Shown here one piece after another: positions 1 to 64,000 of a DNA stretch of 64,000 bases. The notes beneath the pieces were generated by a model, which ran no database searches, was not told the DNA's origin, and worked only from the letters and a program-made list of their open reading frames with translations. Source of the stretch: Leptotrichia hofstadii (GTDB lineage: Bacteria > Fusobacteriota > Fusobacteriia > Fusobacteriales > Leptotrichiaceae); assembly GCF_007990525.1 (NCBI RefSeq), contig NZ_AP019823.1, forward strand, positions 1,364,001 through 1,428,000. The letters are read 5' to 3'. Position 1 is the stretch's first letter; each line of letters opens with the position of its first letter. Position numbers and translations under genes: made by a program.

Positions 1-102
1 ATTTCGGAAAAATTAAAAAAAATAAAAACAAAAGAAGATTTTGATAGATTTTACCGTTATTTAGAAGAAATAGTAGCATATGTGAAATATTATATTGGAT
101 AA
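1..102 (+). CDS. csm2: Csm2, type III-A effector small subunit (3' end only)
   Basis: The window opens inside this gene; the last 33 codons are visible and end in TAA. The visible tail contains FDRFYRYLEEIVAYVKYY, which resembles the conserved C-terminal helix of Csm2, the small helical subunit that lines the Csm complex filament. Position supports the call, because csm3 follows 37 bases downstream behind its own ribosome site, as in standard csm1-csm2-csm3 operons. The cas10/csm1 gene is expected just left of the window but cannot be seen. Confidence 0.75.
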   Translation: MSEKLKKIKTKEDFDRFYRYLEEIVAYVKYYIG

Positions 103-139
103 TAGAACTGAAAATAAAAAATAGGAGTGAAAAATAGTT

Positions 140-862
140 ATGAATACATTAAAAGGAAAATTTATTATAACAGGGAAAATAAAAGTTTTAACAGGGCTTC
201 ATATAGGAACATCTGGAGATTTTTCGGCGATAGGAGCGGTAGATAACATTGTAATTAGAGATACTGTTACGAATAAACCGATAATACCAGGATCTTCGTT
301 AAAAGGAAAAATGAGATATTTACTTTCGAGAACTAAGTATAATGACAATTCTACATTAACAATGCCGAGTATAAAAAAGGAAAGTGATAATATTAAAAGA
401 TTATTTGGAGCTTCTGAAAAACCAATAACTTTATCAAGATTACAATTTTGTGATATGTTACTTAGTGAAAAAGAGTATGAAAGGGATGTGGAATTTGATT
501 TGCCATATACAGAAATAAAATATGAAAATACAATAGATAGGGGAACTGGTGTTGCAAATCCAAGACAGCAGGAAAGAGTTCCAGCAGGTTCGGAATTCGA
601 TTTTAGATTGATTTATAATGTTGAAAATGCAGAAAAGATGGAAGAAGAAGTAAAACAAGATTTTGAAAATATACTTTTGATGTTTGAATTGCTTGAAGAT
701 GATTATTTGGGAGGACATGGAACTAGAGGATATGGTCGTGTTAAATTTGAGGATTTAAAATTGACAGAAAAAGTGTATATAAAAGAAAATGAAGATGATA
801 TTGAATATTTGAAATCAGAAATTCAAAATATTAAAGATTTTAGCGTAAGATTTGGAGAGTAG
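140..862 (+). CDS. csm3: Csm3, Cas7-type backbone RNase of the Csm complex
   Basis: A 240-residue RAMP protein that forms the repeated backbone of the type III-A interference complex and cuts target RNA every six nucleotides. The N-terminal GLHIGTSG motif, the IIPGSSLKGKMR motif and a C-terminal glycine-rich GGHGTRGYGRVKF segment are diagnostic of the family. Asp35 in the GAVDN segment matches the catalytic aspartate of characterised Csm3 proteins, so the backbone RNase is predicted to be active. An AGGAGTG ribosome site precedes the ATG. csm4 starts 9 bases after the stop, so the two are cotranscribed. Confidence 0.93.
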   Translation: MNTLKGKFIITGKIKVLTGLHIGTSGDFSAIGAVDNIVIRDTVTNKPIIPGSSLKGKMRYLLSRTKYNDNSTLTMPSIKKESDNIKRLFGASEKPITLSRLQFCDMLLSEKEYERDVEFDLPYTEIKYENTIDRGTGVANPRQQERVPAGSEFDFRLIYNVENAEKMEEEVKQDFENILLMFELLEDDYLGGHGTRGYGRVKFEDLKLTEKVYIKENEDDIEYLKSEIQNIKDFSVRFGE

Positions 863-871
863 GAGAGAATA

Positions 872-1885
872 ATGGTTTATTTACTGTATAAATTAAAATT
901 TCCAAGTGGAATCCATATTGGTACAAATGCTTCTTTAGAAGCGACGAGCTTAACTGTAAGTTCTGATATATTTTATTCTGCTTTTTATGCTGAATATATT
1001 AGAATATTTGGAGAAAATGATAGAGAATTATTACAATTGACAGAAAAAGATGAATTTAAAGTATCAGATTTATTACCTTTTAAAGAAATAGAAACAGAGA
1101 CGACCTTCTATCTTCCAAAGCCTTTTGTAAATGATATTGAAAGAAAACAAAGTAATGATGAAAATGAGCAAGTTGTAGATAGAAAAAAGGTAAAAAAATT
1201 AAGTTATATCCCTGCAAGCAGATTAAAGGAATATTTTGAATTTCTGAAAACAGGAAAAAATTTTCCTGAAATAGACGATGATTTTGGAGAAAAAGAACTG
1301 CATACTAAAAATAAGGTTTCAAGAATTGGAGAAGATACGGAACTTTATAATGTTGAAGTTTTTAGATTTAATAAAGATTCAGGACTTTATTTTATTGTGC
1401 AATTGCCAGAGAAATGGCAGGAAAAATTTGAAAATGTATTGGAAAGTTTATCGCTGACAGGAATAGGTGGGAAAAAGAGTGCTGGATATGGACAATTTAA
1501 TATTACAGATGATGCTATGATATTTGATGGAGAATATTTTGATATAATTGAGTCGGAGGATGATAGATTTATAAATGAATCTTTATATAAGGAAAGTGAG
1601 AAATATTTACTGTTATCGTCATATTTGCCACAAAAAGATGAAATTGAAAAAATAAAAAATAAAGAAAATGGTTATCAATTAATAAAAAGAAGTGGATTTG
1701 TAAATAGTCCTAAATATAGTGAAAATTCACAAAAAAGAAAGCAAATTTATATGATTTCTTCAGGAGCAGTATTGAATTTTAAACCAGCAGGAAGATTAGC
1801 AGATTTGAAATTGCATGGGAATCATAGTATTTACAGAATGGGAAAGCCGATAGTTATAGGAGTGACTTATGGGAAAGATAGTTAG
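872..1885 (+). CDS. csm4: Csm4, Cas5-type subunit of the Csm complex
   Basis: A 337-residue RAMP protein. In type III-A complexes Csm4 holds the 5' repeat-derived handle of the crRNA and bridges Cas10 to the Csm3 backbone. The N-terminus has the family's FPSGIHIGTNASLE motif, and a glycine-rich GIGGKKSAGYGQF loop appears near residues 204-216. Start is the ATG at 872 behind an AGGAGAG site. The 3' end overlaps csm5 by 17 bases, indicating translational coupling. Confidence 0.9.
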   Translation: MVYLLYKLKFPSGIHIGTNASLEATSLTVSSDIFYSAFYAEYIRIFGENDRELLQLTEKDEFKVSDLLPFKEIETETTFYLPKPFVNDIERKQSNDENEQVVDRKKVKKLSYIPASRLKEYFEFLKTGKNFPEIDDDFGEKELHTKNKVSRIGEDTELYNVEVFRFNKDSGLYFIVQLPEKWQEKFENVLESLSLTGIGGKKSAGYGQFNITDDAMIFDGEYFDIIESEDDRFINESLYKESEKYLLLSSYLPQKDEIEKIKNKENGYQLIKRSGFVNSPKYSENSQKRKQIYMISSGAVLNFKPAGRLADLKLHGNHSIYRMGKPIVIGVTYGKDS

Positions 1886-3083
1886 ATATAAAATGGAGAT
1901 GGAAGTTTTAACGCCTGTGCATATTGCGGGGGCTGATTATAAATCGAAATTGAATAAGACAGAATATATTTTTAATCCTAATAAAAATGATTTGACAATA
2001 ATAGATAATAATAAATTTATTGATTTTTTAATAAAGAAAAAAATTATAGATAAATATATGGATGAGATTAGAGAAAATCATAAATTTAATTTGTTTTATT
2101 TTTTAAAAAATAGTGCTCTTTATAAAGATTTAAAAACATTTACTAAAAAAAGTTACAAAAATTTAGATCTAGAATTAAAAATTAAAGAAAATGGGAAAAA
2201 GGAAAATTTGAATAATATAACTTTGTTAAATAAAAATGTAGAAGATGAAGTTTATATTCCTGGAAGTTCAATAAAAGGAGCGTTGGTAAATCTTTTGTTG
2301 GTTAGTTATATTATAAATAATCGAAATGAATTTGTTAATGAAATAAAACAGATAGAAAATGAAGTTAAGAATTTTGATAAAAAGAGAAATGAATTTGTTA
2401 GTAAAGAATATATTACAGAAAAAGAAATCGAAATTTTCGATAAAAAAAATTCTAAATTTTTCCAAGGAAAAGTAAAAAATATAATAAATAAAATACAAGA
2501 AAAAATATTATATGAAAATTGCTCAAATGAAAAAATTAAAAAATTTGGAATATCAGTATCAGATAGTTATGAAAATAAAAAAGATATAGATGTTAATTTT
2601 TATCAAGATATTGATGAAAAAATAAAAGATAAAAAGGAAAGTTACTTGCCAGTAGTCAGGGAATATATAGAACCTAAAAATATATTTGAATTTGATATCA
2701 CTTTAGATTTTGAACTACTTTCAATAACAAGACTGAAAATAAATGATTTTGATGATTTAATAAATTCTCTTGAAGAAGCTACGGATTATCTGATAGAAAA
2801 TACTTTAGAATTACCAGATGAGTTATGCTGTCAAAACTTAATATTGGGAGCAAATACAGGATTTCATCAAAAAACAATTGTCCATGCATTGTTTAAAGAT
2901 AAAAGTGAAAGAACTCAAGTTGTTAAAATATTATTGCACAAGGGTGGAACAAATGCGATAAGATTACATTTGAATGATAAAGATTCTCCAAGAGTAATAA
3001 ATAGAATTAGAAAAAATGGAAAACTTGAATTAGCAGGATTAGTTGAAATTAGGAAAATATCTGAAAAGGAAGTGGGGAAATAA
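1869..3083 (+). CDS. csm5: Csm5, 3'-end capping subunit of the Csm complex
   Basis: A 404-residue Cas7-like RAMP protein predicted to cap the distal end of the Csm filament and to take part in crRNA 3' maturation. Visible hallmarks are the N-terminal VLTPVHIAGAD motif, the YIPGSSIKGALVNLLL motif near residues 129-144 and a later GANTGFHQK segment. A lysine-rich stretch at about 180-260 is probably a surface insertion. It overlaps the end of csm4, and cas6 begins one base after its stop. Family assignment is strong from motif order and operon position. Confidence 0.9.
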   Translation: MGKIVRYKMEMEVLTPVHIAGADYKSKLNKTEYIFNPNKNDLTIIDNNKFIDFLIKKKIIDKYMDEIRENHKFNLFYFLKNSALYKDLKTFTKKSYKNLDLELKIKENGKKENLNNITLLNKNVEDEVYIPGSSIKGALVNLLLVSYIINNRNEFVNEIKQIENEVKNFDKKRNEFVSKEYITEKEIEIFDKKNSKFFQGKVKNIINKIQEKILYENCSNEKIKKFGISVSDSYENKKDIDVNFYQDIDEKIKDKKESYLPVVREYIEPKNIFEFDITLDFELLSITRLKINDFDDLINSLEEATDYLIENTLELPDELCCQNLILGANTGFHQKTIVHALFKDKSERTQVVKILLHKGGTNAIRLHLNDKDSPRVINRIRKNGKLELAGLVEIRKISEKEVGK

Positions 3084-3084
3084 G

Positions 3085-3807
3085 ATGCTTGCAAAAATAG
3101 AAATGGAAATTGAAGGAAATGGGTTAGATGTGAATATGAGTTCACTTTTTCATGGATATTTGATGAATAGTATCGATTCTGCTTATGCAGATTATTTGCA
3201 CTATAATGAAACACATCCTTATACTTCATGTATTTATAAAGATATGGAAAGTGGAAAAATATTTTGGAGAATAACGACCTTTAATAAAAATGCTTATGAG
3301 ATGTTAATAAAATACTTTTTAGAGAATGATGTAAAAAATATTTATTTGGAAAAAAAAGGGATTGAAGTATTTGTAAAATCGGTTTCTATTACAAAGACAG
3401 CTTTTGATGAACTGTTTTTTAATGACGAGAAAAAAAGCAAAATATATTTTTTAACTCCAACAACTCATAAATCGAATGGAATATTACAAATATTTCCGAA
3501 TGTTCCGACATTACTTCTAGGAGTAATAAATAAAATAAATCAACATTCGGATACAATTAAGTTGGAAGATGAAAATGTGATAAATGAACTTTTTGAAAAA
3601 GTGTATATTGATGAATATTATTTAAGAACGAGGTATTTCTTTTTGGAAAATGTAAGGATTAAAGGGTTTATTGGAAATATAAAAATTAGAATAAAAAGTA
3701 AAGATGAAATGCTTTGGCAACTTTTGAACTTTTTACTGCAAGTGTCTGAATATACAGGACTTGGAGTAAAAACGGCATTGGGAATGGGAGGAATAAAAAT
3801 TGGATAA
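3085..3807 (+). CDS. cas6: Cas6, pre-crRNA processing endoribonuclease
   Basis: A 240-residue protein ending in a G-rich loop (GLGVKTALGMGG), the C-terminal signature of Cas6 RAMP nucleases that cut repeat RNA to release individual crRNAs. The likely substrate is the repeat hairpin in the array at 6812-7066. I place the start at the ATG at 3085, one base after the csm5 stop and preceded by a GTGGGG purine run. An upstream in-frame ATG at 3043 lies inside csm5 and adds residues foreign to the family. I cannot pick out the catalytic histidine with confidence. Confidence 0.85.
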   Translation: MLAKIEMEIEGNGLDVNMSSLFHGYLMNSIDSAYADYLHYNETHPYTSCIYKDMESGKIFWRITTFNKNAYEMLIKYFLENDVKNIYLEKKGIEVFVKSVSITKTAFDELFFNDEKKSKIYFLTPTTHKSNGILQIFPNVPTLLLGVINKINQHSDTIKLEDENVINELFEKVYIDEYYLRTRYFFLENVRIKGFIGNIKIRIKSKDEMLWQLLNFLLQVSEYTGLGVKTALGMGGIKIG

Positions 3808-5233
3808 TAATAACATTGATGAAAATAAAGAAAGAGTGCTTTTAACATTTGCAGGAAATACTGATCCGACAAGAGGTAATTATGATGGGCCTATACTTCA
3901 TATTTGCCGTTATTATAAACCTGAAAAAATATATTTGGTTTTAACTTCTGAGATGCAGAAAAGAAACGAGAATAAAATTTATGAAAAAGCTATAAAAGAA
4001 AGTTTGGAGAATTATAATCCAGTATTTGAATACATAAATACAGATATTGATAATGCACATTTGTTTGATATTTATTTTAATAAAATAAATGAGACATTTA
4101 ACAAAATAAAATCGGAATATCCTAATGCAGAAGTTTTAGTAAATGTAACATCGGGAACCGCTCAAATGATTAGCAATTTAGTGATGTACACAGTTGACGC
4201 TACAAATATAAATATTATTCCAGTACAGGTGGCGACTCCTGAAGGAAAAGGAAATACCTCAAAAGTTGTAAATGATAGTTACAAAGTAGCTGATGAAAAA
4301 GAAAATAATTTTGATAATATAGAAGAATTTAGGACGAATAGAATATTATTTCCTGATTTAAGGCAATATTCAAGACTTTTGGTGAAAAATCAAATAAAAG
4401 AATTGTTAAAAAAATATGAATATTCGACATGTCTAGAGTTGTTAAAAAGGGATATTTTTCAAGAAAATAGTAAATTAAACGGACTTCTTAATTTTGCAAA
4501 TGATAGACGACACTTAAAAGGTTTGAAATCAAATGGGAAATTAAAAAGTTTGAATGATAAAAAATTTGATAAATTCTATTATTACAGTAAAGACGAAACA
4601 AATGAAAACAAAGTAAGGGAATGGTATAAAATTGCAGATTATTTTGCTCTTGCTAATATTAAGCAAAAATCTGCTGATATAGCAGGATATACAATAATGC
4701 TGGAACCTTTGATTGTAAATATTTACTTGTCAATTTTAAGAGATGTTTTTGGAAAAAAATTATCAGATTTATTTTCAGAAAAAAGAAAAGAGGGAGAATT
4801 TAGTTATAAAACAGATATTTTGAAAATAAAAAAATACGATGGATTAAAAGAAAAAATTGAATATGAATTAGGAATTGCGGAATTGAAAGATTCAACATAT
4901 ATATCAGATAATGTGTTAATTGCTACGATTAAATATTTTGTTGAAAAGAATGAGTCTGAAATACTGCATAAAATGGATTTAGAATATTTTTCTGATTTTA
5001 GTAAGACTTTGCATAAAATAAAAGAAGTTAGAAATATGATTGCTCATTCATTAAAAACTATTAATAGAGATGATTTTAACAGTGAAGCAAAAGTTGGAAT
5101 AGATACTGTGAATAGCAAAATAATTGATTTTTTCAAAAAATATTATACAGATTTTGGATATAAAGAGAGTATGATATGTGTTTATGATGAAATAAATAAA
5201 ATAGCAAATGAAATATTGGAAACAGAAAAATAA
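3800..5233 (+). CDS. csm6: Csm6, cyclic-oligoadenylate-activated CARF-HEPN ribonuclease
   Basis: A 477-residue accessory effector of type III-A systems. The N-terminal CARF domain shows FAGNTDPTRGNYDG near residues 14-27 and NVTSGTAQM near residues 114-122, which bind cyclic oligoadenylate made by Cas10. The C-terminal HEPN domain carries the R-x4-H motif RNMIAH, with Arg411 and His416, so nonspecific RNase activity is predicted. Translation starts at a TTG behind a GGGAGG site and overlaps cas6 by eight bases. A long hairpin follows the gene and separates it from cas1. Confidence 0.92.
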   Translation: MDNNNIDENKERVLLTFAGNTDPTRGNYDGPILHICRYYKPEKIYLVLTSEMQKRNENKIYEKAIKESLENYNPVFEYINTDIDNAHLFDIYFNKINETFNKIKSEYPNAEVLVNVTSGTAQMISNLVMYTVDATNINIIPVQVATPEGKGNTSKVVNDSYKVADEKENNFDNIEEFRTNRILFPDLRQYSRLLVKNQIKELLKKYEYSTCLELLKRDIFQENSKLNGLLNFANDRRHLKGLKSNGKLKSLNDKKFDKFYYYSKDETNENKVREWYKIADYFALANIKQKSADIAGYTIMLEPLIVNIYLSILRDVFGKKLSDLFSEKRKEGEFSYKTDILKIKKYDGLKEKIEYELGIAELKDSTYISDNVLIATIKYFVEKNESEILHKMDLEYFSDFSKTLHKIKEVRNMIAHSLKTINRDDFNSEAKVGIDTVNSKIIDFFKKYYTDFGYKESMICVYDEINKIANEILETEK

Positions 5234-5249
5234 ATTATATTGAAAAGAA

Positions 5250-5292
5250 AAATAGAAGATTTGTAAAAATTTAAATTACAAATTTTCTATTT
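5250..5292 (+). other. Long hairpin between csm6 and cas1
   Basis: Bases 5250-5265 pair with 5277-5292 (16 positions, one mismatch) around an 11-base AT loop. It lies between the effector genes and the adaptation genes. It ends in only a short T run, so it may be a weak terminator or an RNA-processing or stability element that sets different levels of Csm6 and Cas1-Cas2. Its presence also argues against using the in-frame TTG at 5291 as the cas1 start. Confidence 0.55.
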
Positions 5293-5329
5293 GGCTAGAG
5301 TATTTTTCAAAGAACATGAGGTAAGTAAA

Positions 5330-6337
5330 ATGAGTAATGTATATGTTTATGAACAAGGAGCAGTGTTAAAATATAAAGAAAATAGATTAATTATAAATTA
5401 TTCAGAAGATGATTTTAAGTCGATGCCGATTGAAAATATAGATAATATTGTGATTTTTGGTGCGATTCAAGTTAGTACAAAATGTGTTCAGCAAATGTTG
5501 ACAAGGGGAGTAAATCTAACTTTTTTGTCCAAAAATGGTTCTTATTTTGGAAGATTGGAATCAACGGGACACGTAAATATAGAAAGGCAGAGATTACAAT
5601 TTAGAAAAAGTGATGATAAAATTTTTTCTTTGGGAATAAGTAAACAATTTATCAAAGGAAAGGCAGCAAACCAAAAAACTATACTTATGAGAGCAAATAA
5701 ATTGTTAAAAAGTCCAGAAATTACAGATATTATACTAAAAATGTCAGTTTATTCAAAGAATATAGAAAAATCTAAATCTATTGAAGAACTAATGGGAATG
5801 GAAGGATATTTAGCAAAATTGTACTATCAAGGAATCAGTAACATAATTGATAAAGAATATTCATTTTCTAAAAGAACTAGAAGACCGCCAAAAGATCCAT
5901 TCAATTCTGTTTTGAGTTTTGGATACACACTACTTCATTATGAAATATTTACAATTGTTGAATCCAAAGGATTACACCCTTATGCCGCATTTCTTCATTC
6001 TGATAAATCTAAGCATCCTGCGTTATGCTCAGATTTAATGGAAGAATGGAGACCGATGTTGATTGACTCTTTGGCAATCGCTCTTTTAAACAACAATAAA
6101 ATAAAAAAAGAAAATTTTGAGTATAATCAAGAAAATGGCGGAGTGTATTTGGACAAGGAAGGGTGTAAAAAATTTATTGCAGAATTTGAAAAAAGATTAA
6201 AGCAGGAAGTTGGGTATGTCAAGGAAGTATCATATAAAATGAGTTTTAGAAGAATAATAGAATATCAGGTGATGCAATTGATAAAAGCAATAGAGGAAAA
6301 TAATCCAAATATTTATAATTCAATATTAATAAGGTGA
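5330..6337 (+). CDS. cas1: Cas1, spacer-integration endonuclease
   Basis: A 335-residue Cas1 beginning VYVYEQGAVLKYKENRLII, the normal N-terminus of the family. Active-site regions are visible: the MGMEGYLAKLYY helix with the metal-binding Glu, and HSDKSKHPALCSDLMEEWRP with the catalytic His and Asp. With Cas2 it integrates new spacers at the leader end of the array. An in-frame TTG at 5291 would add 13 residues but falls inside the upstream hairpin. The ATG at 5330 has a GAGGTAAG ribosome site and is preferred. cas2 follows after 15 bases. Confidence 0.92.
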   Translation: MSNVYVYEQGAVLKYKENRLIINYSEDDFKSMPIENIDNIVIFGAIQVSTKCVQQMLTRGVNLTFLSKNGSYFGRLESTGHVNIERQRLQFRKSDDKIFSLGISKQFIKGKAANQKTILMRANKLLKSPEITDIILKMSVYSKNIEKSKSIEELMGMEGYLAKLYYQGISNIIDKEYSFSKRTRRPPKDPFNSVLSFGYTLLHYEIFTIVESKGLHPYAAFLHSDKSKHPALCSDLMEEWRPMLIDSLAIALLNNNKIKKENFEYNQENGGVYLDKEGCKKFIAEFEKRLKQEVGYVKEVSYKMSFRRIIEYQVMQLIKAIEENNPNIYNSILIR

Positions 6338-6352
6338 TAAGGTGATGATGAT

Positions 6353-6676
6353 ATGGATGAATGGGATTTTTTAGATGAAGATTTTTGTAATGAATTTTTT
6401 GAAGATACCTTTACAGTTGTTGTAATTTATGATATTATAGACAACAAGAGAAGAGAATTTCTTAAAAAACTTTTAAATTCTTTTGGAAATAGAATTCAAA
6501 GGTCAGCTTTTGAATGTTTATTGACTAGAGAAAAATGTGAAATTCTTTTAAAAAAAATAGAAAAGTTTGCAGAAGAAGGTGATTTAATAAGAATATACAG
6601 ACTTAACCAAAATGTAAAAAAAGTAATCTACGGCGAATTAACAGAAATTGAAAACGAAGATTATTATTTTATATAG
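6353..6676 (+). CDS. cas2: Cas2, structural subunit of the spacer-integration complex
   Basis: A 107-residue protein with the Cas2 beta-strand FTVVVIYDIIDNKRREFLKKLL and the RIQRSAFEC segment. The N-terminus has about 20 acidic residues before the core strand, slightly longer than many Cas2 proteins. Cas2 dimers bridge two Cas1 dimers in the adaptation complex. The ATG at 6353 follows an AAGGTGATGATG tract; nearby in-frame alternatives make the exact start uncertain. The CRISPR leader and array begin downstream on the same strand. Confidence 0.88.
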   Translation: MDEWDFLDEDFCNEFFEDTFTVVVIYDIIDNKRREFLKKLLNSFGNRIQRSAFECLLTREKCEILLKKIEKFAEEGDLIRIYRLNQNVKKVIYGELTEIENEDYYFI

Positions 6677-6811
6677 AAATTGCCACGATACTGTAAAAAT
6701 GGGAATTAGAACATAATTTTTATTCTTTTTGTAAAAAAACTGAAAATTTAAATAATTCTCACGAAAATAGCCAAATAACATATCATAAAATAAGGGGTTA
6801 ATTGTAAGAGG

Positions 6812-7066
6812 ATATAAAAAAGGATAGAACTCCGAAAGGAGACGGAACATTTAGTGTTTTTATTATAGTGTATTTTTATTTTAGATATAAAAAAGGATAG
6901 AACTCCGAAAGGAGACGGAAGGTCTTGATAATCTTTTTTATTGTTTGAATTATAAATTAATATAAAAAAGGATAGAACTCCGAAAGGAGACGGAAACTTT
7001 TCAAATTTTTCTACAATATATTTTACATCTTCATAAAAAAGGATAGAACTCCGAAAGGAGAAACAA
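6812..7066 (+). CRISPR. CRISPR array, four 36-base repeats, three spacers
   Basis: Repeats lie at 6812-6847, 6885-6920, 6960-6995 and 7031-7066. The shared core is ACTCCGAAAGGAGACGGAA. CTCC-GAAA-GGAG forms a hairpin with a GNRA tetraloop, suitable for Cas6, and the last eight repeat bases would give a handle AGACGGAA. The first three repeats are identical. The fourth differs at its first two bases and in its last six, marking the trailer end. The leader is therefore the AT-rich 6677-6811 interval next to cas2. Spacers are 37, 39 and 35 bases long and unrelated to each other. Confidence 0.97.
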
Positions 7067-7084
7067 ATAAAATTTTAAAATATA

Positions 7085-7109
7085 AAATGTCTTTTATAGG
7101 CATTTTTTT
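7085..7109 (+). terminator. Intrinsic terminator after the CRISPR array
   Basis: AAATGTC at 7085-7091 pairs with GGCATTT at 7099-7105 around a 7-base loop, followed by T residues. It would end the pre-crRNA transcript before the histidine genes. Confidence 0.65.
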
Positions 7110-7145
7110 GTTTATATTTATTCCTTATCGTAAAACGAAAATTTA

Positions 7146-7174
7146 TTGTCTTTTCTGAAATAACATTGTATAAT
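7146..7174 (+). promoter_or_regulatory. Sigma-70 promoter for hisH
   Basis: TTGTCT at 7146-7151 and TATAAT at 7169-7174 with a 17-base spacer, about 65 bases before the hisH start. This suggests that the histidine genes are transcribed independently of the CRISPR locus. Confidence 0.7.
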
Positions 7175-7240
7175 GTATTTAAATAAATTATTAAAAATAA
7201 CAAATGAACAAACAATAAAATAGAAAGGATTTTTTTACTT

Positions 7241-7870
7241 ATGATAGCAGTGATTGATTATGGGGTAGGAAACCTTTTTTCCTTACTTTCTTCTTTAAAC
7301 TATGTCGGACTGGATACGAAGCTGACTAATAATATTGAAGAGATAAAAAATGCTAAGGGGATAATATTGCCAGGAGTTGGGGCTTTTAGAGATGCTATTG
7401 GGAATTTGGAAAAATATAGGCTAAAAGAGATTTTGATAAATGAAGCAAAGAACGGAAAGCCGTTTTTGGGAATTTGTCTTGGTATGCAGATGCTTTTTGA
7501 AAAAAGTTATGAATATGGTGAATATGAAGGACTTGGGCTTATAAATGGAACTGTTGAGGAAATAAAAAAATATATTCCTGAAAACTCTGATTTGAAAATA
7601 CCTCACATGGGATGGAATAGTTTAGCCATAAATGGTGGATTTAAGGATGATAAAATTTTAAAAGATGTAAACGATAATGAATATGTTTATTATGTTCATT
7701 CGTATTTTGCAAAAACAGATATGAAAAATATTGTCGCATATTCAGAGTATGGGACAAAAATATCTGGAATTGTAAAAAATGAAAATGTCTATGGAATGCA
7801 GTTTCATCCTGAAAAAAGTGGAGATACTGGATTGAAGTTATTAAAAAACTGGGGAGAATTAATAAAATAA
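7241..7870 (+). CDS. hisH: Imidazole glycerol phosphate synthase, glutaminase subunit HisH
   Basis: A class I glutamine amidotransferase of 209 residues that releases ammonia from glutamine and channels it to HisF, giving imidazole glycerol phosphate and AICAR in histidine synthesis. The oxyanion strand ILPGVGAF, the nucleophile Cys79 in GICLGMQ, and His189 and Glu191 in FHPEKS complete the catalytic triad. Length is normal. A GAAAGGA ribosome site lies upstream. Its partner HisF is encoded at 9775, separated by one unrelated gene and hisA. Confidence 0.96.
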   Translation: MIAVIDYGVGNLFSLLSSLNYVGLDTKLTNNIEEIKNAKGIILPGVGAFRDAIGNLEKYRLKEILINEAKNGKPFLGICLGMQMLFEKSYEYGEYEGLGLINGTVEEIKKYIPENSDLKIPHMGWNSLAINGGFKDDKILKDVNDNEYVYYVHSYFAKTDMKNIVAYSEYGTKISGIVKNENVYGMQFHPEKSGDTGLKLLKNWGELIK

Positions 7871-7952
7871 AAGTAACATTACGATTATTTTACTTAGTTT
7901 ATTGATTTTTTTGGTTTTGATAACTTATTTTTTAATTGAGAAAGAGGTATTT

Positions 7953-8807
7953 ATGAAAAAAATGATATTATTGATAAGCCTTCTTGTTGTAGTGAATATG
8001 AATGCTAAAAGCCGAAGTGAAATGATAAGGCAGGATTTGTCAAAATTAGGAGTTTCTCAGGAAATAATAGTAAAAACAATAGAACTGGATAAAGAAATAC
8101 CTAATGTAGCGAGTGAACCTGATAGGGAAAAAGTAAAAAATCTGGCATTAAAAATTGAAGCATTGCTGAAAAAGAATGAGAAGAATTTTGTATTATCAGA
8201 AAATTTGATAAATATTTATAATGCACTTGGAAAAAGTGATGCCGAAAAATTAAATAATTTTAAGCGGTATGAAAAATATAATCCTTATGAAGTGTCAAAA
8301 TTATTTTTTTCAAATATGTATTATTCTAACAAAGGAGATACAGCAGCGTTTGATAAAAATTATGAAAAACTTAAAAGGGAATACCCTGATTATTTAATCA
8401 CTAGAATTGCTGTAACATATACGATAGGAAGAGATGCAATCTGGAATGTTATGAAAAACGATGAAAAAGCGGCACTTGCAAGTTTAAATTCCATTATGAA
8501 GATGTGCGATGATAAAACAAAAACGGAAGAATCACATATTTCTGATGAGCAGGCGTGGGCATACAAATTGACGATGGGATGGTTTGCGATAAGTTTTTAT
8601 TTAAATGAGAACCGTACACAGGATGCAATTGATTTTTATTATGAAAATTTTGAAGGAAAAAATAAGCCAAGTGAAGAAATATTGTACTACAACAGGTATC
8701 AAAACTGGTATATAAAATCGGAGCTGGCAAAGGCGAATAGAACTGATTTTTACAATAATAAGAAAATATTTCAAAAAAATCTGGATAAAATAAGAATGCT
8801 TGATTAA
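7953..8807 (+). CDS. Secreted or periplasmic helical protein of unknown function
   Basis: About 284 residues from the ATG at 7953, chosen because it follows an AGAGG site and opens with a signal peptide (MKKMILLISLLVVVNMNA). An in-frame upstream start at 7902 would put extra residues ahead of the signal. The mature part is rich in Lys, Glu, Tyr and Asn and looks all-helical, with TPR-like spacing (YYENFEGKN, WYIKSELAKAN), but I recognise no family. It sits between hisH and hisA with no obvious link to histidine synthesis and looks like an insertion into the cluster. Confidence 0.7.
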   Translation: MKKMILLISLLVVVNMNAKSRSEMIRQDLSKLGVSQEIIVKTIELDKEIPNVASEPDREKVKNLALKIEALLKKNEKNFVLSENLINIYNALGKSDAEKLNNFKRYEKYNPYEVSKLFFSNMYYSNKGDTAAFDKNYEKLKREYPDYLITRIAVTYTIGRDAIWNVMKNDEKAALASLNSIMKMCDDKTKTEESHISDEQAWAYKLTMGWFAISFYLNENRTQDAIDFYYENFEGKNKPSEEILYYNRYQNWYIKSELAKANRTDFYNNKKIFQKNLDKIRMLD

Positions 8808-8844
8808 TATTTTGAGATTTTTTATCAAAGTTAGAATTTCGAGT

Positions 8845-8907
8845 ATGGTTGTTGGAGCAGATATTCCAAACATGTGGATTTTTCCTTTGTATTTTGGAAT
8901 GACCTAA
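8845..8907 (+). other. Short open frame, possible gene remnant
   Basis: A 20-codon frame reading MVVGADIPNMWIFPLYFGMT, open upstream of its ATG as well. The composition (GADIPNMWIFPLYFGM) looks protein-like rather than random AT-rich noise. It could be the tail of a decayed gene. There is no ribosome site, so translation is doubtful. Confidence 0.2.
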
Positions 8908-8988
8908 CTTTTTTGAAAAATTTTGCAGTACATAAAAAAATAGAGTTATAAAATAAAAAAGTATATAATATTTGAAGGAGATTAAATT

Positions 8989-9705
8989 ATGATAGAGATT
9001 TTTCCAGCGATAGACTTACATAACGGTCAGGCAGTGCGACTGAAACAGGGAGATTATAATCAAGTAGAAGTGTTTTTTAAAAATCCTGTTGAAGTTTTGG
9101 ATTTTTTTAATAAAAATAATTCAAAAAATCTTCATATTGTAGATTTGGACGGAGCAAAAGATGGAAATACTAAAAACTATGAAGTTATAAAGGAACTGGT
9201 TGAAAAAAGTGATTTTTTTGTTCAAGTTGGCGGTGGAATCCGTAATGAAGAGAGAATAAAAAAATATATTGAGTTAGGTGTAAATAGAGTTATTTTGGGA
9301 ACAATTGCTGTTGAAAATGAAGAGTTTTTAAGAGAAATGGTAAAAAAATATGGAGATAAAATTGCAGTTTCTGTGGATGCGAAAAATGAAAAAGTAGCTG
9401 TAAAGGGATGGACAGAAACCGTTGAATTAAATTCAGTTGAGTTTTGCAAAAAATTATCGGACATTGGAGTAAAAACAATAATTTATACTGACATTTCAAA
9501 AGATGGAATGTTAAATGGCACAAATCTTGAAATTTATAAAAAATTGTCCAAAATAGTAAAATCAGATATTATAGCTTCTGGTGGAATTACATTTTTAGAT
9601 GAAATAAAGGAACTTAATAAAAACGGGGTTTATGGAGCTATTGTTGGAAAGGCAATTTATTCTGGAAATCTTGACTTAAAAGAAGTATTGGAAGTTAGCA
9701 AATAA
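8989..9705 (+). CDS. hisA: ProFAR isomerase HisA
   Basis: A 238-residue TIM-barrel enzyme converting ProFAR to PRFAR in histidine synthesis. The N-terminal FPAIDLHNGQAVRLKQGDY has the catalytic Asp8 region. The phosphate-binding QVGGGIRNEERI and IIASGGI loops and the second catalytic Asp in IIYTDISKDGM are all present. Length is normal. A GAAGGAG site precedes the ATG. hisF follows 69 bases later, the usual hisA-hisF order. Confidence 0.95.
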   Translation: MIEIFPAIDLHNGQAVRLKQGDYNQVEVFFKNPVEVLDFFNKNNSKNLHIVDLDGAKDGNTKNYEVIKELVEKSDFFVQVGGGIRNEERIKKYIELGVNRVILGTIAVENEEFLREMVKKYGDKIAVSVDAKNEKVAVKGWTETVELNSVEFCKKLSDIGVKTIIYTDISKDGMLNGTNLEIYKKLSKIVKSDIIASGGITFLDEIKELNKNGVYGAIVGKAIYSGNLDLKEVLEVSK

Positions 9706-9774
9706 TATTTTAAAAATTGTTTAAATGAAATTGAAAATGTAAATATTGCATATTAAAAGAAAGTGGGTGTAAAA

Positions 9775-10530
9775 ATGCTTGCAAAGAGAATTGTTCCCTG
9801 TTTGGACGTGAGAAATGGGAAAGTGGTAAAAGGCGTTAATTTTACTGGGATAAAAGAAGTTGACAATCCCGTTGAGTTAGCAAAGTTTTATAATAAATCT
9901 GGTGCTGATGAACTTGTTTTTTATGATATTACAGCAACTGTTGAGGAAAGAGGGCTTTTTACTGATATTTTGAAGGAAGTCGCAAGTCAAATATTTATTC
10001 CGCTTACTGTTGGCGGTGGGATAAACACACTAGATGATTTTGACAGAGTGCTAAAAGCGGGGGCAGATAAAGTGAGTATTAATTCAGGTGCGATAAGAAA
10101 TCCAAAATTAATCGAAGAAGCTGCAAAAAAATATGGAGACCAGTGTGTAGTCTTGTCTGTTGATGTAAAAAGAGTAGACGGCAAATTTAAAGTTTTTGCA
10201 AAAGGCGGCAGAGAAAATACTGGAATTGATGCAATTGAATGGTTTGTGCAGGGGCAGGAAAATGGAGCTGGAGAAGTTGTTGTGAATAGTATCGATACGG
10301 ATGGCGTTAAAAATGGCTTTGATTTGGAATTATTATCAATTTTGGCTGAAAAATTGTCAATTCCAATAATTGCGTCAGGTGGAGCTGGTAATATGGAACA
10401 TTTTAAGGAATTATTTAAAATACCAGAAATTGATGCAGGGCTGGCGGCTTCGATTTTTCATTTTAAAGAAGTGGAAATTATGGAGCTGAAAAGGTATCTG
10501 AGGGATAATGGAGTGGAAATGAGGATTTGA
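9775..10530 (+). CDS. hisF: Imidazole glycerol phosphate synthase, cyclase subunit HisF
   Basis: A 251-residue TIM-barrel synthase subunit that uses HisH-derived ammonia to close the imidazole ring. MLAKRIVPCLDVRNGKVVKG carries the catalytic Asp11. TVGGGINTLDD and IIASGGAG bind phosphate, and NSIDTDGVKNGFD contains the second catalytic Asp. I use the ATG at 9775 because it matches the canonical N-terminus and follows an AAAGTGGGTG site; an in-frame GTG at 9763 lies within that site. A strong hairpin follows the gene. Confidence 0.96.
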   Translation: MLAKRIVPCLDVRNGKVVKGVNFTGIKEVDNPVELAKFYNKSGADELVFYDITATVEERGLFTDILKEVASQIFIPLTVGGGINTLDDFDRVLKAGADKVSINSGAIRNPKLIEEAAKKYGDQCVVLSVDVKRVDGKFKVFAKGGRENTGIDAIEWFVQGQENGAGEVVVNSIDTDGVKNGFDLELLSILAEKLSIPIIASGGAGNMEHFKELFKIPEIDAGLAASIFHFKEVEIMELKRYLRDNGVEMRI

Positions 10531-10568
10531 TATAGTTGATAGTTGATATTTAATTTTAAAATAAAAAA

Positions 10569-10596
10569 GAGAGATAAGATAATCTCTTAATCTCTC
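10569..10596. terminator. Bidirectional terminator between hisF and the toxin gene
   Basis: GAGAGAT at 10569-10575 pairs with ATCTCTC at 10590-10596, extended by AAGA/TCTT inside. It lies between convergent genes, preceded by an A run and followed by T-rich sequence, so it can serve both strands. Confidence 0.7.
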
Positions 10597-10597
10597 A

Positions 10598-10930
10598 TTA
10601 GTTTTCATTTTTTAAAATAGAGTCTATATCTCTATGGCTAAAAACAATACGCAAAATAATTATACTTTTTAAATTATCATTTACAGAATAATATAAAACG
10701 TAGTTGCTAATCAATTTTTTTCTAATAATAATAGATTCAGATAAAAATTTATTTATAACTTTTGGACAACTGTTTGGAAATAATTGAATATTACTAACAG
10801 CTTCTTGAAATTTATTCATAAAAGAAAATGCAGCTGTTGGCTTGCCTAAATCTATTTTGATGTAATGAAGAATTTGTTCTAAATCATTTTTAGCACTTTT
10901 AGTAAATTGATAAGAATATTTAGATTCCAT
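10598..10930 (-). CDS. RelE/ParE-family toxin of a type II toxin-antitoxin pair
   Basis: A 110-residue protein with the superfamily layout: YQFTKSAKNDLEQILHYI at the N-terminus (the Y..T..A..DL..I pattern of ParE/RelE proteins), a central FPNSCPK turn and a C-terminal IIILRIVFSHRDID strand and helix. Members inhibit gyrase (ParE) or cleave ribosome-bound mRNA (RelE); sequence alone does not settle which. The start lies inside the antitoxin gene, overlapping by 11 bases, with an AGAGG site. The pair is inserted between hisF and hisIE on the opposite strand. Confidence 0.85.
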   Translation of the reverse strand: MESKYSYQFTKSAKNDLEQILHYIKIDLGKPTAAFSFMNKFQEAVSNIQLFPNSCPKVINKFLSESIIIRKKLISNYVLYYSVNDNLKSIIILRIVFSHRDIDSILKNEN

Positions 10931-11177
10931 ATTTACCTCTTAATTCATTAATAGTATTTTTACCGTCTAAAACATTGTTATTTTGAACATCTTTTATTCC
11001 ATCAAGCAGAAGTTTTGCTTCTTCAATTTCACGCATAGTTCGTTCATAATATTCAATATCCATTACAACTAGGCGTCCATAACCATTTTTAGTTATAAAT
11101 ATCGGTCCTTGTTCTTCGGAACAGTATTTTTCAATTTCGACTGTATTTTTTAAATCACGAATTGGTATAATTTTCAT
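10920..11177 (-). CDS. Phd/YefM-family antitoxin
   Basis: About 85 residues beginning MKIIPIRDLKNTVEIEKYC, the N-terminal DNA-binding fold of Phd/YefM antitoxins, followed by GPIFITKNGYGRLVVMDIEYYE. The C-terminal tail should wrap and neutralise the toxin encoded immediately downstream. I choose the ATG at 11177, with an AGGAGTG site upstream; a GTG 12 bases earlier overlaps that site. An extended -10 promoter (TGGTATAAT on the minus strand) lies at 11215-11223 and the protein is likely to repress it. Confidence 0.86.
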   Translation of the reverse strand: MKIIPIRDLKNTVEIEKYCSEEQGPIFITKNGYGRLVVMDIEYYERTMREIEEAKLLLDGIKDVQNNNVLDGKNTINELRGKYGI

Positions 11178-11213
11178 AAGTAAACACACTCCTTTATGTA
11201 TTATTTATATCTA

Positions 11214-11313
11214 TATTATACCATAAATTATGTTACAATAAAACTGAATATCAAATACTTTATGAGAATCATTTAAATCTGTATTATACCATAAATTATG
11301 TTACAATAAAACT
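11214..11313. repeat. Duplicated 32-base promoter-like repeat
   Basis: Bases 11214-11245 recur exactly at 11282-11313, a 68-base period. On the minus strand each copy contains TGGTATAAT, an extended -10 element; the proximal copy is well placed to drive the antitoxin gene. The duplicated segment separates the toxin-antitoxin pair from the divergent nucleotidyltransferase remnant. Confidence 0.8.
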
Positions 11314-11343
11314 AAATCTTAAATTTTTAGAAAGGACAAAAAG

Positions 11344-11670
11344 ATGAATATAAAAAAAGAAGAGATTTAAAAAAAACTAAAAGAGATTAATAAAGAGAAA
11401 TATTCGATTTTAAAATTAGGTCTTTTTGGAAGTTTTTCAAAAAATATTAATACAAATGATAGTGATATTGATATTCTTGTAAAAATGGAATTTAAGAAGG
11501 GGATGTATCAGAATTTTTGTAGTTTACATAAAAAACTAGAAGAAATTTTTCAAAAAAAAGTGGATTTAGTTGATGAAAGTATGTTTGAATATAAATTTAA
11601 AAATCCAAAAGTTCAAAAATACAAAGATGATATAAAGGAAGAAATTTTGGGGAGTGTAATTTATGTGTAA
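11344..11670 (+). pseudogene. MNT-type minimal nucleotidyltransferase gene with early stop
   Basis: From the ATG at 11344, behind an AAAGGA site, the frame reads eight codons (MNIKKEEI) and then hits TAA at 11368-11370. The same frame continues with a clear nucleotidyltransferase active site, LGLFGSFSKNINTNDSDIDI, and runs to 11670. MntA-like antitoxins carry GSF/GSY followed by D-x-D and pair with a HEPN toxin (HepT). No intact HEPN gene follows, only short frames to 11790. The open part starting at the Met at 11485 lacks the catalytic motif. I read this as a dead gene caused by one nonsense codon. Confidence 0.75.
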
Positions 11671-11793
11671 AAAAGGAAGAAACTTCAGTGGAGAAAAAGT
11701 TTAGAAATGCTTTATAAAGTTTCTGTTTTTGAAATGGAAGATTTGTCAAAGTATATTTACATATTAAGAGAAAAATTAGAAAAGAGGTAAAAA

Positions 11794-12447
11794 ATGAATA
11801 TAGAACAAATAAAATTTGACGAAAAAGGGCTTGTCCCCGCAATAATACAAGATTATTATACAAAAGAAGTGCTGACTCTTGCGTATATGAATAAGGAAAG
11901 CCTAGAAATAACTTTGAGAGATAAAAAAACTTGTTTTTATAGCAGAAGTAGACAGAAATTATGGTTAAAAGGAGAAACTTCGGGAAATTATCAGAATGTT
12001 GTTTCGGTAAAATATGATTGTGATTCCGATTCTTTGCTTGTGGAAGTAAAAAAGGAAGGCCCTGCTTGCCATACTGGCTCTGAAAGCTGTTTTTTCAATT
12101 CTTTATTTGAAGCAGAAAATTACAGTAATTTTAGTCCTGAGAAACTTTATAATTTAATAAAAGATAGAAAGGTCAATCCTGAGGAAAAATCATATACAAG
12201 TTATCTTTTTGAAAAAGGGCTTGACAAAATCCTGAAAAAAGTTGGCGAGGAATGTACAGAAGTTATTATTGGTGCTAAAAATAATGATAATGATGAACTG
12301 AAATATGAAATTGCAGATTTGTATTATCACACTTTGGTATTAATGATTGAACAAGGGCTTACTATTCAAGACGTGAAGAATGAACTTGCTAAAAGACATG
12401 TTGTTGATCATAAAGTTAAACAGGAAAAAATGGGTGGAGAAAAGTAA
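11794..12447 (+). CDS. hisIE: Bifunctional phosphoribosyl-AMP cyclohydrolase / phosphoribosyl-ATP pyrophosphatase
   Basis: A 217-residue fusion catalysing steps two and three of histidine synthesis. Residues 1-110 are His[28 protein letters not shown] and the metal-binding [19 protein letters not shown] with HTGSESCFF. Residues 125-215 are His[20 protein letters not shown] followed by [17 protein letters not shown], the MazG-like metal helices. An AGAGGT site precedes the ATG. It is separated from hisF by the toxin-antitoxin and nucleotidyltransferase insert. Confidence 0.95.
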
Positions 12448-12547
12448 AAAATATTTTTTTGTTTATTATTGAAAAAATTTGTATGAATTATTTTTAAGAA
12501 CAAGATATGAATGTTATTTATGAAAAATAAAAAATTAGGGGGTAATT

Positions 12548-13351
12548 ATGAATTATGAATATATTGGAACTAGTACTATTACCGCAATAATTTTAATGGT
12601 TATTATTGGAACGGCTGTACCTTTAATAATCGCTGCAATATGGAAAATTAAGACAAAAGAGCCAATATCAACTATATTTATTGGAGCTGTTACATTTATT
12701 TTATTTGCAATTATTTTAGAAAGTATTCCTAAAGTGTTTTTGTTTCAGGTCAAAAATCCAATTAGCAACTATATAGCGAATAATAAATGGGTATTTGTGA
12801 TTGTTCCAGCATTATTGGCAGGAATATTTGAAGAAAGTGGAAGATTTGTGGCATTTAAATTTTTGTTGAAAAAAAGAAAAAATAAGAAAACTGCTATTTC
12901 ATATGGAATAGGACATAGTGGGATTGAAATGGTATTTATACTTACTTTTGCTGGTATACAATGTCTAGTATTTGCCCAAATGATTAATTCAGGACAGTTT
13001 GCCAAACTTTTGGAACAGGCAGGTAATAATCAAGTTCAACTTAAATCATTGCAAGCAATACCTCAATTAATAGCTTCTATCTCTTTTGGAACTTTAGGAA
13101 TCTCATTAATTGAAAGAATTAGCGCAATTTTGGTACATATAGCCTGTTCAATACTTGTTTTTTACAGCGTGCATTTTAAAAATAAAAAAATATTATTTCC
13201 TATAGCCATTTTATTACACACTTTTATTGATATATTTGCAGGACTTTATCAGACTAAATTAGTAACAAATTTAGTAATTATAGAAGGTTGGGTATTTGTT
13301 ATTTCAATTATTATTTTTTCTTTTGTATATAAAAAAGTGTATGAAAAATAA
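12548..13351 (+). CDS. YhfC-family polytopic membrane protein (PrsW/CPBP-like)
   Basis: A 267-residue protein with about seven hydrophobic segments. The motifs GIFEESGRF (near residues 95-103), GIGHSGIEM (near 122-130), LVHIACSILVFYS and LHTFIDIFAG provide the conserved Glu and His residues of the YhfC family. YhfC is related to the PrsW and CPBP groups of putative intramembrane metalloproteases. Substrate and physiological role are unknown. A strong AGGGGGT site precedes the ATG. It stands between hisIE and hisK with its own ribosome site. Confidence 0.75.
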   Translation: MNYEYIGTSTITAIILMVIIGTAVPLIIAAIWKIKTKEPISTIFIGAVTFILFAIILESIPKVFLFQVKNPISNYIANNKWVFVIVPALLAGIFEESGRFVAFKFLLKKRKNKKTAISYGIGHSGIEMVFILTFAGIQCLVFAQMINSGQFAKLLEQAGNNQVQLKSLQAIPQLIASISFGTLGISLIERISAILVHIACSILVFYSVHFKNKKILFPIAILLHTFIDIFAGLYQTKLVTNLVIIEGWVFVISIIIFSFVYKKVYEK

Positions 13352-13465
13352 TAATACAAAAAACCAAAAAATAAATTAGAATTATCTTAGAAAAAAACTA
13401 TAGATTTTGAAAAAAGTGTAAAAAGAATTGAAAAAAGTTTAATTTTTAATAAGGAGCTGATAAAA

Positions 13466-14317
13466 ATGCAAACTAAAAAAACAATTTTCCCATCAAATCT
13501 TCACGCCCACACATTTTACTGCGATGGAAAAAACAATGCTGAAGATTATATTTTAACTGCAATAGAGAAAGGATTTACAAGTGTTGGGCTTTCAGGACAT
13601 TCTTTTACAGCATTTGATACAGAACCGTGCATGACTGAACAAGGAACGCAGGAATATTTGAAGGAATTAAAAGAACTAAAAGAAAAATACAAAAATAAAA
13701 TGCAGATTTATATTGGAATCGAAGCTGATTTTTATACTGGGTATAACAAGGAAACTGATAAGGAAATGGGACTTGATTTTAGGATTGGATCTGTTCATTA
13801 TGTGAAAGATAGAGAAAAAGAAGAGTATTACTGTGTTGATAACACGCCTGAAATTTTGAAATACGGAATAAAAAGTTATGCAAATGAAGACGAAAGAGTA
13901 TTCATTGAAGCATATTTTGATAATATTGTGGAAATGGTACATACTCAAAAGCCTGATATTATTGGACATTTAGATTTAGTTAGAAAATTTAACAAAGATT
14001 TGAAATATTTTGATGAAAATGCTGACTGGTACAAAAAGAAAGTGGAATACGTACTGGATGAAATAGCAAAAACTGATGCGATTATTGAAATTAATACTGG
14101 TGGAATGTCAAGAGGATGGACACAAACTCCTTATCCGAGTGTTCCAATACTGGAAAGAATATTAGCCAAAAATATTCCAATTACAATTTCTTCTGATGCA
14201 CACGAAACTAAAAATATTGATTTTTATTTTGAAGAAAGTCTTGAAATCGCTAGAAAAGTTGGGTTTAAGAGTGTGAAGATTTTGGATGGTGGAGAGTTTA
14301 AGGATTTTGAGATTTAA
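13466..14317 (+). CDS. hisK: Histidinol-phosphatase, PHP family
   Basis: A 283-residue PHP-domain phosphoesterase that removes phosphate from histidinol phosphate. The N-terminal NLHAHTFYCDGKNNAEDYI has the HxH metal motif. GLSGHSF, the central GIEADFYTGY, RIGSVHYV and IIGHLDLVRKFN segments and the late ISSDAHE supply the other metal ligands. An AAGGAG site precedes the ATG. It closes the histidine group in this window. hisG, hisD, hisC and hisB are not here. Confidence 0.9.
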   Translation: MQTKKTIFPSNLHAHTFYCDGKNNAEDYILTAIEKGFTSVGLSGHSFTAFDTEPCMTEQGTQEYLKELKELKEKYKNKMQIYIGIEADFYTGYNKETDKEMGLDFRIGSVHYVKDREKEEYYCVDNTPEILKYGIKSYANEDERVFIEAYFDNIVEMVHTQKPDIIGHLDLVRKFNKDLKYFDENADWYKKKVEYVLDEIAKTDAIIEINTGGMSRGWTQTPYPSVPILERILAKNIPITISSDAHETKNIDFYFEESLEIARKVGFKSVKILDGGEFKDFEI

Positions 14318-14573
14318 TGAAAAATATAGAGTGAGATATTGTCAGTAAATTTTAAAATACTTATGGAGAAAAGTAAGATGAAAGAAACTTATTTTATTTA
14401 CCGAGATAAAAAGGCAGTAGAAAGAAAAGCGTTATAATATTCAAAATCAAAATAAAAAAAATTAGATGTCACATTATTCGTTTATAATAAGATTTCTAAA
14501 ATAGATTTGAAGAAATATTGAAAATATTTTGAAAAGGGAAATAGGGTAATAAAAAAAATAGGGAGATAATTGA

Positions 14574-16025
14574 ATGAGAAAAAAAATATTAATGCTCTCA
14601 ATATGCTGTATATTTATTTTTACAATTATTTCTGTAAAAATTGTTTCTGATAAAAAAGCAAGCAAAATAAAATTTGAATATTCTGCAAATGAGCTGGAAA
14701 ATACTTATTTACGATTTGGGATAGATTTGAAACAGGAACTGAAGAAAAATGGAAATCTTAAATTAAAAAATGGCACTTATTTTATAAAACTTGATAAAAA
14801 TATAAATTTTAAAGCAAAAAGTGATTTTAAAGATTTCGTACTACTTGAAAAAGTTATGAATGAAAAAATTGTTTCTTCAAAAGATTTTAATAAAAGTATT
14901 GGAAAGCAGATAAAGTTTTTTATTGGTGCAAAAAGTTTTTATAATGTCAATTTTGAGAATTTTAAAAATTTATCTTTAAAATCGCAGGAAAAGGTTTATT
15001 ACATCTCTGTGGATGGCAAAAATGATGAGGAAGCAGATATTTCTAAAATTTCAAATTTGAAAAATATTATTAAACTTACTTTAAACAATGTAAATATTAA
15101 AAATTTCCATAAGGTTAATGAAATTGAGAATCTTTTGGAACTAAATCTAAATGGAAGCACGATTTTAGAAAAAGAAAATAATAATAAAATTGTTTTAAAG
15201 CATTTAATAACTTCTGAAAATGATTTAGGGGTACAGGGAGTAAATGTGATTAAAGGAAGTATTTTTCCTGAAAAAAGTGAAATTCTAAAAAAGGATGAAA
15301 TTGATAAAAATGTTAAAGATATTTTGGTAAACAGGAAAGATTTTACAATGAAATCTCTAGAAGAAAGATACAAAATGTATGGAATAAATTTAGAAGAAGA
15401 AATAAAAAAGGATAGCAATATTGTGAAAGTTAATAATGAATATTATCTGAATATGAAATCTGAAATATTTTCAAACTGTTCTGGAGAATATGATGAGGGG
15501 AAAGATATTGTAAAAAATTTTAAAAAGTTTAATAAATCTATGGGAAATCAAAATTTGGATTTTGAATCTTACGATTTAGAGGCAAAGCAAAGTGAAATAT
15601 TTGAAAATGTCAATAGAATTATGGGATTAGTCAAGATGGATGAAATTTCAAAAAGGACGTGCATTAGAAGGCAGGGTAACAGCAACAATTTTATGTACGG
15701 ATATTTAAAATGGTTCATTTCGTTAAATAAAATCGAAAATATTCATACAGATTATATTGAAGAAATAAATCCGATAACTAGAAATCAAATCAAGGATTTT
15801 TCTTATGATGATGAAAATTATGACATTATTGACATTAAAGAACTCAATAAATTAAAAAATTTGGAAGATATTTATATTTATAGAAAAAATCGAATTAAAA
15901 ATATTGAATATGTTCAGTATCTTAAAAATTTAAAAATGCTGTTTATTCCTCAAGATCTTATTATAGAAAGTAAGATTTCCAAGGTAGATTTTAAAAGAAT
16001 ATTGAAACAGCGTCAAGAAAATTAA
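14574..16025 (+). CDS. Exported or membrane-anchored protein with two-fold internal repeat
   Basis: A 483-residue protein starting with a signal or anchor segment (MRKKILMLSICCIFIFTIISV). It carries two related halves. ENTYLRFGIDLKQELKK (residues 42-58) with NGTYFIKLDK is echoed by EERYKMYGINLEEEIKK (263-279) with NNEYYLNMKS. KDFNKSIGKQ is echoed by KKFNKSMGNQ, and each half ends in leucine-rich-repeat-like lines such as ISNLKNIIKLTLNNVNIKNF. No enzyme motif is seen. It probably arose by tandem duplication; a surface or periplasmic binding role is possible but unproven. The 256 bases upstream hold no convincing gene. Confidence 0.7.
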   Translation: MRKKILMLSICCIFIFTIISVKIVSDKKASKIKFEYSANELENTYLRFGIDLKQELKKNGNLKLKNGTYFIKLDKNINFKAKSDFKDFVLLEKVMNEKIVSSKDFNKSIGKQIKFFIGAKSFYNVNFENFKNLSLKSQEKVYYISVDGKNDEEADISKISNLKNIIKLTLNNVNIKNFHKVNEIENLLELNLNGSTILEKENNNKIVLKHLITSENDLGVQGVNVIKGSIFPEKSEILKKDEIDKNVKDILVNRKDFTMKSLEERYKMYGINLEEEIKKDSNIVKVNNEYYLNMKSEIFSNCSGEYDEGKDIVKNFKKFNKSMGNQNLDFESYDLEAKQSEIFENVNRIMGLVKMDEISKRTCIRRQGNSNNFMYGYLKWFISLNKIENIHTDYIEEINPITRNQIKDFSYDDENYDIIDIKELNKLKNLEDIYIYRKNRIKNIEYVQYLKNLKMLFIPQDLIIESKISKVDFKRILKQRQEN

Positions 16026-16134
16026 AAGAAAAATAATCTCTTGCTTTGGAGTATTATTATTTAGCAAGAAATTTATGATTAAAAAAGTTTATAAGTTTAT
16101 TATCAAATTAAAAATAAAGGAATGGTATATTATT

Positions 16135-16767
16135 ATGAATAAGATAAATCTTAAAAATGGAATAAGGCGATTTGCATTACTGACTGCATTAATACTTTCT
16201 GCAACAGCTATAAGTACAGCAAATGATATTTATGAAAATCTATATTCTTTTAGATCTAAGCGAAAGGTTGAGAACCCTGATCCAGATTCTGAATTGAAGC
16301 AAAAGGTTAAGGATAGAATAAGAGATGTTTCTACAAGAGCAGAAGCTGAATCAAGACTGGTTTGGGTGGAACTGCCTGTCTGGAGGCTAAAGGACGGAAA
16401 AAAGGTTTCTGATACTGAGAAAATTCAGGTTTTGGATGTTCTGGCAGATGAGGTAAAGGAGATTTTTCATGAGATACATAAAGGGAAGGAAAAATTTCCA
16501 ATAAAAAGATTAATTGGATATTCGTGGCGTGGAAGTTTTAAAAGCCTTCACAGTACAGGACGGGCAATAGACTTGAATCCCGAAGAAAATCCACAGGTAA
16601 ACAGTAACGGAAAAGCTATTGTCGGAAAAAGCTGGGAACCAAACAGCAATCCATATTCTATAAAACTTGACGGAGATGTAGTGAGAGCCTTTACAAAAAG
16701 AGGATGGGTCTGGGGAGCAAATTTTAGAACACGAGATTATATGCACTTTGGCTTTGCAGAAATGTAA
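16135..16767 (+). CDS. Exported M15-type (VanY/DacB-like) peptidase
   Basis: About 210 residues from the ATG at 16135, which begins a signal peptide (hydrophobic FALLTALILSATAIS). An upstream ATG at 16075 would add a basic, lysine-rich segment. The C-terminal domain has SLHSTGRAIDLNPEENP and a final TRDYMHFGF, together giving the H-x6-D and terminal H metal ligands of M15 peptidoglycan peptidases. It should act on peptide stems in the periplasm. RGSFKSLHSTG resembles the extended active-site loop of the M15C subgroup. Confidence 0.8.
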   Translation: MNKINLKNGIRRFALLTALILSATAISTANDIYENLYSFRSKRKVENPDPDSELKQKVKDRIRDVSTRAEAESRLVWVELPVWRLKDGKKVSDTEKIQVLDVLADEVKEIFHEIHKGKEKFPIKRLIGYSWRGSFKSLHSTGRAIDLNPEENPQVNSNGKAIVGKSWEPNSNPYSIKLDGDVVRAFTKRGWVWGANFRTRDYMHFGFAEM

Positions 16768-16797
16768 AAAGTTTAAATAAAAAAAGAGGCGATGAAA

Positions 16798-18315
16798 ATG
16801 TTGTTAGGCGGGAATGAAACTACAAAAAAAATTGACAGTTTTGCGATAAATGAATTAAAAATACCGAGTATTGTGCTTATGGAAAATGCCGCGATTTCGT
16901 TTGTGAAACATATTGATGAAAATGAAGATAATTTTCTTATTATTTGTGGTAAGGGAAATAATGGTGGAGATGGTTATGCGATTGCACGCCAGTTATTTTC
17001 AAAGGGGAAAAATGTCAAAATTTTTTGTATTAGTAATGAAAATATGAGTAATGATTGCATGATAAATTATAAAATTTGCAAGAATATGGGAATTAAAATA
17101 TTTTATAAAACAGAAGAATTGGATAAGTTGCTTTTAGACTGCAATGTTGTTATTGAAGGGATTTTTGGAACAGGATTAAATTCAGAAATAAAAGGAATCT
17201 ATCGGGAAATTATCGAAAAAATCAATACAGCAAGTAACAATAAGGCTATTTATTCAATTGATATTCCCTCTGGAATTAATGGCGATAATGGTGAAATTAT
17301 GGGAATTTCAGTCAAAGCTGATATTACAATTTCATTTGTTACTTACAAAAAAGGATTTTTAAATTCAAAAATAAAAGATTACTTAGGAAAAGTCATTATT
17401 GAAAATATTGGATTGAACGAAACTAATATCAATCATTTAGTCAAAGAATATTATTTAACACCTGACATGGTAAAGAGTTTTCATATAAAAAGAAATAAAG
17501 ATTCCCATAAGGGAGATTTTGGAAAAGTATTGATTTTTGCTGGAAGCAGTGGATTTTATGGTGCAGGAAATATAGTTGCAAAATCATGTGTGAGAACTGG
17601 AGCAGGACTTACTACTGTAATTACTGATAAAAATAACTTTTCATTAAATGTATTTGTGCCAGAAGCTATGAGTTTTCCAATTAATTTTGATAATATAAAT
17701 GAAAATCTCGAAAAATTAGAAAACGAAATCTTAAACAGCGATATAATTGCAATTGGACCAGGGATTGGAAAAAGTAAGCAAGCCTTTTTAATTTTTGAAA
17801 AATTGATCAGTATTGAGAAAAACAATAAAGGAAATACAATAAAACTGATATTAGACGCAGATGCTTTAAATTTGTTGGCAGAAAGCAGGGAACTTTTGGA
17901 AAAAATAAGAAATAGAAGCGTTTTGACACCACATTTAGTTGAATTTTCACGACTGACAAGATTTTCGCCAGAAGTAATTAATAAAAATAAATTTGAAATA
18001 GCAAAAGAGTTTTCAAGAAAATATGGCATAATTTTGCTATTAAAAGGTAAAAATACCATTATTACAAATGGAGAAGAACTTTTTGCAAACAGTACAGGAA
18101 ATTCACACATGGCAAACGGTGGAATGGGAGATTGCCTAACAGGAATAATATGTTCACTTGCTGGACAAAAATACGATTTAATGAAATCTGCTAGTATTGG
18201 AGCGTATTTGCATGGTAAAATTGCAGATGAATTGGTAAGAAGGCAGTATACTGTGAATGCAACAGATGTGATTGATAATATTTCTAAGTATATGAATAAG
18301 ATTTTTAGAATTTAA
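16798..18315 (+). CDS. nnr: Bifunctional NAD(P)HX epimerase / ADP-dependent dehydratase
   Basis: A 505-residue metabolite-repair enzyme that rescues hydrated NADH and NADPH. The N-terminal YjeF_N epimerase domain includes VLMENA, IICGKGNNGGDGYAIARQL and GIFGTGLNSEIKG. The C-terminal ribokinase-like dehydratase domain runs from about residue 225 to the end, with GKVLIFAGSSGFYGAG, IIAIGPGIGKS, LILDADALN and NGGMGDCLTGII (catalytic Asp). I use the second ATG at 16798, eight bases from the AGAGG site; the ATG at 16792 is only two bases from it. Confidence 0.93.
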   Translation: MLLGGNETTKKIDSFAINELKIPSIVLMENAAISFVKHIDENEDNFLIICGKGNNGGDGYAIARQLFSKGKNVKIFCISNENMSNDCMINYKICKNMGIKIFYKTEELDKLLLDCNVVIEGIFGTGLNSEIKGIYREIIEKINTASNNKAIYSIDIPSGINGDNGEIMGISVKADITISFVTYKKGFLNSKIKDYLGKVIIENIGLNETNINHLVKEYYLTPDMVKSFHIKRNKDSHKGDFGKVLIFAGSSGFYGAGNIVAKSCVRTGAGLTTVITDKNNFSLNVFVPEAMSFPINFDNINENLEKLENEILNSDIIAIGPGIGKSKQAFLIFEKLISIEKNNKGNTIKLILDADALNLLAESRELLEKIRNRSVLTPHLVEFSRLTRFSPEVINKNKFEIAKEFSRKYGIILLLKGKNTIITNGEELFANSTGNSHMANGGMGDCLTGIICSLAGQKYDLMKSASIGAYLHGKIADELVRRQYTVNATDVIDNISKYMNKIFRI

Positions 18316-18350
18316 GCTAGAGGATATTTGAATTTTTTAGGGAGTTAGCT

Positions 18351-19175
18351 ATGATTAAAAATGATATTATTGATTATGATGAAAGTATAAAACGAGAATA
18401 TGAAAGCAATTGCTTTAATGATAAATTTTTTGAAATTTTTCCGACTAAATATGAAAAGATGTTGAGAGAATATGAAGTTATTTATTTTAAGGATGAAGTT
18501 AGAATTTCATTTTTTAATTTGGATTTTTCTGATGATCTGATTTGCTATGAAGAATGTGATTTTATTGATCGAGTAAGACATAGTTTATATAGCATTGCCG
18601 AACTAATTAATTCCCAAAAAACTGAAAAATTAAAAAAATTTTGGAATATATTTGAGGAAATTTATTGGGAAATAGTTCAAGAAAAAATTCCCAAAGACAA
18701 TAAAAAAGTTTTAAATTTTATGAATGAATTAAAAATGGAAATTAATGAAATTTTAAAAACATTCCCTTTGGAAAAAGTTGAAGAATATCGTGAAATTATA
18801 AAAGAATATGCTGGAAAATTTTGGAATAGAATAGAAAAATCAAAAACTAAATCCAAAAGATTATATTATGAAAAAGCATTGCTGTTTATTCTCGTTAAAC
18901 TAGAAAATTTATTGAACATTCAGCACGAAGAACAATTTTTACAAAATTATGTTTGTATTTTAAATGACTTATATTCGGATGATTTTAACGATAACGGATC
19001 GTTTTCAAATTTATTTTTTCTTAATAAAGTTGATAAAGGAGTCTATTTTTCAGATGATACAAAACTTTTTTCATTTGAATTGGTAAAAATTGCAAATAGT
19101 TTTGATGAATTTATGGATAATATTGAAAATTTTGATTTAAGCAATTATAGTCGATATTTCGTTAGTATAAAATAA
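18351..19175 (+). CDS. Cytoplasmic protein of unknown function
   Basis: A 274-residue acidic, helix-rich protein with no signal peptide, membrane span or motif that I recognise. Aromatic and acidic residues are abundant (FFNLDFSDDLICYEECDFIDRVRHSLYSIAELIN). A GGGAG site precedes the ATG and the gap from nnr is short, so it may be cotranscribed with it. Codon and base use resemble the neighbours. Confidence 0.6.
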   Translation: MIKNDIIDYDESIKREYESNCFNDKFFEIFPTKYEKMLREYEVIYFKDEVRISFFNLDFSDDLICYEECDFIDRVRHSLYSIAELINSQKTEKLKKFWNIFEEIYWEIVQEKIPKDNKKVLNFMNELKMEINEILKTFPLEKVEEYREIIKEYAGKFWNRIEKSKTKSKRLYYEKALLFILVKLENLLNIQHEEQFLQNYVCILNDLYSDDFNDNGSFSNLFFLNKVDKGVYFSDDTKLFSFELVKIANSFDEFMDNIENFDLSNYSRYFVSIK

Positions 19176-19186
19176 TTAAAAAATAT

Positions 19187-19215
19187 TTGAAAAAACAAAG
19201 AAAATGTAGTACAAT
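19187..19215 (+). promoter_or_regulatory. Sigma-70 promoter for the bactofilin gene
   Basis: TTGAAA at 19187-19192 and TACAAT at 19210-19215 with a 17-base spacer, about 70 bases before the bactofilin start. Confidence 0.65.
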
Positions 19216-19287
19216 AATATAGATAATTTATTTATAATTTTATGATAAAACAATTAATATTTTTTTAAGAAAGGAATGAATAAAAAA

Positions 19288-19794
19288 ATGGCATTATTTT
19301 CTAGCAACGATAAAAAATCAAGAGACAAAAGAGAAAGTGGAGACAGACTAAGCAGCCAATTTTCTGCAAACAACGAAGAAAATGTACATGGAGTTAGTAC
19401 AATCTCAATGGAAACAACAATCACAGGAACTATTGAATCAAATTCTGTCTTCAAGATGGATGGTGTCCTAAACGGAGATATCAAAGGAAACAAGCTTGTC
19501 CACATTGGAAAGACAGGACTGGTAAAAGGAAATGTTACAGCCGAAACTGTAGTAGTTGACGGCGAAGTTTCTGGAGAAATACTGGCAGACAAAGTGGAAA
19601 TAGGAAGTACAGGTAAAGCTTACGCTACAATAACTTCAGCTGTGTTTGTAATTCAGGAAGGCGGTGTATTTGAAGGAAGAAAGAAAATGAAAATCGCCCT
19701 TATAAAAGAAGAACAGCCTAAAAGCAAGACAGAAAAGGATAATGATTTAAAACCCAAAGAAAATACTGTAAAAGAGGACAAAAAAGAATCATAA
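19288..19794 (+). CDS. Bactofilin (polymer-forming cytoskeletal protein)
   Basis: A 168-residue protein whose middle, about residues 45-135, is a right-handed beta-helix. It has regular glycine-turn repeats such as GTIESNSVFKMDGVLNGDIKG, GKTGLVKGNVTAETVVVDGE and GEILADKVEIGSTGKAYATI. The flanks are charged and disordered. Bactofilins self-assemble into membrane-associated filaments that position cell-wall enzymes and shape the cell. The second ATG (19288) is preferred because the AAAGGA site abuts the first (19276). Own promoter and terminator make it a single-gene unit. Confidence 0.9.
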   Translation: MALFSSNDKKSRDKRESGDRLSSQFSANNEENVHGVSTISMETTITGTIESNSVFKMDGVLNGDIKGNKLVHIGKTGLVKGNVTAETVVVDGEVSGEILADKVEIGSTGKAYATITSAVFVIQEGGVFEGRKKMKIALIKEEQPKSKTEKDNDLKPKENTVKEDKKES

Positions 19795-19819
19795 TCTAAA
19801 ATTTTAAAAATAAATTAAC

Positions 19820-19870
19820 ATAGTCATGAATTCTAAATTAATATATGAGTTTATGGCTATTTTTTATTTT
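19820..19870 (+). terminator. Terminator after the bactofilin gene
   Basis: ATAGTCATGAA at 19820-19830 pairs with the arm ending ATGGCTAT at 19853-19860, followed by a T-rich run to about 19872. Confidence 0.7.
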
Positions 19871-19902
19871 TTGATATAATAAATAAATTTAAAAATTATA
19901 GG

Positions 19903-19931
19903 TTGAGTATAAAGTGAAATTGTGATAAAAT
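19903..19931 (+). promoter_or_regulatory. Sigma-70 promoter for the ribF operon
   Basis: TTGAGT at 19903-19908 and TAAAAT at 19926-19931 with a 17-base spacer, about 45 bases before ribF. Confidence 0.6.
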
Positions 19932-19975
19932 CTAGTAAGTAAGTTGATTAAATAAAAAAGGAACGAGATTTAATA

Positions 19976-20977
19976 ATGAAATTTATTACAGAAAATTTAT
20001 CTGATATAAAGGATATTGTGGAATATAATGATGATTTGGAATCTGTTGATTCTGATAAAAATCTTAAAGAAATAAAACGGAATAAAAATATTGTGATTTT
20101 GGGGAATTTCGATGGTGTTCACATCGGACATCAGATAATTTTACAAAAAGCTGTGAAACAAGCTAAAGAAAAAAATTTAAAGACAATTGTTTACACTTTT
20201 CGTGAATATCCCAAAAATCAGCAGACTAAAATAACGACTTGCTCGGAAAAAGCGTATTTGTTAAATGAAAATGGAATTGATTATCTCTATTTGGAGCAGT
20301 TTGAAAAAGTTAGGAATTACACACCTAAAGAGTTTGTAGAAAAAGTCCTTGTGGATATTTTAAATGCGACTGAAGTTTACTGTGGTTTTAATTTTACTTT
20401 TGGAAAAGAAAAATCTGGTAATACTGATACACTTGAAAAACTTTTAACAGAAAAAAATATAAAATTGAATGTACAAGAACCAATTTTAGATGAAAATGGA
20501 GAAATTATAAGCAGTACAAGAGTTAGAAATTATATTAAAGAAGGAAATTTTGAGAAAGTTAGAAAACTTCTTGGGCATAATTTTATTATTCTTGGGGAGG
20601 TAATTTATGGAAAACAGCTTGGACGTGTGATTGGTTTTCCTACGGCAAATTTACGATTTGAAAATAAAATTTATCCTGAATTTGGCGTTTATGGTGTAAA
20701 AATCTGTATCCAAGATGATGAAAAAGTTTATAATGGAGTTATGAATATTGGTAGAAATCCTACGGTTGATGTGGGTGTATTAAGTGTTGAAACTAATATT
20801 TTTGATTTTAATGAAGATATTTACGGGAAAGTTATTTTTATTGAAATTTTGGAAAATATACGGCACGAAAAAAAATTTGAATCAGTGGATGAGTTGAAAG
20901 AGCAGATAGGAAAAGATGTAAGCTACTGGAAAAATAAAATTTCATACTGGCGTAAGAAATATCAAAAAGAAAAATAG
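19976..20977 (+). CDS. ribF: Bifunctional riboflavin kinase / FAD synthetase
   Basis: A 333-residue enzyme making FMN and FAD. The N-terminal nucleotidyltransferase domain has the HxGH motif in LGNFDGVHIGHQ (near residues 43-54), FNFTFGKEKSGN and SSTRVRNYIKEG. The C-terminal riboflavin kinase domain has LGRVIGFPTANL and GVMNIGRNPTV. There is an N-terminal extension of about 35 residues rich in Asp, Glu and Lys before the core. scpA begins 7 bases after the stop and murJ follows, so these are likely one operon. Confidence 0.93.
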   Translation: MKFITENLSDIKDIVEYNDDLESVDSDKNLKEIKRNKNIVILGNFDGVHIGHQIILQKAVKQAKEKNLKTIVYTFREYPKNQQTKITTCSEKAYLLNENGIDYLYLEQFEKVRNYTPKEFVEKVLVDILNATEVYCGFNFTFGKEKSGNTDTLEKLLTEKNIKLNVQEPILDENGEIISSTRVRNYIKEGNFEKVRKLLGHNFIILGEVIYGKQLGRVIGFPTANLRFENKIYPEFGVYGVKICIQDDEKVYNGVMNIGRNPTVDVGVLSVETNIFDFNEDIYGKVIFIEILENIRHEKKFESVDELKEQIGKDVSYWKNKISYWRKKYQKEK

Positions 20978-20984
20978 GTAAAAT

Positions 20985-21701
20985 ATGGAAAATACAATAC
21001 AAGTAAAAATTGAAAATTTTGAAGGCCCGCTTGATTTACTTATTCATTTAATCGAAAAAAAGAAAATGGATGTAAACGCAATAAATATTTCACAAATAAT
21101 AGATGATTATTTGAGTTACATTCACGCACAAAAAGAGCTAAACTTAAAAATAAAAATCGAATTTTTAGTAATGGCAACAGATCTCATCGAGATTAAAGCC
21201 TATTCAGTGTTAAATAGAGGTAAAAAACTTGAAAAAATTGAAAATTTAGAGAAAAAAATAATAGAATACCAGCTATTTAAGGAAATTTCAGAATTATTTT
21301 CAAAACACGAAAATGAATATAATATTCCATATACAAGAACAGGGACGGAAAGTATGGGAGACGAAATAATAGAATACGATATTTCCAGTCTGAGTTTGGA
21401 TAATCTATTTAAAAGTCTAAAAAATTTAATTACTTCTAAATTAAATGATAGAAATAAATTTGAAGAAAAAATGATTGTAAATTTGGAGGAAGATGATTAT
21501 TCAGCTGAAGATGCTTATACTGAAGTTTCTCAAACTATCCAAACTAATGAAGAGGTAGAATTTAATCATCTTTTAAAAAATAAATTTTCTAAATCTAGAA
21601 TAGTAACTTTATTTCTCTGTATTTTAGATATGTTTAAAAATGGAGAAATTGATATAATTGTTGAAGAGAACAATTTTTTTATTAAATCTATAAAAAATTA
21701 A
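20985..21701 (+). CDS. scpA: Segregation and condensation protein A
   Basis: A 238-residue kleisin that links the heads of SMC to form the bacterial condensin. The N-terminus IENFEGPLDLLIHLIEKKKMDV and the following INISQIIDDYLSYI are the classic ScpA signature. MATDLIEIKAYSVL follows, and the C-terminus forms a winged helix. The usual partner scpB does not follow; murJ does, so scpB must be elsewhere or absent. Confidence 0.92.
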   Translation: MENTIQVKIENFEGPLDLLIHLIEKKKMDVNAINISQIIDDYLSYIHAQKELNLKIKIEFLVMATDLIEIKAYSVLNRGKKLEKIENLEKKIIEYQLFKEISELFSKHENEYNIPYTRTGTESMGDEIIEYDISSLSLDNLFKSLKNLITSKLNDRNKFEEKMIVNLEEDDYSAEDAYTEVSQTIQTNEEVEFNHLLKNKFSKSRIVTLFLCILDMFKNGEIDIIVEENNFFIKSIKN

Positions 21702-21722
21702 GAAAGGAAATTAATTAAATTA

Positions 21723-23237
21723 ATGTTTAAATCTAGTTTTATAGTAATGATTATAAATATGCTAAGCCGTATTTTAGGACTTGTCCGTGAAATGATTATT
21801 GGAAGTGTATTTGGTGCAACAGGAATGACAGACGCATATTTTAGTGCCACAAAAATCCCAAACTTCTTTACAACATTATTTGGGGAAGGATCTCTGGGTA
21901 CAGTTTTTATCCCAATTTATAATCGTGGAATCGAAGAACAAGGAAAAGAGAGGACGGATGAATTTGTCTTTTCAGTATTGAATTTAATAGTTGCATTTAC
22001 ATCAACAATGTCAATATTAATGATTTTGTTTTCAAGACAAATTTTAAAAATAACAACAGGTTTTGCAGATCCTGAACGATTTGAAACAGCTAATATGCTT
22101 TTAAAAATAGTTGCTTTTTATTTCTTATTTATTGCACTTTCTGGAGTAGTATCATCGTTATTAAATAACTATAAAAAGTTTGCAATAGCGGCATCAATGG
22201 GAATTGTTTTTAATTTAACAATTATAATCGGAACACTTCTTTTGAAAAATAAGATGGGAATTTATGGATTAGGGATTGCTTATTTACTGTCAGGAGTTTT
22301 CCAGCTTGCCATGATGCTTCCGCAATTTTTTCAAATAATGAAAACATACAAATTTACATTTAACTTAAATGATGAATACGTTATAGAAATGTTTAAATTA
22401 ATGATTCCAACATTAATCGGAATTTTTGGCTATCAAATAAACGAAATTATAGACAACCGTTTTGCCACAATGTTGCCTGCAGGAACAGCCAGCGCCTTAA
22501 ATTATGCAAGCCGGCTATATTTATTGCCAATCGGAGTTTTTGCTATTTCGTTGGCAGTAGTGATATTTCCTACATTATCAAAGGCTGTAGTAAAAAATAA
22601 TATGAAAACAGTAAGAAGAGTAGTTCATCAAGGTTTGTACATGTTAGCATTTCTAATCGTTCCTTCTTCAGTTGTATTATTTGGATATGCACAGGAAATT
22701 GTGACATTAATTTACAAAAGAGGGCATTTTAGCGAAAAAAGTGTAGTTATAACTTCTGAAACATTGCAATTTTACGCAATCGGACTATTATTTTTCTCAA
22801 CAATACATCTTCTTACAAGAAGCCATTATGTATTCAAGGATAGAACTTTGCCAGTAATTTCTTCATTTACAGGAATCGGGATTAATATTCTTTTGGACTG
22901 GTTGTTATACAAACAATATCGGCATGTTGGGCTGACATTCGCAACATCATTTGCCGCAATGGTAAATTTCCTGATTTTGTATACTTCACTTGCAAAACGA
23001 TATGTAAGATTAAGGACTTTCAAATATTTTATAATACTCATAATCACGTTTGCTACCTCAGGAATTTCATTTTATATTTCAAAAATGATAAAATTGAATA
23101 TATTGGGGAGATTCAGCATTGCTATTAATTTAACGGTATTCGCTGCAATTCATCTGTTAATCTGGTTTATTTTAATTTCAATTTTTAGAAAAGACTTGAT
23201 TGAAAAAATGCTGAGAAGAGTTTTAAACAGAGGGTAA
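21723..23237 (+). CDS. murJ: Lipid II flippase MurJ
   Basis: A 504-residue integral membrane protein of the MVF family with about 14 transmembrane helices, flipping lipid II across the inner membrane for peptidoglycan synthesis. The N-terminal MLSRILGLVREMIIGSVFGA and TDAYFSATKIPNFFTTLFGEGS segments are characteristic and include the conserved Arg residues of the central cavity. A GAAAGGAA site precedes the ATG. The PBECR-like gene starts two bases after its stop. Confidence 0.93.
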   Translation: MFKSSFIVMIINMLSRILGLVREMIIGSVFGATGMTDAYFSATKIPNFFTTLFGEGSLGTVFIPIYNRGIEEQGKERTDEFVFSVLNLIVAFTSTMSILMILFSRQILKITTGFADPERFETANMLLKIVAFYFLFIALSGVVSSLLNNYKKFAIAASMGIVFNLTIIIGTLLLKNKMGIYGLGIAYLLSGVFQLAMMLPQFFQIMKTYKFTFNLNDEYVIEMFKLMIPTLIGIFGYQINEIIDNRFATMLPAGTASALNYASRLYLLPIGVFAISLAVVIFPTLSKAVVKNNMKTVRRVVHQGLYMLAFLIVPSSVVLFGYAQEIVTLIYKRGHFSEKSVVITSETLQFYAIGLLFFSTIHLLTRSHYVFKDRTLPVISSFTGIGINILLDWLLYKQYRHVGLTFATSFAAMVNFLILYTSLAKRYVRLRTFKYFIILIITFATSGISFYISKMIKLNILGRFSIAINLTVFAAIHLLIWFILISIFRKDLIEKMLRRVLNRG

Positions 23238-23239
23238 AT

Positions 23240-23605
23240 ATGATACAGGAAAAAATCAGATATACAAAAACAGGCAAACGAATAGAAGTTTACGAATTTA
23301 AAGCTAAATTGCATCAAAAAGTAGTAATGAGTAAAAATCAGTTTGAGGAGCATATTTTTCCAAAACATCCTGAAATCTCGCTGGAAATAATAAAAGAAGT
23401 ACTAGAAAATCCAGATTTTGTTACAAAACAGTCAAAATCCCGAAAAGAACATTTTTATCAAAAAAAAATTGGAAAATTGAATTATTTTGTAGTCATTTCC
23501 CAACATAAAAATGTAAAAAATTTAAGATTTGTATTAACGGCCTTCATGGCAAAAGATACAAACTTTTTGAAAGAAAAAAATATACATTACAGATATAAAA
23601 AATAA
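23240..23605 (+). CDS. PBECR-like phage-type nuclease domain protein
   Basis: A 121-residue protein. The pattern HIFPKHPEISLEIIKEVLENPDFV, then KEHFYQKKIG, YFVVIS and RFVLTAFM resembles the PBECR group of phage-linked barnase/colicin E5/RelE-like nuclease domains. The group name is from memory and not checked. The start is tightly coupled to murJ, with the AGAGGG site overlapping the murJ stop, so it is expressed with murJ. No neighbouring immunity gene is seen. Confidence 0.5.
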   Translation: MIQEKIRYTKTGKRIEVYEFKAKLHQKVVMSKNQFEEHIFPKHPEISLEIIKEVLENPDFVTKQSKSRKEHFYQKKIGKLNYFVVISQHKNVKNLRFVLTAFMAKDTNFLKEKNIHYRYKK

Positions 23606-23728
23606 AAATATCAATTTATAGAAAAATTATTAATACTAATCCTTTTTTAAAATAGGCATAAAGTTTTGTAATGGGATTGTTCAATAACTAATTCATAATT
23701 ATTCAACTTTTTCCCTTTTTTATTTTTC

Positions 23729-23839
23729 GTAGGATTGCTCATTGCCGCAAATCCTACAACCTATGGCTAGTCTACGACATTTTTCTGCACTGACAAAAAA
23801 CTCGCTATGCTCAAACAGTTTTGCCAGCACAGAAAAATG
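23729..23839. repeat. GC-richer palindromic element, probable interspersed repeat
   Basis: Two hairpins stand out against AT-rich surroundings. GTAGGATT at 23729-23736 pairs with AATCCTAC at 23750-23757. CATTTTTCTG at 23778-23787 pairs with CAGAAAAATG at 23830-23839, with further inner pairing (CAAAA and CTG against CAG and TTTTG). Reverse-strand frames such as GTTTGAGCATAGCGAG look like repeat-family sequence rather than a gene. It occupies the gap between the PBECR gene and the integrase zone. Confidence 0.6.
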
Positions 23840-23862
23840 CTCCGACGGATTATTTTATACTA

Positions 23863-24015
23863 GGCTCTGTTTAAAAAATGAAAACTATCTTAGAATTACT
23901 TGAAAATACTGGGTCTATAAATTGAATACAATGTAAAAAAAAATCATCGCAATAGAAAGCGTATAAGAGCGTAAATTCAACTTAGCCATACTTTTTATTG
24001 TTGATGATTTTTTAT
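23863..24015 (+). other. Possible insertion-sequence end and long hairpin
   Basis: TACTAGGCTCTGTTTAAAAA near 23859-23878 resembles, in opposite orientation, TTTTTAACAGATTCTAGTA near 32119-32137, suggesting a shared mobile-element terminus. Downstream, AATCATC at 23942-23948 pairs with GATGATT at 24003-24009 (with AATA/TATT inside), followed by a T run, giving a terminator-like end. No transposase is present. The remaining gap to 24198 is plain AT-rich sequence. Confidence 0.35.
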
Positions 24016-24198
24016 TGGTTAAAATCGTTTATTTTGATTTTTCATATTTTATATTTATGTAAAACATAAATCAATTTTTTGATATAATATCTTATAAAAT
24101 CTATAATACATAACATTTTATAATTTCATAAAGTTCTATAAAAGTTCTATTTTTATAACACTAAAATCCTATTTAAATAATAAATTTTTTCTGTTTTT

Positions 24199-24381
24199 TT
24201 ATTTAGTAAGTAAAAATAGTTTGAACACTTGCATCTCTACAATATTTGTATCCACTTTTTGCTTTACATCTTTCGAAAGCTTCTCGATAAGCTTTGTCTG
24301 CTTCTTTATATGAAAAAGTTCACATCCAAAAACACTCATTCCTAACGAAACTAAAAGTAGCAACTTGATTATTCTTTTCAT
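24199..24381 (-). CDS. Small putative lipoprotein
   Basis: A 60-residue protein with a basic start and hydrophobic core ending in a cysteine (MKRIIKLLLLVSLGMSVFGC), a plausible signal peptidase II site although Phe before Gly is unusual. The 40 residues after Cys20 are charged and have no known motif. A CAGGAGGAA ribosome site precedes the ATG, supporting translation. It lies just downstream of the integrase gene on the same strand. Confidence 0.5.
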   Translation of the reverse strand: MKRIIKLLLLVSLGMSVFGCELFHIKKQTKLIEKLSKDVKQKVDTNIVEMQVFKLFLLTK

Positions 24382-24422
24382 AATAATTCCTCCTGGTTTT
24401 TATTTTTTATAATTTGAAAAAA

Positions 24423-25532
24423 TTATTTATTTAATTTTTCCATTAACTGGGCATTTGCATCCTTATACAAATGAGAATATGTATTTATCGTAGTTTGCAA
24501 ATTATCGTGTCCCAGCCGTTTGCTGATAGCAGTGATGTCGGCTTGAATAAACAGCAAATATGAAGCGTGAGAATGCCTGAAGTCGTGAAGGCGTATTTTT
24601 GGTAAATTTGCTTGTAAACTGTATTTCTCTAGAATGTATCTAAGTTGCGAACTTTTTAAATTAAAAATTCTAGCACTATTTATATTTTTTTTATTTTGAT
24701 TTATTTTTGAAGTTTCAGAAAAATATAATTGCAAATCCGAAATAAGAGTTTCTGGCAATAAAACTTTTCTTATCGAACCCAAAGTTTTCGGAGTAGTGAT
24801 ATAATCCTTTTTATTTATATGCGAAAAGGTTTTATTTATGTCAATAAATTTTTCTTCCAAATTAATATCGTTTTCAGAAAGAGCCAAAAGTTCACCAATC
24901 CTAAGCCCAGTCCAAAACAAAATCTTAAACACAATAATAGAATCGGAATATTTCCCATTTTTCTCTTTATTTTTCAGTTCTAAAACTTCAATAAACTTTT
25001 CAAAATCGTTCACCGACCAAATTTTCATTTCCGAACGATTTTTCTTACTTCCAAAAGTCCCCATATTTTTACAAGGATTTTCATTTAGGTTTTGATATTT
25101 CGTAGCCCAGTTAAACATACTCTTTAATGCCGCATAAATATTAGACTTAGAATTTTCACTAAACAGTTGCCCATTTCCGTGTTCCTTTTCCAGCATTTCA
25201 TTTTGCCATTCCCGAATCATAAAAGAAGTAATCTTATTCACTTCAATTTCACCAAAAAACGGTAAAATATGCAAACGAAAAAACGTTTCTACAGTATTAA
25301 CCGCAGTAGGCTTATGTCTTTTTCTATAATCTTCAAAATAAAGTTCATATAATGATTGAAATGACATATTCATAGATTTGGCAATCTTTTTCTTAAATTC
25401 GTATTCGTATTCCTGAGCCTCTTTTTTCTTCTTAAACCCAGTCTTTTTATACTTTTTATTCAGACCTTTATAGTCTTTAGCATAAAACATCGCATACCAA
25501 GTCTTTCTATCCACATTGTAATAAACCGGCAC
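24423..25532 (-). CDS. int: Phage/ICE-type tyrosine site-specific recombinase
   Basis: A 369-residue integrase with an N-terminal arm-binding domain (WYAMFYAKDYKGLNKKYKKTGF), a SAM-like core-binding domain (residues 60-165) and a catalytic domain. The catalytic residues are visible: Arg in WTGLRIGELLAL, HDFRHSHASYL, LGHDNLQTT and the nucleophile Tyr in TINTYSHLY. Translation starts at a GTG with an AAGGAG site. It implies that an integrated element entered here; no phage structural genes remain nearby and no tRNA attachment site is visible. Confidence 0.92.
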   Translation of the reverse strand: MPVYYNVDRKTWYAMFYAKDYKGLNKKYKKTGFKKKKEAQEYEYEFKKKIAKSMNMSFQSLYELYFEDYRKRHKPTAVNTVETFFRLHILPFFGEIEVNKITSFMIREWQNEMLEKEHGNGQLFSENSKSNIYAALKSMFNWATKYQNLNENPCKNMGTFGSKKNRSEMKIWSVNDFEKFIEVLELKNKEKNGKYSDSIIVFKILFWTGLRIGELLALSENDINLEEKFIDINKTFSHINKKDYITTPKTLGSIRKVLLPETLISDLQLYFSETSKINQNKKNINSARIFNLKSSQLRYILEKYSLQANLPKIRLHDFRHSHASYLLFIQADITAISKRLGHDNLQTTINTYSHLYKDANAQLMEKLNK

Positions 25533-25636
25533 TTTAAAGTTCTCCTTACCTCTATAATTTTAATATAATTATACCATATTTTTAAAATAAAAACAGTGAG
25601 TTTCATCTGTCTGTCGTTAAAATAATCAGTTATATT

Positions 25637-25664
25637 TTGATTTTTTTATTTATTATGGTATAAT
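25637..25664 (+). promoter_or_regulatory. Promoter for the gene at 25704
   Basis: TTGATT at 25637-25642 and TATAAT at 25659-25664 with a 16-base spacer and an upstream TG (extended -10). A divergent TATAAT for the integrase lies about 100 bases to the left. Confidence 0.6.
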
Positions 25665-25703
25665 TAATTTAAAGCTAACGCTAAAAAGAAAGCGAGTGTA
25701 ACA

Positions 25704-26678
25704 ATGAAATTACTAGAAATATTTAAGAATTCTAAAAAACAGAAAACATCTCAAAATGTAATTGATGATGAGCAATTAAAAATAAATTTTATTTATCCTG
25801 AAGATGAAGAAATAGCAAAAATTGTTGAAAATGAAGTTTTAGCACATAGAAATCTTAAACAAATTCTGAAAATAAAAAATGAGTTAGAAGACATTTTAAA
25901 CGAAAACATAAAACCAGGTCCTTTCGAATATGATTTGGTGGGACATGACTGCACTGGAACATATTACTATGAAAATATCTGGTTTATAGATTTGCTTGCA
26001 ACAATTTATGAATATACAGACGAAAATAAGAGATCTAGAAGAAAAATATGTTGTGAAGCAATTTTAAGTGATTTTTATTATTTCGGAGTAACTTTTCCTG
26101 ATAAAGTTTATGCAGGTAAATTTAACTATATTGAAAATATTTCCGACGAATTATACGAAAAAGCCCTTTTAGAAGAACAAAGATTAAAAAAGAAACTGTA
26201 CAAATTTTCTTATGAATATCTAGAAGAAGTAAATAATAAAAAAATACAAGAATTTATAAATTTTGAAATTTCAAGACATAAAAACGAATATGAAAAAGAA
26301 GAAATTGCAGAACTTGAAAACATACTAAAACAAATAATTTATAATATAGACAACGAATCGGAAGAAGAAGATACAGACATTATCAAAAACAAAATCATTA
26401 ATTTTATTGGAAATAGCAAAACATTTTCATACCAAAGCAAAAATATTTGGATTATAGAACTGGTAATAAAAATTTTAGAAAATTATTCCCAAGATTTGGC
26501 CAAATATAGAGCATTATTTTGTATGGAACTTTTAAATCAATTATATCTTTTTGAAATTGAAGATTTAGATTTAAACGAGTTAAATAAAACTGAGTTTGAA
26601 ATGATACGAAAAAAATTATATGAGTATTACAGATTTTATGATAAATTAAGGATGGAACGAAAGAAAAAGTTTTTGTAA
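25704..26678 (+). CDS. Unknown protein with two-fold internal repeat next to integrase
   Basis: A 324-residue soluble, helix-rich protein. Residues about 40-172 and 185-312 are related copies: YENIWFIDLLATIYEYTDEN with RKICCEAILSDFYYFGVTFPD matches SKNIWIIELVIKILENYSQD with RALFCMELLNQLYLFEIEDLD, and each ends in LxxKLYxxxYEY/KKLYEYYRFY. I know no family for it. Its position between an integrase and a PLD-helicase suggests accessory or defence cargo, which is inference. AAAGCGAGTG lies before the ATG as a weak ribosome site. Confidence 0.65.
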   Translation: MKLLEIFKNSKKQKTSQNVIDDEQLKINFIYPEDEEIAKIVENEVLAHRNLKQILKIKNELEDILNENIKPGPFEYDLVGHDCTGTYYYENIWFIDLLATIYEYTDENKRSRRKICCEAILSDFYYFGVTFPDKVYAGKFNYIENISDELYEKALLEEQRLKKKLYKFSYEYLEEVNNKKIQEFINFEISRHKNEYEKEEIAELENILKQIIYNIDNESEEEDTDIIKNKIINFIGNSKTFSYQSKNIWIIELVIKILENYSQDLAKYRALFCMELLNQLYLFEIEDLDLNELNKTEFEMIRKKLYEYYRFYDKLRMERKKKFL

Positions 26679-27019
26679 GGATATTGAAAATTTTTTCAAA
26701 AAAGCCCTAGTTTCTACAACGTTTCTACAACAGGAAGTGTTATCGGTAATCAGCTAACATAATCAAAGAATATTAAATATAAATGAGAAGGAGCAGAAGT
26801 GTTTTTTATAAGCTTACAAAAGAAAGAAATGACAACACCTCAAAAACACATAGCATATACTATAATAGTACATTAATTTTATCAAAAAATATACATAACA
26901 TACCTTATCGGACTAAGGTATTTTATTAAAAAATATAATTATTGATAATAAATATAAATAATACGTCCGATAAAATACTTTATCATTTCATTTAATACCA
27001 TCATAATACTATCTTCTTT
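26679..27019. other. Gene-free interval with small repeats
   Basis: No gene is seen between the convergent neighbours. It holds a tandem TTTCTACAAC/GTTTCTACAAC near 26711-26731, a candidate attachment-site relic. It also holds inverted elements around 26900-26985 (TTATCGGAC against GTCCGATAA, and GTATTTTAT against ATAAAATAC) that could terminate both neighbours. Confidence 0.4.
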
Positions 27020-30000
27020 TTAACTTAAATTATACAATTCATAAATTAACTCTTGTGGTATTTTCTCATCTAACTTCCATAAAATTCTCATTGGTTTATC
27101 TCCATAGCTTTTATAATAATTGGCTTTTCCTAGATAAATAAATGGGTTTGTTTTATTATTATTCATGAATGCATATTTCCTTATAAATATGTGGACATTA
27201 TACCCTAATTCACTATGGTTTGTAAACATTTTCCCAACACTTGAGTTATGGGCTGTTTTAGGTTGGCTTATCCATTGAATTAGGTTGTCAGCAAATAAAG
27301 AATTATCGTATTTTAAGTTTTCTTGTAAAATATGAGTTTTGTCAATTGTTGCAAAAAGGCAAATATCCTTGTCTGTATTTGCATAACCTGCTCTCCAGCT
27401 GCCTTTTGGCACTTTGGAATCAAGCAAAATTTGGAGTTCTATTCTTTTATATTTTTTATACGGAATCAGAATATTCTCATTGAATATCGATAAATTATTA
27501 TTTTTCTTAAATTCTGACAATCCTAAATATAGTAATTCTTTTAGACGAATCTTGAAATTATAATTTGAATTTTGAGAATTATCTAAATTTATAAGTTTTA
27601 AGTTTATTTCATTGTTATTATCAATTTTATTTATATTTTGAAATATTTTTTTGCAAGTTTCAGAAATTTTGAATAAATCATTATTTTTGGAGTTTTGTTC
27701 TAAAATTTTATCTTCAACTAATTCTCTAAAAATGCGGTTTATAACATATTCTTTTTCAAAATTATTTTTTATATTAAAATAATTTCTATACTCATTAATA
27801 GTAATTTCTGAAGTTATAAACTCATTATTTATCAAATAATTTATAATTAAATACGTAAATGGCTCTACAAGCGTCAATTTTTTTTCTAAATATGCCAAAA
27901 ATTCAATTTCTTCTGAATTTAAAGATATTTTATTCATTTTTAGAATTTCAGGATTTTCAAATTGCAGCTGTGCATTATAAAATGAGCCTAATTTTAAGGA
28001 TAATTCTTGAAACAATTCGATATTTGTATCAAAATCACTTACTTTTAAAATTTCATTTTCAGATTTGCCAATTTCTTCTTTATAATCTAAATACAAGTCT
28101 TTTAAAATATTTTTAGAACTGAAGTTGATTTTTTCGATTTTTTCAATAATACGATTTTGACAAACTCTATCTAGTTCTACATAGCATGATTTTGGAATAT
28201 TTGAAAATTGATTTTTTATTTCGTTTATTATTTTTTCTTTTTTAGTAAATAAAGTATCCTTGTTGTCAACTTCGTTTGAAAAATAATTTATTAGCAAATA
28301 ATCTTTCTTATGATTTCCAATAAAATCAATAATTGTAACAAAATCTTTATTTTCAGCCTTTCTTAATCCTCTTCCAATTTGCTGTATAAAAATCGTTGAG
28401 GACATTGTAGGACGTAAAAATAGCAGTAAATTAATTGTTGGAATGTCAATTCCTTCATTTAAAATATCTACTACACATAAAATTTCAATTTTTTTATTTT
28501 TAAATTTGTCTAAAATTTCTGATCTTTCGTTTGAACTTGTATTTGCTGTGATTACAGCGGATTTATAGCCTTTGTTTCTAAATTCTTCTTTCATGAAAAA
28601 AGCATGCTCTATATTTTGGCAAAATGCGACAGCACTTAATTTATCGCCATCAAAACCAAACTTATTGATTTTTTCAACAATATAATCGGTACGTGTGTTC
28701 AGTAATAAATTTTCTAATAATACTTTTTCATTATATTTCCCATTTTTGTAAGGAATGTTATCATAATTAATCATGTAATCATTTACACCAAAATAATGAA
28801 AAGGCACAATCAAATCCTCTTCCAAAGCCTCTTTTATTCCAATTTCATCAACAACATTATAGTCACAAAGTGACAGAATATCTTTGCCATCCATACGTTT
28901 CGGAGTTGCTGTCAAACCTAGCAAAAATTTACTCTGAAAATATGATAGCGTCTTTAAATAACTGTCTGACATTGAATGATGAAATTCGTCAACTATGATA
29001 TAATCAAAGAAATTATGTTTAAATTCATTGTAACAATTTCTTAATGATTGAATCGAAGCAAAAACCATACTTTTATTAATTTCTTTTAAGCCACCGTAAA
29101 TTCTTCCAAATTCATTTTTATCAATTTTAAGAATTCTTGAAAAAACATTCATTGCATTTTCTAACAATTCTTCACGATGAGCTATAAATAAAAATTTTAT
29201 ATTTGAAATTTTAGGTTTTTCATTATTTATTTCAAATAGTTTATTTTCATTATTAGAATCAATTTCAAAAAATTGTTTTATATCCATTGCGGCAAGGTAA
29301 GTTTTCCCTGTACCAGTTGCAGAAATCACGAGTCCTTTTTTATTGCCATTTTCTCTTGTTTCATCCAACTTTTCCAAAACTCTTTTTTGCATGCTATTTG
29401 GAACAAATTCATCTTTTTGTGTTATTTTTGTTTTTCTATAATCAAATGTATTTTGTGTATTTATAGATTTTTTATATTTTTCATATTCATCAATAAAATC
29501 TTCTGTCAATTCTATTGCTTCATTACTGTGCCACAATTTTTCAAATTGGTTTAATGATTTTTCATAAATATTAAAAAAACTGCTGTCTGTCAGTTTCACA
29601 TTCCATTCTTCAGCCGAATATAAAGCACTTTGGCTAATATTAGATGATCCGATTATAACACTATGATATTTTTCCTTTTCAAATAAATATGCTTTTGTAT
29701 GAAAACTCTCGCTTGAATTATTGTAAATCTTTACTTTTATATTTTTATACGACAAAAGTTTTCGCAACGCCTTTGAGTCTGTGATATTTAGATAGACAGA
29801 TGTTATAATTTCCCCTTGAATGCCTTGTTTTTCAAGTTCATCTAAAGTACTTATTAAAAGCTGTATACCTGAGTATTTTATAAAACTTACTATAAAATAG
29901 AATTTTTTACAGTTTAATAATTCCTGTTTTAAATAAATAAAAAAATTACGAAACTTTACTTTTTCGTTTATAATTAATTCATTTATATTTCCGATTATAT

Positions 30001-30292
30001 CGTTATTTTTTCGTTTTAATGGTAACTCAAAGTGAAAATCAGTATTTTGAGTTTTTATTTTTTCTGATTTATCTGTAAATGCCTGATTTAATAAATACAA
30101 CTGTTTTTCGGTAAATTCAATAACTTTTTGATAATCATTTTTCCCAATAAAATCAGAAATTTTTTCTGAAAAAGTTTCCAAAATTTCAAATTCCAAATTT
30201 TCCTTGTATTCAGTTATTTCTAAAAAATTATTATTTTTTTCTTCTGTATTTATTAAATTATTTGGCTCAGATTTTTTGACTAAAATACTCAT
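27020..30292 (-). CDS. PLD-nuclease / superfamily 2 helicase / DUF3427 fusion protein
   Basis: About 1090 residues. A phospholipase D-like domain near 110-260 has ESFHTKAYLFEKEKYHSVII followed by GSSNIS (HxK motif, with Glu where Asp is usual). The SF2 helicase core has SATGTGKTYLAAMD (Walker A), VDEFHHS (motif II), LGLTATPKRMDG (motif III) and QIGRGLRKAENK (motif VI). The C-terminal third, with PKGSWRAGYANTDKDI, fits DUF3427. It probably processes DNA or RNA; such fusions occur in accessory regions, so a defence role is possible but not shown. The ATG at 30292 has a GGAG site; a GTG at 30298 is too close to it. Confidence 0.85.
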   Translation of the reverse strand: MSILVKKSEPNNLINTEEKNNNFLEITEYKENLEFEILETFSEKISDFIGKNDYQKVIEFTEKQLYLLNQAFTDKSEKIKTQNTDFHFELPLKRKNNDIIGNINELIINEKVKFRNFFIYLKQELLNCKKFYFIVSFIKYSGIQLLISTLDELEKQGIQGEIITSVYLNITDSKALRKLLSYKNIKVKIYNNSSESFHTKAYLFEKEKYHSVIIGSSNISQSALYSAEEWNVKLTDSSFFNIYEKSLNQFEKLWHSNEAIELTEDFIDEYEKYKKSINTQNTFDYRKTKITQKDEFVPNSMQKRVLEKLDETRENGNKKGLVISATGTGKTYLAAMDIKQFFEIDSNNENKLFEINNEKPKISNIKFLFIAHREELLENAMNVFSRILKIDKNEFGRIYGGLKEINKSMVFASIQSLRNCYNEFKHNFFDYIIVDEFHHSMSDSYLKTLSYFQSKFLLGLTATPKRMDGKDILSLCDYNVVDEIGIKEALEEDLIVPFHYFGVNDYMINYDNIPYKNGKYNEKVLLENLLLNTRTDYIVEKINKFGFDGDKLSAVAFCQNIEHAFFMKEEFRNKGYKSAVITANTSSNERSEILDKFKNKKIEILCVVDILNEGIDIPTINLLLFLRPTMSSTIFIQQIGRGLRKAENKDFVTIIDFIGNHKKDYLLINYFSNEVDNKDTLFTKKEKIINEIKNQFSNIPKSCYVELDRVCQNRIIEKIEKINFSSKNILKDLYLDYKEEIGKSENEILKVSDFDTNIELFQELSLKLGSFYNAQLQFENPEILKMNKISLNSEEIEFLAYLEKKLTLVEPFTYLIINYLINNEFITSEITINEYRNYFNIKNNFEKEYVINRIFRELVEDKILEQNSKNNDLFKISETCKKIFQNINKIDNNNEINLKLINLDNSQNSNYNFKIRLKELLYLGLSEFKKNNNLSIFNENILIPYKKYKRIELQILLDSKVPKGSWRAGYANTDKDICLFATIDKTHILQENLKYDNSLFADNLIQWISQPKTAHNSSVGKMFTNHSELGYNVHIFIRKYAFMNNNKTNPFIYLGKANYYKSYGDKPMRILWKLDEKIPQELIYELYNLS

Positions 30293-30355
30293 TTTCACTC
30301 CATTTATTTTACTTTAATTATATTTTTTGACTTTACATAAATATTTTTTCAAAAA

Positions 30356-30994
30356 TTATTCTTTTTCTAAAAATTCTAAAATTCGCTTATTTCCGGTCTT
30401 ATGCTTCATCATCTTGAAGAAAATTCTAAACATTATAAGAACATCGTAATAACTGCCGTGCAACTGGCTTTCTTCAAACGGGATATTATAATAATTGGCA
30501 CATTCCATAAGTTTTGGCCATTTGTAATTTCCGTACGAAGAACCGTTTACTTTAACGATGTCTATATTTGTTAGCATTGTATCAAATTGATTTTGCAGAG
30601 GAAAATCTACGAAGCTTCTGTCAAATTTTATGTTATGGGCGACAAAATGGCTTGTGTCTTGACAGAATAAGAAGAAATTATCCATATCTTCCTTAAAAGT
30701 TAAAGGATATTCAATCCCTGTATTTTGAATAATATTTTTTCTTTCACTTAAAATGACATCGTCTGTCAAGCCATTTACACTAACTGCCCCTTCATTTAAC
30801 TCTTCGCCTTCATTTCTGAAATAAAACCTGTTAAATTCAGATACTTTTTTCCATTTATTTCTTTCTTCTCCAGTATTTTCAGAATTATAATTCACTTTTA
30901 TTGCAGACATTGACAAAACTGAACTTCCCTGAAATCCATTTGTTTCCACATCAAAAAATATTATATTCTTATTTAGTTTTTTTTCTTTGTTCAC
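30356..30994 (-). CDS. DnaQ-like DEDDh 3'-5' exonuclease
   Basis: A 212-residue stand-alone exonuclease. Acidic metal ligands appear in IIFFDVETNGF (first D and E), AHNIKFDRSF (second D) and the C-terminal HGSYYDVLIMF (H and last D), giving a complete DEDDh set. The spacing YNIPFEESQLHGSYYD is typical of DNA polymerase III epsilon-like nucleases. It is encoded just upstream of the PLD-helicase on the same strand with a 63-base gap, so the two may form a nucleic-acid-processing unit. Confidence 0.82.
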   Translation of the reverse strand: MNKEKKLNKNIIFFDVETNGFQGSSVLSMSAIKVNYNSENTGEERNKWKKVSEFNRFYFRNEGEELNEGAVSVNGLTDDVILSERKNIIQNTGIEYPLTFKEDMDNFFLFCQDTSHFVAHNIKFDRSFVDFPLQNQFDTMLTNIDIVKVNGSSYGNYKWPKLMECANYYNIPFEESQLHGSYYDVLIMFRIFFKMMKHKTGNKRILEFLEKE

Positions 30995-31036
30995 TTTTTT
31001 CTCTTTTCCTTATATTTTTACACAAGATATAAAAAA

Positions 31037-31855
31037 TTAATCATTTAGTTTTAATACTGATAAAAACGCTTCTTGCGGTATTTCTACATTTCCGATTGCC
31101 TTCATACGTTTTTTACCTTCTTTTTGTTTTTCTAATAATTTTTTCTTACGTGTAATATCTCCACCATAACATTTTGCAAGTACGTTCTTTCTAAGTGCCT
31201 TAATTGTTTCTCTTGCAATTATTTTTGTACCCAATGCGGCCTGTAATGGTATTTCAAACTGCTGTCTTGGAATTACATCTTTTAATTTTTCAACGATTGC
31301 ACGCCCTCTGTAATAGGCATTATCTTTATGAGCAATGAATGAAAAGGCATCTACTGGATTTCCGCTTACCAAAATATCCACTTTTACCAAGTCTGATTCC
31401 TTGTATCCAATCATTTCATATTCAAATGAAGCATACCCTTTTGTACGTGATTTCAATTTATCGTAAAAATCAATTACTATTTCTGCAAGTGGCAAATCAT
31501 AACTTATCATTGTACGAGTTTCATCTCCCTGTGCAGCGTCAACTACAAGCAAGGCTCCGTCACAAGCTGCAAGCGATCTTGATACTTCGTAAATAAAATC
31601 GACGTGTCCCGGCGTATCAATTAAATTTAACTCATAAGTCTCCCCGTTTCGAGCCTTATACTTCAACGTAACTGCTTGTGCCTTAATCGTTATCCCTTTT
31701 TCCCTTTCTAAATCCATACTGTCCAGCAACTGATCCACCATTTCCCTTTGTGTTACAGTCCCTGTCTGCTCCAAAAGCCTGTCCGCAATAGTGGATTTTC
31801 CATGATCAATATGTGCTATTATCGAAAAATTTCTTTTATTTTTTTGATCCAACAT
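31037..31855 (-). pseudogene. lepA: lepA (EF4) with a large in-frame internal deletion
   Basis: LepA is a ribosomal back-translocase GTPase of about 600 residues; this frame encodes 272. Residues 1-110 match the N-terminal G domain, including AHIDHGKST (G1), GITIKAQ and DTPGHVDF (G3). At residue 110 (base about 31525) VVDAAQG runs straight into DETRTMISYDLPLAEIV, a segment that normally lies near residue 440. The rest, with RTKGYASFEYEMIGY, CYGGDITRKKKLLEKQKEGK and VEIPQEAFLSVLK, is the usual C-terminus. The NKxD motif and domains between are gone, so GTPase function should be lost. Promoter and GGAGG site remain. Confidence 0.9.
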
Positions 31856-31910
31856 TTATATTGTTTCCTCCGTTTACTCGTTTATTATCTTCTTTGTTAT
31901 ATTTTTAAAA

Positions 31911-31943
31911 TGAGTAACTATTCTATCCGAACCTAGTTACTCA
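31911..31943 (-). promoter_or_regulatory. Hairpin at the 5' end of the lepA leader
   Basis: TGAGTAACTA at 31911-31920 pairs perfectly with TAGTTACTCA at 31934-31943 around a 13-base loop, just downstream of a minus-strand TATAAT-like -10 near 31958. It would sit at the 5' end of the lepA transcript, 56 bases before the start codon, as a stabiliser or regulatory hairpin. The following T run is weak. Confidence 0.5.
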
Positions 31944-32191
31944 GCAATATGTATATTATATAATAATTTTGCATTTTTTCATAGTCTTTGTGAAAAATAT
32001 TTTACCAAAATTCAGTTATTTTTTATATTTTATTCCAAATTTTCGTAAAATTATAGCAAAACCACTTTAAAACTGAACTTCAAGACCATGACTATTTTAT
32101 TCAAACCCAGAGTTTATATAATTTTTAACAGATTCTAGTACACTTTAAAATTGAAAATAAAAATTATATTTGTATCACTTAAATTATAAAT
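31944..32191. other. AT-rich interval with possible mobile-element end
   Basis: Apart from the lepA promoter at its left edge, no gene is seen. TTTTTAACAGATTCTAGTA near 32119-32137 resembles, in reverse, the sequence near 23859-23878. A short repeat (ACTTTAAAA followed by CTGAA or TTGAA) flanks it on both sides at about 32061 and 32141. Confidence 0.3.
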
Positions 32192-32857
32192 TTATTTAAC
32201 TTTTAATTGATTCCCAGATTGAAAAATAAAATAATTTACATTTGACAAAAATTCCCTAAAATATGATTTTGGTATGGAAATAAGTGGCGTTTTCGCCGGA
32301 AGTCCATAAATTTCATAATTTTCATTATCAAATCCAACTTTTCTAGCAATATTTTTAGAACGGAAAATATGATAATCATTCGTTACAATCAATACTTTTA
32401 TTTTTTGATTTTTTTTATTATTGTTTAAAATATTTTTACTATTTTCAATATTTTCTATCTTCTCGAGACTAAACCTAAAATTTTCAACAGTATTCTTAGA
32501 TTTGTCCTCCAAAATAATTCTATCCTCACTAATTCCATTCTTCAAAAGTTCCCTTTTTATCGCCAATCCTTCTGCCACATTTTCATTTTTCCCTTGTCCA
32601 CCAGTTGCAATAACCTTAACTTCTGGATTTTTCTTTAAATACTCAATTGCAGCCTTTATCCTTTCCATAAGTGATTTAGTCGGCTTTTCTCCTTTTACTC
32701 TTGCTCCCAGTATTATTGCATAATCTACTTTTTTATTCTCATTTACGGCTTTTCTATCAGTTGTATATTCTTTTATTATAAAATATTGCACAAAGCAAAA
32801 TAAAAAAACAAATAAGATAATAGAAATTTTTATTGATATTATAATTGTATTCTTCAT
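32192..32857 (-). CDS. DUF218 (YdcF/SanA-like) membrane-anchored protein
   Basis: A 221-residue protein with one N-terminal membrane segment (IIISIKISIILFVFLFCFVQYFII) and a DUF218 domain. The motifs DYAIILGARV, VIATGGQGKNENVAEGLAIKREL, ILEDKSKNTVENFRFS and VLIVTNDYHIFRSKNIARKVGF are characteristic, including the conserved nucleotide-like binding residues. SanA/YdcF proteins act at the cell envelope, and the exact reaction is unknown. The ATG lacks a close ribosome site; AAAGGA lies about 20 bases upstream. A promoter and terminator-like hairpin lie upstream on the same strand. Confidence 0.82.
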   Translation of the reverse strand: MKNTIIISIKISIILFVFLFCFVQYFIIKEYTTDRKAVNENKKVDYAIILGARVKGEKPTKSLMERIKAAIEYLKKNPEVKVIATGGQGKNENVAEGLAIKRELLKNGISEDRIILEDKSKNTVENFRFSLEKIENIENSKNILNNNKKNQKIKVLIVTNDYHIFRSKNIARKVGFDNENYEIYGLPAKTPLISIPKSYFREFLSNVNYFIFQSGNQLKVK

Positions 32858-32895
32858 AAATTTTCGATTTTAAAAATATCCTTTCTTAAAATAAA

Positions 32896-33021
32896 GGCTG
32901 TTCCATTTCTGAAACAACCACTATAAAATAATTATTCTTTCACGATAGCTGTAAAATCACTATAGTCCTGAATTTTAAAAACTCTTTTAAATATTTTATT
33001 ATATTTTACCATAATTGTCAA
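32896..33021 (-). promoter_or_regulatory. Candidate attenuated leader or small RNA upstream of the DUF218 gene
   Basis: On the minus strand TTGACA (33021-33016) and TAAAAT (32998-32993) are 17 bases apart, predicting transcription from about 32986. About 65 bases later GGTTGTTTC (32919-32911) pairs with GGAACAGCC (32904-32896), followed by TTTATTTT, like an intrinsic terminator. The DUF218 start lies only 39 bases beyond. The unit could be an independent RNA of about 95 bases or a leader with conditional termination. Confidence 0.5.
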
Positions 33022-33042
33022 TTTTTTGTTTTTATTTTTTTA

Positions 33043-33071
33043 TTGATGTTTTATATAAAAAATACTATAAT
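33043..33071 (+). promoter_or_regulatory. Promoter for the gene at 33130
   Basis: TTGATG at 33043-33048 and TATAAT at 33066-33071 with a 17-base spacer. It is divergent from the minus-strand TTGACA element at 33016-33021. Confidence 0.6.
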
Positions 33072-33129
33072 AAATTATATAAAAACTATTTAAATATTTA
33101 AGAAAGTAGAAAAGAGGGAAAAGATAAAA

Positions 33130-34092
33130 ATGAGAATCAAAAAAATAAAAGATAATTTTTATGAAGAATTAGGAATGAATAAATATGATTTTTTTAATAA
33201 TTTAGTAAATGAAATAGGAAATTTTCCATATGTAGTTTCAAATATATACGAAGATAATTCAACAAAAACTACAATAGTTGAAGATCAGGGTATGTATATT
33301 AATAATGGCTGGAATGAAACCGATGAAACAGCATTATATATTTCTGAGTGTAATTCTGATAGTGAAATTAGAGTTTATTATGGTTATGAAGAACTTTTTT
33401 CTTATTTTTTAATTTACTATTTTGAAAATATCGCTGATTATGCTAATTTAATAAATTTTGTTGAACAAGAATTGCATAATTATATAGAATATATGGAAAA
33501 ATTTAAAAATTTTAGAATAAATGTTGATTTAGAAAATTTATTTAAAAGAGATAAATTAAGAAATTTCTTATTAAAATATAACGAGAAAGAAAATAAATAT
33601 AATTTGGAGTTTATTAATTGTTATATAAAATATATAAATTATTGGGATATTAATATAAAAAAGAAATTTTTTTCTTGTCTTCTTGGAAAAGATAGATTAA
33701 AAGAATTTATGCTTAACCAAAAGAGAGTTTTTAGAATAAATGGAATTGATTATTTTCAAATTGAAGAAAAAGAAAAATATTCTGAAATATATAGAATAGA
33801 AATAAAAAATGATATTAAAATAGAATATTATTCAAAAGATTTGGAATATGAAAGTTTTGGAAATGTTGGCTTTTTATACAAAGAGAAAAATTTTGATATT
33901 GAAAATAAAAGTTTAAAAGGTAAGGAATTAAATTTTGAACGATATAGAGATAATAGAGATGAAATGAATGTTGAGATAATTTCTAAAGAAATTTTTTTAA
34001 AAGAACTTGAAATTATTGTTAATGCTTATGAAGATATTTATAATGATAATGAAGTTCAAAAAATGTTTGAAAACTTTAAAGAAAATTTTTAA
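33130..34092 (+). CDS. Unknown cytoplasmic protein
   Basis: A 320-residue, strongly AT-coded protein rich in Asn, Lys, Glu, Ile and Tyr, with no signal or membrane segment. Text such as FPYVVSNIYEDNSTKTTIVEDQGMYINNGWNE is not a motif I know. Own promoter and a GAAAAGAGGG site upstream support expression. It ends in the same frame as, and directly before, an antitoxin remnant, so its insertion may have replaced the antitoxin's 5' part. A toxin-immunity type role is conceivable but not supported by motifs. Confidence 0.6.
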   Translation: MRIKKIKDNFYEELGMNKYDFFNNLVNEIGNFPYVVSNIYEDNSTKTTIVEDQGMYINNGWNETDETALYISECNSDSEIRVYYGYEELFSYFLIYYFENIADYANLINFVEQELHNYIEYMEKFKNFRINVDLENLFKRDKLRNFLLKYNEKENKYNLEFINCYIKYINYWDINIKKKFFSCLLGKDRLKEFMLNQKRVFRINGIDYFQIEEKEKYSEIYRIEIKNDIKIEYYSKDLEYESFGNVGFLYKEKNFDIENKSLKGKELNFERYRDNRDEMNVEIISKEIFLKELEIIVNAYEDIYNDNEVQKMFENFKENF

Positions 34093-34191
34093 ATAAAAAT
34101 AAATTATCTTGCAAAAATAGATAGAGGATTTTCTCAGATGAAAAGTGGAAAAGGCCAAGTTCATGATTTAATAGAGGTCGATGATGAATAA
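34093..34191 (+). pseudogene. 3' remnant of a YefM/Phd-type antitoxin gene
   Basis: After the previous stop codon the same frame reads NYLAKIDRGFSQMKSGKGQ then VHDLIEVDDE and TAA. This is the typical C-terminal tail of antitoxins paired with YoeB-like toxins. No start codon or DNA-binding part precedes it; the 5' portion is lost. The last codons overlap the start of the toxin remnant, as in intact yefM-yoeB pairs. Confidence 0.75.
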
Positions 34192-34472
34192 ATTATGAAC
34201 CGATGATGGCTGGGCAGATTATTTATATTGGCAATCTCAAGATAAAAAAAACTTTAAAAAGGATTAATGAACTCATAAAAGATATTGAAAGAAATGGAGT
34301 ATTGAATGGAATAGGCAAACCTGAAGCTTTGAAATATAGAAAAGGATTTAGTCGAAGAATTGACGAAACTAACAAGCTTGTCTATGCTATTGATGAAAAT
34401 GGAGTTTTATGGATAATTTCCTGTAGAGGACATTATAAAAATTGTTTTTTGTTGATTAAAAAGAGTGGATAA
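34184..34472 (+). pseudogene. yoeB: YoeB-type toxin gene with nonsense codon and frameshift
   Basis: The ancestral frame starts at ATG 34184 and reads MNKL, then TGA where YoeB has conserved Trp5, then TDDGWADYLYWQSQDKK. An extra A in the 8-A run at 34244-34251 shifts the frame, after which the text continues TLKRINELIKDIERNGVL, GIGKPEALKYRKGFSRR and WIISCRGHY, the normal YoeB catalytic end. An ATG at 34203 stays open to the stop but encodes about 17 wrong-frame residues first. The module appears dead. A terminator overlaps the stop. Confidence 0.88.
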
Positions 34473-34489
34473 TACCACTCTTTTATTTT
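34460..34489 (+). terminator. Terminator at the end of the yoeB remnant
   Basis: AAGAGTGG at 34461-34468 pairs perfectly with CCACTCTT at 34475-34482, followed by TTATTTT. Confidence 0.8.
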
Positions 34490-34562
34490 AAGTATTTTAA
34501 TAGATACTTTAGTTTCATGAATATTGCTTTATTAACACAATTAAAAAATTAAATAATTTAAT

Positions 34563-36458
34563 TTACTGATTTTCAAATCCTCCTGTATAAAGCTGATAAT
34601 AAGTTCCTTTTTGTGCAATCAGTTCATCGTGATTTCCACGTTCGATAATTTTTCCTTGATCAAGTACCATTATCACATCGGAATTTTTGATAGTTGAAAG
34701 CCTGTGGGCAATTACAAATACTGTTCTTCCTACCATCAACTTATCCATTCCTTCCTGCACGATTTTTTCTGTTCTTGTATCAATGCTTGAAGTTGCTTCA
34801 TCCAGAATTAAGACTGGTGGATCGGCGATTGCCGCTCTTGCTATTGACAATAATTGCCGCTGTCCTTGTGAAAGGCTCGAACCGTCACCGCTTAAATAAG
34901 TGTTGTAGCCTTGTGGCAAGTGTTTTATAAAATGATCGGCATTGGCAAGTTTTGCGGCCGCATACACTTCTTCATCTGTTGCATCAAGTTTTCCATATCT
35001 GATGTTGTCGGCAACTGTTCCAGAAAATAAGTGTGTGTCCTGTAGTACAATTCCAAGAGATTCTCTTAAATCCTGTTTTTTTATTTTTTCAATGTTAATT
35101 CCATCATATCGGATTTTTCCAAAGTTAATATCGTAAAATCTGTTAATTAAGTTTGTAATTGTAGTTTTCCCAGCTCCTGTTGCACCCACAAATGCAATTT
35201 TTTCTCCTGGCTTTGCATAAAGATTGATATTGTGAAGTATTGTCTTTTCATCATTATATCCAAATGTTACATCTTCAAAAACAACATCTCCCATTAGTCT
35301 TTCATAAGAAATCGTTCCGTCAGAATGTGGATATTTCCAAGCCCATACACCTGTGTGCTTTTCAGTTTCTGTAATATTTCCATTTTCATGAATATTTGCG
35401 TTTACAAGAGTTACATAGCCCTCATCTTGTTCAGGTGTCTGATCTAGCAGGTTAAATACCCTTTGAGCTCCAGCCGATGCCAATATTACTGATGTTAATT
35501 GCTGTGCAATTTGCGAAACAGGCTGGTTTATTACTTTTATAAACTGCAAGAACGATACAAGTCCTCCAATTGTAAAGCCTGCAATATTATTAAACACAAT
35601 TATTGAACCAAGAACTGCTGTAAGCACGAAGTTTATATTTCCAAGATTTCCGACAGCGGGACCTAGAATATTTGCAAATTTCATTGCATTGTTAGCCCTG
35701 TTAAATAATGCCGTATTCAGCTTATTAAAACGTTCATCAGCCTTTTTCTCATACGAGAATACTTTTACAACTTTCAGTCCTTCTATCATTTCTTCTACAT
35801 ATCCATTTACAATACCAATATTTTTTTGCTGTGCAGTATAATTTTTTGAACTTTTTGAAGAAATAGTTTTTGTTGTGATAATCATAATTGTAATCATTAC
35901 TACTACGAAAAGTGCTAGCGGAATATTTAATATAAACATTGAAATAAGGACACTTATAATTGTAATAATTGAAGATATTACCTGTGACAAGCTTTCAACC
36001 ATCATATTTCGTAAAGCGTCAATATCGCTTGAATAAACACTCATTATATCTCCATGTGCATTTGTATCAAAATATTTTATAGGAAGCGATTCCATATGTA
36101 TAAATACATCATCTCTTAATCTTTTCAATGTTCCCTGTGCAACGTAAATCATAAATATTTCATAAATATATGTACAAATTACAGCTCCGCCATATACGAC
36201 TGCCATTTTTAAAATTAGGCTCACAAGCTCATTGATAAAGTTAGGATTATTTTTACCAATGTTAGGAATAATTATTCCATCAATCAATTCTTTTGAATAC
36301 ATTGTCCCAATAACCATTCCAAATGAACTCAAACAAATAAATACAATAACAAATAGTGTCTGTATTTTATAATGCTTAAACATGTATCCTAATAATCGGA
36401 TTAATCCTTTTATCTGATTTCGTGATTGCGAATTTTCAGCTTTTTTATTTTTATTCAT
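34563..36458 (-). CDS. ABC exporter half-transporter, catalytic-site subunit
   Basis: A 631-residue fusion of six transmembrane helices (about 25-330) and an ATPase domain (about 385-625). Walker A is GATGAGKTT, the signature is LSQGQRQ and Walker B is VLILDEATSSIDTRTE with the catalytic Glu. The ATG overlaps the stop of the upstream ABC gene by one base, so the two are coupled. They form a heterodimeric multidrug or lipid exporter of the TM287/288, LmrCD or EfrAB type; the substrate cannot be told from sequence. Confidence 0.9.
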   Translation of the reverse strand: MNKNKKAENSQSRNQIKGLIRLLGYMFKHYKIQTLFVIVFICLSSFGMVIGTMYSKELIDGIIIPNIGKNNPNFINELVSLILKMAVVYGGAVICTYIYEIFMIYVAQGTLKRLRDDVFIHMESLPIKYFDTNAHGDIMSVYSSDIDALRNMMVESLSQVISSIITIISVLISMFILNIPLALFVVVMITIMIITTKTISSKSSKNYTAQQKNIGIVNGYVEEMIEGLKVVKVFSYEKKADERFNKLNTALFNRANNAMKFANILGPAVGNLGNINFVLTAVLGSIIVFNNIAGFTIGGLVSFLQFIKVINQPVSQIAQQLTSVILASAGAQRVFNLLDQTPEQDEGYVTLVNANIHENGNITETEKHTGVWAWKYPHSDGTISYERLMGDVVFEDVTFGYNDEKTILHNINLYAKPGEKIAFVGATGAGKTTITNLINRFYDINFGKIRYDGINIEKIKKQDLRESLGIVLQDTHLFSGTVADNIRYGKLDATDEEVYAAAKLANADHFIKHLPQGYNTYLSGDGSSLSQGQRQLLSIARAAIADPPVLILDEATSSIDTRTEKIVQEGMDKLMVGRTVFVIAHRLSTIKNSDVIMVLDQGKIIERGNHDELIAQKGTYYQLYTGGFENQ

Positions 36459-38197
36459 TATTTGTTACTCCCTTCTGTCTGGGATTCATAAACTTCACGG
36501 TATACCTTGCTTGTTTTAAGCAATTCATCGTGTGTTCCTGCCGCTGTGATAATTCCATCTTCCAGAACTAATATTTTATCAGAATCTTTTATTGATGATA
36601 CTCTTTGTCCGATAATAATTTTTGTAATGTGTGGCAATTCATTTTTGAAGGCTTCTCTTATTAGTTTGTCTGTCTTTGTGTCAACTGCACTTGTAGAATC
36701 ATCTAAAATTAATATTTTGGGAGATTTCAGTAAGGCTCTAGCTATACAAAGTCTTTGTCTTTGCCCTCCAGACACATTCGCTCCGCCACGTTCAATACGA
36801 GTATCATATTTTTTAGGAAATTTCTGAATAAACTCATCAGCTTGTGCCAATTTGCAGGCATGTTCCATTTCCTCATCGGTTGCATTTTCATTTCCCCAAC
36901 GTAAATTATCCTTTATAGTTCCTGAAAACAGCACATTTTTTTGAAGAACCATCGCCACATTATCCCTAAGCGTCTTTATATCGTAATCCTTTACGTTTAC
37001 TCCACCAACTAGAAGTTCCCCATTCAGGACATCGTATAATCTTGGAATTAACTGAACAAGAGTTGATTTTGCACTTCCAGTTCCCCCGATAATTCCAATA
37101 GTTTCTCCAGACTTTATTTCCAGATTTATTTTTGTCAAATTCAGCACATCGGGATTATTACTGTAACTGAAATCCACATTTTTAAATACTATTGAACCAT
37201 CTTTTACCTCTGTTATCCTATTTTCAGGATTTTTAATGCTTGGCTCTTCATCTAGAACCATCACAATTCTATCTCCAGATGCTCTTGAAAACACAATATT
37301 TACAAGCATCATTGCAAGCATAAGAAGGCTCATAAGAATATTAGTTGTATAAGCAAAAAGGCTTGTAAGCTGCCCAGTCGTCAGCTCATTTACAACAATC
37401 ATCTTTGCTCCAAACCACGAAAGCAGTAAAATACAACCAAATACTGTTATCTGCATTACAGGAGACACAAATATTATAATTCTTTCTCCTTTTAATAACA
37501 TATTTCTCAAACTTTCAGTAGCCTTCTTAAATTTATTAGTTTCATATTTTTCACGGATATACGCCTTCACAACCCGAATACCGTTTATATTTTCCTGAAG
37601 GCTGGAATTTATGTCATCATACTTTTTAATTGCAGCTGTAAAAATTGGATGTACCTTAAAAATAACAAAGGCTAAAAAACTTCCTAAAAACAAAACTGCA
37701 ACAATAAATATCATCGACAACTTTGGACTTATCATAAACGACATAAATATTGCTACACACATCATAAGCGGAGCCCTTACAAATCCTCTGATTAACATTT
37801 GAAATGAATTCTGAATGTTATTAACATCTGTCGTAAATCTTGTAATCAGTCCAGCTGTAGAAAATTTATCAATATTAGTGAATGAAAAGGACTGTATCTT
37901 AGAAAATAAATCCTTTCTCAAGTTTTTAGCAAATCCAGCCGAAGCATAAGAAGCGTATTTACTGGCCTGTATACCACATAACAACGACAACATAGCCACT
38001 CCAAATGTTGCAAGTCCCATTATAACAATAAACTTCATATCTCCCTTGCCATCATTTCCATTCAGTCCGCTGTCAATAATTACAGCCATAAGTGTTGGAA
38101 TAAGCATTTCAAAAATAACTTCTATTCCAATAAATATTGGCGAAATTAACGCACTTTTTTTATACTCCCCAAGACGGGAAAATAGTTTTTTTAACAT
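36458..38197 (-). CDS. ABC exporter half-transporter, degenerate-site subunit
   Basis: About 579 residues with an N-terminal six-helix membrane domain and a C-terminal ATPase. Walker A is GGTGSAKST, the signature is VSGGQRQRL and Walker B is ILILDDSTSAVDTKTD. The position after the Walker B Asp is Asp, not Glu, which is the hallmark of the noncanonical site in heterodimeric exporters. I prefer the ATG at 38197; an in-frame GTG at 38209 overlaps the GAGAGG site. It is transcribed first, followed by its canonical partner. Confidence 0.9.
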   Translation of the reverse strand: MLKKLFSRLGEYKKSALISPIFIGIEVIFEMLIPTLMAVIIDSGLNGNDGKGDMKFIVIMGLATFGVAMLSLLCGIQASKYASYASAGFAKNLRKDLFSKIQSFSFTNIDKFSTAGLITRFTTDVNNIQNSFQMLIRGFVRAPLMMCVAIFMSFMISPKLSMIFIVAVLFLGSFLAFVIFKVHPIFTAAIKKYDDINSSLQENINGIRVVKAYIREKYETNKFKKATESLRNMLLKGERIIIFVSPVMQITVFGCILLLSWFGAKMIVVNELTTGQLTSLFAYTTNILMSLLMLAMMLVNIVFSRASGDRIVMVLDEEPSIKNPENRITEVKDGSIVFKNVDFSYSNNPDVLNLTKINLEIKSGETIGIIGGTGSAKSTLVQLIPRLYDVLNGELLVGGVNVKDYDIKTLRDNVAMVLQKNVLFSGTIKDNLRWGNENATDEEMEHACKLAQADEFIQKFPKKYDTRIERGGANVSGGQRQRLCIARALLKSPKILILDDSTSAVDTKTDKLIREAFKNELPHITKIIIGQRVSSIKDSDKILVLEDGIITAAGTHDELLKTSKVYREVYESQTEGSNK

Positions 38198-38235
38198 ATA
38201 AATAAACACCTCTCTTTTCTTAATTATAAAAATTT

Positions 38236-38297
38236 AAAAGCACGAAACTTATTGAAGAAATAAAAACTCATTTTCATTAATAAATTTCAGTGCTTTT
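38236..38297 (-). terminator. Hairpin between the esterase and ABC genes
   Basis: AAAAGCAC at 38236-38243 pairs with GTGCTTTT at 38290-38297 with further pairing inside (AAA..TTATT against AATAA..TTT). It lies just past the esterase stop and would end the ATP-grasp/esterase transcript. Confidence 0.6.
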
Positions 38298-38325
38298 TAT
38301 TTGTTAGTATAATTAAATAAATTAC

Positions 38326-39063
38326 CTAGATATCTAAATGTTCCATAAAATATCTTATTTGCAATCTCCACCAGTCCCAGTCATGAGCTACATCGTAACC
38401 CCAGAAATCATTCCATGCTGGAACTTCTTTTTCATAAAGAATATCTGCAAGTTCTCTGTTACTCGGAAGAAGTTCTCCTTCCCAAGCTCCTTGTCCAATG
38501 CACACTATGATATTTTTCTGTCTGTAAATATCCAGATAAGGATGATTCCATGGCATATTTCTTAAAAAATCAACAACAGAATTGTTATAGACAAGATCAT
38601 CTTTGTAATCTCCAAAAAACATTGCCGCATCAAACATTCCACTTAAGGAAATCAAGGTGTCAAATAAGTCGGGCCTTCTAAAAAATACTATTCCCGCATG
38701 AGCTCCTCCCATGCTGCATCCTGTAACAATAATATCATTTCTCCAAGAAATATCCTGTATTCTTGGTACAAATTCATTTGTAATATAATTAAAATATTTC
38801 TCCTGCATTTCTATTCTATGTCTTGGGTCTCCGTAAATGTCTGACCAGCTCTCAGCGTCAACACTTCCGACACAAAATAATTGCAGTCTCCCTTGCTCGA
38901 TGTAATCTGACAGCACATTTACCATTCCAAATTCTTCATACTGGTTGCAAGTTCCATCTTGTGAAGGAAAAACTAAAACAGGCTTTCCTGAATGTCCATA
39001 TCTTATGAATTCCATTTCTCTTCCTAAATTATGGCTGTACTCTTTTTTGTATTCTATTTGCAT
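38326..39063 (-). CDS. Alpha/beta-hydrolase esterase
   Basis: A 245-residue protein of the esterase family related to carbohydrate and acyl esterases. The nucleophile elbow is TGCSMGGAHAG (Ser), and the C-terminal GYDVAHDWDWW supplies the catalytic His. FPSQDGTCNQYEEFGM near the N-terminus forms the oxyanion region. There is no signal peptide, so it is cytoplasmic. AAGGAGA precedes the ATG. It follows the ATP-grasp gene after 27 bases on the same strand, suggesting joint action on an ester or peptide metabolite. Confidence 0.85.
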   Translation of the reverse strand: MQIEYKKEYSHNLGREMEFIRYGHSGKPVLVFPSQDGTCNQYEEFGMVNVLSDYIEQGRLQLFCVGSVDAESWSDIYGDPRHRIEMQEKYFNYITNEFVPRIQDISWRNDIIVTGCSMGGAHAGIVFFRRPDLFDTLISLSGMFDAAMFFGDYKDDLVYNNSVVDFLRNMPWNHPYLDIYRQKNIIVCIGQGAWEGELLPSNRELADILYEKEVPAWNDFWGYDVAHDWDWWRLQIRYFMEHLDI

Positions 39064-39090
39064 TCTTTCTCCTTGTAATTTTATTTATTT

Positions 39091-40296
39091 TTATTCTTCA
39101 ACTTTCTGATGTACAAAGCTTATAAATTCTTCCATTTCTTCCTTTGTAGAAAATTTTGCAGTGTACATATAATTTCCCATAGCTCCTGCAAAAATATCCG
39201 GCATTCTTTCATCCATTACAATTGCATTTCCATATTTCTGTTTAACTTCATCATGAGAATGTACATAATTTTTGTTATCACGACGGCTTGCATAAACACA
39301 ATAGTTTTTTTCTATATCTTCATTTAATTGAGCCTTTTCAATTCTATCAAAAGCAATCATATCTGCCCAGATTTGATAAACATCAGTATTATTGGCGTAA
39401 TTATACATATCAGGAGTATATCCGCCTGCAGGACGCATGTTTGATTCCAATCCTACATAATCCCCTTTTTTACCCAAACCTTTTTTATTTTTATTTAGTC
39501 TGAAAAATTCAAGATGTATAAATCTGCTTTTTACTCCAAAGCCCTTTACAGCACGTCTCCCTGCATCCAATAATTTTTCAGGCATTTCTTTTTCTACATA
39601 ATAAAATACATCAAGCCCTTTATTTACAATATCCATAACAGCAGGTTCAACTATCCCTGTTTCAAAAACAGGATTCCCATTGGAATCAATAATCGCATCG
39701 TAAGAAACCAAATCTCCATCAACGTATTCTTCCATAATATATTTTACATTTTGATTACAAGTTTCAAAAAATTTTTTCAATTCTTTTTCATTCTTAATTT
39801 TATGAGTATCGCTTGCTCCAACCCCATTATCAGGCTTAGCAACTACTGGATATCCAACTTTATCAATAAATTTTTTCGCTTTTGCAAGTGTTGTTACTAA
39901 TGAAAAATCAGCAAACGGTATTTCAGCTTTTTTATATGCTTTTTTCATTTTTGATTTTTCTTTTATATTTGCTATTTTATCAGCTTTTATACCAGTTGTT
40001 ATATTAAAATCTGAACGAAGTTTGGCATCTTGCACAAGCCAATGTTCATTATTTGACTCAAGCCAGTCAATTTTTCCGTATTTATGTGTAAAAAAAGCTA
40101 CTGCCTTCAAAACTTCATCATAATTTTCAAGATTAGAAACTTTATAATATTCTGTCAAGCTATCCTTCAATTTTTGATCCAATTGATCGTATTCCATATC
40201 TGCAATTCCTAATACATTTACTCCATTTTGCTTTAATCTATCACAAAATTCACAGTTGGTTTTTGGAAATTGTGGTGAAATGTAAACAAAATTCAT
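39091..40296 (-). CDS. ATP-grasp family ligase
   Basis: A 401-residue protein with an N-terminal preATP-grasp domain (FVYISPQFPKTNCEFCDRLK) and an ATP-grasp fold. The lysine strand is YPVVAKPDNGVGASDTHKI, YIMEEYVDGDLVSYDAII forms the adenine-binding hinge, and FIHLEFFRLN with LESNMRPAGGYTPDMYN gives the metal ligands. It should join a carboxylate to an amine or similar nucleophile via an acyl phosphate; the substrate is unknown. AAGGAGATG precedes the ATG. It is the first gene of a two-gene unit with the esterase. Confidence 0.85.
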   Translation of the reverse strand: MNFVYISPQFPKTNCEFCDRLKQNGVNVLGIADMEYDQLDQKLKDSLTEYYKVSNLENYDEVLKAVAFFTHKYGKIDWLESNNEHWLVQDAKLRSDFNITTGIKADKIANIKEKSKMKKAYKKAEIPFADFSLVTTLAKAKKFIDKVGYPVVAKPDNGVGASDTHKIKNEKELKKFFETCNQNVKYIMEEYVDGDLVSYDAIIDSNGNPVFETGIVEPAVMDIVNKGLDVFYYVEKEMPEKLLDAGRRAVKGFGVKSRFIHLEFFRLNKNKKGLGKKGDYVGLESNMRPAGGYTPDMYNYANNTDVYQIWADMIAFDRIEKAQLNEDIEKNYCVYASRRDNKNYVHSHDEVKQKYGNAIVMDERMPDIFAGAMGNYMYTAKFSTKEEMEEFISFVHQKVEE

Positions 40297-40477
40297 AATA
40301 TCTCATCTCCTTCTATGGTTAAAGTATTTTATTATCACTATTTCTGTAATTTATTTTTTTAGTAATTATATATCATTATAGCATAATTTTTTGAAAAATG
40401 TAAATACCATTATTTCATACTGTCTTATCATTTTTAATTTTTTATTAAAAATTAATGCTATTTTTTTATTTTGGATT

Positions 40478-40505
40478 TTGAAAAATAATAAATTTATGTT
40501 ATAAT
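40478..40505 (+). promoter_or_regulatory. Promoter for the DUF5362-like gene
   Basis: TTGAAA at 40478-40483 and TATAAT at 40500-40505 with a 16-base spacer, about 40 bases before the start. Confidence 0.6.
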
Positions 40506-40543
40506 AATTTAAATAAAATTAAGATATGAAAATGGAGGTCATT

Positions 40544-41077
40544 ATGGATTCTGAAAACAATTTTTTAGATAGGCAAAATAAGAACAGAAATGGAGAAAGC
40601 GGGAATTATTTCAATAATATCGCAGAATTAAACAAAATCAGGGAAGAAGTGGCTGGAAGTTTTGGGCAGGAAAATCAGAATTTCAGAAATTCTAAAAACA
40701 TCCAAAGTAATGAAAAAAATGGTTCAATTAAGCTAACTTTAGATGAAATGACCATCAAGAATATAAAGACAATTGTCTCTATAACAAAATTCCTTTCCGT
40801 TGTAGGTGTTTTCATCGGGATACTGCAGCTATTTGTATTTCTTATTGGGATTTTTACTATTTTTATTTCTTTAAAATTTCTTAATTTTGCTTCAGATCTA
40901 GACGATGCTGTTCAAATGGAAGATGAAAATAAATTAAAAACTTCTTTTAAAGAGCTTGCAGGAGGATTGAAATTTTATATAATCTCATTAATTACTATAT
41001 TTATTTTCGCATTTTTCATTGTTGCTATATCTGCAAGCCTGTATCACTTTTCGGAATATTACTATGATTCGTATTAA
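40544..41077 (+). CDS. DUF5362-like small membrane protein
   Basis: About 177 residues. A hydrophilic N-terminal half rich in Asn, Gln and Ser is followed by a membrane region with helices around FLSVVGVFIGILQLFVFLIGIFTIFISL and FYIISLITIFIFAFFIVAI. The layout ITKFLSVVGVFIG..LKFLNFASDLDDA fits DUF5362. The ATG at 40544 sits five bases after GGAGG; the ATG at 40526 is upstream of that site. Function unknown. It has its own promoter and terminator. Confidence 0.65.
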   Translation: MDSENNFLDRQNKNRNGESGNYFNNIAELNKIREEVAGSFGQENQNFRNSKNIQSNEKNGSIKLTLDEMTIKNIKTIVSITKFLSVVGVFIGILQLFVFLIGIFTIFISLKFLNFASDLDDAVQMEDENKLKTSFKELAGGLKFYIISLITIFIFAFFIVAISASLYHFSEYYYDSY

Positions 41078-41088
41078 AATTAAAAAAC

Positions 41089-41108
41089 AGGGAGATTTTT
41101 TTCTCCCT
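41089..41108. terminator. Bidirectional terminator
   Basis: AGGGAG at 41089-41094 pairs with CTCCCT at 41103-41108, with a T-rich loop and flanking A and T runs, between two convergent genes. Confidence 0.7.
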
Positions 41109-41129
41109 TATTTTCCAATTAGTGCAGTA

Positions 41130-42035
41130 TTAAGCACTTGATATTACTACTGTCTTAATTTTCTGTGTTTTATCATAATTCTGTTTCATTATGACTCCCC
41201 ATATCAGATTTACATTCTTATTATTTACAATGCCCGAAATTTTTTCTGTTATCTGTCCAATATCTGATAAAGATACATCATGTCCCGCAGTAAAGTTTAT
41301 AAGAACCTTTCTTGCGTTTTCCAATTTCCCCTCAAAAAGATTATTTTCCATCAGTTGTTCCATTATCTTATCAACTGCATTATCTCCCTTGCCTTCTCCA
41401 ATCCTAATAATAGTATCTTTTGAATTCTGCAGAACAGCCTTTATATCCAATAAATCAATATTCATAAACCCAACTTCCGTAAGAATATTTGCAATACTTT
41501 CAATACCTTCCTTTATAATTTCGTTGACTTTAGCATAAGCTTCTTCAAGCGGTTTTTTTCTATCTATGTGATTATATAATTTTTCGTTAGGAATTACAAT
41601 CAAGCTATCTGTAATTTGCTCAATTTTCTTCATTCCCGCATTTGCAATTTTCAAAGTTTCAAATCCTTCCAGATAAAATGGACGAGCAACAATACTAATA
41701 GTAAAAATACCCAATTTTTTTGCAACTTCAAGAATAATAGGCATTATTCCACTTCCAGTAGCTCCACCAACTCCCGCAACTAAAAATAAAATATCAGTCC
41801 CCTTTAATAGTTCCCGAAATTGATTTTCACACTGGAATGCCACTCTTTCAGCCTGTTCTCTAGTACATTCCTTAACTCCAGTATCCAAAAAAATCTTTTT
41901 CTCCGCTCTACTAAAATTAGAATTCCTGCTATCCGTATCAATCGTTATATACTCAATCTTCCGCACATTTGAAGCTATCATAAAATTAACAAAATTTATC
42001 CCCATCCCGCCAATTCCAATAACTTTTATACTCAT
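41130..42035 (-). CDS. Divergent, short FtsZ/tubulin-family protein
   Basis: A 301-residue FtsZ-like GTPase, shorter than ordinary FtsZ (about 350-400). IKVIGIGGMGINFVNFMI and YITIDTD match the FtsZ N-terminus. The tubulin signature is GVGGATGSG (residues 88-96) rather than GGGTGTG. DSLIVIPNEKL follows. The T7 synergy loop NIDLLDIKAV keeps both catalytic acidic residues (Asp194, Asp197), so GTP hydrolysis in a polymer is feasible. The C-terminus stops after the globular core, lacking the linker and FtsA-binding peptide. The ATG at 42035 has an AAGGA site. It is probably a paralog of the main division FtsZ. Confidence 0.85.
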   Translation of the reverse strand: MSIKVIGIGGMGINFVNFMIASNVRKIEYITIDTDSRNSNFSRAEKKIFLDTGVKECTREQAERVAFQCENQFRELLKGTDILFLVAGVGGATGSGIMPIILEVAKKLGIFTISIVARPFYLEGFETLKIANAGMKKIEQITDSLIVIPNEKLYNHIDRKKPLEEAYAKVNEIIKEGIESIANILTEVGFMNIDLLDIKAVLQNSKDTIIRIGEGKGDNAVDKIMEQLMENNLFEGKLENARKVLINFTAGHDVSLSDIGQITEKISGIVNNKNVNLIWGVIMKQNYDKTQKIKTVVISSA

Positions 42036-42233
42036 TTTATCCTTCATACCAATCCCACTATTGCAAATACAAATTATTGCAAATCTCCCTTCTATTGAAA
42101 ATATTTAATTTTGAAATTAACTTTTTGTTTATAGGTATATTTTAGCAGATTTAAACACTATTTGTCTATTATTTTTAAGAAAATATTTGAATTTTGATTA
42201 TTTTGCCTAATTATTTAATATTAAAATTCATAA

Positions 42234-42266
42234 ATAAAAAAGGTATCTTAGAATTTTAAAATACCT
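42234..42266 (-). terminator. Terminator after yidD
   Basis: AGGTAT at 42241-42246 pairs with ATACCT at 42261-42266, with an A run (T run on the minus strand) just to the left. Confidence 0.65.
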
Positions 42267-42285
42267 ATACAATTATTAATAAATT

Positions 42286-42495
42286 TTATTTTAATGGGTC
42301 ATTTCCACCCTTACTAAATGGATGACATCGTAATATTCTCTTAAATCCGAGAAAACTACCCTTAAAAAATCCATACTTTTCTATTGCTTGTCTAGTGTAT
42401 TCTGAACAAGTTGGTGTAAATACACACATCTTAGGCAAGTATTTTCGTGAGATTTTTTGGTATATCTTAATTAAAAAAATTGAAAACTTTTTCAT
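42286..42495 (-). CDS. yidD: Membrane protein insertion efficiency factor YidD
   Basis: A 69-residue protein with an amphipathic basic N-terminus and the family signature CVFTPTCSEYTRQAIEKYGF, then LGFKRILRCHPFSKGGNDP. YidD assists the YidC insertase at the inner membrane. It is usually encoded between rnpA and yidC; here it stands next to unrelated membrane genes, 25 bases after the YARHG gene on the same strand. Confidence 0.92.
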   Translation of the reverse strand: MKKFSIFLIKIYQKISRKYLPKMCVFTPTCSEYTRQAIEKYGFFKGSFLGFKRILRCHPFSKGGNDPLK

Positions 42496-42520
42496 ATTAT
42501 GATTCCTTTATAAACTTTCT

Positions 42521-43054
42521 TTAATTTTCTTCATATTTTTGAACTGCTTTCAAAAATCTTTTTTCTTTTATATTTAATGAAATATCATTCTGATTATCTA
42601 TATATGGGTTGTACCAAGATTTTTGCTCAAAATACTCCTTTAACCCAGCTTTTTGAATCCTAAATCCTTTTTCTGCAAAAACCATATTTCTAAGTATTCT
42701 TAAATCTGCTTTTGTATAATTTGATAATGAAGAATCATCTCCGCTGTTTACTTCATTTATTAATTTATGTAAATCCTCTAAGTCTAAAGAATTATTATAA
42801 CTATTATTTCCATTACTTTGACTAACAGTTTGAGAATTGTCATTTGTATTTTCCTTTACAAATTTAGCAACTCCTTTGATTCCCATATAGATACATGTTA
42901 TAACGATAATAATGAATACAACACATCCTGTTATACACTTAGGATTGGTTATAATTCCAAAAATTAATCCTATTCCCAAAAATATTGCTAATATAATAAC
43001 CACAACAATCAAAAATTCCCAAATAGTGGTGCCTGCTACTGTAAAAAAAGCCAT
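42521..43054 (-). CDS. Membrane protein with C-terminal YARHG-like domain
   Basis: A 177-residue protein. Two hydrophobic helices occupy residues 10-62 (FLIVVVIILAIFLGIGLIF and GCVVFIIIVITCIYMGI), followed by an Asn/Ser-rich linker. The C-terminal domain LRILRNMVFAEKGFRIQKA and GLKEYFEQKSWYNPYI matches the YARHG pattern, an extracytoplasmic module thought to bind cell-wall material. AAAGGAA precedes the ATG. A promoter lies at 43127-43155. It is probably cotranscribed with yidD. Confidence 0.75.
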   Translation of the reverse strand: MAFFTVAGTTIWEFLIVVVIILAIFLGIGLIFGIITNPKCITGCVVFIIIVITCIYMGIKGVAKFVKENTNDNSQTVSQSNGNNSYNNSLDLEDLHKLINEVNSGDDSSLSNYTKADLRILRNMVFAEKGFRIQKAGLKEYFEQKSWYNPYIDNQNDISLNIKEKRFLKAVQKYEEN

Positions 43055-43126
43055 AATTAATTTCCTTTCAATTTTTAATAATTAATTGTAAGATTATAAA
43101 AATTTATTTCTAAGTTTTTCTTAAAA

Positions 43127-43155
43127 ATTATACCACATTATCAAATTTTTTCCAA
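43127..43155 (-). promoter_or_regulatory. Promoter for the YARHG-yidD unit
   Basis: On the minus strand TTGGAA (43155-43150) and TATAAT (43132-43127), 17-base spacer with TG before the -10. Confidence 0.6.
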
Positions 43156-43214
43156 ACTTTTTTAAAGGTCATTTATTATTTTTATTAATTTAAAATGAAA
43201 TCTAAATAATAAAA

Positions 43215-43242
43215 AATCACAGTTAACTTAAGAACTGTGATT
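43215..43242 (-). terminator. Terminator downstream of the 318-residue membrane protein gene
   Basis: AATCACAGTT at 43215-43224 pairs perfectly with AACTGTGATT at 43233-43242; on the minus strand a TTTTTTATTATTT run follows. The rest of the 43055-43387 gap is AT-rich and gene-free. Confidence 0.75.
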
Positions 43243-43387
43243 CTATTCTGATTCTAATACTAACCCCCGTTTAAATAACGAATTTATTATAAATTTTTAT
43301 AAAACTTAATATTTTCAAATGATTAAAACATAATTTTGACTTTTTACTACAAAAGTGCAACCAAAATTTTTAATATTGCATTTTATT

Positions 43388-44344
43388 TTAATTCTTTCTA
43401 CTTCCACCAATCTTCTCAAAAACAATCGACTTTGTTACTACATAAAGCAAAATCGCTATTAACAGAGGCAATACAATTGATGTCAATAAAATTATTCCAA
43501 TAATAACTGGCGTATTTTCAACCAAGTCTTTTGAGATAACATTTATTTCTTTTGAGAAATTATCAATCTTGACTTTTGCACTGTCAATTTGCCCTGGAAT
43601 GTTAAAAATACTTTTAGACTGATCTAATGAAAGCATCTCATCCTTCACTTTATTTAGTCTTCCTAAATCTTGATTCAGTTCAACAATTGCAGGCTCTTTA
43701 TATTCTTTTTCAAAATAGCTTGATATTGTGGAATTTACAAATATCGCACTTGGTAAAACTATGTAAATATAAAGCAATATGAAAAATGAATATTTAGAAA
43801 TTTTTCTTAAAATTTTTGTAACTTTATTTTTATAAATAGTATATGGAAAAATTGTAATTAATGAAATAAACGTCAAGATTGTAGCCAATTTTACCTTAAA
43901 AATTTCATAATAAATCGTTTCCAGCTTCAGTATAACAACGCTCGCAAGCGAGACTTTCCATAAAATATTTATCATATCGTAAATAGGCTGAATAATATCT
44001 CCAATCTCAATTTCCATTCCGACAATCATACTGACATTAACCGTACTTCCTTCAATAATATCCGTCGTTCCTTTCAAAAGCGACAATGTTAAAAACATCT
44101 TTTTAGACTCTTCATAAGTTTTTTCCAAATACGGCATTGTCAAATTTTTAAAAAAATTAAAAATTGTATGTTCAAAGATTTTATCCATTATTCCAAAAAT
44201 ACATAAAATCAGTCCAATTACAATTAATATTTTAACTAAAATATTCTTTTTGTCTAAATCCCACTTTGGAGAATCATTTTTCTGATTTTTCTTCAAGTTT
44301 TTACCCTCGTTTACTGTCAAAACAGCGTCATTTTTTTCTGCCAA
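43388..44344 (-). CDS. Polytopic membrane protein of unknown function
   Basis: A 318-residue protein with a charged N-terminal tail. Membrane helices are near residues 33-50 (ILVKILIVIGLILCIFGIM), 130-150, 155-172 and 183-205, and a final pair of segments lies at about 275-305. Between the last helices is a periplasmic or cytoplasmic segment with coiled-coil character (LNKVKDEMLSLDQSK). Translation starts at a TTG preceded by AAAGGAG, an uncommon but well-supported start. No family recognised. Confidence 0.65.
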   Translation of the reverse strand: MAEKNDAVLTVNEGKNLKKNQKNDSPKWDLDKKNILVKILIVIGLILCIFGIMDKIFEHTIFNFFKNLTMPYLEKTYEESKKMFLTLSLLKGTTDIIEGSTVNVSMIVGMEIEIGDIIQPIYDMINILWKVSLASVVILKLETIYYEIFKVKLATILTFISLITIFPYTIYKNKVTKILRKISKYSFFILLYIYIVLPSAIFVNSTISSYFEKEYKEPAIVELNQDLGRLNKVKDEMLSLDQSKSIFNIPGQIDSAKVKIDNFSKEINVISKDLVENTPVIIGIILLTSIVLPLLIAILLYVVTKSIVFEKIGGSRKN

Positions 44345-44390
44345 TTAATCTCACTCCTTTTTTATTTCAATTGTTTTCAAACATTTATTA

Positions 44391-44542
44391 AGCTGTATCT
44401 GAAAACTCAAAATCTATGTTATTTTTAATGTTTTTTTGATTTTATAAATTATGCAAATCACGACAAAATCAGTGTTTGTTATTTTTGATTTTGGAAAAAT
44501 TTGTTAAAAATTCATCATTTTGAGAATTTTCAGACACGCCCT
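44391..44542. mobile_element. Probable MITE with imperfect terminal inverted repeats
   Basis: The left end AGCTGTATCTGAAAACTCAA and the right end, read in reverse from 44542, AGGGCGTGTCTGAAAATTCT match as inverted termini over about 25 bases, both continuing CTCAAAAT. The 150-base interior is noncoding. Flanks read TTATTA and TAATAA, compatible with a short TA-type target duplication. It fills the gap between a membrane gene and tcdA. Confidence 0.5.
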
Positions 44543-44647
44543 AATAACTACAAACTTGTTTGATAATTTATTTTAGAAATTATAACGTTAAAATTAAGTC
44601 ATCAAATAATCTTATTAGTAATTTAAGATATTTAACATTACCTATAT

Positions 44648-45406
44648 TTAATCCCACTCCAATAACTTTCTCACTACATAAGAAGCTAGTACAAGACCAG
44701 CTGCTCCTGGGACAAACGAATTACTTCCAGGTGTAGTTTTTCTCGGAATTTTATTATTTTCCCTAAATTCAGTTGGCAATTCTTCCTTAAATAGTTCTGA
44801 CTTATTTGGCTGTACAGGTATTTCTTTTGAAAATGCAACTGGAACATTTGTAATCCCTTTCTTTTTCAAAATACTTCTGATAGTTCTTGCCATCGGACAA
44901 ACAGATGTATTTTTTATTTTTGCAATTTCCACCATTTCAGGGTGCATCTTGTTCCCAAATCCCATTGAAGAAATAATATTTATGTTATTTTTCACACAAT
45001 ATTTAATCAAATTAATTTTACTTCCAATAACATCAATCGCATCCACAACAAAATCATATTTGTTATTTCCCAAAACTTCATCCACATCGTCATAAACTAA
45101 CCTTTTTACAAGTTCAACCTTACAATTTGGATTAATGTCCAAAATTCTGTCTTTCATAACATCAATCTTAGACTTCCCGATTGTGCTTCTAAGTGAATGC
45201 AACTGCCTATTAATATTCGACTCCGAAATCTCATCAAAATCAACCATAGTAATATGTCCAACTCCAGACCTTGCCAAAGCCTCCACGGTGTAAGATCCAA
45301 CGCCACCAACTCCAAACACAATAACACGAGAATTCCTTAATTTTTCAATTCCATCTTCTCCAACCATCATAGAAAATCTGGCAAAGGTCTGATTCTTATC
45401 GTTCAT
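44648..45406 (-). CDS. tcdA: tRNA threonylcarbamoyladenosine dehydratase TcdA
   Basis: A 252-residue E1-like ATP-dependent enzyme converting t6A37 of tRNA to its cyclic form. VIVFGVGGVGSYTVEALARSG is the ATP-binding loop. VDFDEISESNINRQLHS, then DVMKDRILDINP, and VVDAIDVIGSKINLI complete the adenylation site. The C-terminal PGSNSFVPGAAGLVLASYVVR is typical of TcdA (CsdL). AGGGGAGATG precedes the ATG. Confidence 0.93.
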   Translation of the reverse strand: MNDKNQTFARFSMMVGEDGIEKLRNSRVIVFGVGGVGSYTVEALARSGVGHITMVDFDEISESNINRQLHSLRSTIGKSKIDVMKDRILDINPNCKVELVKRLVYDDVDEVLGNNKYDFVVDAIDVIGSKINLIKYCVKNNINIISSMGFGNKMHPEMVEIAKIKNTSVCPMARTIRSILKKKGITNVPVAFSKEIPVQPNKSELFKEELPTEFRENNKIPRKTTPGSNSFVPGAAGLVLASYVVRKLLEWD

Positions 45407-45605
45407 TTTTTTTCATCTCCCCTTTCAATATAGAATTTTATATTCTCTATCTAAAATTTCGCTCATATTATATCATAAATATTTAAAATGTAAATAGTGA
45501 GAGTATAAATTTTTATTATAAAGTTTTATTTGGTACTTTTAATTTATTTAATACTAAATCCTATTAGAAAACAGTATTGAATAAAAAGTTAAATAAATAT
45601 AGTTA

Positions 45606-45634
45606 TTGAAAAAAACATCAATTTATAATATAAT
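45606..45634 (+). promoter_or_regulatory. Promoter for htpX
   Basis: TTGAAA at 45606-45611 and TATAAT at 45629-45634, 17-base spacer, 40 bases before htpX. Confidence 0.65.
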
Positions 45635-45673
45635 ACCTTTAACACAAATTAAAAGAAAGGAAAAAAGATACCT

Positions 45674-46546
45674 ATGTTTATAAATACTATGAAAACAGGT
45701 TTTTTAATGTTTGGATTAGTTTTTCTCTTTGTAGCAATTGGTGGTGCATTAGGAAGTCAAAAGGGAGCAGTAATTGGACTTCTGATTGCTGGGGGAATGA
45801 GTTTTTATAGCTACTGGTTCAGTGATAAAATGGTTATAAAAGCGTATAATGGGCAAGAAGTTACTTCCCGAACTAATCCAAGATTATATCAGTTAATACA
45901 AAGGCTGGCAAATAATGCAAATCTGCCAATGCCAAAAATTTACATAATTCCAGAACGTCAGCCAAACGCATTTGCAACTGGGAGAAATCCTCAAAATGCT
46001 GCTGTGGCATGTACTGCGGGATTGCTTGAACTGATGGATGATAATGAGCTGGCTGGAGTTATGGCTCATGAATTGGGACATATAAAACATCGTGATATTC
46101 TAGTAAGTACAGTTGCAGCCACTTTTGCTGGAGCGATTGCCAATATTGCACGATTTTTACCTTATGTATCAAGTGGAGATAATCGAAATGGAGAACGACG
46201 AAGAAATAATGTTGGAACTGCAATGCTGCTTTCATTTTTAGCTCCAATAGCAGCTTCAATAATTCAAATGTCTATCTCACGAAAAAGAGAATATATGGCA
46301 GACAGGGCTGGAGCAGAATATTCAGGAAATCCTTTATATTTACGTAACGCATTACAAAAATTAGAAAGTTACAGCCATAATATTGCAATGAGCAGACAAG
46401 ATCCTGCAACAGCGCACATGTTTATTGTAAATCCATTTTCAGGATTGGGAAATTTTAATTTAAAAAGCCTATTTAGTACACATCCGTCTACTGAAGATAG
46501 AATTAGGGAACTGGAAAAAATGGCAAGGGAACAGCATTTAATCTAA
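45674..46546 (+). CDS. htpX: HtpX-family membrane zinc metalloprotease
   Basis: A 290-residue M48 protease of the inner membrane that degrades misfolded membrane proteins. Two N-terminal helices (about residues 8-50) precede the catalytic domain. The zinc motif HELGH falls at residues 132-136 in VMAHELGHIKHRD. A second hydrophobic pair follows, then RKREYMADRAGAEYSG with the third zinc ligand Glu. The end FSTHPSTEDRIREL is diagnostic. It is followed by a small membrane protein gene on the same strand. Confidence 0.93.
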   Translation: MFINTMKTGFLMFGLVFLFVAIGGALGSQKGAVIGLLIAGGMSFYSYWFSDKMVIKAYNGQEVTSRTNPRLYQLIQRLANNANLPMPKIYIIPERQPNAFATGRNPQNAAVACTAGLLELMDDNELAGVMAHELGHIKHRDILVSTVAATFAGAIANIARFLPYVSSGDNRNGERRRNNVGTAMLLSFLAPIAASIIQMSISRKREYMADRAGAEYSGNPLYLRNALQKLESYSHNIAMSRQDPATAHMFIVNPFSGLGNFNLKSLFSTHPSTEDRIRELEKMAREQHLI

Positions 46547-46633
46547 TTTTGCTATAAAACCTCTTATTTTACTTGAGAATTTATTTTAAATATGTTAAAA
46601 TGTATAAAAATTATCAAATATGGAGAATTAGAT

Positions 46634-47020
46634 ATGATAAATGCTTTTACATTTTTAACATTATTATTACTTTTTGTACGTGTTTATTCACTCGTATCTT
46701 TGCTATTCCTAAGTGGAAAGCGAGTACAGTTTGCCGAAAGAATAACAGTACTTATACTGCTGCTTGAAGTCTTAACTATATTTTTATATAGCTTTTTCGC
46801 TTCGTTCCGTTACTTGCTGCCACCAGCTCTAATGCTGCTAAAAACTCCCAAATTTTTGATTTTCAAAAATTTTTCAATGGTACTTTTATCGTATTCCCTC
46901 TTGAATCTGGCACTAAGTTTTACGTTCAACAGTCAAAATATTTTTAAATTTATAAATAGATTTCTAGTAGGGATAGTATTATTGACAAATATTATTTATG
47001 GATTTTTATTAATAGTTTAA
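46634..47020 (+). CDS. Small polytopic membrane protein
   Basis: 128 residues with four predicted membrane helices (FTFLTLLLLFVRVYSLVSLLF, ITVLILLLEVLTIFLYSFFA, FSMVLLSYSLLNLALSF and FLVGIVLLTNIIYGFLLIV). The ATG at 46634 follows a GGAG site; an earlier ATG at 46592 adds a cytosolic-looking stretch. Function unknown. It is probably cotranscribed with htpX and ends at a strong terminator. Confidence 0.6.
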   Translation: MINAFTFLTLLLLFVRVYSLVSLLFLSGKRVQFAERITVLILLLEVLTIFLYSFFASFRYLLPPALMLLKTPKFLIFKNFSMVLLSYSLLNLALSFTFNSQNIFKFINRFLVGIVLLTNIIYGFLLIV

Positions 47021-47033
47021 ATTTTAAGTAAAT

Positions 47034-47078
47034 AAAAAGTGTACTGAATAGAATTTATCTAAAAAGTACACTTTTTTT
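47034..47078 (+). terminator. Terminator after the htpX unit
   Basis: AAAAAGTGTACT at 47034-47045 pairs with AGTACACTTTTT at 47065-47076 and runs into more Ts. Confidence 0.75.
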
Positions 47079-47166
47079 ATAATTTTTATTTTTCATAAAT
47101 GTTATAAAATTCAAATTAAGATAATAAAAATTAATTAAATTTGAATAATAAATATAATTTATGTAA

Positions 47167-47379
47167 CTATCCTTCTTGTTTTTCAAGAATCATATTTACT
47201 TCCTCAATAATCATGTCCGGATTTAGTCCGTGAACTGCAATTCCTTCTCCCAATGTTTCAGCACTTGAAATAATACACCCAACACATCCAAGTCCGTATC
47301 TCATAAGCACTTGTGCTATAATCGGATATTTTTCAACTGCTTCCATAATATTCATATCCTTTGTCACTTTTTCTACCAT
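47167..47379 (-). CDS. DUF1858 domain protein
   Basis: A 70-residue protein fitting DUF1858: DMNIMEAVEKYPIIAQVLMRYGLGCVGC then ETLGEGIAVHGLNPDMIIEEVN. Cys32 and Cys35 form the conserved CxxC pair. The family is found in anaerobes, often beside hybrid-cluster or redox proteins, and may bind a metal or ligand; the role is unproven. AGGAAA precedes the ATG. It is monocistronic, upstream of nothing obvious. Confidence 0.85.
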   Translation of the reverse strand: MVEKVTKDMNIMEAVEKYPIIAQVLMRYGLGCVGCIISSAETLGEGIAVHGLNPDMIIEEVNMILEKQEG

Positions 47380-47522
47380 AATTTTCCTCCGTTAATTATC
47401 ATTTTATAATGTAAGTATATCAAATTAAATTATACTAGTCAACTTTAAATACCAAATATTTTTCAATTCAAAATTATATAACTTTATGTAAAATGACTGA
47501 TTTTCGTAATTTTAAATAAAAG

Positions 47523-47590
47523 AGATTGAATCAAAATAAATTTAATGATTATTCTTAATAAACAATAATTAATTTTATCCAATTCAATCT
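47523..47590 (-). terminator. Terminator after sodA
   Basis: AGATTGAAT at 47523-47531 pairs with ATTCAATCT at 47582-47590, with further A/T pairing inside and a CTTTTATTT run on the minus strand. Confidence 0.6.
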
Positions 47591-47622
47591 AAATCTATAA
47601 ATCTATTTTAATTTACTTCCTA

Positions 47623-48258
47623 TTATTTTGCTGCTTCATATTTTTTAGATACTTCATCCCAGTTTATAACATTGAAAAATGCTGAAATATAATCTGGTCG
47701 TCTATTTTGATAATTTAGATAATATGCATGTTCCCATACGTCTATTCCCAAAATTGGAGTTCCTTGTGAACATCCACAAGAAGTTGCTCCTGGCATTAGT
47801 GGATTATCTTGATTTGCAGTTGAAGTAACTTTTAATTTTCCATCTTTATTTACAACAAGCCAAGCCCAACCCGAACCAAATCTAGTTGCCGCAGCTTTTG
47901 CAAATTCTTCTTTAAATGCATCAAAGCTTCCAAATGATTCTTTTATTTTTTCAGCTAACTCTCCTGTAGGCTCTCCGCCTGCGTTAGGACCCATTATTTC
48001 AAAATATAAGTTATGGTTGTAAAAACCTCCACCGTTGTTTCTAACAGCTCCACGGATTTGTTCTGGCAATACTTCCAAATTTGCCAAGATTTCTTCTATC
48101 GGTTTTTCCAAAAATTGTGGCGCATTGTTTTTTAATGCATCATTCAAGTTGTTTGTATAAGCTGCATGGTGTTTTCCATAATGGATTTCCATAGTTTTTG
48201 CATCAATATTTGGTTCTAATGCATCAAAATTATAAGACAATTCTATTTGTTTAAACAT
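47623..48258 (-). CDS. sodA: Iron/manganese superoxide dismutase
   Basis: A 211-residue SOD converting superoxide to oxygen and peroxide. Metal ligands are in [16 protein letters not shown] (first His), [14 protein letters not shown] (second His) and [20 protein letters not shown] (Asp and His). An unusual feature is the loop before the last motif, [18 protein letters not shown]. This has five to six extra residues including a CxC compared with most family members. AAGGAGTG precedes the ATG and a TTGATT-17-TAAAAT promoter lies upstream. Confidence 0.95.
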
Positions 48259-48487
48259 TTTTTATCACTCCTTGTATATTTTATGATACATTTTAGCACA
48301 TTATTTTTATAAAATCAATAAAAATTTATATTTTTTATGATTTTGTTATTGTTACAATTATGAATTAGTTAATTAAAATATTCACTATGCTGCATAAATT
48401 AGAATTTATATAACTTTTTCAAATTTAACTGAGAAATTCAGCAAAGGAGCAAGATAAAACAATTCTAAATTTAATTTAAAATTATTA

Positions 48488-49165
48488 TTATTCTTTTATA
48501 ATATATCCCACGCTTCTTACAGTCTTAATAATCTTCTGTTCATGCCCTTTATCTATTTTTGATCTTAAAAAATTAACATATACATCTACAATGTTGCTTT
48601 CTGAAACAAAGTCTATGTCCCAAATTTTTTCAGAAATCATTGTTCTTGTAAGAACTCTGTTCTTGTTTCTTAAGAAGTATTCTAATAGCAGAAATTCCTT
48701 ATTAGTTAATTCAATTTCTTTTCCATCACGCTTAACTTCTCTATTTGCAGGATTTAATGTCAAATCATAAGCTGTCAAAATTCCCATTTCGTCTTCTGTT
48801 AAACGTTTGTTTAAGATTCTTACGATTGCTCTGAATTTAGCAGAAAGTTCTTCCAGCCTGAAATCGTTGTATATATAATCATCTATTCCTTTTAGCAGGG
48901 CCTCTGTTTTCGCATATCTGTCATCCTGTTCAATTGCCATCAAGATATAGCTTTGTTTTTTATATCTTAACACTCTTTCAATTGCCAACGGAAAGTCTTC
49001 TATTGAACTTATATCCAAAAAGGCAATGTCAAGAGATTCTGTTTTTAGGGCATCTAGCATTTGCTCCTCATTTTCTGCCAGTATAACATTAAAACTTAAT
49101 TCTTTTAACAGCTGTCCCACTACCATTCTAGTTTTTTCATTTTTATTAAATACTAATACTTTCAT
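48488..49165 (-). CDS. OmpR-family response regulator with atypical receiver
   Basis: 225 residues from the ATG at 49165. The receiver starts VLVFNKNEKTRMVVGQLL, where Asn and Lys replace the paired acidic residues that bind magnesium. The Asp in DIAFLDISS is in the phosphoacceptor position, but the conserved Lys of the KPF motif is NDF. Canonical phosphorylation is therefore unlikely. The C-terminal winged helix is intact (LTNKEFLLLEYFLRNKNRVLTR to VRSVGYIIKE) and should bind DNA. No histidine kinase is adjacent. A short upstream frame overlaps the leader. Confidence 0.88.
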   Translation of the reverse strand: MKVLVFNKNEKTRMVVGQLLKELSFNVILAENEEQMLDALKTESLDIAFLDISSIEDFPLAIERVLRYKKQSYILMAIEQDDRYAKTEALLKGIDDYIYNDFRLEELSAKFRAIVRILNKRLTEDEMGILTAYDLTLNPANREVKRDGKEIELTNKEFLLLEYFLRNKNRVLTRTMISEKIWDIDFVSESNIVDVYVNFLRSKIDKGHEQKIIKTVRSVGYIIKE

Positions 49166-49169
49166 TTTC

Positions 49170-49202
49170 TTATTGTATAATAAATACACTAAGTTGCGGC
49201 AT
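49170..49202 (-). other. Ten-codon upstream frame before the response regulator
   Basis: ATG at 49202 opens MPQLSVFIIQ and stops four bases before the regulator ATG. An AAAGGAG site lies 13 bases before it, while the regulator ATG itself has only a weak AAGAAA. Reinitiation coupling is possible. A GTG at 49189 in the regulator frame is an alternative explanation for the ribosome site. Confidence 0.35.
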
Positions 49203-49231
49203 ATTTAAAATACTTCTCCTTTCGCTCTTGG

Positions 49232-50032
49232 TTACTTTTCTAATTTTTCAATTATTTTAGTAATTATATCATTCATTTTTCTTGATGCTACAGAATCATT
49301 TGAAATAAATGGTAACCCATTATCACTAGATTCCACGATATTTCCATCCAATGGTATTGAGCCTAAAAAGTCAGTCTTTTTTTCTTGTGCCATCGTTTCA
49401 GCACCGCCTTTTTTAAATATATTCACTTCCTTTTGACAGTCAGGGCAAATAAAACCACTCATATTTTCGATTATTCCAAGCACATTTAAATTAATTAATT
49501 TAGCAAAGTTTATTGCTCTCGTAGAATCCAGAATGGAAACTTTTTGCGGTGTTGTAACTATTATTGCCTTAGAATCTGTTCCAATATTCTGTGCAATACC
49601 TAATGTCTCATCACCTGTTCCAGGCGGCAAATCGACTATTAAAAAATCAATTTCTCCCCATCTGATTCCTTCCAGCATTTCCATTATTGCCGTAATCTTT
49701 TGCGGACCCTTCCATACAACTGGAGAATTATCAGGTACAAAAAAACTTAATGATGATATGTGTAAGTTTTCTGTTATTTCCAATGGTTCAGAAATCTTTG
49801 AAAGTTTTACACCTTCCTTTCCAAACATAATTGGAATATTTGGTCCATGCAAATCAGCATCAAGAATACCAACTTTGTATCCTCTTAATGAAAGTCCATA
49901 AGCTAAATTAACAGATGCAGTTGATTTTCCAACTCCACCTTTACCGCTCATTACTACTATTTTATGCTTAATCTTGGACATGTTGGAATCAATTCTTTGT
50001 TTTCTTTCAGCTAAAGCTGGATTAGTTTGCAT
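49232..50032 (-). CDS. mrp: Mrp/NBP35-type iron-sulfur cluster carrier ATPase
   Basis: A 266-residue P-loop protein with the deviant Walker A KGGVGKST in VVMSGKGGVGKSTASVNLA. It also has ILDADLHGPNIPIM, then VWKGPQKITAI, DFLIVDLPPGTGDETL, and ENMSGFICPDCQ carrying the CxxC that holds a bridging iron-sulfur cluster between two subunits. There is no N-terminal MIP18 domain. AAGGAGG precedes the ATG. It sits directly upstream of the atypical regulator on the same strand. Confidence 0.92.
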   Translation of the reverse strand: MQTNPALAERKQRIDSNMSKIKHKIVVMSGKGGVGKSTASVNLAYGLSLRGYKVGILDADLHGPNIPIMFGKEGVKLSKISEPLEITENLHISSLSFFVPDNSPVVWKGPQKITAIMEMLEGIRWGEIDFLIVDLPPGTGDETLGIAQNIGTDSKAIIVTTPQKVSILDSTRAINFAKLINLNVLGIIENMSGFICPDCQKEVNIFKKGGAETMAQEKKTDFLGSIPLDGNIVESSDNGLPFISNDSVASRKMNDIITKIIEKLEK

Positions 50033-50324
50033 TCATTCCTCCTTATTCTAAAAATATTCTAATTTTATTTAACTTCCCTACTTTAATTAAATCATAAACT
50101 CAGAAAAAATACAAGTGATTTTTTACATTTTTTTCAAAAAAAATTAATTTTTTTGTTATTATAAATAAATTATAACTAAAAATTTTTTTTATTAAAAAAT
50201 AAGCTGGACTAATCTCTTTCTTTTTTATATAATATATCTGAACCTTTTTTCAAAATAGCATACACAGCTTTGCAATTAATCCCAATGGTTCATGTTATAA
50301 ATAAAAAAGAAAGGAAAATAAATT

Positions 50325-50894
50325 ATGAATATATGTATAAAATCAAATATCCGAAGAATGCTGCTATTTTTTATAATGACTTTAGCGCTTCTATGCAAAT
50401 CCAAGACAGAAAAATATACATGGTACACCCCGAGAGAAGTGATTGCCAACATAGACATGCTGGAGCCGGGAGATATTCTTATTCTCTCTAAAAGACCAAC
50501 GTTACGTTCGATGTGGGGACATGCCGCAGTCCTTAACGAACATAAAAAAGTTGTCGAATTTCCATCTTATTCTGCAGGATATAGTGAAAGTCCGCTATAC
50601 GCCTGGAGAAACATTAAAAGAAAAGTTGCCATTTTTAGATTGAAAGGAATTGATAAAAAATTTAAAACTGCGCTATTTAAAGAAATTGACGATACAATAA
50701 CAAAGCCTTATGGATTAACATTTCACAAAAATTTTGACAAAAGGCTATACTGTTCACAATTTGTTTATCTTGTATTTAAGAAGGCTGGTGAAAAAGTTGG
50801 ACGTGAGATAAATCTTGATTCCAATGGTGGCGGATGGGTTATGCCCTTTGATATAATGGATTCTCCATTATTAGAAAATATTTCTCTTTATTAA
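50325..50894 (+). CDS. YiiX-like permuted NlpC/P60-papain-fold hydrolase
   Basis: A 189-residue protein with a short hydrophobic N-terminus (MLLFFIMTLALLC) and a permuted papain fold. His is in SMWGHAAVLNEHKKVVEF, followed by YAWRNIKRKVAIFRL and the Cys nucleophile in RLYCSQFVYLVFKKAG. YiiX/YebB proteins are thought to act on lipids or cell-wall peptides; the substrate is unknown. PGDILILS precedes the His strand as in the family. GAAAGGAAA precedes the ATG. It ends in a strong bidirectional terminator shared with metA. Confidence 0.75.
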   Translation: MNICIKSNIRRMLLFFIMTLALLCKSKTEKYTWYTPREVIANIDMLEPGDILILSKRPTLRSMWGHAAVLNEHKKVVEFPSYSAGYSESPLYAWRNIKRKVAIFRLKGIDKKFKTALFKEIDDTITKPYGLTFHKNFDKRLYCSQFVYLVFKKAGEKVGREINLDSNGGGWVMPFDIMDSPLLENISLY

Positions 50895-50907
50895 TAATTT
50901 TTACTTT

Positions 50908-50933
50908 AAAAAGCTCCCATTTGAGAGCTTTTT
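50908..50933. terminator. Bidirectional terminator between YiiX-like gene and metA
   Basis: AAAAAGCTC at 50908-50916 pairs perfectly with GAGCTTTTT at 50925-50933, between convergent genes. Confidence 0.85.
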
Positions 50934-50953
50934 CTATTTTGATATTTTTAAAA

Positions 50954-51892
50954 CTAAATTTGAAAATTAGAAATTTCTTCTAACTTTGTCAAATCATACG
51001 GCGTACCTTGATAAACATGATGATTTACCCAGTTGGAAAACAGTAAATTTGCATGAGCACGCCATACAAAAAGTGGTTCTTTGGTTACATCATCATTCGG
51101 ATAATAGTTAAATGGTACTTTTATATTTTTCCCCAATTTCACATCCCGCTCATATTCCTTGGCAAGTGTCATTCTATCGTATTCAAAATGTCCCATAATA
51201 AAAATGTTTCTTTTATCCTTAGTACGAACTATACTAACCCCTGCTTCTTTAGAATTTGCAATAATTTCAAGATCTGGTATTTTCTCTATATCTTCTGCAA
51301 GTACTTCTGTATGTCTTGACTGCGGCATATTAAACACTTCGTCAAACCCACGCAGCAGCATCGTATGGCAAATATCAATTTTTAATGGGTAAATTCCAAA
51401 AAGTTTTTCTTTTAATGGATATTTCTTTATTCCATAATGATAATAAAGAGCTGCCTGCGCTCCCCAGCAGATGCACATCGTTGAAAAAACGTGAGTCTTG
51501 CTCCATTCCATTACTTCCGATAATTCTTTCCAGTAAATAACCTCTTCAAAAGGTAAATTTTCCACTGGTGCTCCTGTTATAATCAAGCCGTCAAAATAAT
51601 CATTCTTTATATCATTAAAAGTCTTATAAAAATTAGACATATGTTCTTCTGAAACATTTTTGGACATATATGAAGCCATTTTTAAGAAAGTAACTTCCAT
51701 TTGAAGCGGAGTATTGCTAAGCAATCTCAGTAATTGAGTTTCTGTTTCAATTTTTGTAGGCATTAGATTTATTATTATAAATTTTAAAGGACGAATATCT
51801 TGCGACAATGCCCTATTTTCATCCATTACAAAGATGTTCTCCTTTGCTAAAATATCTACAGCCGGCAAGTTATTTGGTATTTTTATAGGCAT
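50954..51892 (-). CDS. metA: Homoserine O-acetyltransferase, MetA family
   Basis: A 312-residue enzyme that acylates homoserine in methionine synthesis. The nucleophile is Cys142 in [10 protein letters not shown]; His235 and Glu237 (IMGHFEYDR) complete the triad. Residue 111 is Glu ([14 protein letters not shown]), which in this family indicates acetyl-CoA rather than succinyl-CoA as acyl donor. Length and spacing match exactly. AAAGGAG precedes the ATG. It is the last gene of a minus-strand run with the small membrane protein and dnaN. Confidence 0.95.
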
Positions 51893-51920
51893 TGTGTATT
51901 CTCCTTTCTGTTTAGTTTAT

Positions 51921-52286
51921 TTATAACAAAGCATTTATATTCAAATATCTTATAGATATTATCAATAAAAATAATAATACAATATTCATTAACAGCACTT
52001 TTATCATAAAGATATTCCGTACATCTTTTTGCTTTACTTCATCAGGTATTTCCTCTTTTATTTTTTTCAATTTTAAATAGCTGTAAATCATTAATGCTAT
52101 TTTTAAGACAATATATATAAGAATATTAAATATTGTGATTACAGCAAAAATAATTAATCCTGTTATTACATTGCTAAGAATTTCATCTTGCATTTTTAAT
52201 TTCAAATAAATAATTATAGATAATTCTGGTAATAATGAAATTAATAACCAACTGAATTTTTCTGTTGCAGTCAACTGTTTATCCAT
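51921..52286 (-). CDS. Small membrane protein of unknown function
   Basis: A 121-residue protein with membrane helices WLLISLLPELSIIIYL, then NVITGLIIFAVITIFNILIY, VLKIALMIYSYL and VLLMNIVLLFLLIISI. The ATG at 52286 has an AGGGTGGT site; an upstream ATG at 52298 overlaps that site. It lies between dnaN and metA in a tight same-strand run. No family recognised. Confidence 0.6.
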   Translation of the reverse strand: MDKQLTATEKFSWLLISLLPELSIIIYLKLKMQDEILSNVITGLIIFAVITIFNILIYIVLKIALMIYSYLKLKKIKEEIPDEVKQKDVRNIFMIKVLLMNIVLLFLLIISIRYLNINALL

Positions 52287-52312
52287 ACCACCCTCCATTA
52301 GTTAATAAGAAA

Positions 52313-53440
52313 CTAGCTTTCCCTAAGTGCCAATGGCATTGTGAAATATAGCGACTTGTCATTGTCCTCATCTCTTACAATTACTGAACTCTTGTTATTT
52401 AGTAATTCCAGCACAGTTACTTTTCCTTCAATTGTAGAAATATAATCAAGTAAAAATCTTACATTCAATGAAATTTTCAAATCTGCACCTTCCTGAATTG
52501 TAACAATTTCTTCTTTTATCTGTGCATTTTCACTAGTTCCAGTAAGCAGCAGCTTGTTATTAGCAAAATTAAATATACCACCATTTTTAGCTTCTTTATT
52601 ATCTCTGACAAATATAGCTGTTCTCCTTAGTACAGATAAAAAATCTTTTGTATTTAACAATATTTTTTTATTATGCTGTGAATTATTTAAAATTGACTTA
52701 TAATCTGGAAATTGCAAATCAATTGTACGAGTTAAAATTTCTACATTTGAAAATTGAAAGAATACTTTTGAACCGTCTGACTTTACAGTAATATTTTCTT
52801 CATCAATAAGTTTCATAATTTTTATTAATCCGTCAATTGTCTTTAATGGGATACTTAGACTAAGATTTTCTTTCCCTTGTTGAGTTTCATCCAAATCCTC
52901 TTCAATGTATGTCAATCTATATGTATCAGATGAAACAAGTTTTAATTTATCTTCTTCGATTTCCAGTCTGATACAGTTCACAGCTAGGTTTTCTGGATTT
53001 GGGGAAGCTGAAATTTTTACATTTTCAATATTATTTAATAATTTTTCCTTTTCAAAAACATATTCAACTCCATTTTCCAATTTTGACTGAACTGGAAAAT
53101 TACCAGCATCGTATAATGAAAATTCTGTATTTGTTGAACTTGCCTGAATTACTAATTTTCCATTTTCTTCAATCAATGTAATTTTTTCATCAGAAATTTG
53201 TTTTAAAAATTCTTCAATTAATTTGTGTTTTATAACAATTTTTCCTTCATCTTCAATTTGTGCCTCTATTTCTGTATTTATAGACAGCTCCAAGTCTGTT
53301 CCTCGTAAAATTGCCTTTCCTTCGTTTGTTTCAATATAAATTCCAGAAAGGACTTCTCTTATTTTGTTTTCAGTTACTGCATTTTCCACTATAGTTATAG
53401 CTTTTAATAATGATTTTCTATCTACAATTATATGTAACAT
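52313..53440 (-). CDS. dnaN: DNA polymerase III beta sliding clamp
   Basis: A 375-residue DnaN with three clamp domains. MLHIIVDRKSLLKAITIVENAV is the typical N-terminus. YDAGNFPVQ, SSDTYRLTYIEEDL and the late ILTRTIDLQFPDYKSIL are conserved lines. It ends YFTMPLALRES, shortened relative to the usual MPMRL motif end. It encircles DNA and tethers polymerases. dnaA is not adjacent; the neighbours are a sigma factor and metA. AAAGGAGAGG precedes the ATG. Confidence 0.94.
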   Translation of the reverse strand: MLHIIVDRKSLLKAITIVENAVTENKIREVLSGIYIETNEGKAILRGTDLELSINTEIEAQIEDEGKIVIKHKLIEEFLKQISDEKITLIEENGKLVIQASSTNTEFSLYDAGNFPVQSKLENGVEYVFEKEKLLNNIENVKISASPNPENLAVNCIRLEIEEDKLKLVSSDTYRLTYIEEDLDETQQGKENLSLSIPLKTIDGLIKIMKLIDEENITVKSDGSKVFFQFSNVEILTRTIDLQFPDYKSILNNSQHNKKILLNTKDFLSVLRRTAIFVRDNKEAKNGGIFNFANNKLLLTGTSENAQIKEEIVTIQEGADLKISLNVRFLLDYISTIEGKVTVLELLNNKSSVIVRDEDNDKSLYFTMPLALRES

Positions 53441-53455
53441 ACATTTACCTCTCCT

Positions 53456-54277
53456 TTATAATATATCTTTATATTCTTCCAAATGTTCTTTTAATTTTGT
53501 TATTGCCTTTTTTTCTATCTGTCTGACTCTTTCACGAGTAATCCCCATCTGCTCGCCGATTTCCTTTAATGTATGGATTTTATTGTCATACAGTCCGTAA
53601 CGATATTCAAGAATCGCTCTTTCACGTTCATTCAGAACTCTTTCAAGCAAGTCTTTCATTTCAATCAGCTGATCTTCTTTTATTATTTTATCTTCTACAT
53701 CATCATTTTTTCCAATGATGTCTTCCAAATAAATATTATCTCCAATTGTTTCATTCAAAGACATTATATCCTGAAATTCCCCTAAAAGTAAAATAACTTT
53801 ACTTTCTTTCAGATCAACTTCCTTTGCAATATACTCTGTTGATGGAGCTTCCCCATGAATGGCAGTATAATCTTTTATAACTTTATTCACTTTTGACAAT
53901 TGCTCGTATTTATAAGAAGGTATTCTTATATCACGTCCTATATTAATGATGGCTTTTTTTATTGACTGCTTTATCCACCATACTGCATACGTACTAAACC
54001 TATGTCCTTTTTCATAATCAAATTTATTTATAGCTTTTATTAATCCAATATTACCCTCGCTGATCAGATCAATCAGAGGAAGCCCGTTTCCAAGAGACTT
54101 TTTAGCTGTGCTTATTACCAATCTTAAATTTGATAAAATCAATAATTGCCTTGCCTGCTCATCATCATCTTCCCTAATCCGTTTTAGCAGTTCATATTCT
54201 TCCTCCTTTGAGAGTAGATCAAATTTTTGAATATCACTTAAATATAACGACATCAAGTTTAAGTTGTTATCTTCCAT
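53456..54277 (-). CDS. Group 2 sigma-70 factor (RpoD/RpoS-like)
   Basis: A 273-residue sigma factor lacking region 1.1. Region 1.2 is MSLYLSDIQKFDLLSKEEE. Region 2 includes SEGNIGLIKAINKFDYEKG and RFSTYAVWWIKQSIKKAI. Region 3 follows, and region 4.2 is LKEIGEQMGITRERVRQIEKKA, which reads the -35 box. The short length suggests an alternative or non-essential group 2 sigma rather than the main SigA. dnaN starts 15 bases after its stop. GGAGTGAGG precedes the ATG. Confidence 0.9.
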   Translation of the reverse strand: MEDNNLNLMSLYLSDIQKFDLLSKEEEYELLKRIREDDDEQARQLLILSNLRLVISTAKKSLGNGLPLIDLISEGNIGLIKAINKFDYEKGHRFSTYAVWWIKQSIKKAIINIGRDIRIPSYKYEQLSKVNKVIKDYTAIHGEAPSTEYIAKEVDLKESKVILLLGEFQDIMSLNETIGDNIYLEDIIGKNDDVEDKIIKEDQLIEMKDLLERVLNERERAILEYRYGLYDNKIHTLKEIGEQMGITRERVRQIEKKAITKLKEHLEEYKDIL

Positions 54278-54302
54278 TACCTCACTCCAGTTTTAATAAT
54301 TT

Positions 54303-54887
54303 TTATTTGTCTAGTTTTTTTAATTTCATAATCATTACAGTTAAATTATTTTCAGAACGGAAATCTTTTATTTTCTGAAACCCAAAATTATTATAGAAGT
54401 CTATTAATTTATTTTTATTTTCACATTCTAACCAAACATATTTTGCATTAATTATTTTCTTTGCTTCTAAAATTAAGTTAAATGCCAATGTCAATAAATC
54501 AATACCTTCTATCATTTCTTCTTTTGGAATATTATAATTCTTTCCAATCTGTCCTAATAAATAACTATTTACTATATAAACACTGTTTTCTAACTTTCTT
54601 CCACTATAAGTTAATTTTCTCTTCTGTGTGTTACTTAATATTTTATAATTATGTTCAGTTATTACTAATCCTTTATTAGCAATAGAAAAATAACCAACTA
54701 AAGTGCCATTTTCATTAAAAACTAAATGTGTACTTGAAATTGAATCTTTTTCATATTTTATTGCTTTTTCATGTAAAAAAATTTCAATATCATTAGTCTC
54801 AATACTTTTAAAATTTTCTAAAAAATTCTTTTTTATACTTCCTTCATCAGTGTATTCCAATAAACTTTGTAACGATACTATTTTCAT
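54303..54887 (-). CDS. GNAT-fold N-acetyltransferase, possibly a toxin
   Basis: A 194-residue protein with a GNAT fold: LVFNENGTLVGYFSIANKG beta strands, LTLAFNLILEAKKIINAKYVWLECE (acetyl-CoA-binding helix and strand) and LIDFYNNFGFQKI near the end. Such proteins include tRNA-acetylating toxins paired with small antitoxins. Here a small gene directly upstream overlaps it in ATGA fashion, supporting that idea, although the partner is frameshifted. Its substrate is unknown; an ordinary acetyltransferase is an alternative. Confidence 0.7.
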   Translation of the reverse strand: MKIVSLQSLLEYTDEGSIKKNFLENFKSIETNDIEIFLHEKAIKYEKDSISSTHLVFNENGTLVGYFSIANKGLVITEHNYKILSNTQKRKLTYSGRKLENSVYIVNSYLLGQIGKNYNIPKEEMIEGIDLLTLAFNLILEAKKIINAKYVWLECENKNKLIDFYNNFGFQKIKDFRSENNLTVMIMKLKKLDK

Positions 54888-55049
54888 TTTTTCATTCCTA
54901 ATAATTTTTTAATTTCCTTTTTATCAGTTACAAATTCAGCTTTTATATTCGTTAATTTAGGTTTTTTATTATTTTCCAGTGCTTTTATTAAATTATCGAC
55001 ATCTTTAGCCTCAAAGGTTATTTCTTTTGTAAAACTTTGTGTTGCCATT
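54884..55049 (-). pseudogene. Frameshifted small antitoxin-like gene upstream of the GNAT gene
   Basis: ATG at 55049 with a GAGGAGGG ribosome site reads MATQSFTKEI and then meets an in-frame TGA. Removing one T at about 55020 restores TFEAKDVDNLIKALENN, KKPKLTNIKAEFVTD and KKEIKKLLGMKK. That ends in a TGA overlapping the GNAT start (ATGA). The 166-base span is one more than 55 codons. A 54-residue acidic/basic protein coupled to a GNAT gene fits a toxin-antitoxin arrangement. Confidence 0.55.
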
Positions 55050-55086
55050 TTAATCCCTCCTCAAATTATTATTAAAAGTTAAAACA

Positions 55087-56109
55087 TCAATTTAAAAATT
55101 CTGACTTTAAATCTCTGCTCATAAATGTAGATTCCAGTTCTGAAACTGGTTTTCCATTGTAGATTACTTCATAAAGTGCTGTAAAAATAGGTGCTTTCAG
55201 ATTATTTTCCTTTATAATTTTATAAAGGGCCTTTATTGTTTCTGCACCTTCTGACACCATATTCATATGTGAAACTATATCTTTAATTTTTTCACCTTGT
55301 CCCAGTTTTTCTCCCACAAATCTATTTCTGCTGTGTTTACTCGTACAAGTTACAATAATATCTCCAAGCCCTGATAATCCCATAAATGTCTTAGGATTGG
55401 CATTGTAATATTTTGCGATTTCAAACATTTCGTTAATTCCTCGAGTTATAAGAGCAGCCTTTGTATTATCTCCATAACCCATTCCATCGGCAATTCCCGC
55501 CGCAATTGCAAGACAGTTCTTTAATGCTCCCGCAAGCTCAGCTCCCATCAGGTCTGTTCCTGTGTAAACTCTGAAATAAAGATTACTAAATGTAGTTTGC
55601 ACTGTTCTGGCAGCTTCTTCATTTTCAGATACGGAAAGTATGGCAGATGGCAATTTTTGAGCAACTTCTTCAGCGTGTGTAGGTCCTGCCAACAGAACAT
55701 AATTATACGGCTTGTTTCCAAGCTCTTCAGCCACTATTTCAGAAATTCTCTTTTTAGTAGCAATTTCTAGCCCTTTTGCAACATTTACCAATATTATATT
55801 ATAATTTAAAAAATTTTTCAATCTTTTTAAAATTGCTCTTAAAAATTGTGTAGGAGTCGCTAATAAAAGAATATCAATTTTACCATATTTTTCAGAATTT
55901 TCAAGCACTTCCCCATAATCATCCACAACATTAAGATTATCAGGTAATTTTATATTGGGTAAAAATTGTGGATTTTCCTTTGTATCACGAATTACTTTTC
56001 TCACTTCTCCATTATGCTCCCATAAATAGACTTTATGTCCATTTTCTACTAATAATTTTGAAAGACAAGTGCCCCAGCTTCCGCCGCCAATAACCAATAT
56101 ATTTTTCAT
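55087..56109 (-). CDS. gpsA: NAD(P)-dependent glycerol-3-phosphate dehydrogenase
   Basis: About 340 residues. NILVIGGGSWGTCLSKLL is the dinucleotide-binding loop; LLATPTQFLR, NVAKGLEIAT, LAGPTHAEEVAQKLPSAI and GAELAGALKNCLAIAAGI with catalytic Lys follow, then the GDIIVTCTSKHSRN motif. It makes sn-glycerol 3-phosphate from dihydroxyacetone phosphate for phospholipids. Three consecutive ATGs follow AGGAAGGG; I take the third (56109). It lies just downstream of plsY, whose enzyme uses its product. Confidence 0.95.
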   Translation of the reverse strand: MKNILVIGGGSWGTCLSKLLVENGHKVYLWEHNGEVRKVIRDTKENPQFLPNIKLPDNLNVVDDYGEVLENSEKYGKIDILLLATPTQFLRAILKRLKNFLNYNIILVNVAKGLEIATKKRISEIVAEELGNKPYNYVLLAGPTHAEEVAQKLPSAILSVSENEEAARTVQTTFSNLYFRVYTGTDLMGAELAGALKNCLAIAAGIADGMGYGDNTKAALITRGINEMFEIAKYYNANPKTFMGLSGLGDIIVTCTSKHSRNRFVGEKLGQGEKIKDIVSHMNMVSEGAETIKALYKIIKENNLKAPIFTALYEVIYNGKPVSELESTFMSRDLKSEFLN

Positions 56110-56126
56110 CATCATCCCTTCCTTTC

Positions 56127-56750
56127 CTATTTTTTATTTTTTAAACTAAATTTAGATTCTGTTCCATTTTTTAACCTTTCAATATTGCTTCTATGTTTTA
56201 CTGCAATCAAGATTGCTATTAAAATTCCTAAAATAACATATATCGTTTGCTGATACAAAAAATATATAAAAATTGGAAGTGATATAGCCGCCAAAACCGA
56301 AGATAACGAAACATATCTTGAAATGGCAAAAACTACAAAAAATACAATTGCCGCAAACAATATAGCCTTTGGAACTAAAATTAAAAACACTCCAAGTGTC
56401 GTTGCAACAGCCTTTCCACCTTTAAAATTCATAAAAATAGAAAATACATGACCTAAAATTGCACAGATTCCAACTAATACATAATCCAAATTTGAAATTC
56501 TTGTCAAATTTTCAAAAAAATCAGCTTTTAGCAAAATTGCCATTAATGTCGGAACTAATCCTTTAGAAACATCTAAAATTAATGTCAAAATACCTAATTT
56601 TGCCCCTAAGACCCTAGCCGCATTTGTAGAGCCAGTATTTCTGCTCCCATGCTCACGAATATCTATCCCTTTAAACACTTTTCCTATCCAAAGTGCATTT
56701 GGCACACTTCCTAGAATATAGGCAATAACCATTAATAAAATTGTAATCAT
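56127..56750 (-). CDS. plsY: Glycerol-3-phosphate acyltransferase PlsY
   Basis: A 207-residue membrane enzyme that acylates glycerol 3-phosphate from acyl-phosphate. The motifs AYILGSVPNALWIGK, REHGSRNTGSTNAARVLG and FKGGKAVATTLGVFL are the three PlsY signatures. Five or more transmembrane helices are evident. AGAGGAATAAAA precedes the ATG. gpsA follows after 17 bases, an arrangement that pairs substrate synthesis and use. Confidence 0.95.
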   Translation of the reverse strand: MITILLMVIAYILGSVPNALWIGKVFKGIDIREHGSRNTGSTNAARVLGAKLGILTLILDVSKGLVPTLMAILLKADFFENLTRISNLDYVLVGICAILGHVFSIFMNFKGGKAVATTLGVFLILVPKAILFAAIVFFVVFAISRYVSLSSVLAAISLPIFIYFLYQQTIYVILGILIAILIAVKHRSNIERLKNGTESKFSLKNKK

Positions 56751-56785
56751 TTTTATTCCTCTTTTATCTAATAAATTTATCTTTT

Positions 56786-58231
56786 TTATTTTTTTTGTTC
56801 ATCTATCTCCTTATTATATTCCAATAAGTTATTTTCACTTTCAATCATTTTATCAAAAAATCTTTTTTCCTTATACAAGAATCCTAAAAGTATTATGAAA
56901 AACAGTAAATCAGTAAAAGGCTGTGCAAGCCACACTCCATCCAGTTTCCAAATATTTGAAAAAGTTATCATAACTATTAGAAATATAACAACTTGCCGTA
57001 ATAGATTTAATATAACCGAATATTTTGAACGTCCCGTTGCTTGAAAATAATTTGGCACAGTTATTCCAAAAGATGAAATTATTACAAGCGAAAAATATAC
57101 TCTAATTGCTTTTACACCTTCTCTTAGAGCTTCAGGCGTACTTTTTTCATTAAAAAATAAAATCAGTTCTTTTGGTAAAAGCATTACAATTATCCAAAAT
57201 GTAAAAGATAAAGCAACTCCAGCATTTATAGCAGTCATCAAAGATTTTTTAACTCTCCTGAAATTTCTCGCACCATAATTAAATCCAATTATAGGCTGAA
57301 CAGCCTGAGAAACAGCATAAACACTCATTGTCATAATTGGTAAATATGAATTTATAATTGTCATAACTGCTACGCCATAAGTTCCGCCATAAGTATCTAC
57401 AATTTTATTTGTTACAAGTCCTACTCCTGAACTTGCAGCTTGTAATAAAAACGGCGACATTCCTATTGAAAAAATATCTTTTACTATTTTTGAATCCAAT
57501 TTCATTTTTGAAAATCTTATTGTAATAACGCTTTCTTCTTCCAGCTTAAAGCCAAACATATCTATTCTAAACGGTAATTTTCCTGCAGTTAAAAACCATA
57601 ACACAAATATTGCAGAGAGAACATTTCCAATTAATGTTGCATAAGCAGTCCCCTCAATTCCAGTATGCATAATCATTACAGCCACATAATCCAGAGCAAT
57701 ATTTACAACTGCGCCAATCAGCATTGAAAACATCGCAACTCTAGGTGCTCCAGCCGCATTTAACACATTTGTCAATCCAAATGAGTAAAATAAAGGCAGA
57801 ATTGCCAGCAATATTATTTCCAGATAAGCCTTTGCATACGGCAGTGTCTCATTATTAGCGCCTGAATACCGTAAAACTGTATTAATATTCAATATTAAAA
57901 GCACATACAGCGAAAGTCCTAAAATAGTAAATAAGGTTACAGCATTTCCCAATATTTTCTTAGCTTCTCCCTTTTTCCCCTGTCCAAGCCGAATTGAAAT
58001 AATAGTTCCAGCTCCAACTCCAATGAACATTGAAAAGGCGATAATCAGCATAACAATATAAAAAGCAATTCCCGCACCAGCAAGCGCCTTTTCGCTAATT
58101 TTTCCAACAAAGAACCTGTCAACAATATTATACAAAACAACTGCCGCAGATCCAATAAGCGTTGGTATGAAATATTTTACAAATAATTTCAAAATAGAAC
58201 CTTTTAACAGCTCTTCTCGTTTTTTTTCCAT
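56786..58231 (-). CDS. MATE-family multidrug or metabolite efflux protein
   Basis: A 481-residue, 12-helix transporter. LFVKYFIPTLIGSAAVVLYNIVDRFFVG is the usual N-terminus, followed by ALAGAGIAFYIVMLI and IGVGAGTIISIRLGQGKKGEA. The second half repeats the pattern with SVYAVSQAVQPIIGFNYGARNFRRV. MATE proteins export cationic compounds using sodium or proton gradients. AAAAAGGA precedes the ATG. It lies between lpxB and plsY on the same strand. Confidence 0.9.
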   Translation of the reverse strand: MEKKREELLKGSILKLFVKYFIPTLIGSAAVVLYNIVDRFFVGKISEKALAGAGIAFYIVMLIIAFSMFIGVGAGTIISIRLGQGKKGEAKKILGNAVTLFTILGLSLYVLLILNINTVLRYSGANNETLPYAKAYLEIILLAILPLFYSFGLTNVLNAAGAPRVAMFSMLIGAVVNIALDYVAVMIMHTGIEGTAYATLIGNVLSAIFVLWFLTAGKLPFRIDMFGFKLEEESVITIRFSKMKLDSKIVKDIFSIGMSPFLLQAASSGVGLVTNKIVDTYGGTYGVAVMTIINSYLPIMTMSVYAVSQAVQPIIGFNYGARNFRRVKKSLMTAINAGVALSFTFWIIVMLLPKELILFFNEKSTPEALREGVKAIRVYFSLVIISSFGITVPNYFQATGRSKYSVILNLLRQVVIFLIVMITFSNIWKLDGVWLAQPFTDLLFFIILLGFLYKEKRFFDKMIESENNLLEYNKEIDEQKK

Positions 58232-58251
58232 ATTTTTTCCTTTTTGTAAAG

Positions 58252-59460
58252 TTAATCTCTATTTTCTAACAAATAATCAGCAATTTTTTCCAAAACTCCA
58301 AAATCACCTAGTTTTTCTCTCTCTTTTTTCAATTCCAAAACAATATTTTCCTTATTTTTTTCCATAATTTCCATTTCTTCAAGCAACTTTTCCACCGAAA
58401 AATCTTCCTGCAGCAGTTCTTTAAAAATCTCTTTGTTTGCATTTAGATTAGTAAGCGTTATATATTTTATTTTGACTATCTTTCTTGCAATAAAAGCATT
58501 GATTTTAGATGTTTTGTAGACTACTATCACAGGCAGTCCCATAAGCGATATTTCAAAAGTTACTGTTCCCGAAGTTGCTATTGCATATTTGCAATCTTTC
58601 CGAATGTTTTTTATTTCATCAAAAGTTATTTCCAAATTTGGAATTTTATGAACATCAATTTTGTATTTTTTCTCAAAATCATGTATATATTTTATATGAT
58701 CCTTGCTTGCCAGCTTCATTAAAAATTTCTCATTTTTAACTTTTTCATTTCTAACCAGTTCCGTAATTACTGGCAAAAATTTCTCAATTTCCTGTCGTCT
58801 GCTTCCTGGAAGAAGCAATATTTTTTCTCCCAGCTTATCAGAAAATTCATATTTGTCAACAAATGGATTACCAAAATACTCTACTTTGAGTCCTTTTGAT
58901 TCATTCTTTTTCAAAGTATTATCATAATATGCCTTTTCAAAAGGAAAAATTACAATAACATCATCAAATTTCTTTAATTTTTCAATCCGTTTTTTCCCCC
59001 AAGCCCATACTTTAGGCGGAATATAATAAACCATTCTCAAATTCTGCAGTTCTTTTTCTAAAATTTTCTTTTTCAATAACTCAAAAAATTTCAGGTTAAA
59101 TCCTCCAAAATCAACAAAAATAACAGTTTCTATTCCATTTTCCTTGATAAATTCTAAATATTCATGGGCTTTTTCCGTAAAATAGCTGTACTTTTTCAAA
59201 GCCTCTACAAATCCCATAACATCATTATTTTTAATATGATTTACTGCCTTAACTCCAGCCTCTATCGATTTATTTCCAACCACACCAAAAAACTCAACAT
59301 TTTTATCTTTTTTTCGCATTTCTTCCACAATGTATGAAGCGTGTAAATCTCCAGACATTTCACCGCAGGAAATAAAGATTTTTTTCTTTTTTTGAGATTT
59401 TACTATTGATAAATCATTGTTTTTTTCTTTTATTACATCATTTTTATTATTATTTATCAT
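58252..59460 (-). CDS. lpxB: Lipid A disaccharide synthase
   Basis: A 402-residue GT-B glycosyltransferase that condenses UDP-diacylglucosamine with lipid X. After a 27-residue lysine-rich extension, IFISCGEMSGDLHASYIVEEM is the LpxB start. VGNKSIEAGVKAVNHI, FVDFGGFNLKFF, YYIPPKVWAWGKKRIEKL, ILLLPGSRRQEIEKFLP and TSGTVTFEISLMGLPVIVVYK follow in the standard order. It encodes the enzyme step that follows LpxI and sits next to lpxI. The 192-base upstream gap is AT-rich and without genes. Confidence 0.94.
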   Translation of the reverse strand: MINNNKNDVIKEKNNDLSIVKSQKKKKIFISCGEMSGDLHASYIVEEMRKKDKNVEFFGVVGNKSIEAGVKAVNHIKNNDVMGFVEALKKYSYFTEKAHEYLEFIKENGIETVIFVDFGGFNLKFFELLKKKILEKELQNLRMVYYIPPKVWAWGKKRIEKLKKFDDVIVIFPFEKAYYDNTLKKNESKGLKVEYFGNPFVDKYEFSDKLGEKILLLPGSRRQEIEKFLPVITELVRNEKVKNEKFLMKLASKDHIKYIHDFEKKYKIDVHKIPNLEITFDEIKNIRKDCKYAIATSGTVTFEISLMGLPVIVVYKTSKINAFIARKIVKIKYITLTNLNANKEIFKELLQEDFSVEKLLEEMEIMEKNKENIVLELKKEREKLGDFGVLEKIADYLLENRD

Positions 59461-59652
59461 TTTTAGCCTTTTTTATATTCTTTAATTTACTTACTTAAAA
59501 CTGCTTTACAGATTTTTCAAACATTTATTTTATATATTTTGCAGACAAAAATATAGATATTTGAATAGATTTTAACAATAAAAACTAAATAAAATATCAG
59601 TATTTATAATTTTTTTTGAGTTTAATTTTAAAAAAGCTTTACTAAAAAACTT

Positions 59653-60462
59653 TTAAATCTTAATTCCTTTTATAAAAATTTTATTTTTGTTTGCAAATTT
59701 TATAACTTCCTCTTTATCAATAAACAGCATTTTATCGGCTTCAATTACAATCCCACGTCCATTAATTTCCACAACTTTTTTTATTGTTTCCAGACCAATC
59801 GTTGGAATGTCTATCCGATAATCCTGATTACGCCTTGCCATTTTTACTACAATGCAGTTTTTCCCAGCCAGTTCTCCACCACGCAAAATTGCTTTATCTG
59901 TACCTTCCACACCTTCCAATGCAATAACAGATTCATCTTTTACAACAACAGTCTGCCCTGCATCAATGTCAGTAAGCATCCTTGCCGCTTCAATTCCGAT
60001 TTCTATTGTTTTTTCCTCATTTTTACTTGGTAAAACTTTTGTATATGTTTCATTTCCTGCAATATATTCGTCCATCAGATAATTTTGTGGCAAAACTTCA
60101 ATATTTTCTGATTCAATGTAATCAATTATTGCCTTTAAAATATTTTTATCTTTTTTATTTTTTGTAGACAATAATATCTTAGTTGCCGTCAAATCAAATT
60201 TTAAATTTGAAAAAATCAGATTTTTTTCGACTTTCCCAAGCATTATTAAGTGAGTTATTCCATTTTTCTTAAAATGTGAGATTATTTTCCCAACTTGAGC
60301 AACACTGTATTTCACAGAATTTTTATGCTCTTTTACACTTTCTTCCACACTTTCAAATAGATAAACTGAAAATGGTTCAATCCCTTTCAAAATACATTGA
60401 TTCAAAAATAATTCAGGTAATTTCCCATTTCCTGCAATCAAACCTACTTTTTCCATTATCAT
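59653..60462 (-). CDS. lpxI: UDP-2,3-diacylglucosamine pyrophosphatase LpxI
   Basis: A 269-residue LpxI (DUF1009) that hydrolyses UDP-2,3-diacylglucosamine to lipid X; it replaces LpxH, which is absent here. VGLIAGNGKLPELFLNQ is the N-terminal signature. The C-terminal catalytic domain has DIDAGQTVVVKDESVIALEGVEGTDKAI, then KMARRNQDYRIDIPTIGLETI, including the conserved Asp. AAGAGGAA precedes the ATG. It lies between lpxA and lpxB, matching pathway order. Confidence 0.93.
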   Translation of the reverse strand: MIMEKVGLIAGNGKLPELFLNQCILKGIEPFSVYLFESVEESVKEHKNSVKYSVAQVGKIISHFKKNGITHLIMLGKVEKNLIFSNLKFDLTATKILLSTKNKKDKNILKAIIDYIESENIEVLPQNYLMDEYIAGNETYTKVLPSKNEEKTIEIGIEAARMLTDIDAGQTVVVKDESVIALEGVEGTDKAILRGGELAGKNCIVVKMARRNQDYRIDIPTIGLETIKKVVEINGRGIVIEADKMLFIDKEEVIKFANKNKIFIKGIKI

Positions 60463-60553
60463 TTTTTCCTCTTAAAAAATATCTATATTAAAAAATTAAC
60501 TCAAAATAAAATATAGATTATTTTGAGAAATTTTACATTTTAAGTTTTGATTT

Positions 60554-61330
60554 TTATCTTGTTATACCTCTTTTACTTTTTCTTATAAAATTAACAAGAT
60601 TTTGTGCTTCTTCGTATTGTCCGTAATCACGTTCAACAATTTGAAGTGCTTCTTCCAGTTTCAGTTTTTTCTTAAATATGATTTTATACAATTCTCTTAG
60701 CCTTTTTATCTGCTCTTCTGAAAAACCTCTACGTTGAAGCCCTACGATGTTAATATAAACAGCTCTCGCCTTATTTCCTTCAGACAGCATATAAGGAACA
60801 ACATCCTGATTTACAGCCGAACATCCACCTATCATTGCGTGCCTTCCAACTCTTGTAAATTGATGCACAGCAGTAAGTCCACCTACCACCGCATAATCTT
60901 CCACTTCCACATGTCCAGCAAAAGTCGCTGCATTTGCCAGTACGCAGTTATCCCCAATTATACAATCGTGAGCGATATGAACATAAGCCATTACAAGTGT
61001 ATTATTTCCGATTCTTGTTTCATATTTATCAGTAGTTCCTCGGTGAATTGTAACAAATTCACGAATTTTATTGTTATTTCCAATAACAACTCTAGTTTTT
61101 TCTCCAGCAAACTTCAAATCTTGCGGATCTTTCCCTATTGAAGCAAAAGAAAAAATATAATTATTCTCGCCAATAATCGTTTCCCCTTCAATTACAACAT
61201 GCGATTCTACAACAGTTCCATTTCCAATTATTACTTCTGGCCCTATAATCGAGTAAGGACCAATCTTTACATTTTCTCCAAGTTTAGCATTTGGATCAAC
61301 AATCGCCGTTGGATGTATATTTAAACTCAT
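60554..61330 (-). CDS. lpxA: UDP-GlcNAc acyltransferase
   Basis: A 258-residue left-handed beta-helix enzyme catalysing the first step of lipid A synthesis. It starts NIHPTAIVDPNAKLGENVKI and runs through hexapeptide repeats. Catalytic His is in MAYVHIAHDCIIGDN, and REFVTIHRGTTDK and GGLTAVHQFTRVGRHAMIGG are conserved. The C-terminal helices KLKLEEALQIVERDY are normal. ACGAGG precedes the ATG. Confidence 0.95.
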   Translation of the reverse strand: MSLNIHPTAIVDPNAKLGENVKIGPYSIIGPEVIIGNGTVVESHVVIEGETIIGENNYIFSFASIGKDPQDLKFAGEKTRVVIGNNNKIREFVTIHRGTTDKYETRIGNNTLVMAYVHIAHDCIIGDNCVLANAATFAGHVEVEDYAVVGGLTAVHQFTRVGRHAMIGGCSAVNQDVVPYMLSEGNKARAVYINIVGLQRRGFSEEQIKRLRELYKIIFKKKLKLEEALQIVERDYGQYEEAQNLVNFIRKSKRGITR

Positions 61331-61427
61331 AATTATTATACCTCGTTCTTTTATTTTGAATTACTTAAAATTCGAATTTTAAAGTTAAATAGAACTGCTA
61401 AAAAATCGAACTTAAAAACTTTTATGC

Positions 61428-61485
61428 TACTCAAACAACAGTTTTATTTCATTTTAAAAAGTCCAATTTTAAAGTAGTTTGAGTA
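61428..61485 (-). other. Hairpin between fabZ and lpxA
   Basis: TACTCAAAC at 61428-61436 pairs with GTTTGAGTA at 61477-61485 across a 40-base AT-rich loop. On the minus strand it follows the fabZ stop and could partially terminate transcription before lpxA. Confidence 0.4.
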
Positions 61486-61493
61486 TTATCTAA

Positions 61494-61928
61494 TTATAAA
61501 TCCTGTACTGAAAATTTCAAGTCAGCTTCACTTACAACTGTACCGTCAACAACACATCTTCCACGTGCGACTATTACATTACTTTTAACTTTTATTTTTT
61601 CTACTTCCAATCTTAACTGATCTCCTGGAACAACACCTCTTCTAAATTTACATTTGTCAATTGACATAAATAAAGGTATTTTACCTGGTTCCAACATTAG
61701 CAGTCCTACAGCTTGTGCCAACGCTTCTATTTGTAAAACTCCTGGCATTACTGGTTTTCCAGGAAAATGCCCTTGGAAAAATTCTTCGTTCATTGTAACA
61801 TTTTTTATTGCTACCAAAGAGTCAGTACCATTTTTTTCGATAACTTTGTCTACTAACAAAAACGGATATCTATGTGGCAATATTTTCATAATATCCTCTA
61901 CACTCATAATTGTTTCATTTGCTGCCAT
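61494..61928 (-). CDS. fabZ: 3-hydroxyacyl-ACP dehydratase FabZ
   Basis: A 144-residue hot-dog-fold dehydratase of fatty-acid elongation. ILPHRYPFLLVDKVIE contains the catalytic His and FPGKPVMPGVLQIEALAQAVG the catalytic Glu. CKFRRGVVPGDQLRLEVE is typical. I take the ATG at 61928, preceded by CAGGAGGAATAAAAAAT; an in-frame ATG at 61979 would add 17 residues upstream of that ribosome site. The gene links hydroxyacyl chain supply to LpxA and LpxC. Confidence 0.95.
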   Translation of the reverse strand: MAANETIMSVEDIMKILPHRYPFLLVDKVIEKNGTDSLVAIKNVTMNEEFFQGHFPGKPVMPGVLQIEALAQAVGLLMLEPGKIPLFMSIDKCKFRRGVVPGDQLRLEVEKIKVKSNVIVARGRCVVDGTVVSEADLKFSVQDL

Positions 61929-62038
61929 ATTTTTTATTCCTCCTGAATTTGTATTTTTATTTATTTCAACTATTCTCAAAATTTTACATCTACATTATAT
62001 TTGATTTTCATCCAAATTACAAGCATTTTTTATATTTT

Positions 62039-62887
62039 TTATAAATATTTTTTTGCAATCATCTCAGTTAATCTCGAATTTACATAGTGTCCAGCCCTTA
62101 TTGCAATAATATGAGCTTTTATAGGTGTTCCTAATACATACAAATCTCCAATTATATCAAGAATTTTATGTCTTACAAATTCATCGGGATATCTTAATCC
62201 TTCTGGATTTAATGGACCCTCTGCCCCCACTACCACAGCATTTTCCAAACTTCCTCCCAATGCCAGATTATTCTTTTTAAGAAAATCTATTTCATAGTCA
62301 AATGCAAAAGTTCTGCATTTCGCAATATTTTCCATATAATTTTCCAAATTTACTTCAAGCTCATAATACTGTGACTTCAAAAAACTATGGTTAAAATCAA
62401 TCGTATAAGATATTTTAAACCCATCATAAGGCAACGCCATCACGTATTTCCCAGCCTTCTCATCCGAAAATATAACAGGCTCCGTAATTACAGCAGGTTC
62501 TATTTCCTCATTCAGCTCTACAATTCCAGCTTCTAGCAATTTTTCAACAAATCCAGCCGAACTTCCATCCAAAATAGGCAACTCATTCCCTAAAATTTCA
62601 ACTAAAATATCAGTAACTCCTGTAATTGAAAGTGATGATAAAAAATGCTCAATCGTATGAACTTTTACATCATCTTCATTCCTGATATTTGTCCCTCTCT
62701 CCAAATCAAATAAATTTCTATAATCAACTTTTATAACATTATTTTTGTCACTTACATCAATTCTTTTGAAGATTATTCCTCGCTCATCATTATTTTCGCT
62801 AGGTCTTAAAGTTAATTTTATTTCTTCTCCTTTATGAAGCCCAATTCCTAATATTTCAACCGAATTCTTTATAGTTTTTCTTTTCAC
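62039..62887 (-). CDS. lpxC: UDP-3-O-acyl-GlcNAc deacetylase
   Basis: A 282-residue zinc deacetylase, the committed step of lipid A synthesis. TIKNSVEILGIGLHKGEEIKL, then VHTIEHFLSSLSITGV (zinc His), ELPILDGSSAGFVE, and GLRYPDEFVRHKILDIIGDL (zinc His and Asp) are all present, with GHYVNSRLTEMI near the end. Translation starts at a GTG ten bases after GGAGG. It heads the lpx cluster. lpxD is not in the window. Confidence 0.95.
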   Translation of the reverse strand: MKRKTIKNSVEILGIGLHKGEEIKLTLRPSENNDERGIIFKRIDVSDKNNVIKVDYRNLFDLERGTNIRNEDDVKVHTIEHFLSSLSITGVTDILVEILGNELPILDGSSAGFVEKLLEAGIVELNEEIEPAVITEPVIFSDEKAGKYVMALPYDGFKISYTIDFNHSFLKSQYYELEVNLENYMENIAKCRTFAFDYEIDFLKKNNLALGGSLENAVVVGAEGPLNPEGLRYPDEFVRHKILDIIGDLYVLGTPIKAHIIAIRAGHYVNSRLTEMIAKKYL

Positions 62888-63186
62888 GTCCTAATTCCCT
62901 CCATTTTCTAAAATTTTAGTCATATTCTGTCTTTATTTATAAAATATTTTTCTTTTTCTATAAATATTATATCATAAATTTACATATTTTTCCTTTTATT
63001 ATTTTGTGAATTAGTCAATAATTTATTGCTTTGTATTACTTGGTATTAATCTTTAATAACTAATTGTTTGGTTTTATGATGTTGATTTTACATAAATAAA
63101 ATATAATTTAAATTATTACGTCCGATAATATTTAAGGATTATTTGTACTTTTAATTGCATAAATTGTATCGCATATTGCAATAAAT

Positions 63187-63281
63187 TTGACATTTAACAA
63201 AAATAGTGTATAATTAAATTAGATAGATAGATTTTCTTCTTTTGAAAAAGTAAGCTGCCAAAACAAAATGGCGGCTTTTTT
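63187..63281 (+). ncRNA. Candidate orphan small RNA with its own promoter and terminator
   Basis: TTGACA at 63187-63192 and TATAAT at 63209-63214 (16-base spacer) predict a transcript from about 63221. An intrinsic terminator follows: AAGCTGCC at 63252-63259 pairs with GGCGGCTT at 63270-63277 and runs into Ts to 63281. The predicted RNA is about 60 bases and has no ATG. It lies on the strand opposite both neighbours, between lpxC and the M13 peptidase gene. The rest of the 62888-63354 gap shows only a TATAAT for lpxC near 62968 and AT-rich sequence. Confidence 0.6.
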
Positions 63282-63304
63282 ATTGGGGAAAATAGAGCAT
63301 AAAA

Positions 63305-63333
63305 AAACTATCTCGATATAGTCAAGATAGTTT
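63305..63333 (-). terminator. Terminator after the M13 peptidase gene
   Basis: AAACTATCT at 63305-63313 pairs with AGATAGTTT at 63325-63333; an A run (T run on the minus strand) lies at 63301-63307. Confidence 0.75.
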
Positions 63334-63354
63334 TTGTTTTGTTATTTAATTATT

Positions 63355-64000
63355 TTACCAGATTTTTATTCTATCTTCTGGAGCTTTGTACATTTTATCT
63401 CCTGGTTTTGTTTCAAATACCTTATGGAATGCATCCACATTTACCAATGTTCCATTTACACGGAAGATATTTGGTGAATGGGAATCTGTTTTAGCTAGAT
63501 TTTTTAGATATTCTGGTGTCGATTTCTGTCTCCACATTCTTGCAAAGCTTAAAAAGAATAATTTATTTATTGTGTCCGAATATGCCTTTGTAGAATTTGG
63601 ATGATCTTTCATGTACATTTGCAATGCGTCGTAAGCAATGTTCAGTCCACCAAGATCGGCAATGTTTTCAGTCAATGTATATTTTCCGTTAACATACACT
63701 CCGCCTCCAACTGAATATCTTGAAAACTGGTCCTCCAATTTTTTGGTTGCCGCGTCAAATTTCATTTTGTCTTCTTCTGTCCACCAGTTTTTCACATTTC
63801 CATCGCCATCATATGAAGCTCCTGATACATCAAACGCATGAGTAAGCTCATGTCCTATAACTGTTCCGATACCTCCAAAGTTACTTGCCATTTCTGATTT
63901 TCCATAATCATAGAATGGATATTGCAAGATTCCCGCAGGGAACACTATCTCGTTGCTCGTTGGTGAATAGTAGGCATTTATCGTATGTGGAGACATGTGC
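63355..64000 (-). CDS. pepO: M13-family (PepO/neprilysin-like) metallopeptidase, 3' part
   Basis: The gene runs off the right edge; about 215 C-terminal residues are visible. VNAYY-type text (TINAYYSPTSNEIVFPAGIL) precedes the zinc motif HELTH in IGTVIGHELTHAFDVSG, and TENIADLGGLNIAYDAL supplies the third ligand Glu and catalytic Asp. The end FHKVFETKPGDKMYKAPEDR and the final IKIW is the family's usual C-terminus. These zinc endopeptidases cut short peptides; cellular location cannot be judged without the 5' end. Confidence 0.93.
   Translation of the reverse strand, partial: HMSPHTINAYYSPTSNEIVFPAGILQYPFYDYGKSEMASNFGGIGTVIGHELTHAFDVSGASYDGDGNVKNWWTEEDKMKFDAATKKLEDQFSRYSVGGGVYVNGKYTLTENIADLGGLNIAYDALQMYMKDHPNSTKAYSDTINKLFFLSFARMWRQKSTPEYLKNLAKTDSHSPNIFRVNGTLVNVDAFHKVFETKPGDKMYKAPEDRIKIW

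Follow-up and report, generated by a model that had tools for sequence, protein, structure and literature searches.

Does a short FtsZ-like gene that stands alone among membrane-protein genes encode the main division protein of its genome, the subunit of a separate filament, or a regulator of another FtsZ? We examined this question for a gene, here termed Z2, within a 64,000-nucleotide stretch of the Leptotrichia hofstadii genome (the window). The initial annotation had read Z2 as a stand-alone divergent FtsZ paralog lacking the C-terminal tail, and the features on which it relied, namely the T4 signature GGATGSG, both T7 aspartates, and an end right after the core, can all be read directly from the translation, in which three residues follow the last core strand (Table 1).

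Table 1. Coordinates within the window of Z2, two of its nucleotide-site and interface elements, and the convergent gene
Feature	Position	Strand	Remark
Z2, tailless FtsZ paralog	41130..42035	minus	301 aa, likelier start
T4 region of Z2, FLVAGVGGATGSG	41748..41786	minus	signature differs from GGGTGTG
T7 loop and start of H8 in Z2, GFMNIDLLDIKAVL	41430..41471	minus	N208, D210 and D213 retained
Hairpin with T-runs on both strands	41089..41108		likely two-way terminator shared by the convergent genes
DUF5362 membrane protein gene, convergent with Z2	40526..41077	plus	true start probably the third ATG, 40544, after GGAGG

Z2 is an FtsZ that ends with its core

The longest reading frame of Z2 begins at an upstream ATG at 42047 and would encode 305 aa, and we prefer the second ATG, at 42035, because an AAGGA ribosome-site-like stretch lies directly before it. 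The product matches the Pfam families PF00091 (Tubulin; 99.4 bits against a cut-off of 33, E=4e-28) and PF12327 (FtsZ_C; 48.8 bits against a cut-off of 27, E=9e-13), and its score of 222.5 bits with the FtsZ equivalog model TIGR00065 is below the cut-off of 295.2. The solved structures closest to Z2 are those of FtsZ from B. subtilis, S. aureus, and others (E ~1e-55), with far weaker matches to tubulin-type entries (E ~1e-4). Together with its position in the FtsZ clade (see below), the FtsZ_C domain and these FtsZ-best structural matches distinguish Z2 from CetZ, TubZ, tubulin, and FtsZl1/FtsZl2. An AlphaFold2 model of Z2 (pLDDT 90.2, pTM 0.90) superimposes on FtsZ crystal structures, including that of S. 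aureus FtsZ, with a TM-score of 0.90, and we predict with high confidence that the FtsZ core fold is retained.

All 14 orthologs that we collected terminate 3 to 4 residues after the core and have neither a linker nor a C-terminal peptide, so the absence of the tail is not the result of a frameshift. Nor has a tail been missed, since the stop codon is followed by the hairpin at 41089-41108 and the end of the convergent gene at 41077. A promoter scan at the locus gave no excess over shuffled sequences, and comparison of Z2 with PADLOC gave no defence match. As first annotated, the genes around Z2 do not form a division cluster; by reading frames and Pfam, they encode membrane proteins and transporters. 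The gene directly upstream (42521-43054) encodes a small YARHG-domain membrane protein, which among the neighbourhoods compared is found beside Z2 elsewhere only in G001.

A main FtsZ is encoded elsewhere in the genome

Z2 could itself have been the main division protein had it been the only ftsZ of its genome. The assembly to which the window belongs (G000; 2.60 Mb, 4 contigs, 99.99% complete) encodes a second, conventional FtsZ at C1:2423625, a protein of 382 aa with the canonical GGGTGTG signature and a full tail ending in DFVLPPFFEE, whose gene adjoins ftsQ- and murB-like genes. The tail that Z2 lacks had been described as one for binding FtsA or ZipA. Its absence stands, but that frame may be wrong for this organism. 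No FtsA scored over the cut-off of TIGR01174 in any of the 13 Leptotrichia genomes, or over that of PF02491 in the window's genome, and SepF is present in the latter. For these reasons, the tail of the main FtsZ (FVLPPFFEE) is more likely a ligand of SepF than of FtsA.

Each of the 13 Leptotrichia genomes that we searched, counting that of the window, has an ortholog of Z2; the orthologs of the twelve others share 62-92% identity with the window's Z2. A genome of one sister genus (G078) has an ortholog as well, with 57% identity. Pairwise dN/dS of Z2 within the genus is 0.06-0.27, and the dS values of Z2 and the main ftsZ are for the most part similar. From these values, Z2 is under purifying selection within Leptotrichia and looks vertically inherited. 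The tailed ftsZ beside ftsQ and murB, the purifying selection, and the conservation across 14 genomes virtually eliminate the readings of Z2 as the main division FtsZ, as a pseudogene, or as an artefact of assembly.

Z2 is placed within the Fusobacteriota FtsZ clade

The initial annotation had proposed a tree of FtsZ, tubulin, and CetZ proteins. Our tree was confined to FtsZ sequences, among them outgroups such as E. coli and Bacillus, and it places Z2 within the FtsZ clade of Fusobacteriota (100/100). This placement supports an origin of Z2 by duplication within Fusobacteriota and leaves a transfer from another phylum unsupported. The nearest sequences to Z2 are tailless paralogs from the Fusobacteriota genera g13, g19, and g24 (support 83/95 and 94/93). 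The Z2 branch is very long (1.9-3.3 changes per site), and this grouping may be a case of long-branch attraction; with branches of such length, an origin within Leptotrichiaceae was not rejected (AU p 0.19). The g13, g19, and g24 paralogs (L101-L107) have nearly complete GTP sites. They resemble Z2 in their length of ~314-321 aa, the lack of a tail, and a GGGTGS-type T4, but differ from it in having kept most of the conserved nucleotide-site columns and all of those of T7/H8.

The nucleotide face of Z2 is altered at experimentally tested residues

We compared the 14 Z2 orthologs with an alignment of 44 main FtsZ sequences, using B. subtilis FtsZ numbering. The base-binding residues N25 and N166, as well as E139, are retained in Z2, and T4 is near-normal (G108 to A/S, T111 to S). 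The T7 loop reads NIDLLD, with N208, D210, and D213 present in 14/14 orthologs. Other positions have changed throughout the family: Q48 is absent from all 14 and replaced by R, E, or K, and the T3 residues G70-A71-G72 are lost (G72 in 0/14) in favour of a shorter stretch that reads C-T/S-R in nearly all orthologs. Only one ortholog, that of the sister genus G078, carries a charged residue at position 143 (K); the others have T, N, V, or I, with T in the window's Z2. In S. aureus FtsZ, the R143Q variant neither polymerises nor hydrolyses GTP, R143K and Q48A each reduce GTPase activity about 6-fold, and residues of T7 serve the nucleotide of the neighbouring subunit (PMC8936486).

The claim that Z2 keeps the GTP-binding fold is therefore borne out for the base-binding residues and fails for the T3 loop, Q48, and R/K143, the elements of hydrolysis and filament contact, which are gone in nearly all orthologs. 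In combination, the AlphaFold2 model, its TM-score, and the residue comparison indicate that the fold was kept while the hydrolysis side of the nucleotide face was altered. This loss is one-sided at the experimentally tested residues only and not over all conserved columns, of which Z2 keeps 22/37 on the nucleotide/top face and 4/7 in T7/H8 (Fisher p=1).

Z2 might have left FtsZ biology altogether and use its fold only as, for instance, a nucleotide-sensing scaffold. The great length of its branch and the family-specific C-T/S-R replacement in T3 would fit such a role, which we nevertheless judge highly unlikely, since the abandonment of longitudinal FtsZ-type contacts would not readily account for a T7 triad that is invariant in 14/14 orthologs.

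Additional paralogs have lost more of the GTP site and kept the T7 loop

The same genome encodes two further tailless paralogs, Z3 (325 aa; L003:1435-2412) and Z4 (282 aa; L004:1486-2334), at a locus at ~246.5-249.2 kb on C1. Z3 has EMGEKTG as its T4, carries N166Y, and has lost T3; Z4 has no T4 glycine left and carries N166L. Both have T7 loops of the form NLDF(A/D)D. Z3 shares 88% identity with the main FtsZ over T7/H8, compared with 42% over the nucleotide domain. Z3 keeps 7/7 conserved columns of T7/H8 and 19/37 of the nucleotide/top face (Fisher p 0.03), and Z4 keeps 6/7 and 10/37, respectively (Fisher p 0.006). In these two paralogs, the GTP sites are progressively erased while the T7 loops are intact. 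Z3 and Z4 group together (100/100) within the Leptotrichiaceae main FtsZ, and the tree puts Z2 elsewhere, on its long branch and with a Leptotrichiaceae origin not rejected at the AU value given above.

Several further observations were made on these genes. A ToxN/AbiQ-like gene lies between Z3 and Z4 in G000, G002, G004, G008, and G011. The dS of Z4 between species is 0.08-0.15, compared with 0.32-0.85 for the main ftsZ in the same pairs, and this low value suggests that Z4 has been exchanged between species. G001 carries extra diverged Z3/Z4-like copies (L113:4652-5458, L114:1888-2223, and L081:5498-6322), one of them a fragment with an internal stop; from these copies, Z3/Z4-like paralogs are being gained and are decaying.

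A remote fifth relative of 235 aa (L112:4917-5624) resembles FtsZ in its C-terminal half only (E 7e-8). A separate set of E-values for this group is circular, its model having included a group member. Pfam assigned no family to the G000 copy and FtsZ_C to its G006 homolog. The gene is flanked by those for a WYL regulator and an Mrr-like endonuclease (L112:3831-6602, at ~485 kb on C1 of G000), and the region is possibly a defence-type island. Its copies are nearly identical between several Leptotrichia species and the sister genus G078, a pattern suggestive of horizontal transfer.

A model for Z2 on filaments of the main FtsZ

The initial annotation left open whether Z2 forms a separate filament or regulates the main FtsZ. 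The pattern of residues mildly favours regulation, and our tentative preference, held with somewhat less than even confidence, is that Z2 joins or caps filaments of the main FtsZ through its T7 face. The T7 (bottom) face of Z2 would dock on a main FtsZ subunit, at the face that bears GTP, and would complete the active site of that subunit, while Z2's own nucleotide face would offer a weak and poorly hydrolysed contact. Z2 would then occupy the nucleotide-exposed (minus) end or form a slow spot within mixed filaments, and it could in this way tune ring length, nucleation, or turnover. Growth of FtsZ filaments is believed to take place at the T7-exposing end (PMC8936486), and the combination of an intact T7 face with a crippled nucleotide face would direct Z2 to the minus end. 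Binders of the N-terminal (minus) face are expected to promote nucleation or stabilisation and not inhibition (PMC11938149). The same one-sided erosion, in stronger form, in Z3 and Z4 lends support to the placement of Z2 on the filament; direct docking on the main FtsZ is not assured, because the two proteins share only ~36% identity overall and 39% over the T7/H8 stretch.

The residues that Z2 has lost for self-assembly, and the possible docking face that it has kept, would also suit a soluble, non-polymerising nucleotide-binding regulator that sequesters the main FtsZ or other division proteins as a conditional division inhibitor, and the gene is monocistronic and away from division genes. 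Such a role seems rather improbable to us, as its neighbourhood has no SulA- or MciZ-like regulatory context, and its retention in all species does not require an inhibitor.

The gene pair of Z2 and DUF5362

The DUF5362 gene lies tail-to-tail with Z2 in 10 of the 13 Leptotrichia species. In G002 and G010, the pair is all that is in place of the 14-kb neighbourhood, and this retention where other neighbours differ suggests a functional link between Z2 and DUF5362. The DUF5362 gene is absent from G005 and G007, and the match in G009 was not significant. At a comparable score, it occurs away from Z2 only in G011, as two extra copies. Bound to the main FtsZ as we prefer, Z2 would for want of a tail depend on the main FtsZ or on a partner protein to reach the membrane, and DUF5362 is a candidate for such a partner.

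The pair also bears on the alternative that Z2 builds its own slowly turning-over homofilament, which would act independently of the Z ring in shape or membrane work with DUF5362 as anchor or cargo. The full core fold, the base-binding residues, and the T7 triad are all present for such a filament, DUF5362 stays beside Z2 even in the two species without other shared neighbours, and the paralogous FtsZs of Odinarchaeota do build distinct filaments (PMC12583498). However, R/K143 and the T3 loop, both needed in S. aureus FtsZ for assembly and hydrolysis, are gone from Z2; three species and the sister genus have Z2 without DUF5362 beside it; and the two genes are convergent and not co-transcribed. 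In addition, DUF5362 is fast-evolving, and we reject its apparently conserved N-terminal peptide MEVIM as a Z2-binding motif, since the peptide most likely results from in-frame reading of the GGAGG ribosome site. On balance, we consider a homofilament somewhat unlikely.

Relation to known FtsZ and tubulin systems

Z2 has in common with the main bacterial FtsZ (TIGR00065) the Tubulin and FtsZ_C domains, the full core fold, and N208/D210/D213, and it differs in its altered T4, the lost T3, the loss of R/K143 in 13/14 orthologs, the missing linker and peptide, and its location outside the division cluster. Tailless or short second FtsZs are known, as in Sinorhizobium FtsZ2 and Magnetospirillum FtsZm. 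Like Z2, the second FtsZs of other bacteria lie outside the division cluster and keep the core with no tail. Sinorhizobium FtsZ2 and Magnetospirillum FtsZm, however, have a near-normal GTP site, whereas Z2 is without the hydrolysis residues and is accompanied by more eroded paralogs. Few bacteria have two copies of FtsZ, with the extra one away from the division cluster (PMC9871819). One survey of where FtsZ occurs lists duplicates in other phyla, with Fusobacteria not among them (PMC8178401). In Odinarchaeota, FtsZ1 and FtsZ2 divide the labour, and only one of them takes the SepF route to the membrane (PMC12583498); the archaeal pair stems from an independent and ancient duplication in archaea, while Z2 derives from a Fusobacteriota FtsZ. 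Our searches of the open literature gave no description of FtsZ paralogs in Leptotrichia, with an earlier description elsewhere being possible, and those on tailless FtsZ paralogs and FtsZm gave nothing on the subject. A tailless second FtsZ is already known as a kind, and the series of eroded GTP sites was not found in the literature searched.

Taken together, these data describe an oral bacterium that has, next to a normal FtsZ, one tailless copy that is conserved and altered in its catalytic residues, as well as more degraded copies. They suggest that Leptotrichia modifies its division filaments with proteins derived from FtsZ. To our knowledge, the known binders of FtsZ filament ends (MciZ, SulA, and MinC) are not relatives of FtsZ. 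Gamma-tubulin, by comparison, attaches to the minus end of filaments built by its own family. A bolder proposal, which we regard as decidedly unlikely, is that Z2, Z3, and Z4 have a dedicated task at the minus end of the main FtsZ filament, as caps or as nucleators, and are a convergent bacterial counterpart of gamma-tubulin. Under this proposal, Z3 and Z4 would count as pseudo-GTPase FtsZs. The homology of Z2 to gamma-tubulin is at the superfamily level only, and the minus-end role of Z2 is a proposed one. Leptotrichia genomes contain up to four recognisable FtsZ-family proteins in which the GTP site is lost by degrees and the catalytic T7 loop kept, a natural set of mutants with which to ask on which face of FtsZ capping, nucleation, and treadmilling depend. 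The series also bears on how regulators originate from a filament-forming family, as gamma-tubulin did from tubulin.

Tailless FtsZs were also seen on IMG/VR contigs classed as viral (L123, L125, L136, L145, and L154). These proteins are of ~310 aa and have normal GTP motifs, and the three IMG/VR sequences placed in the tree cluster with actinobacterial FtsZ (100/96).
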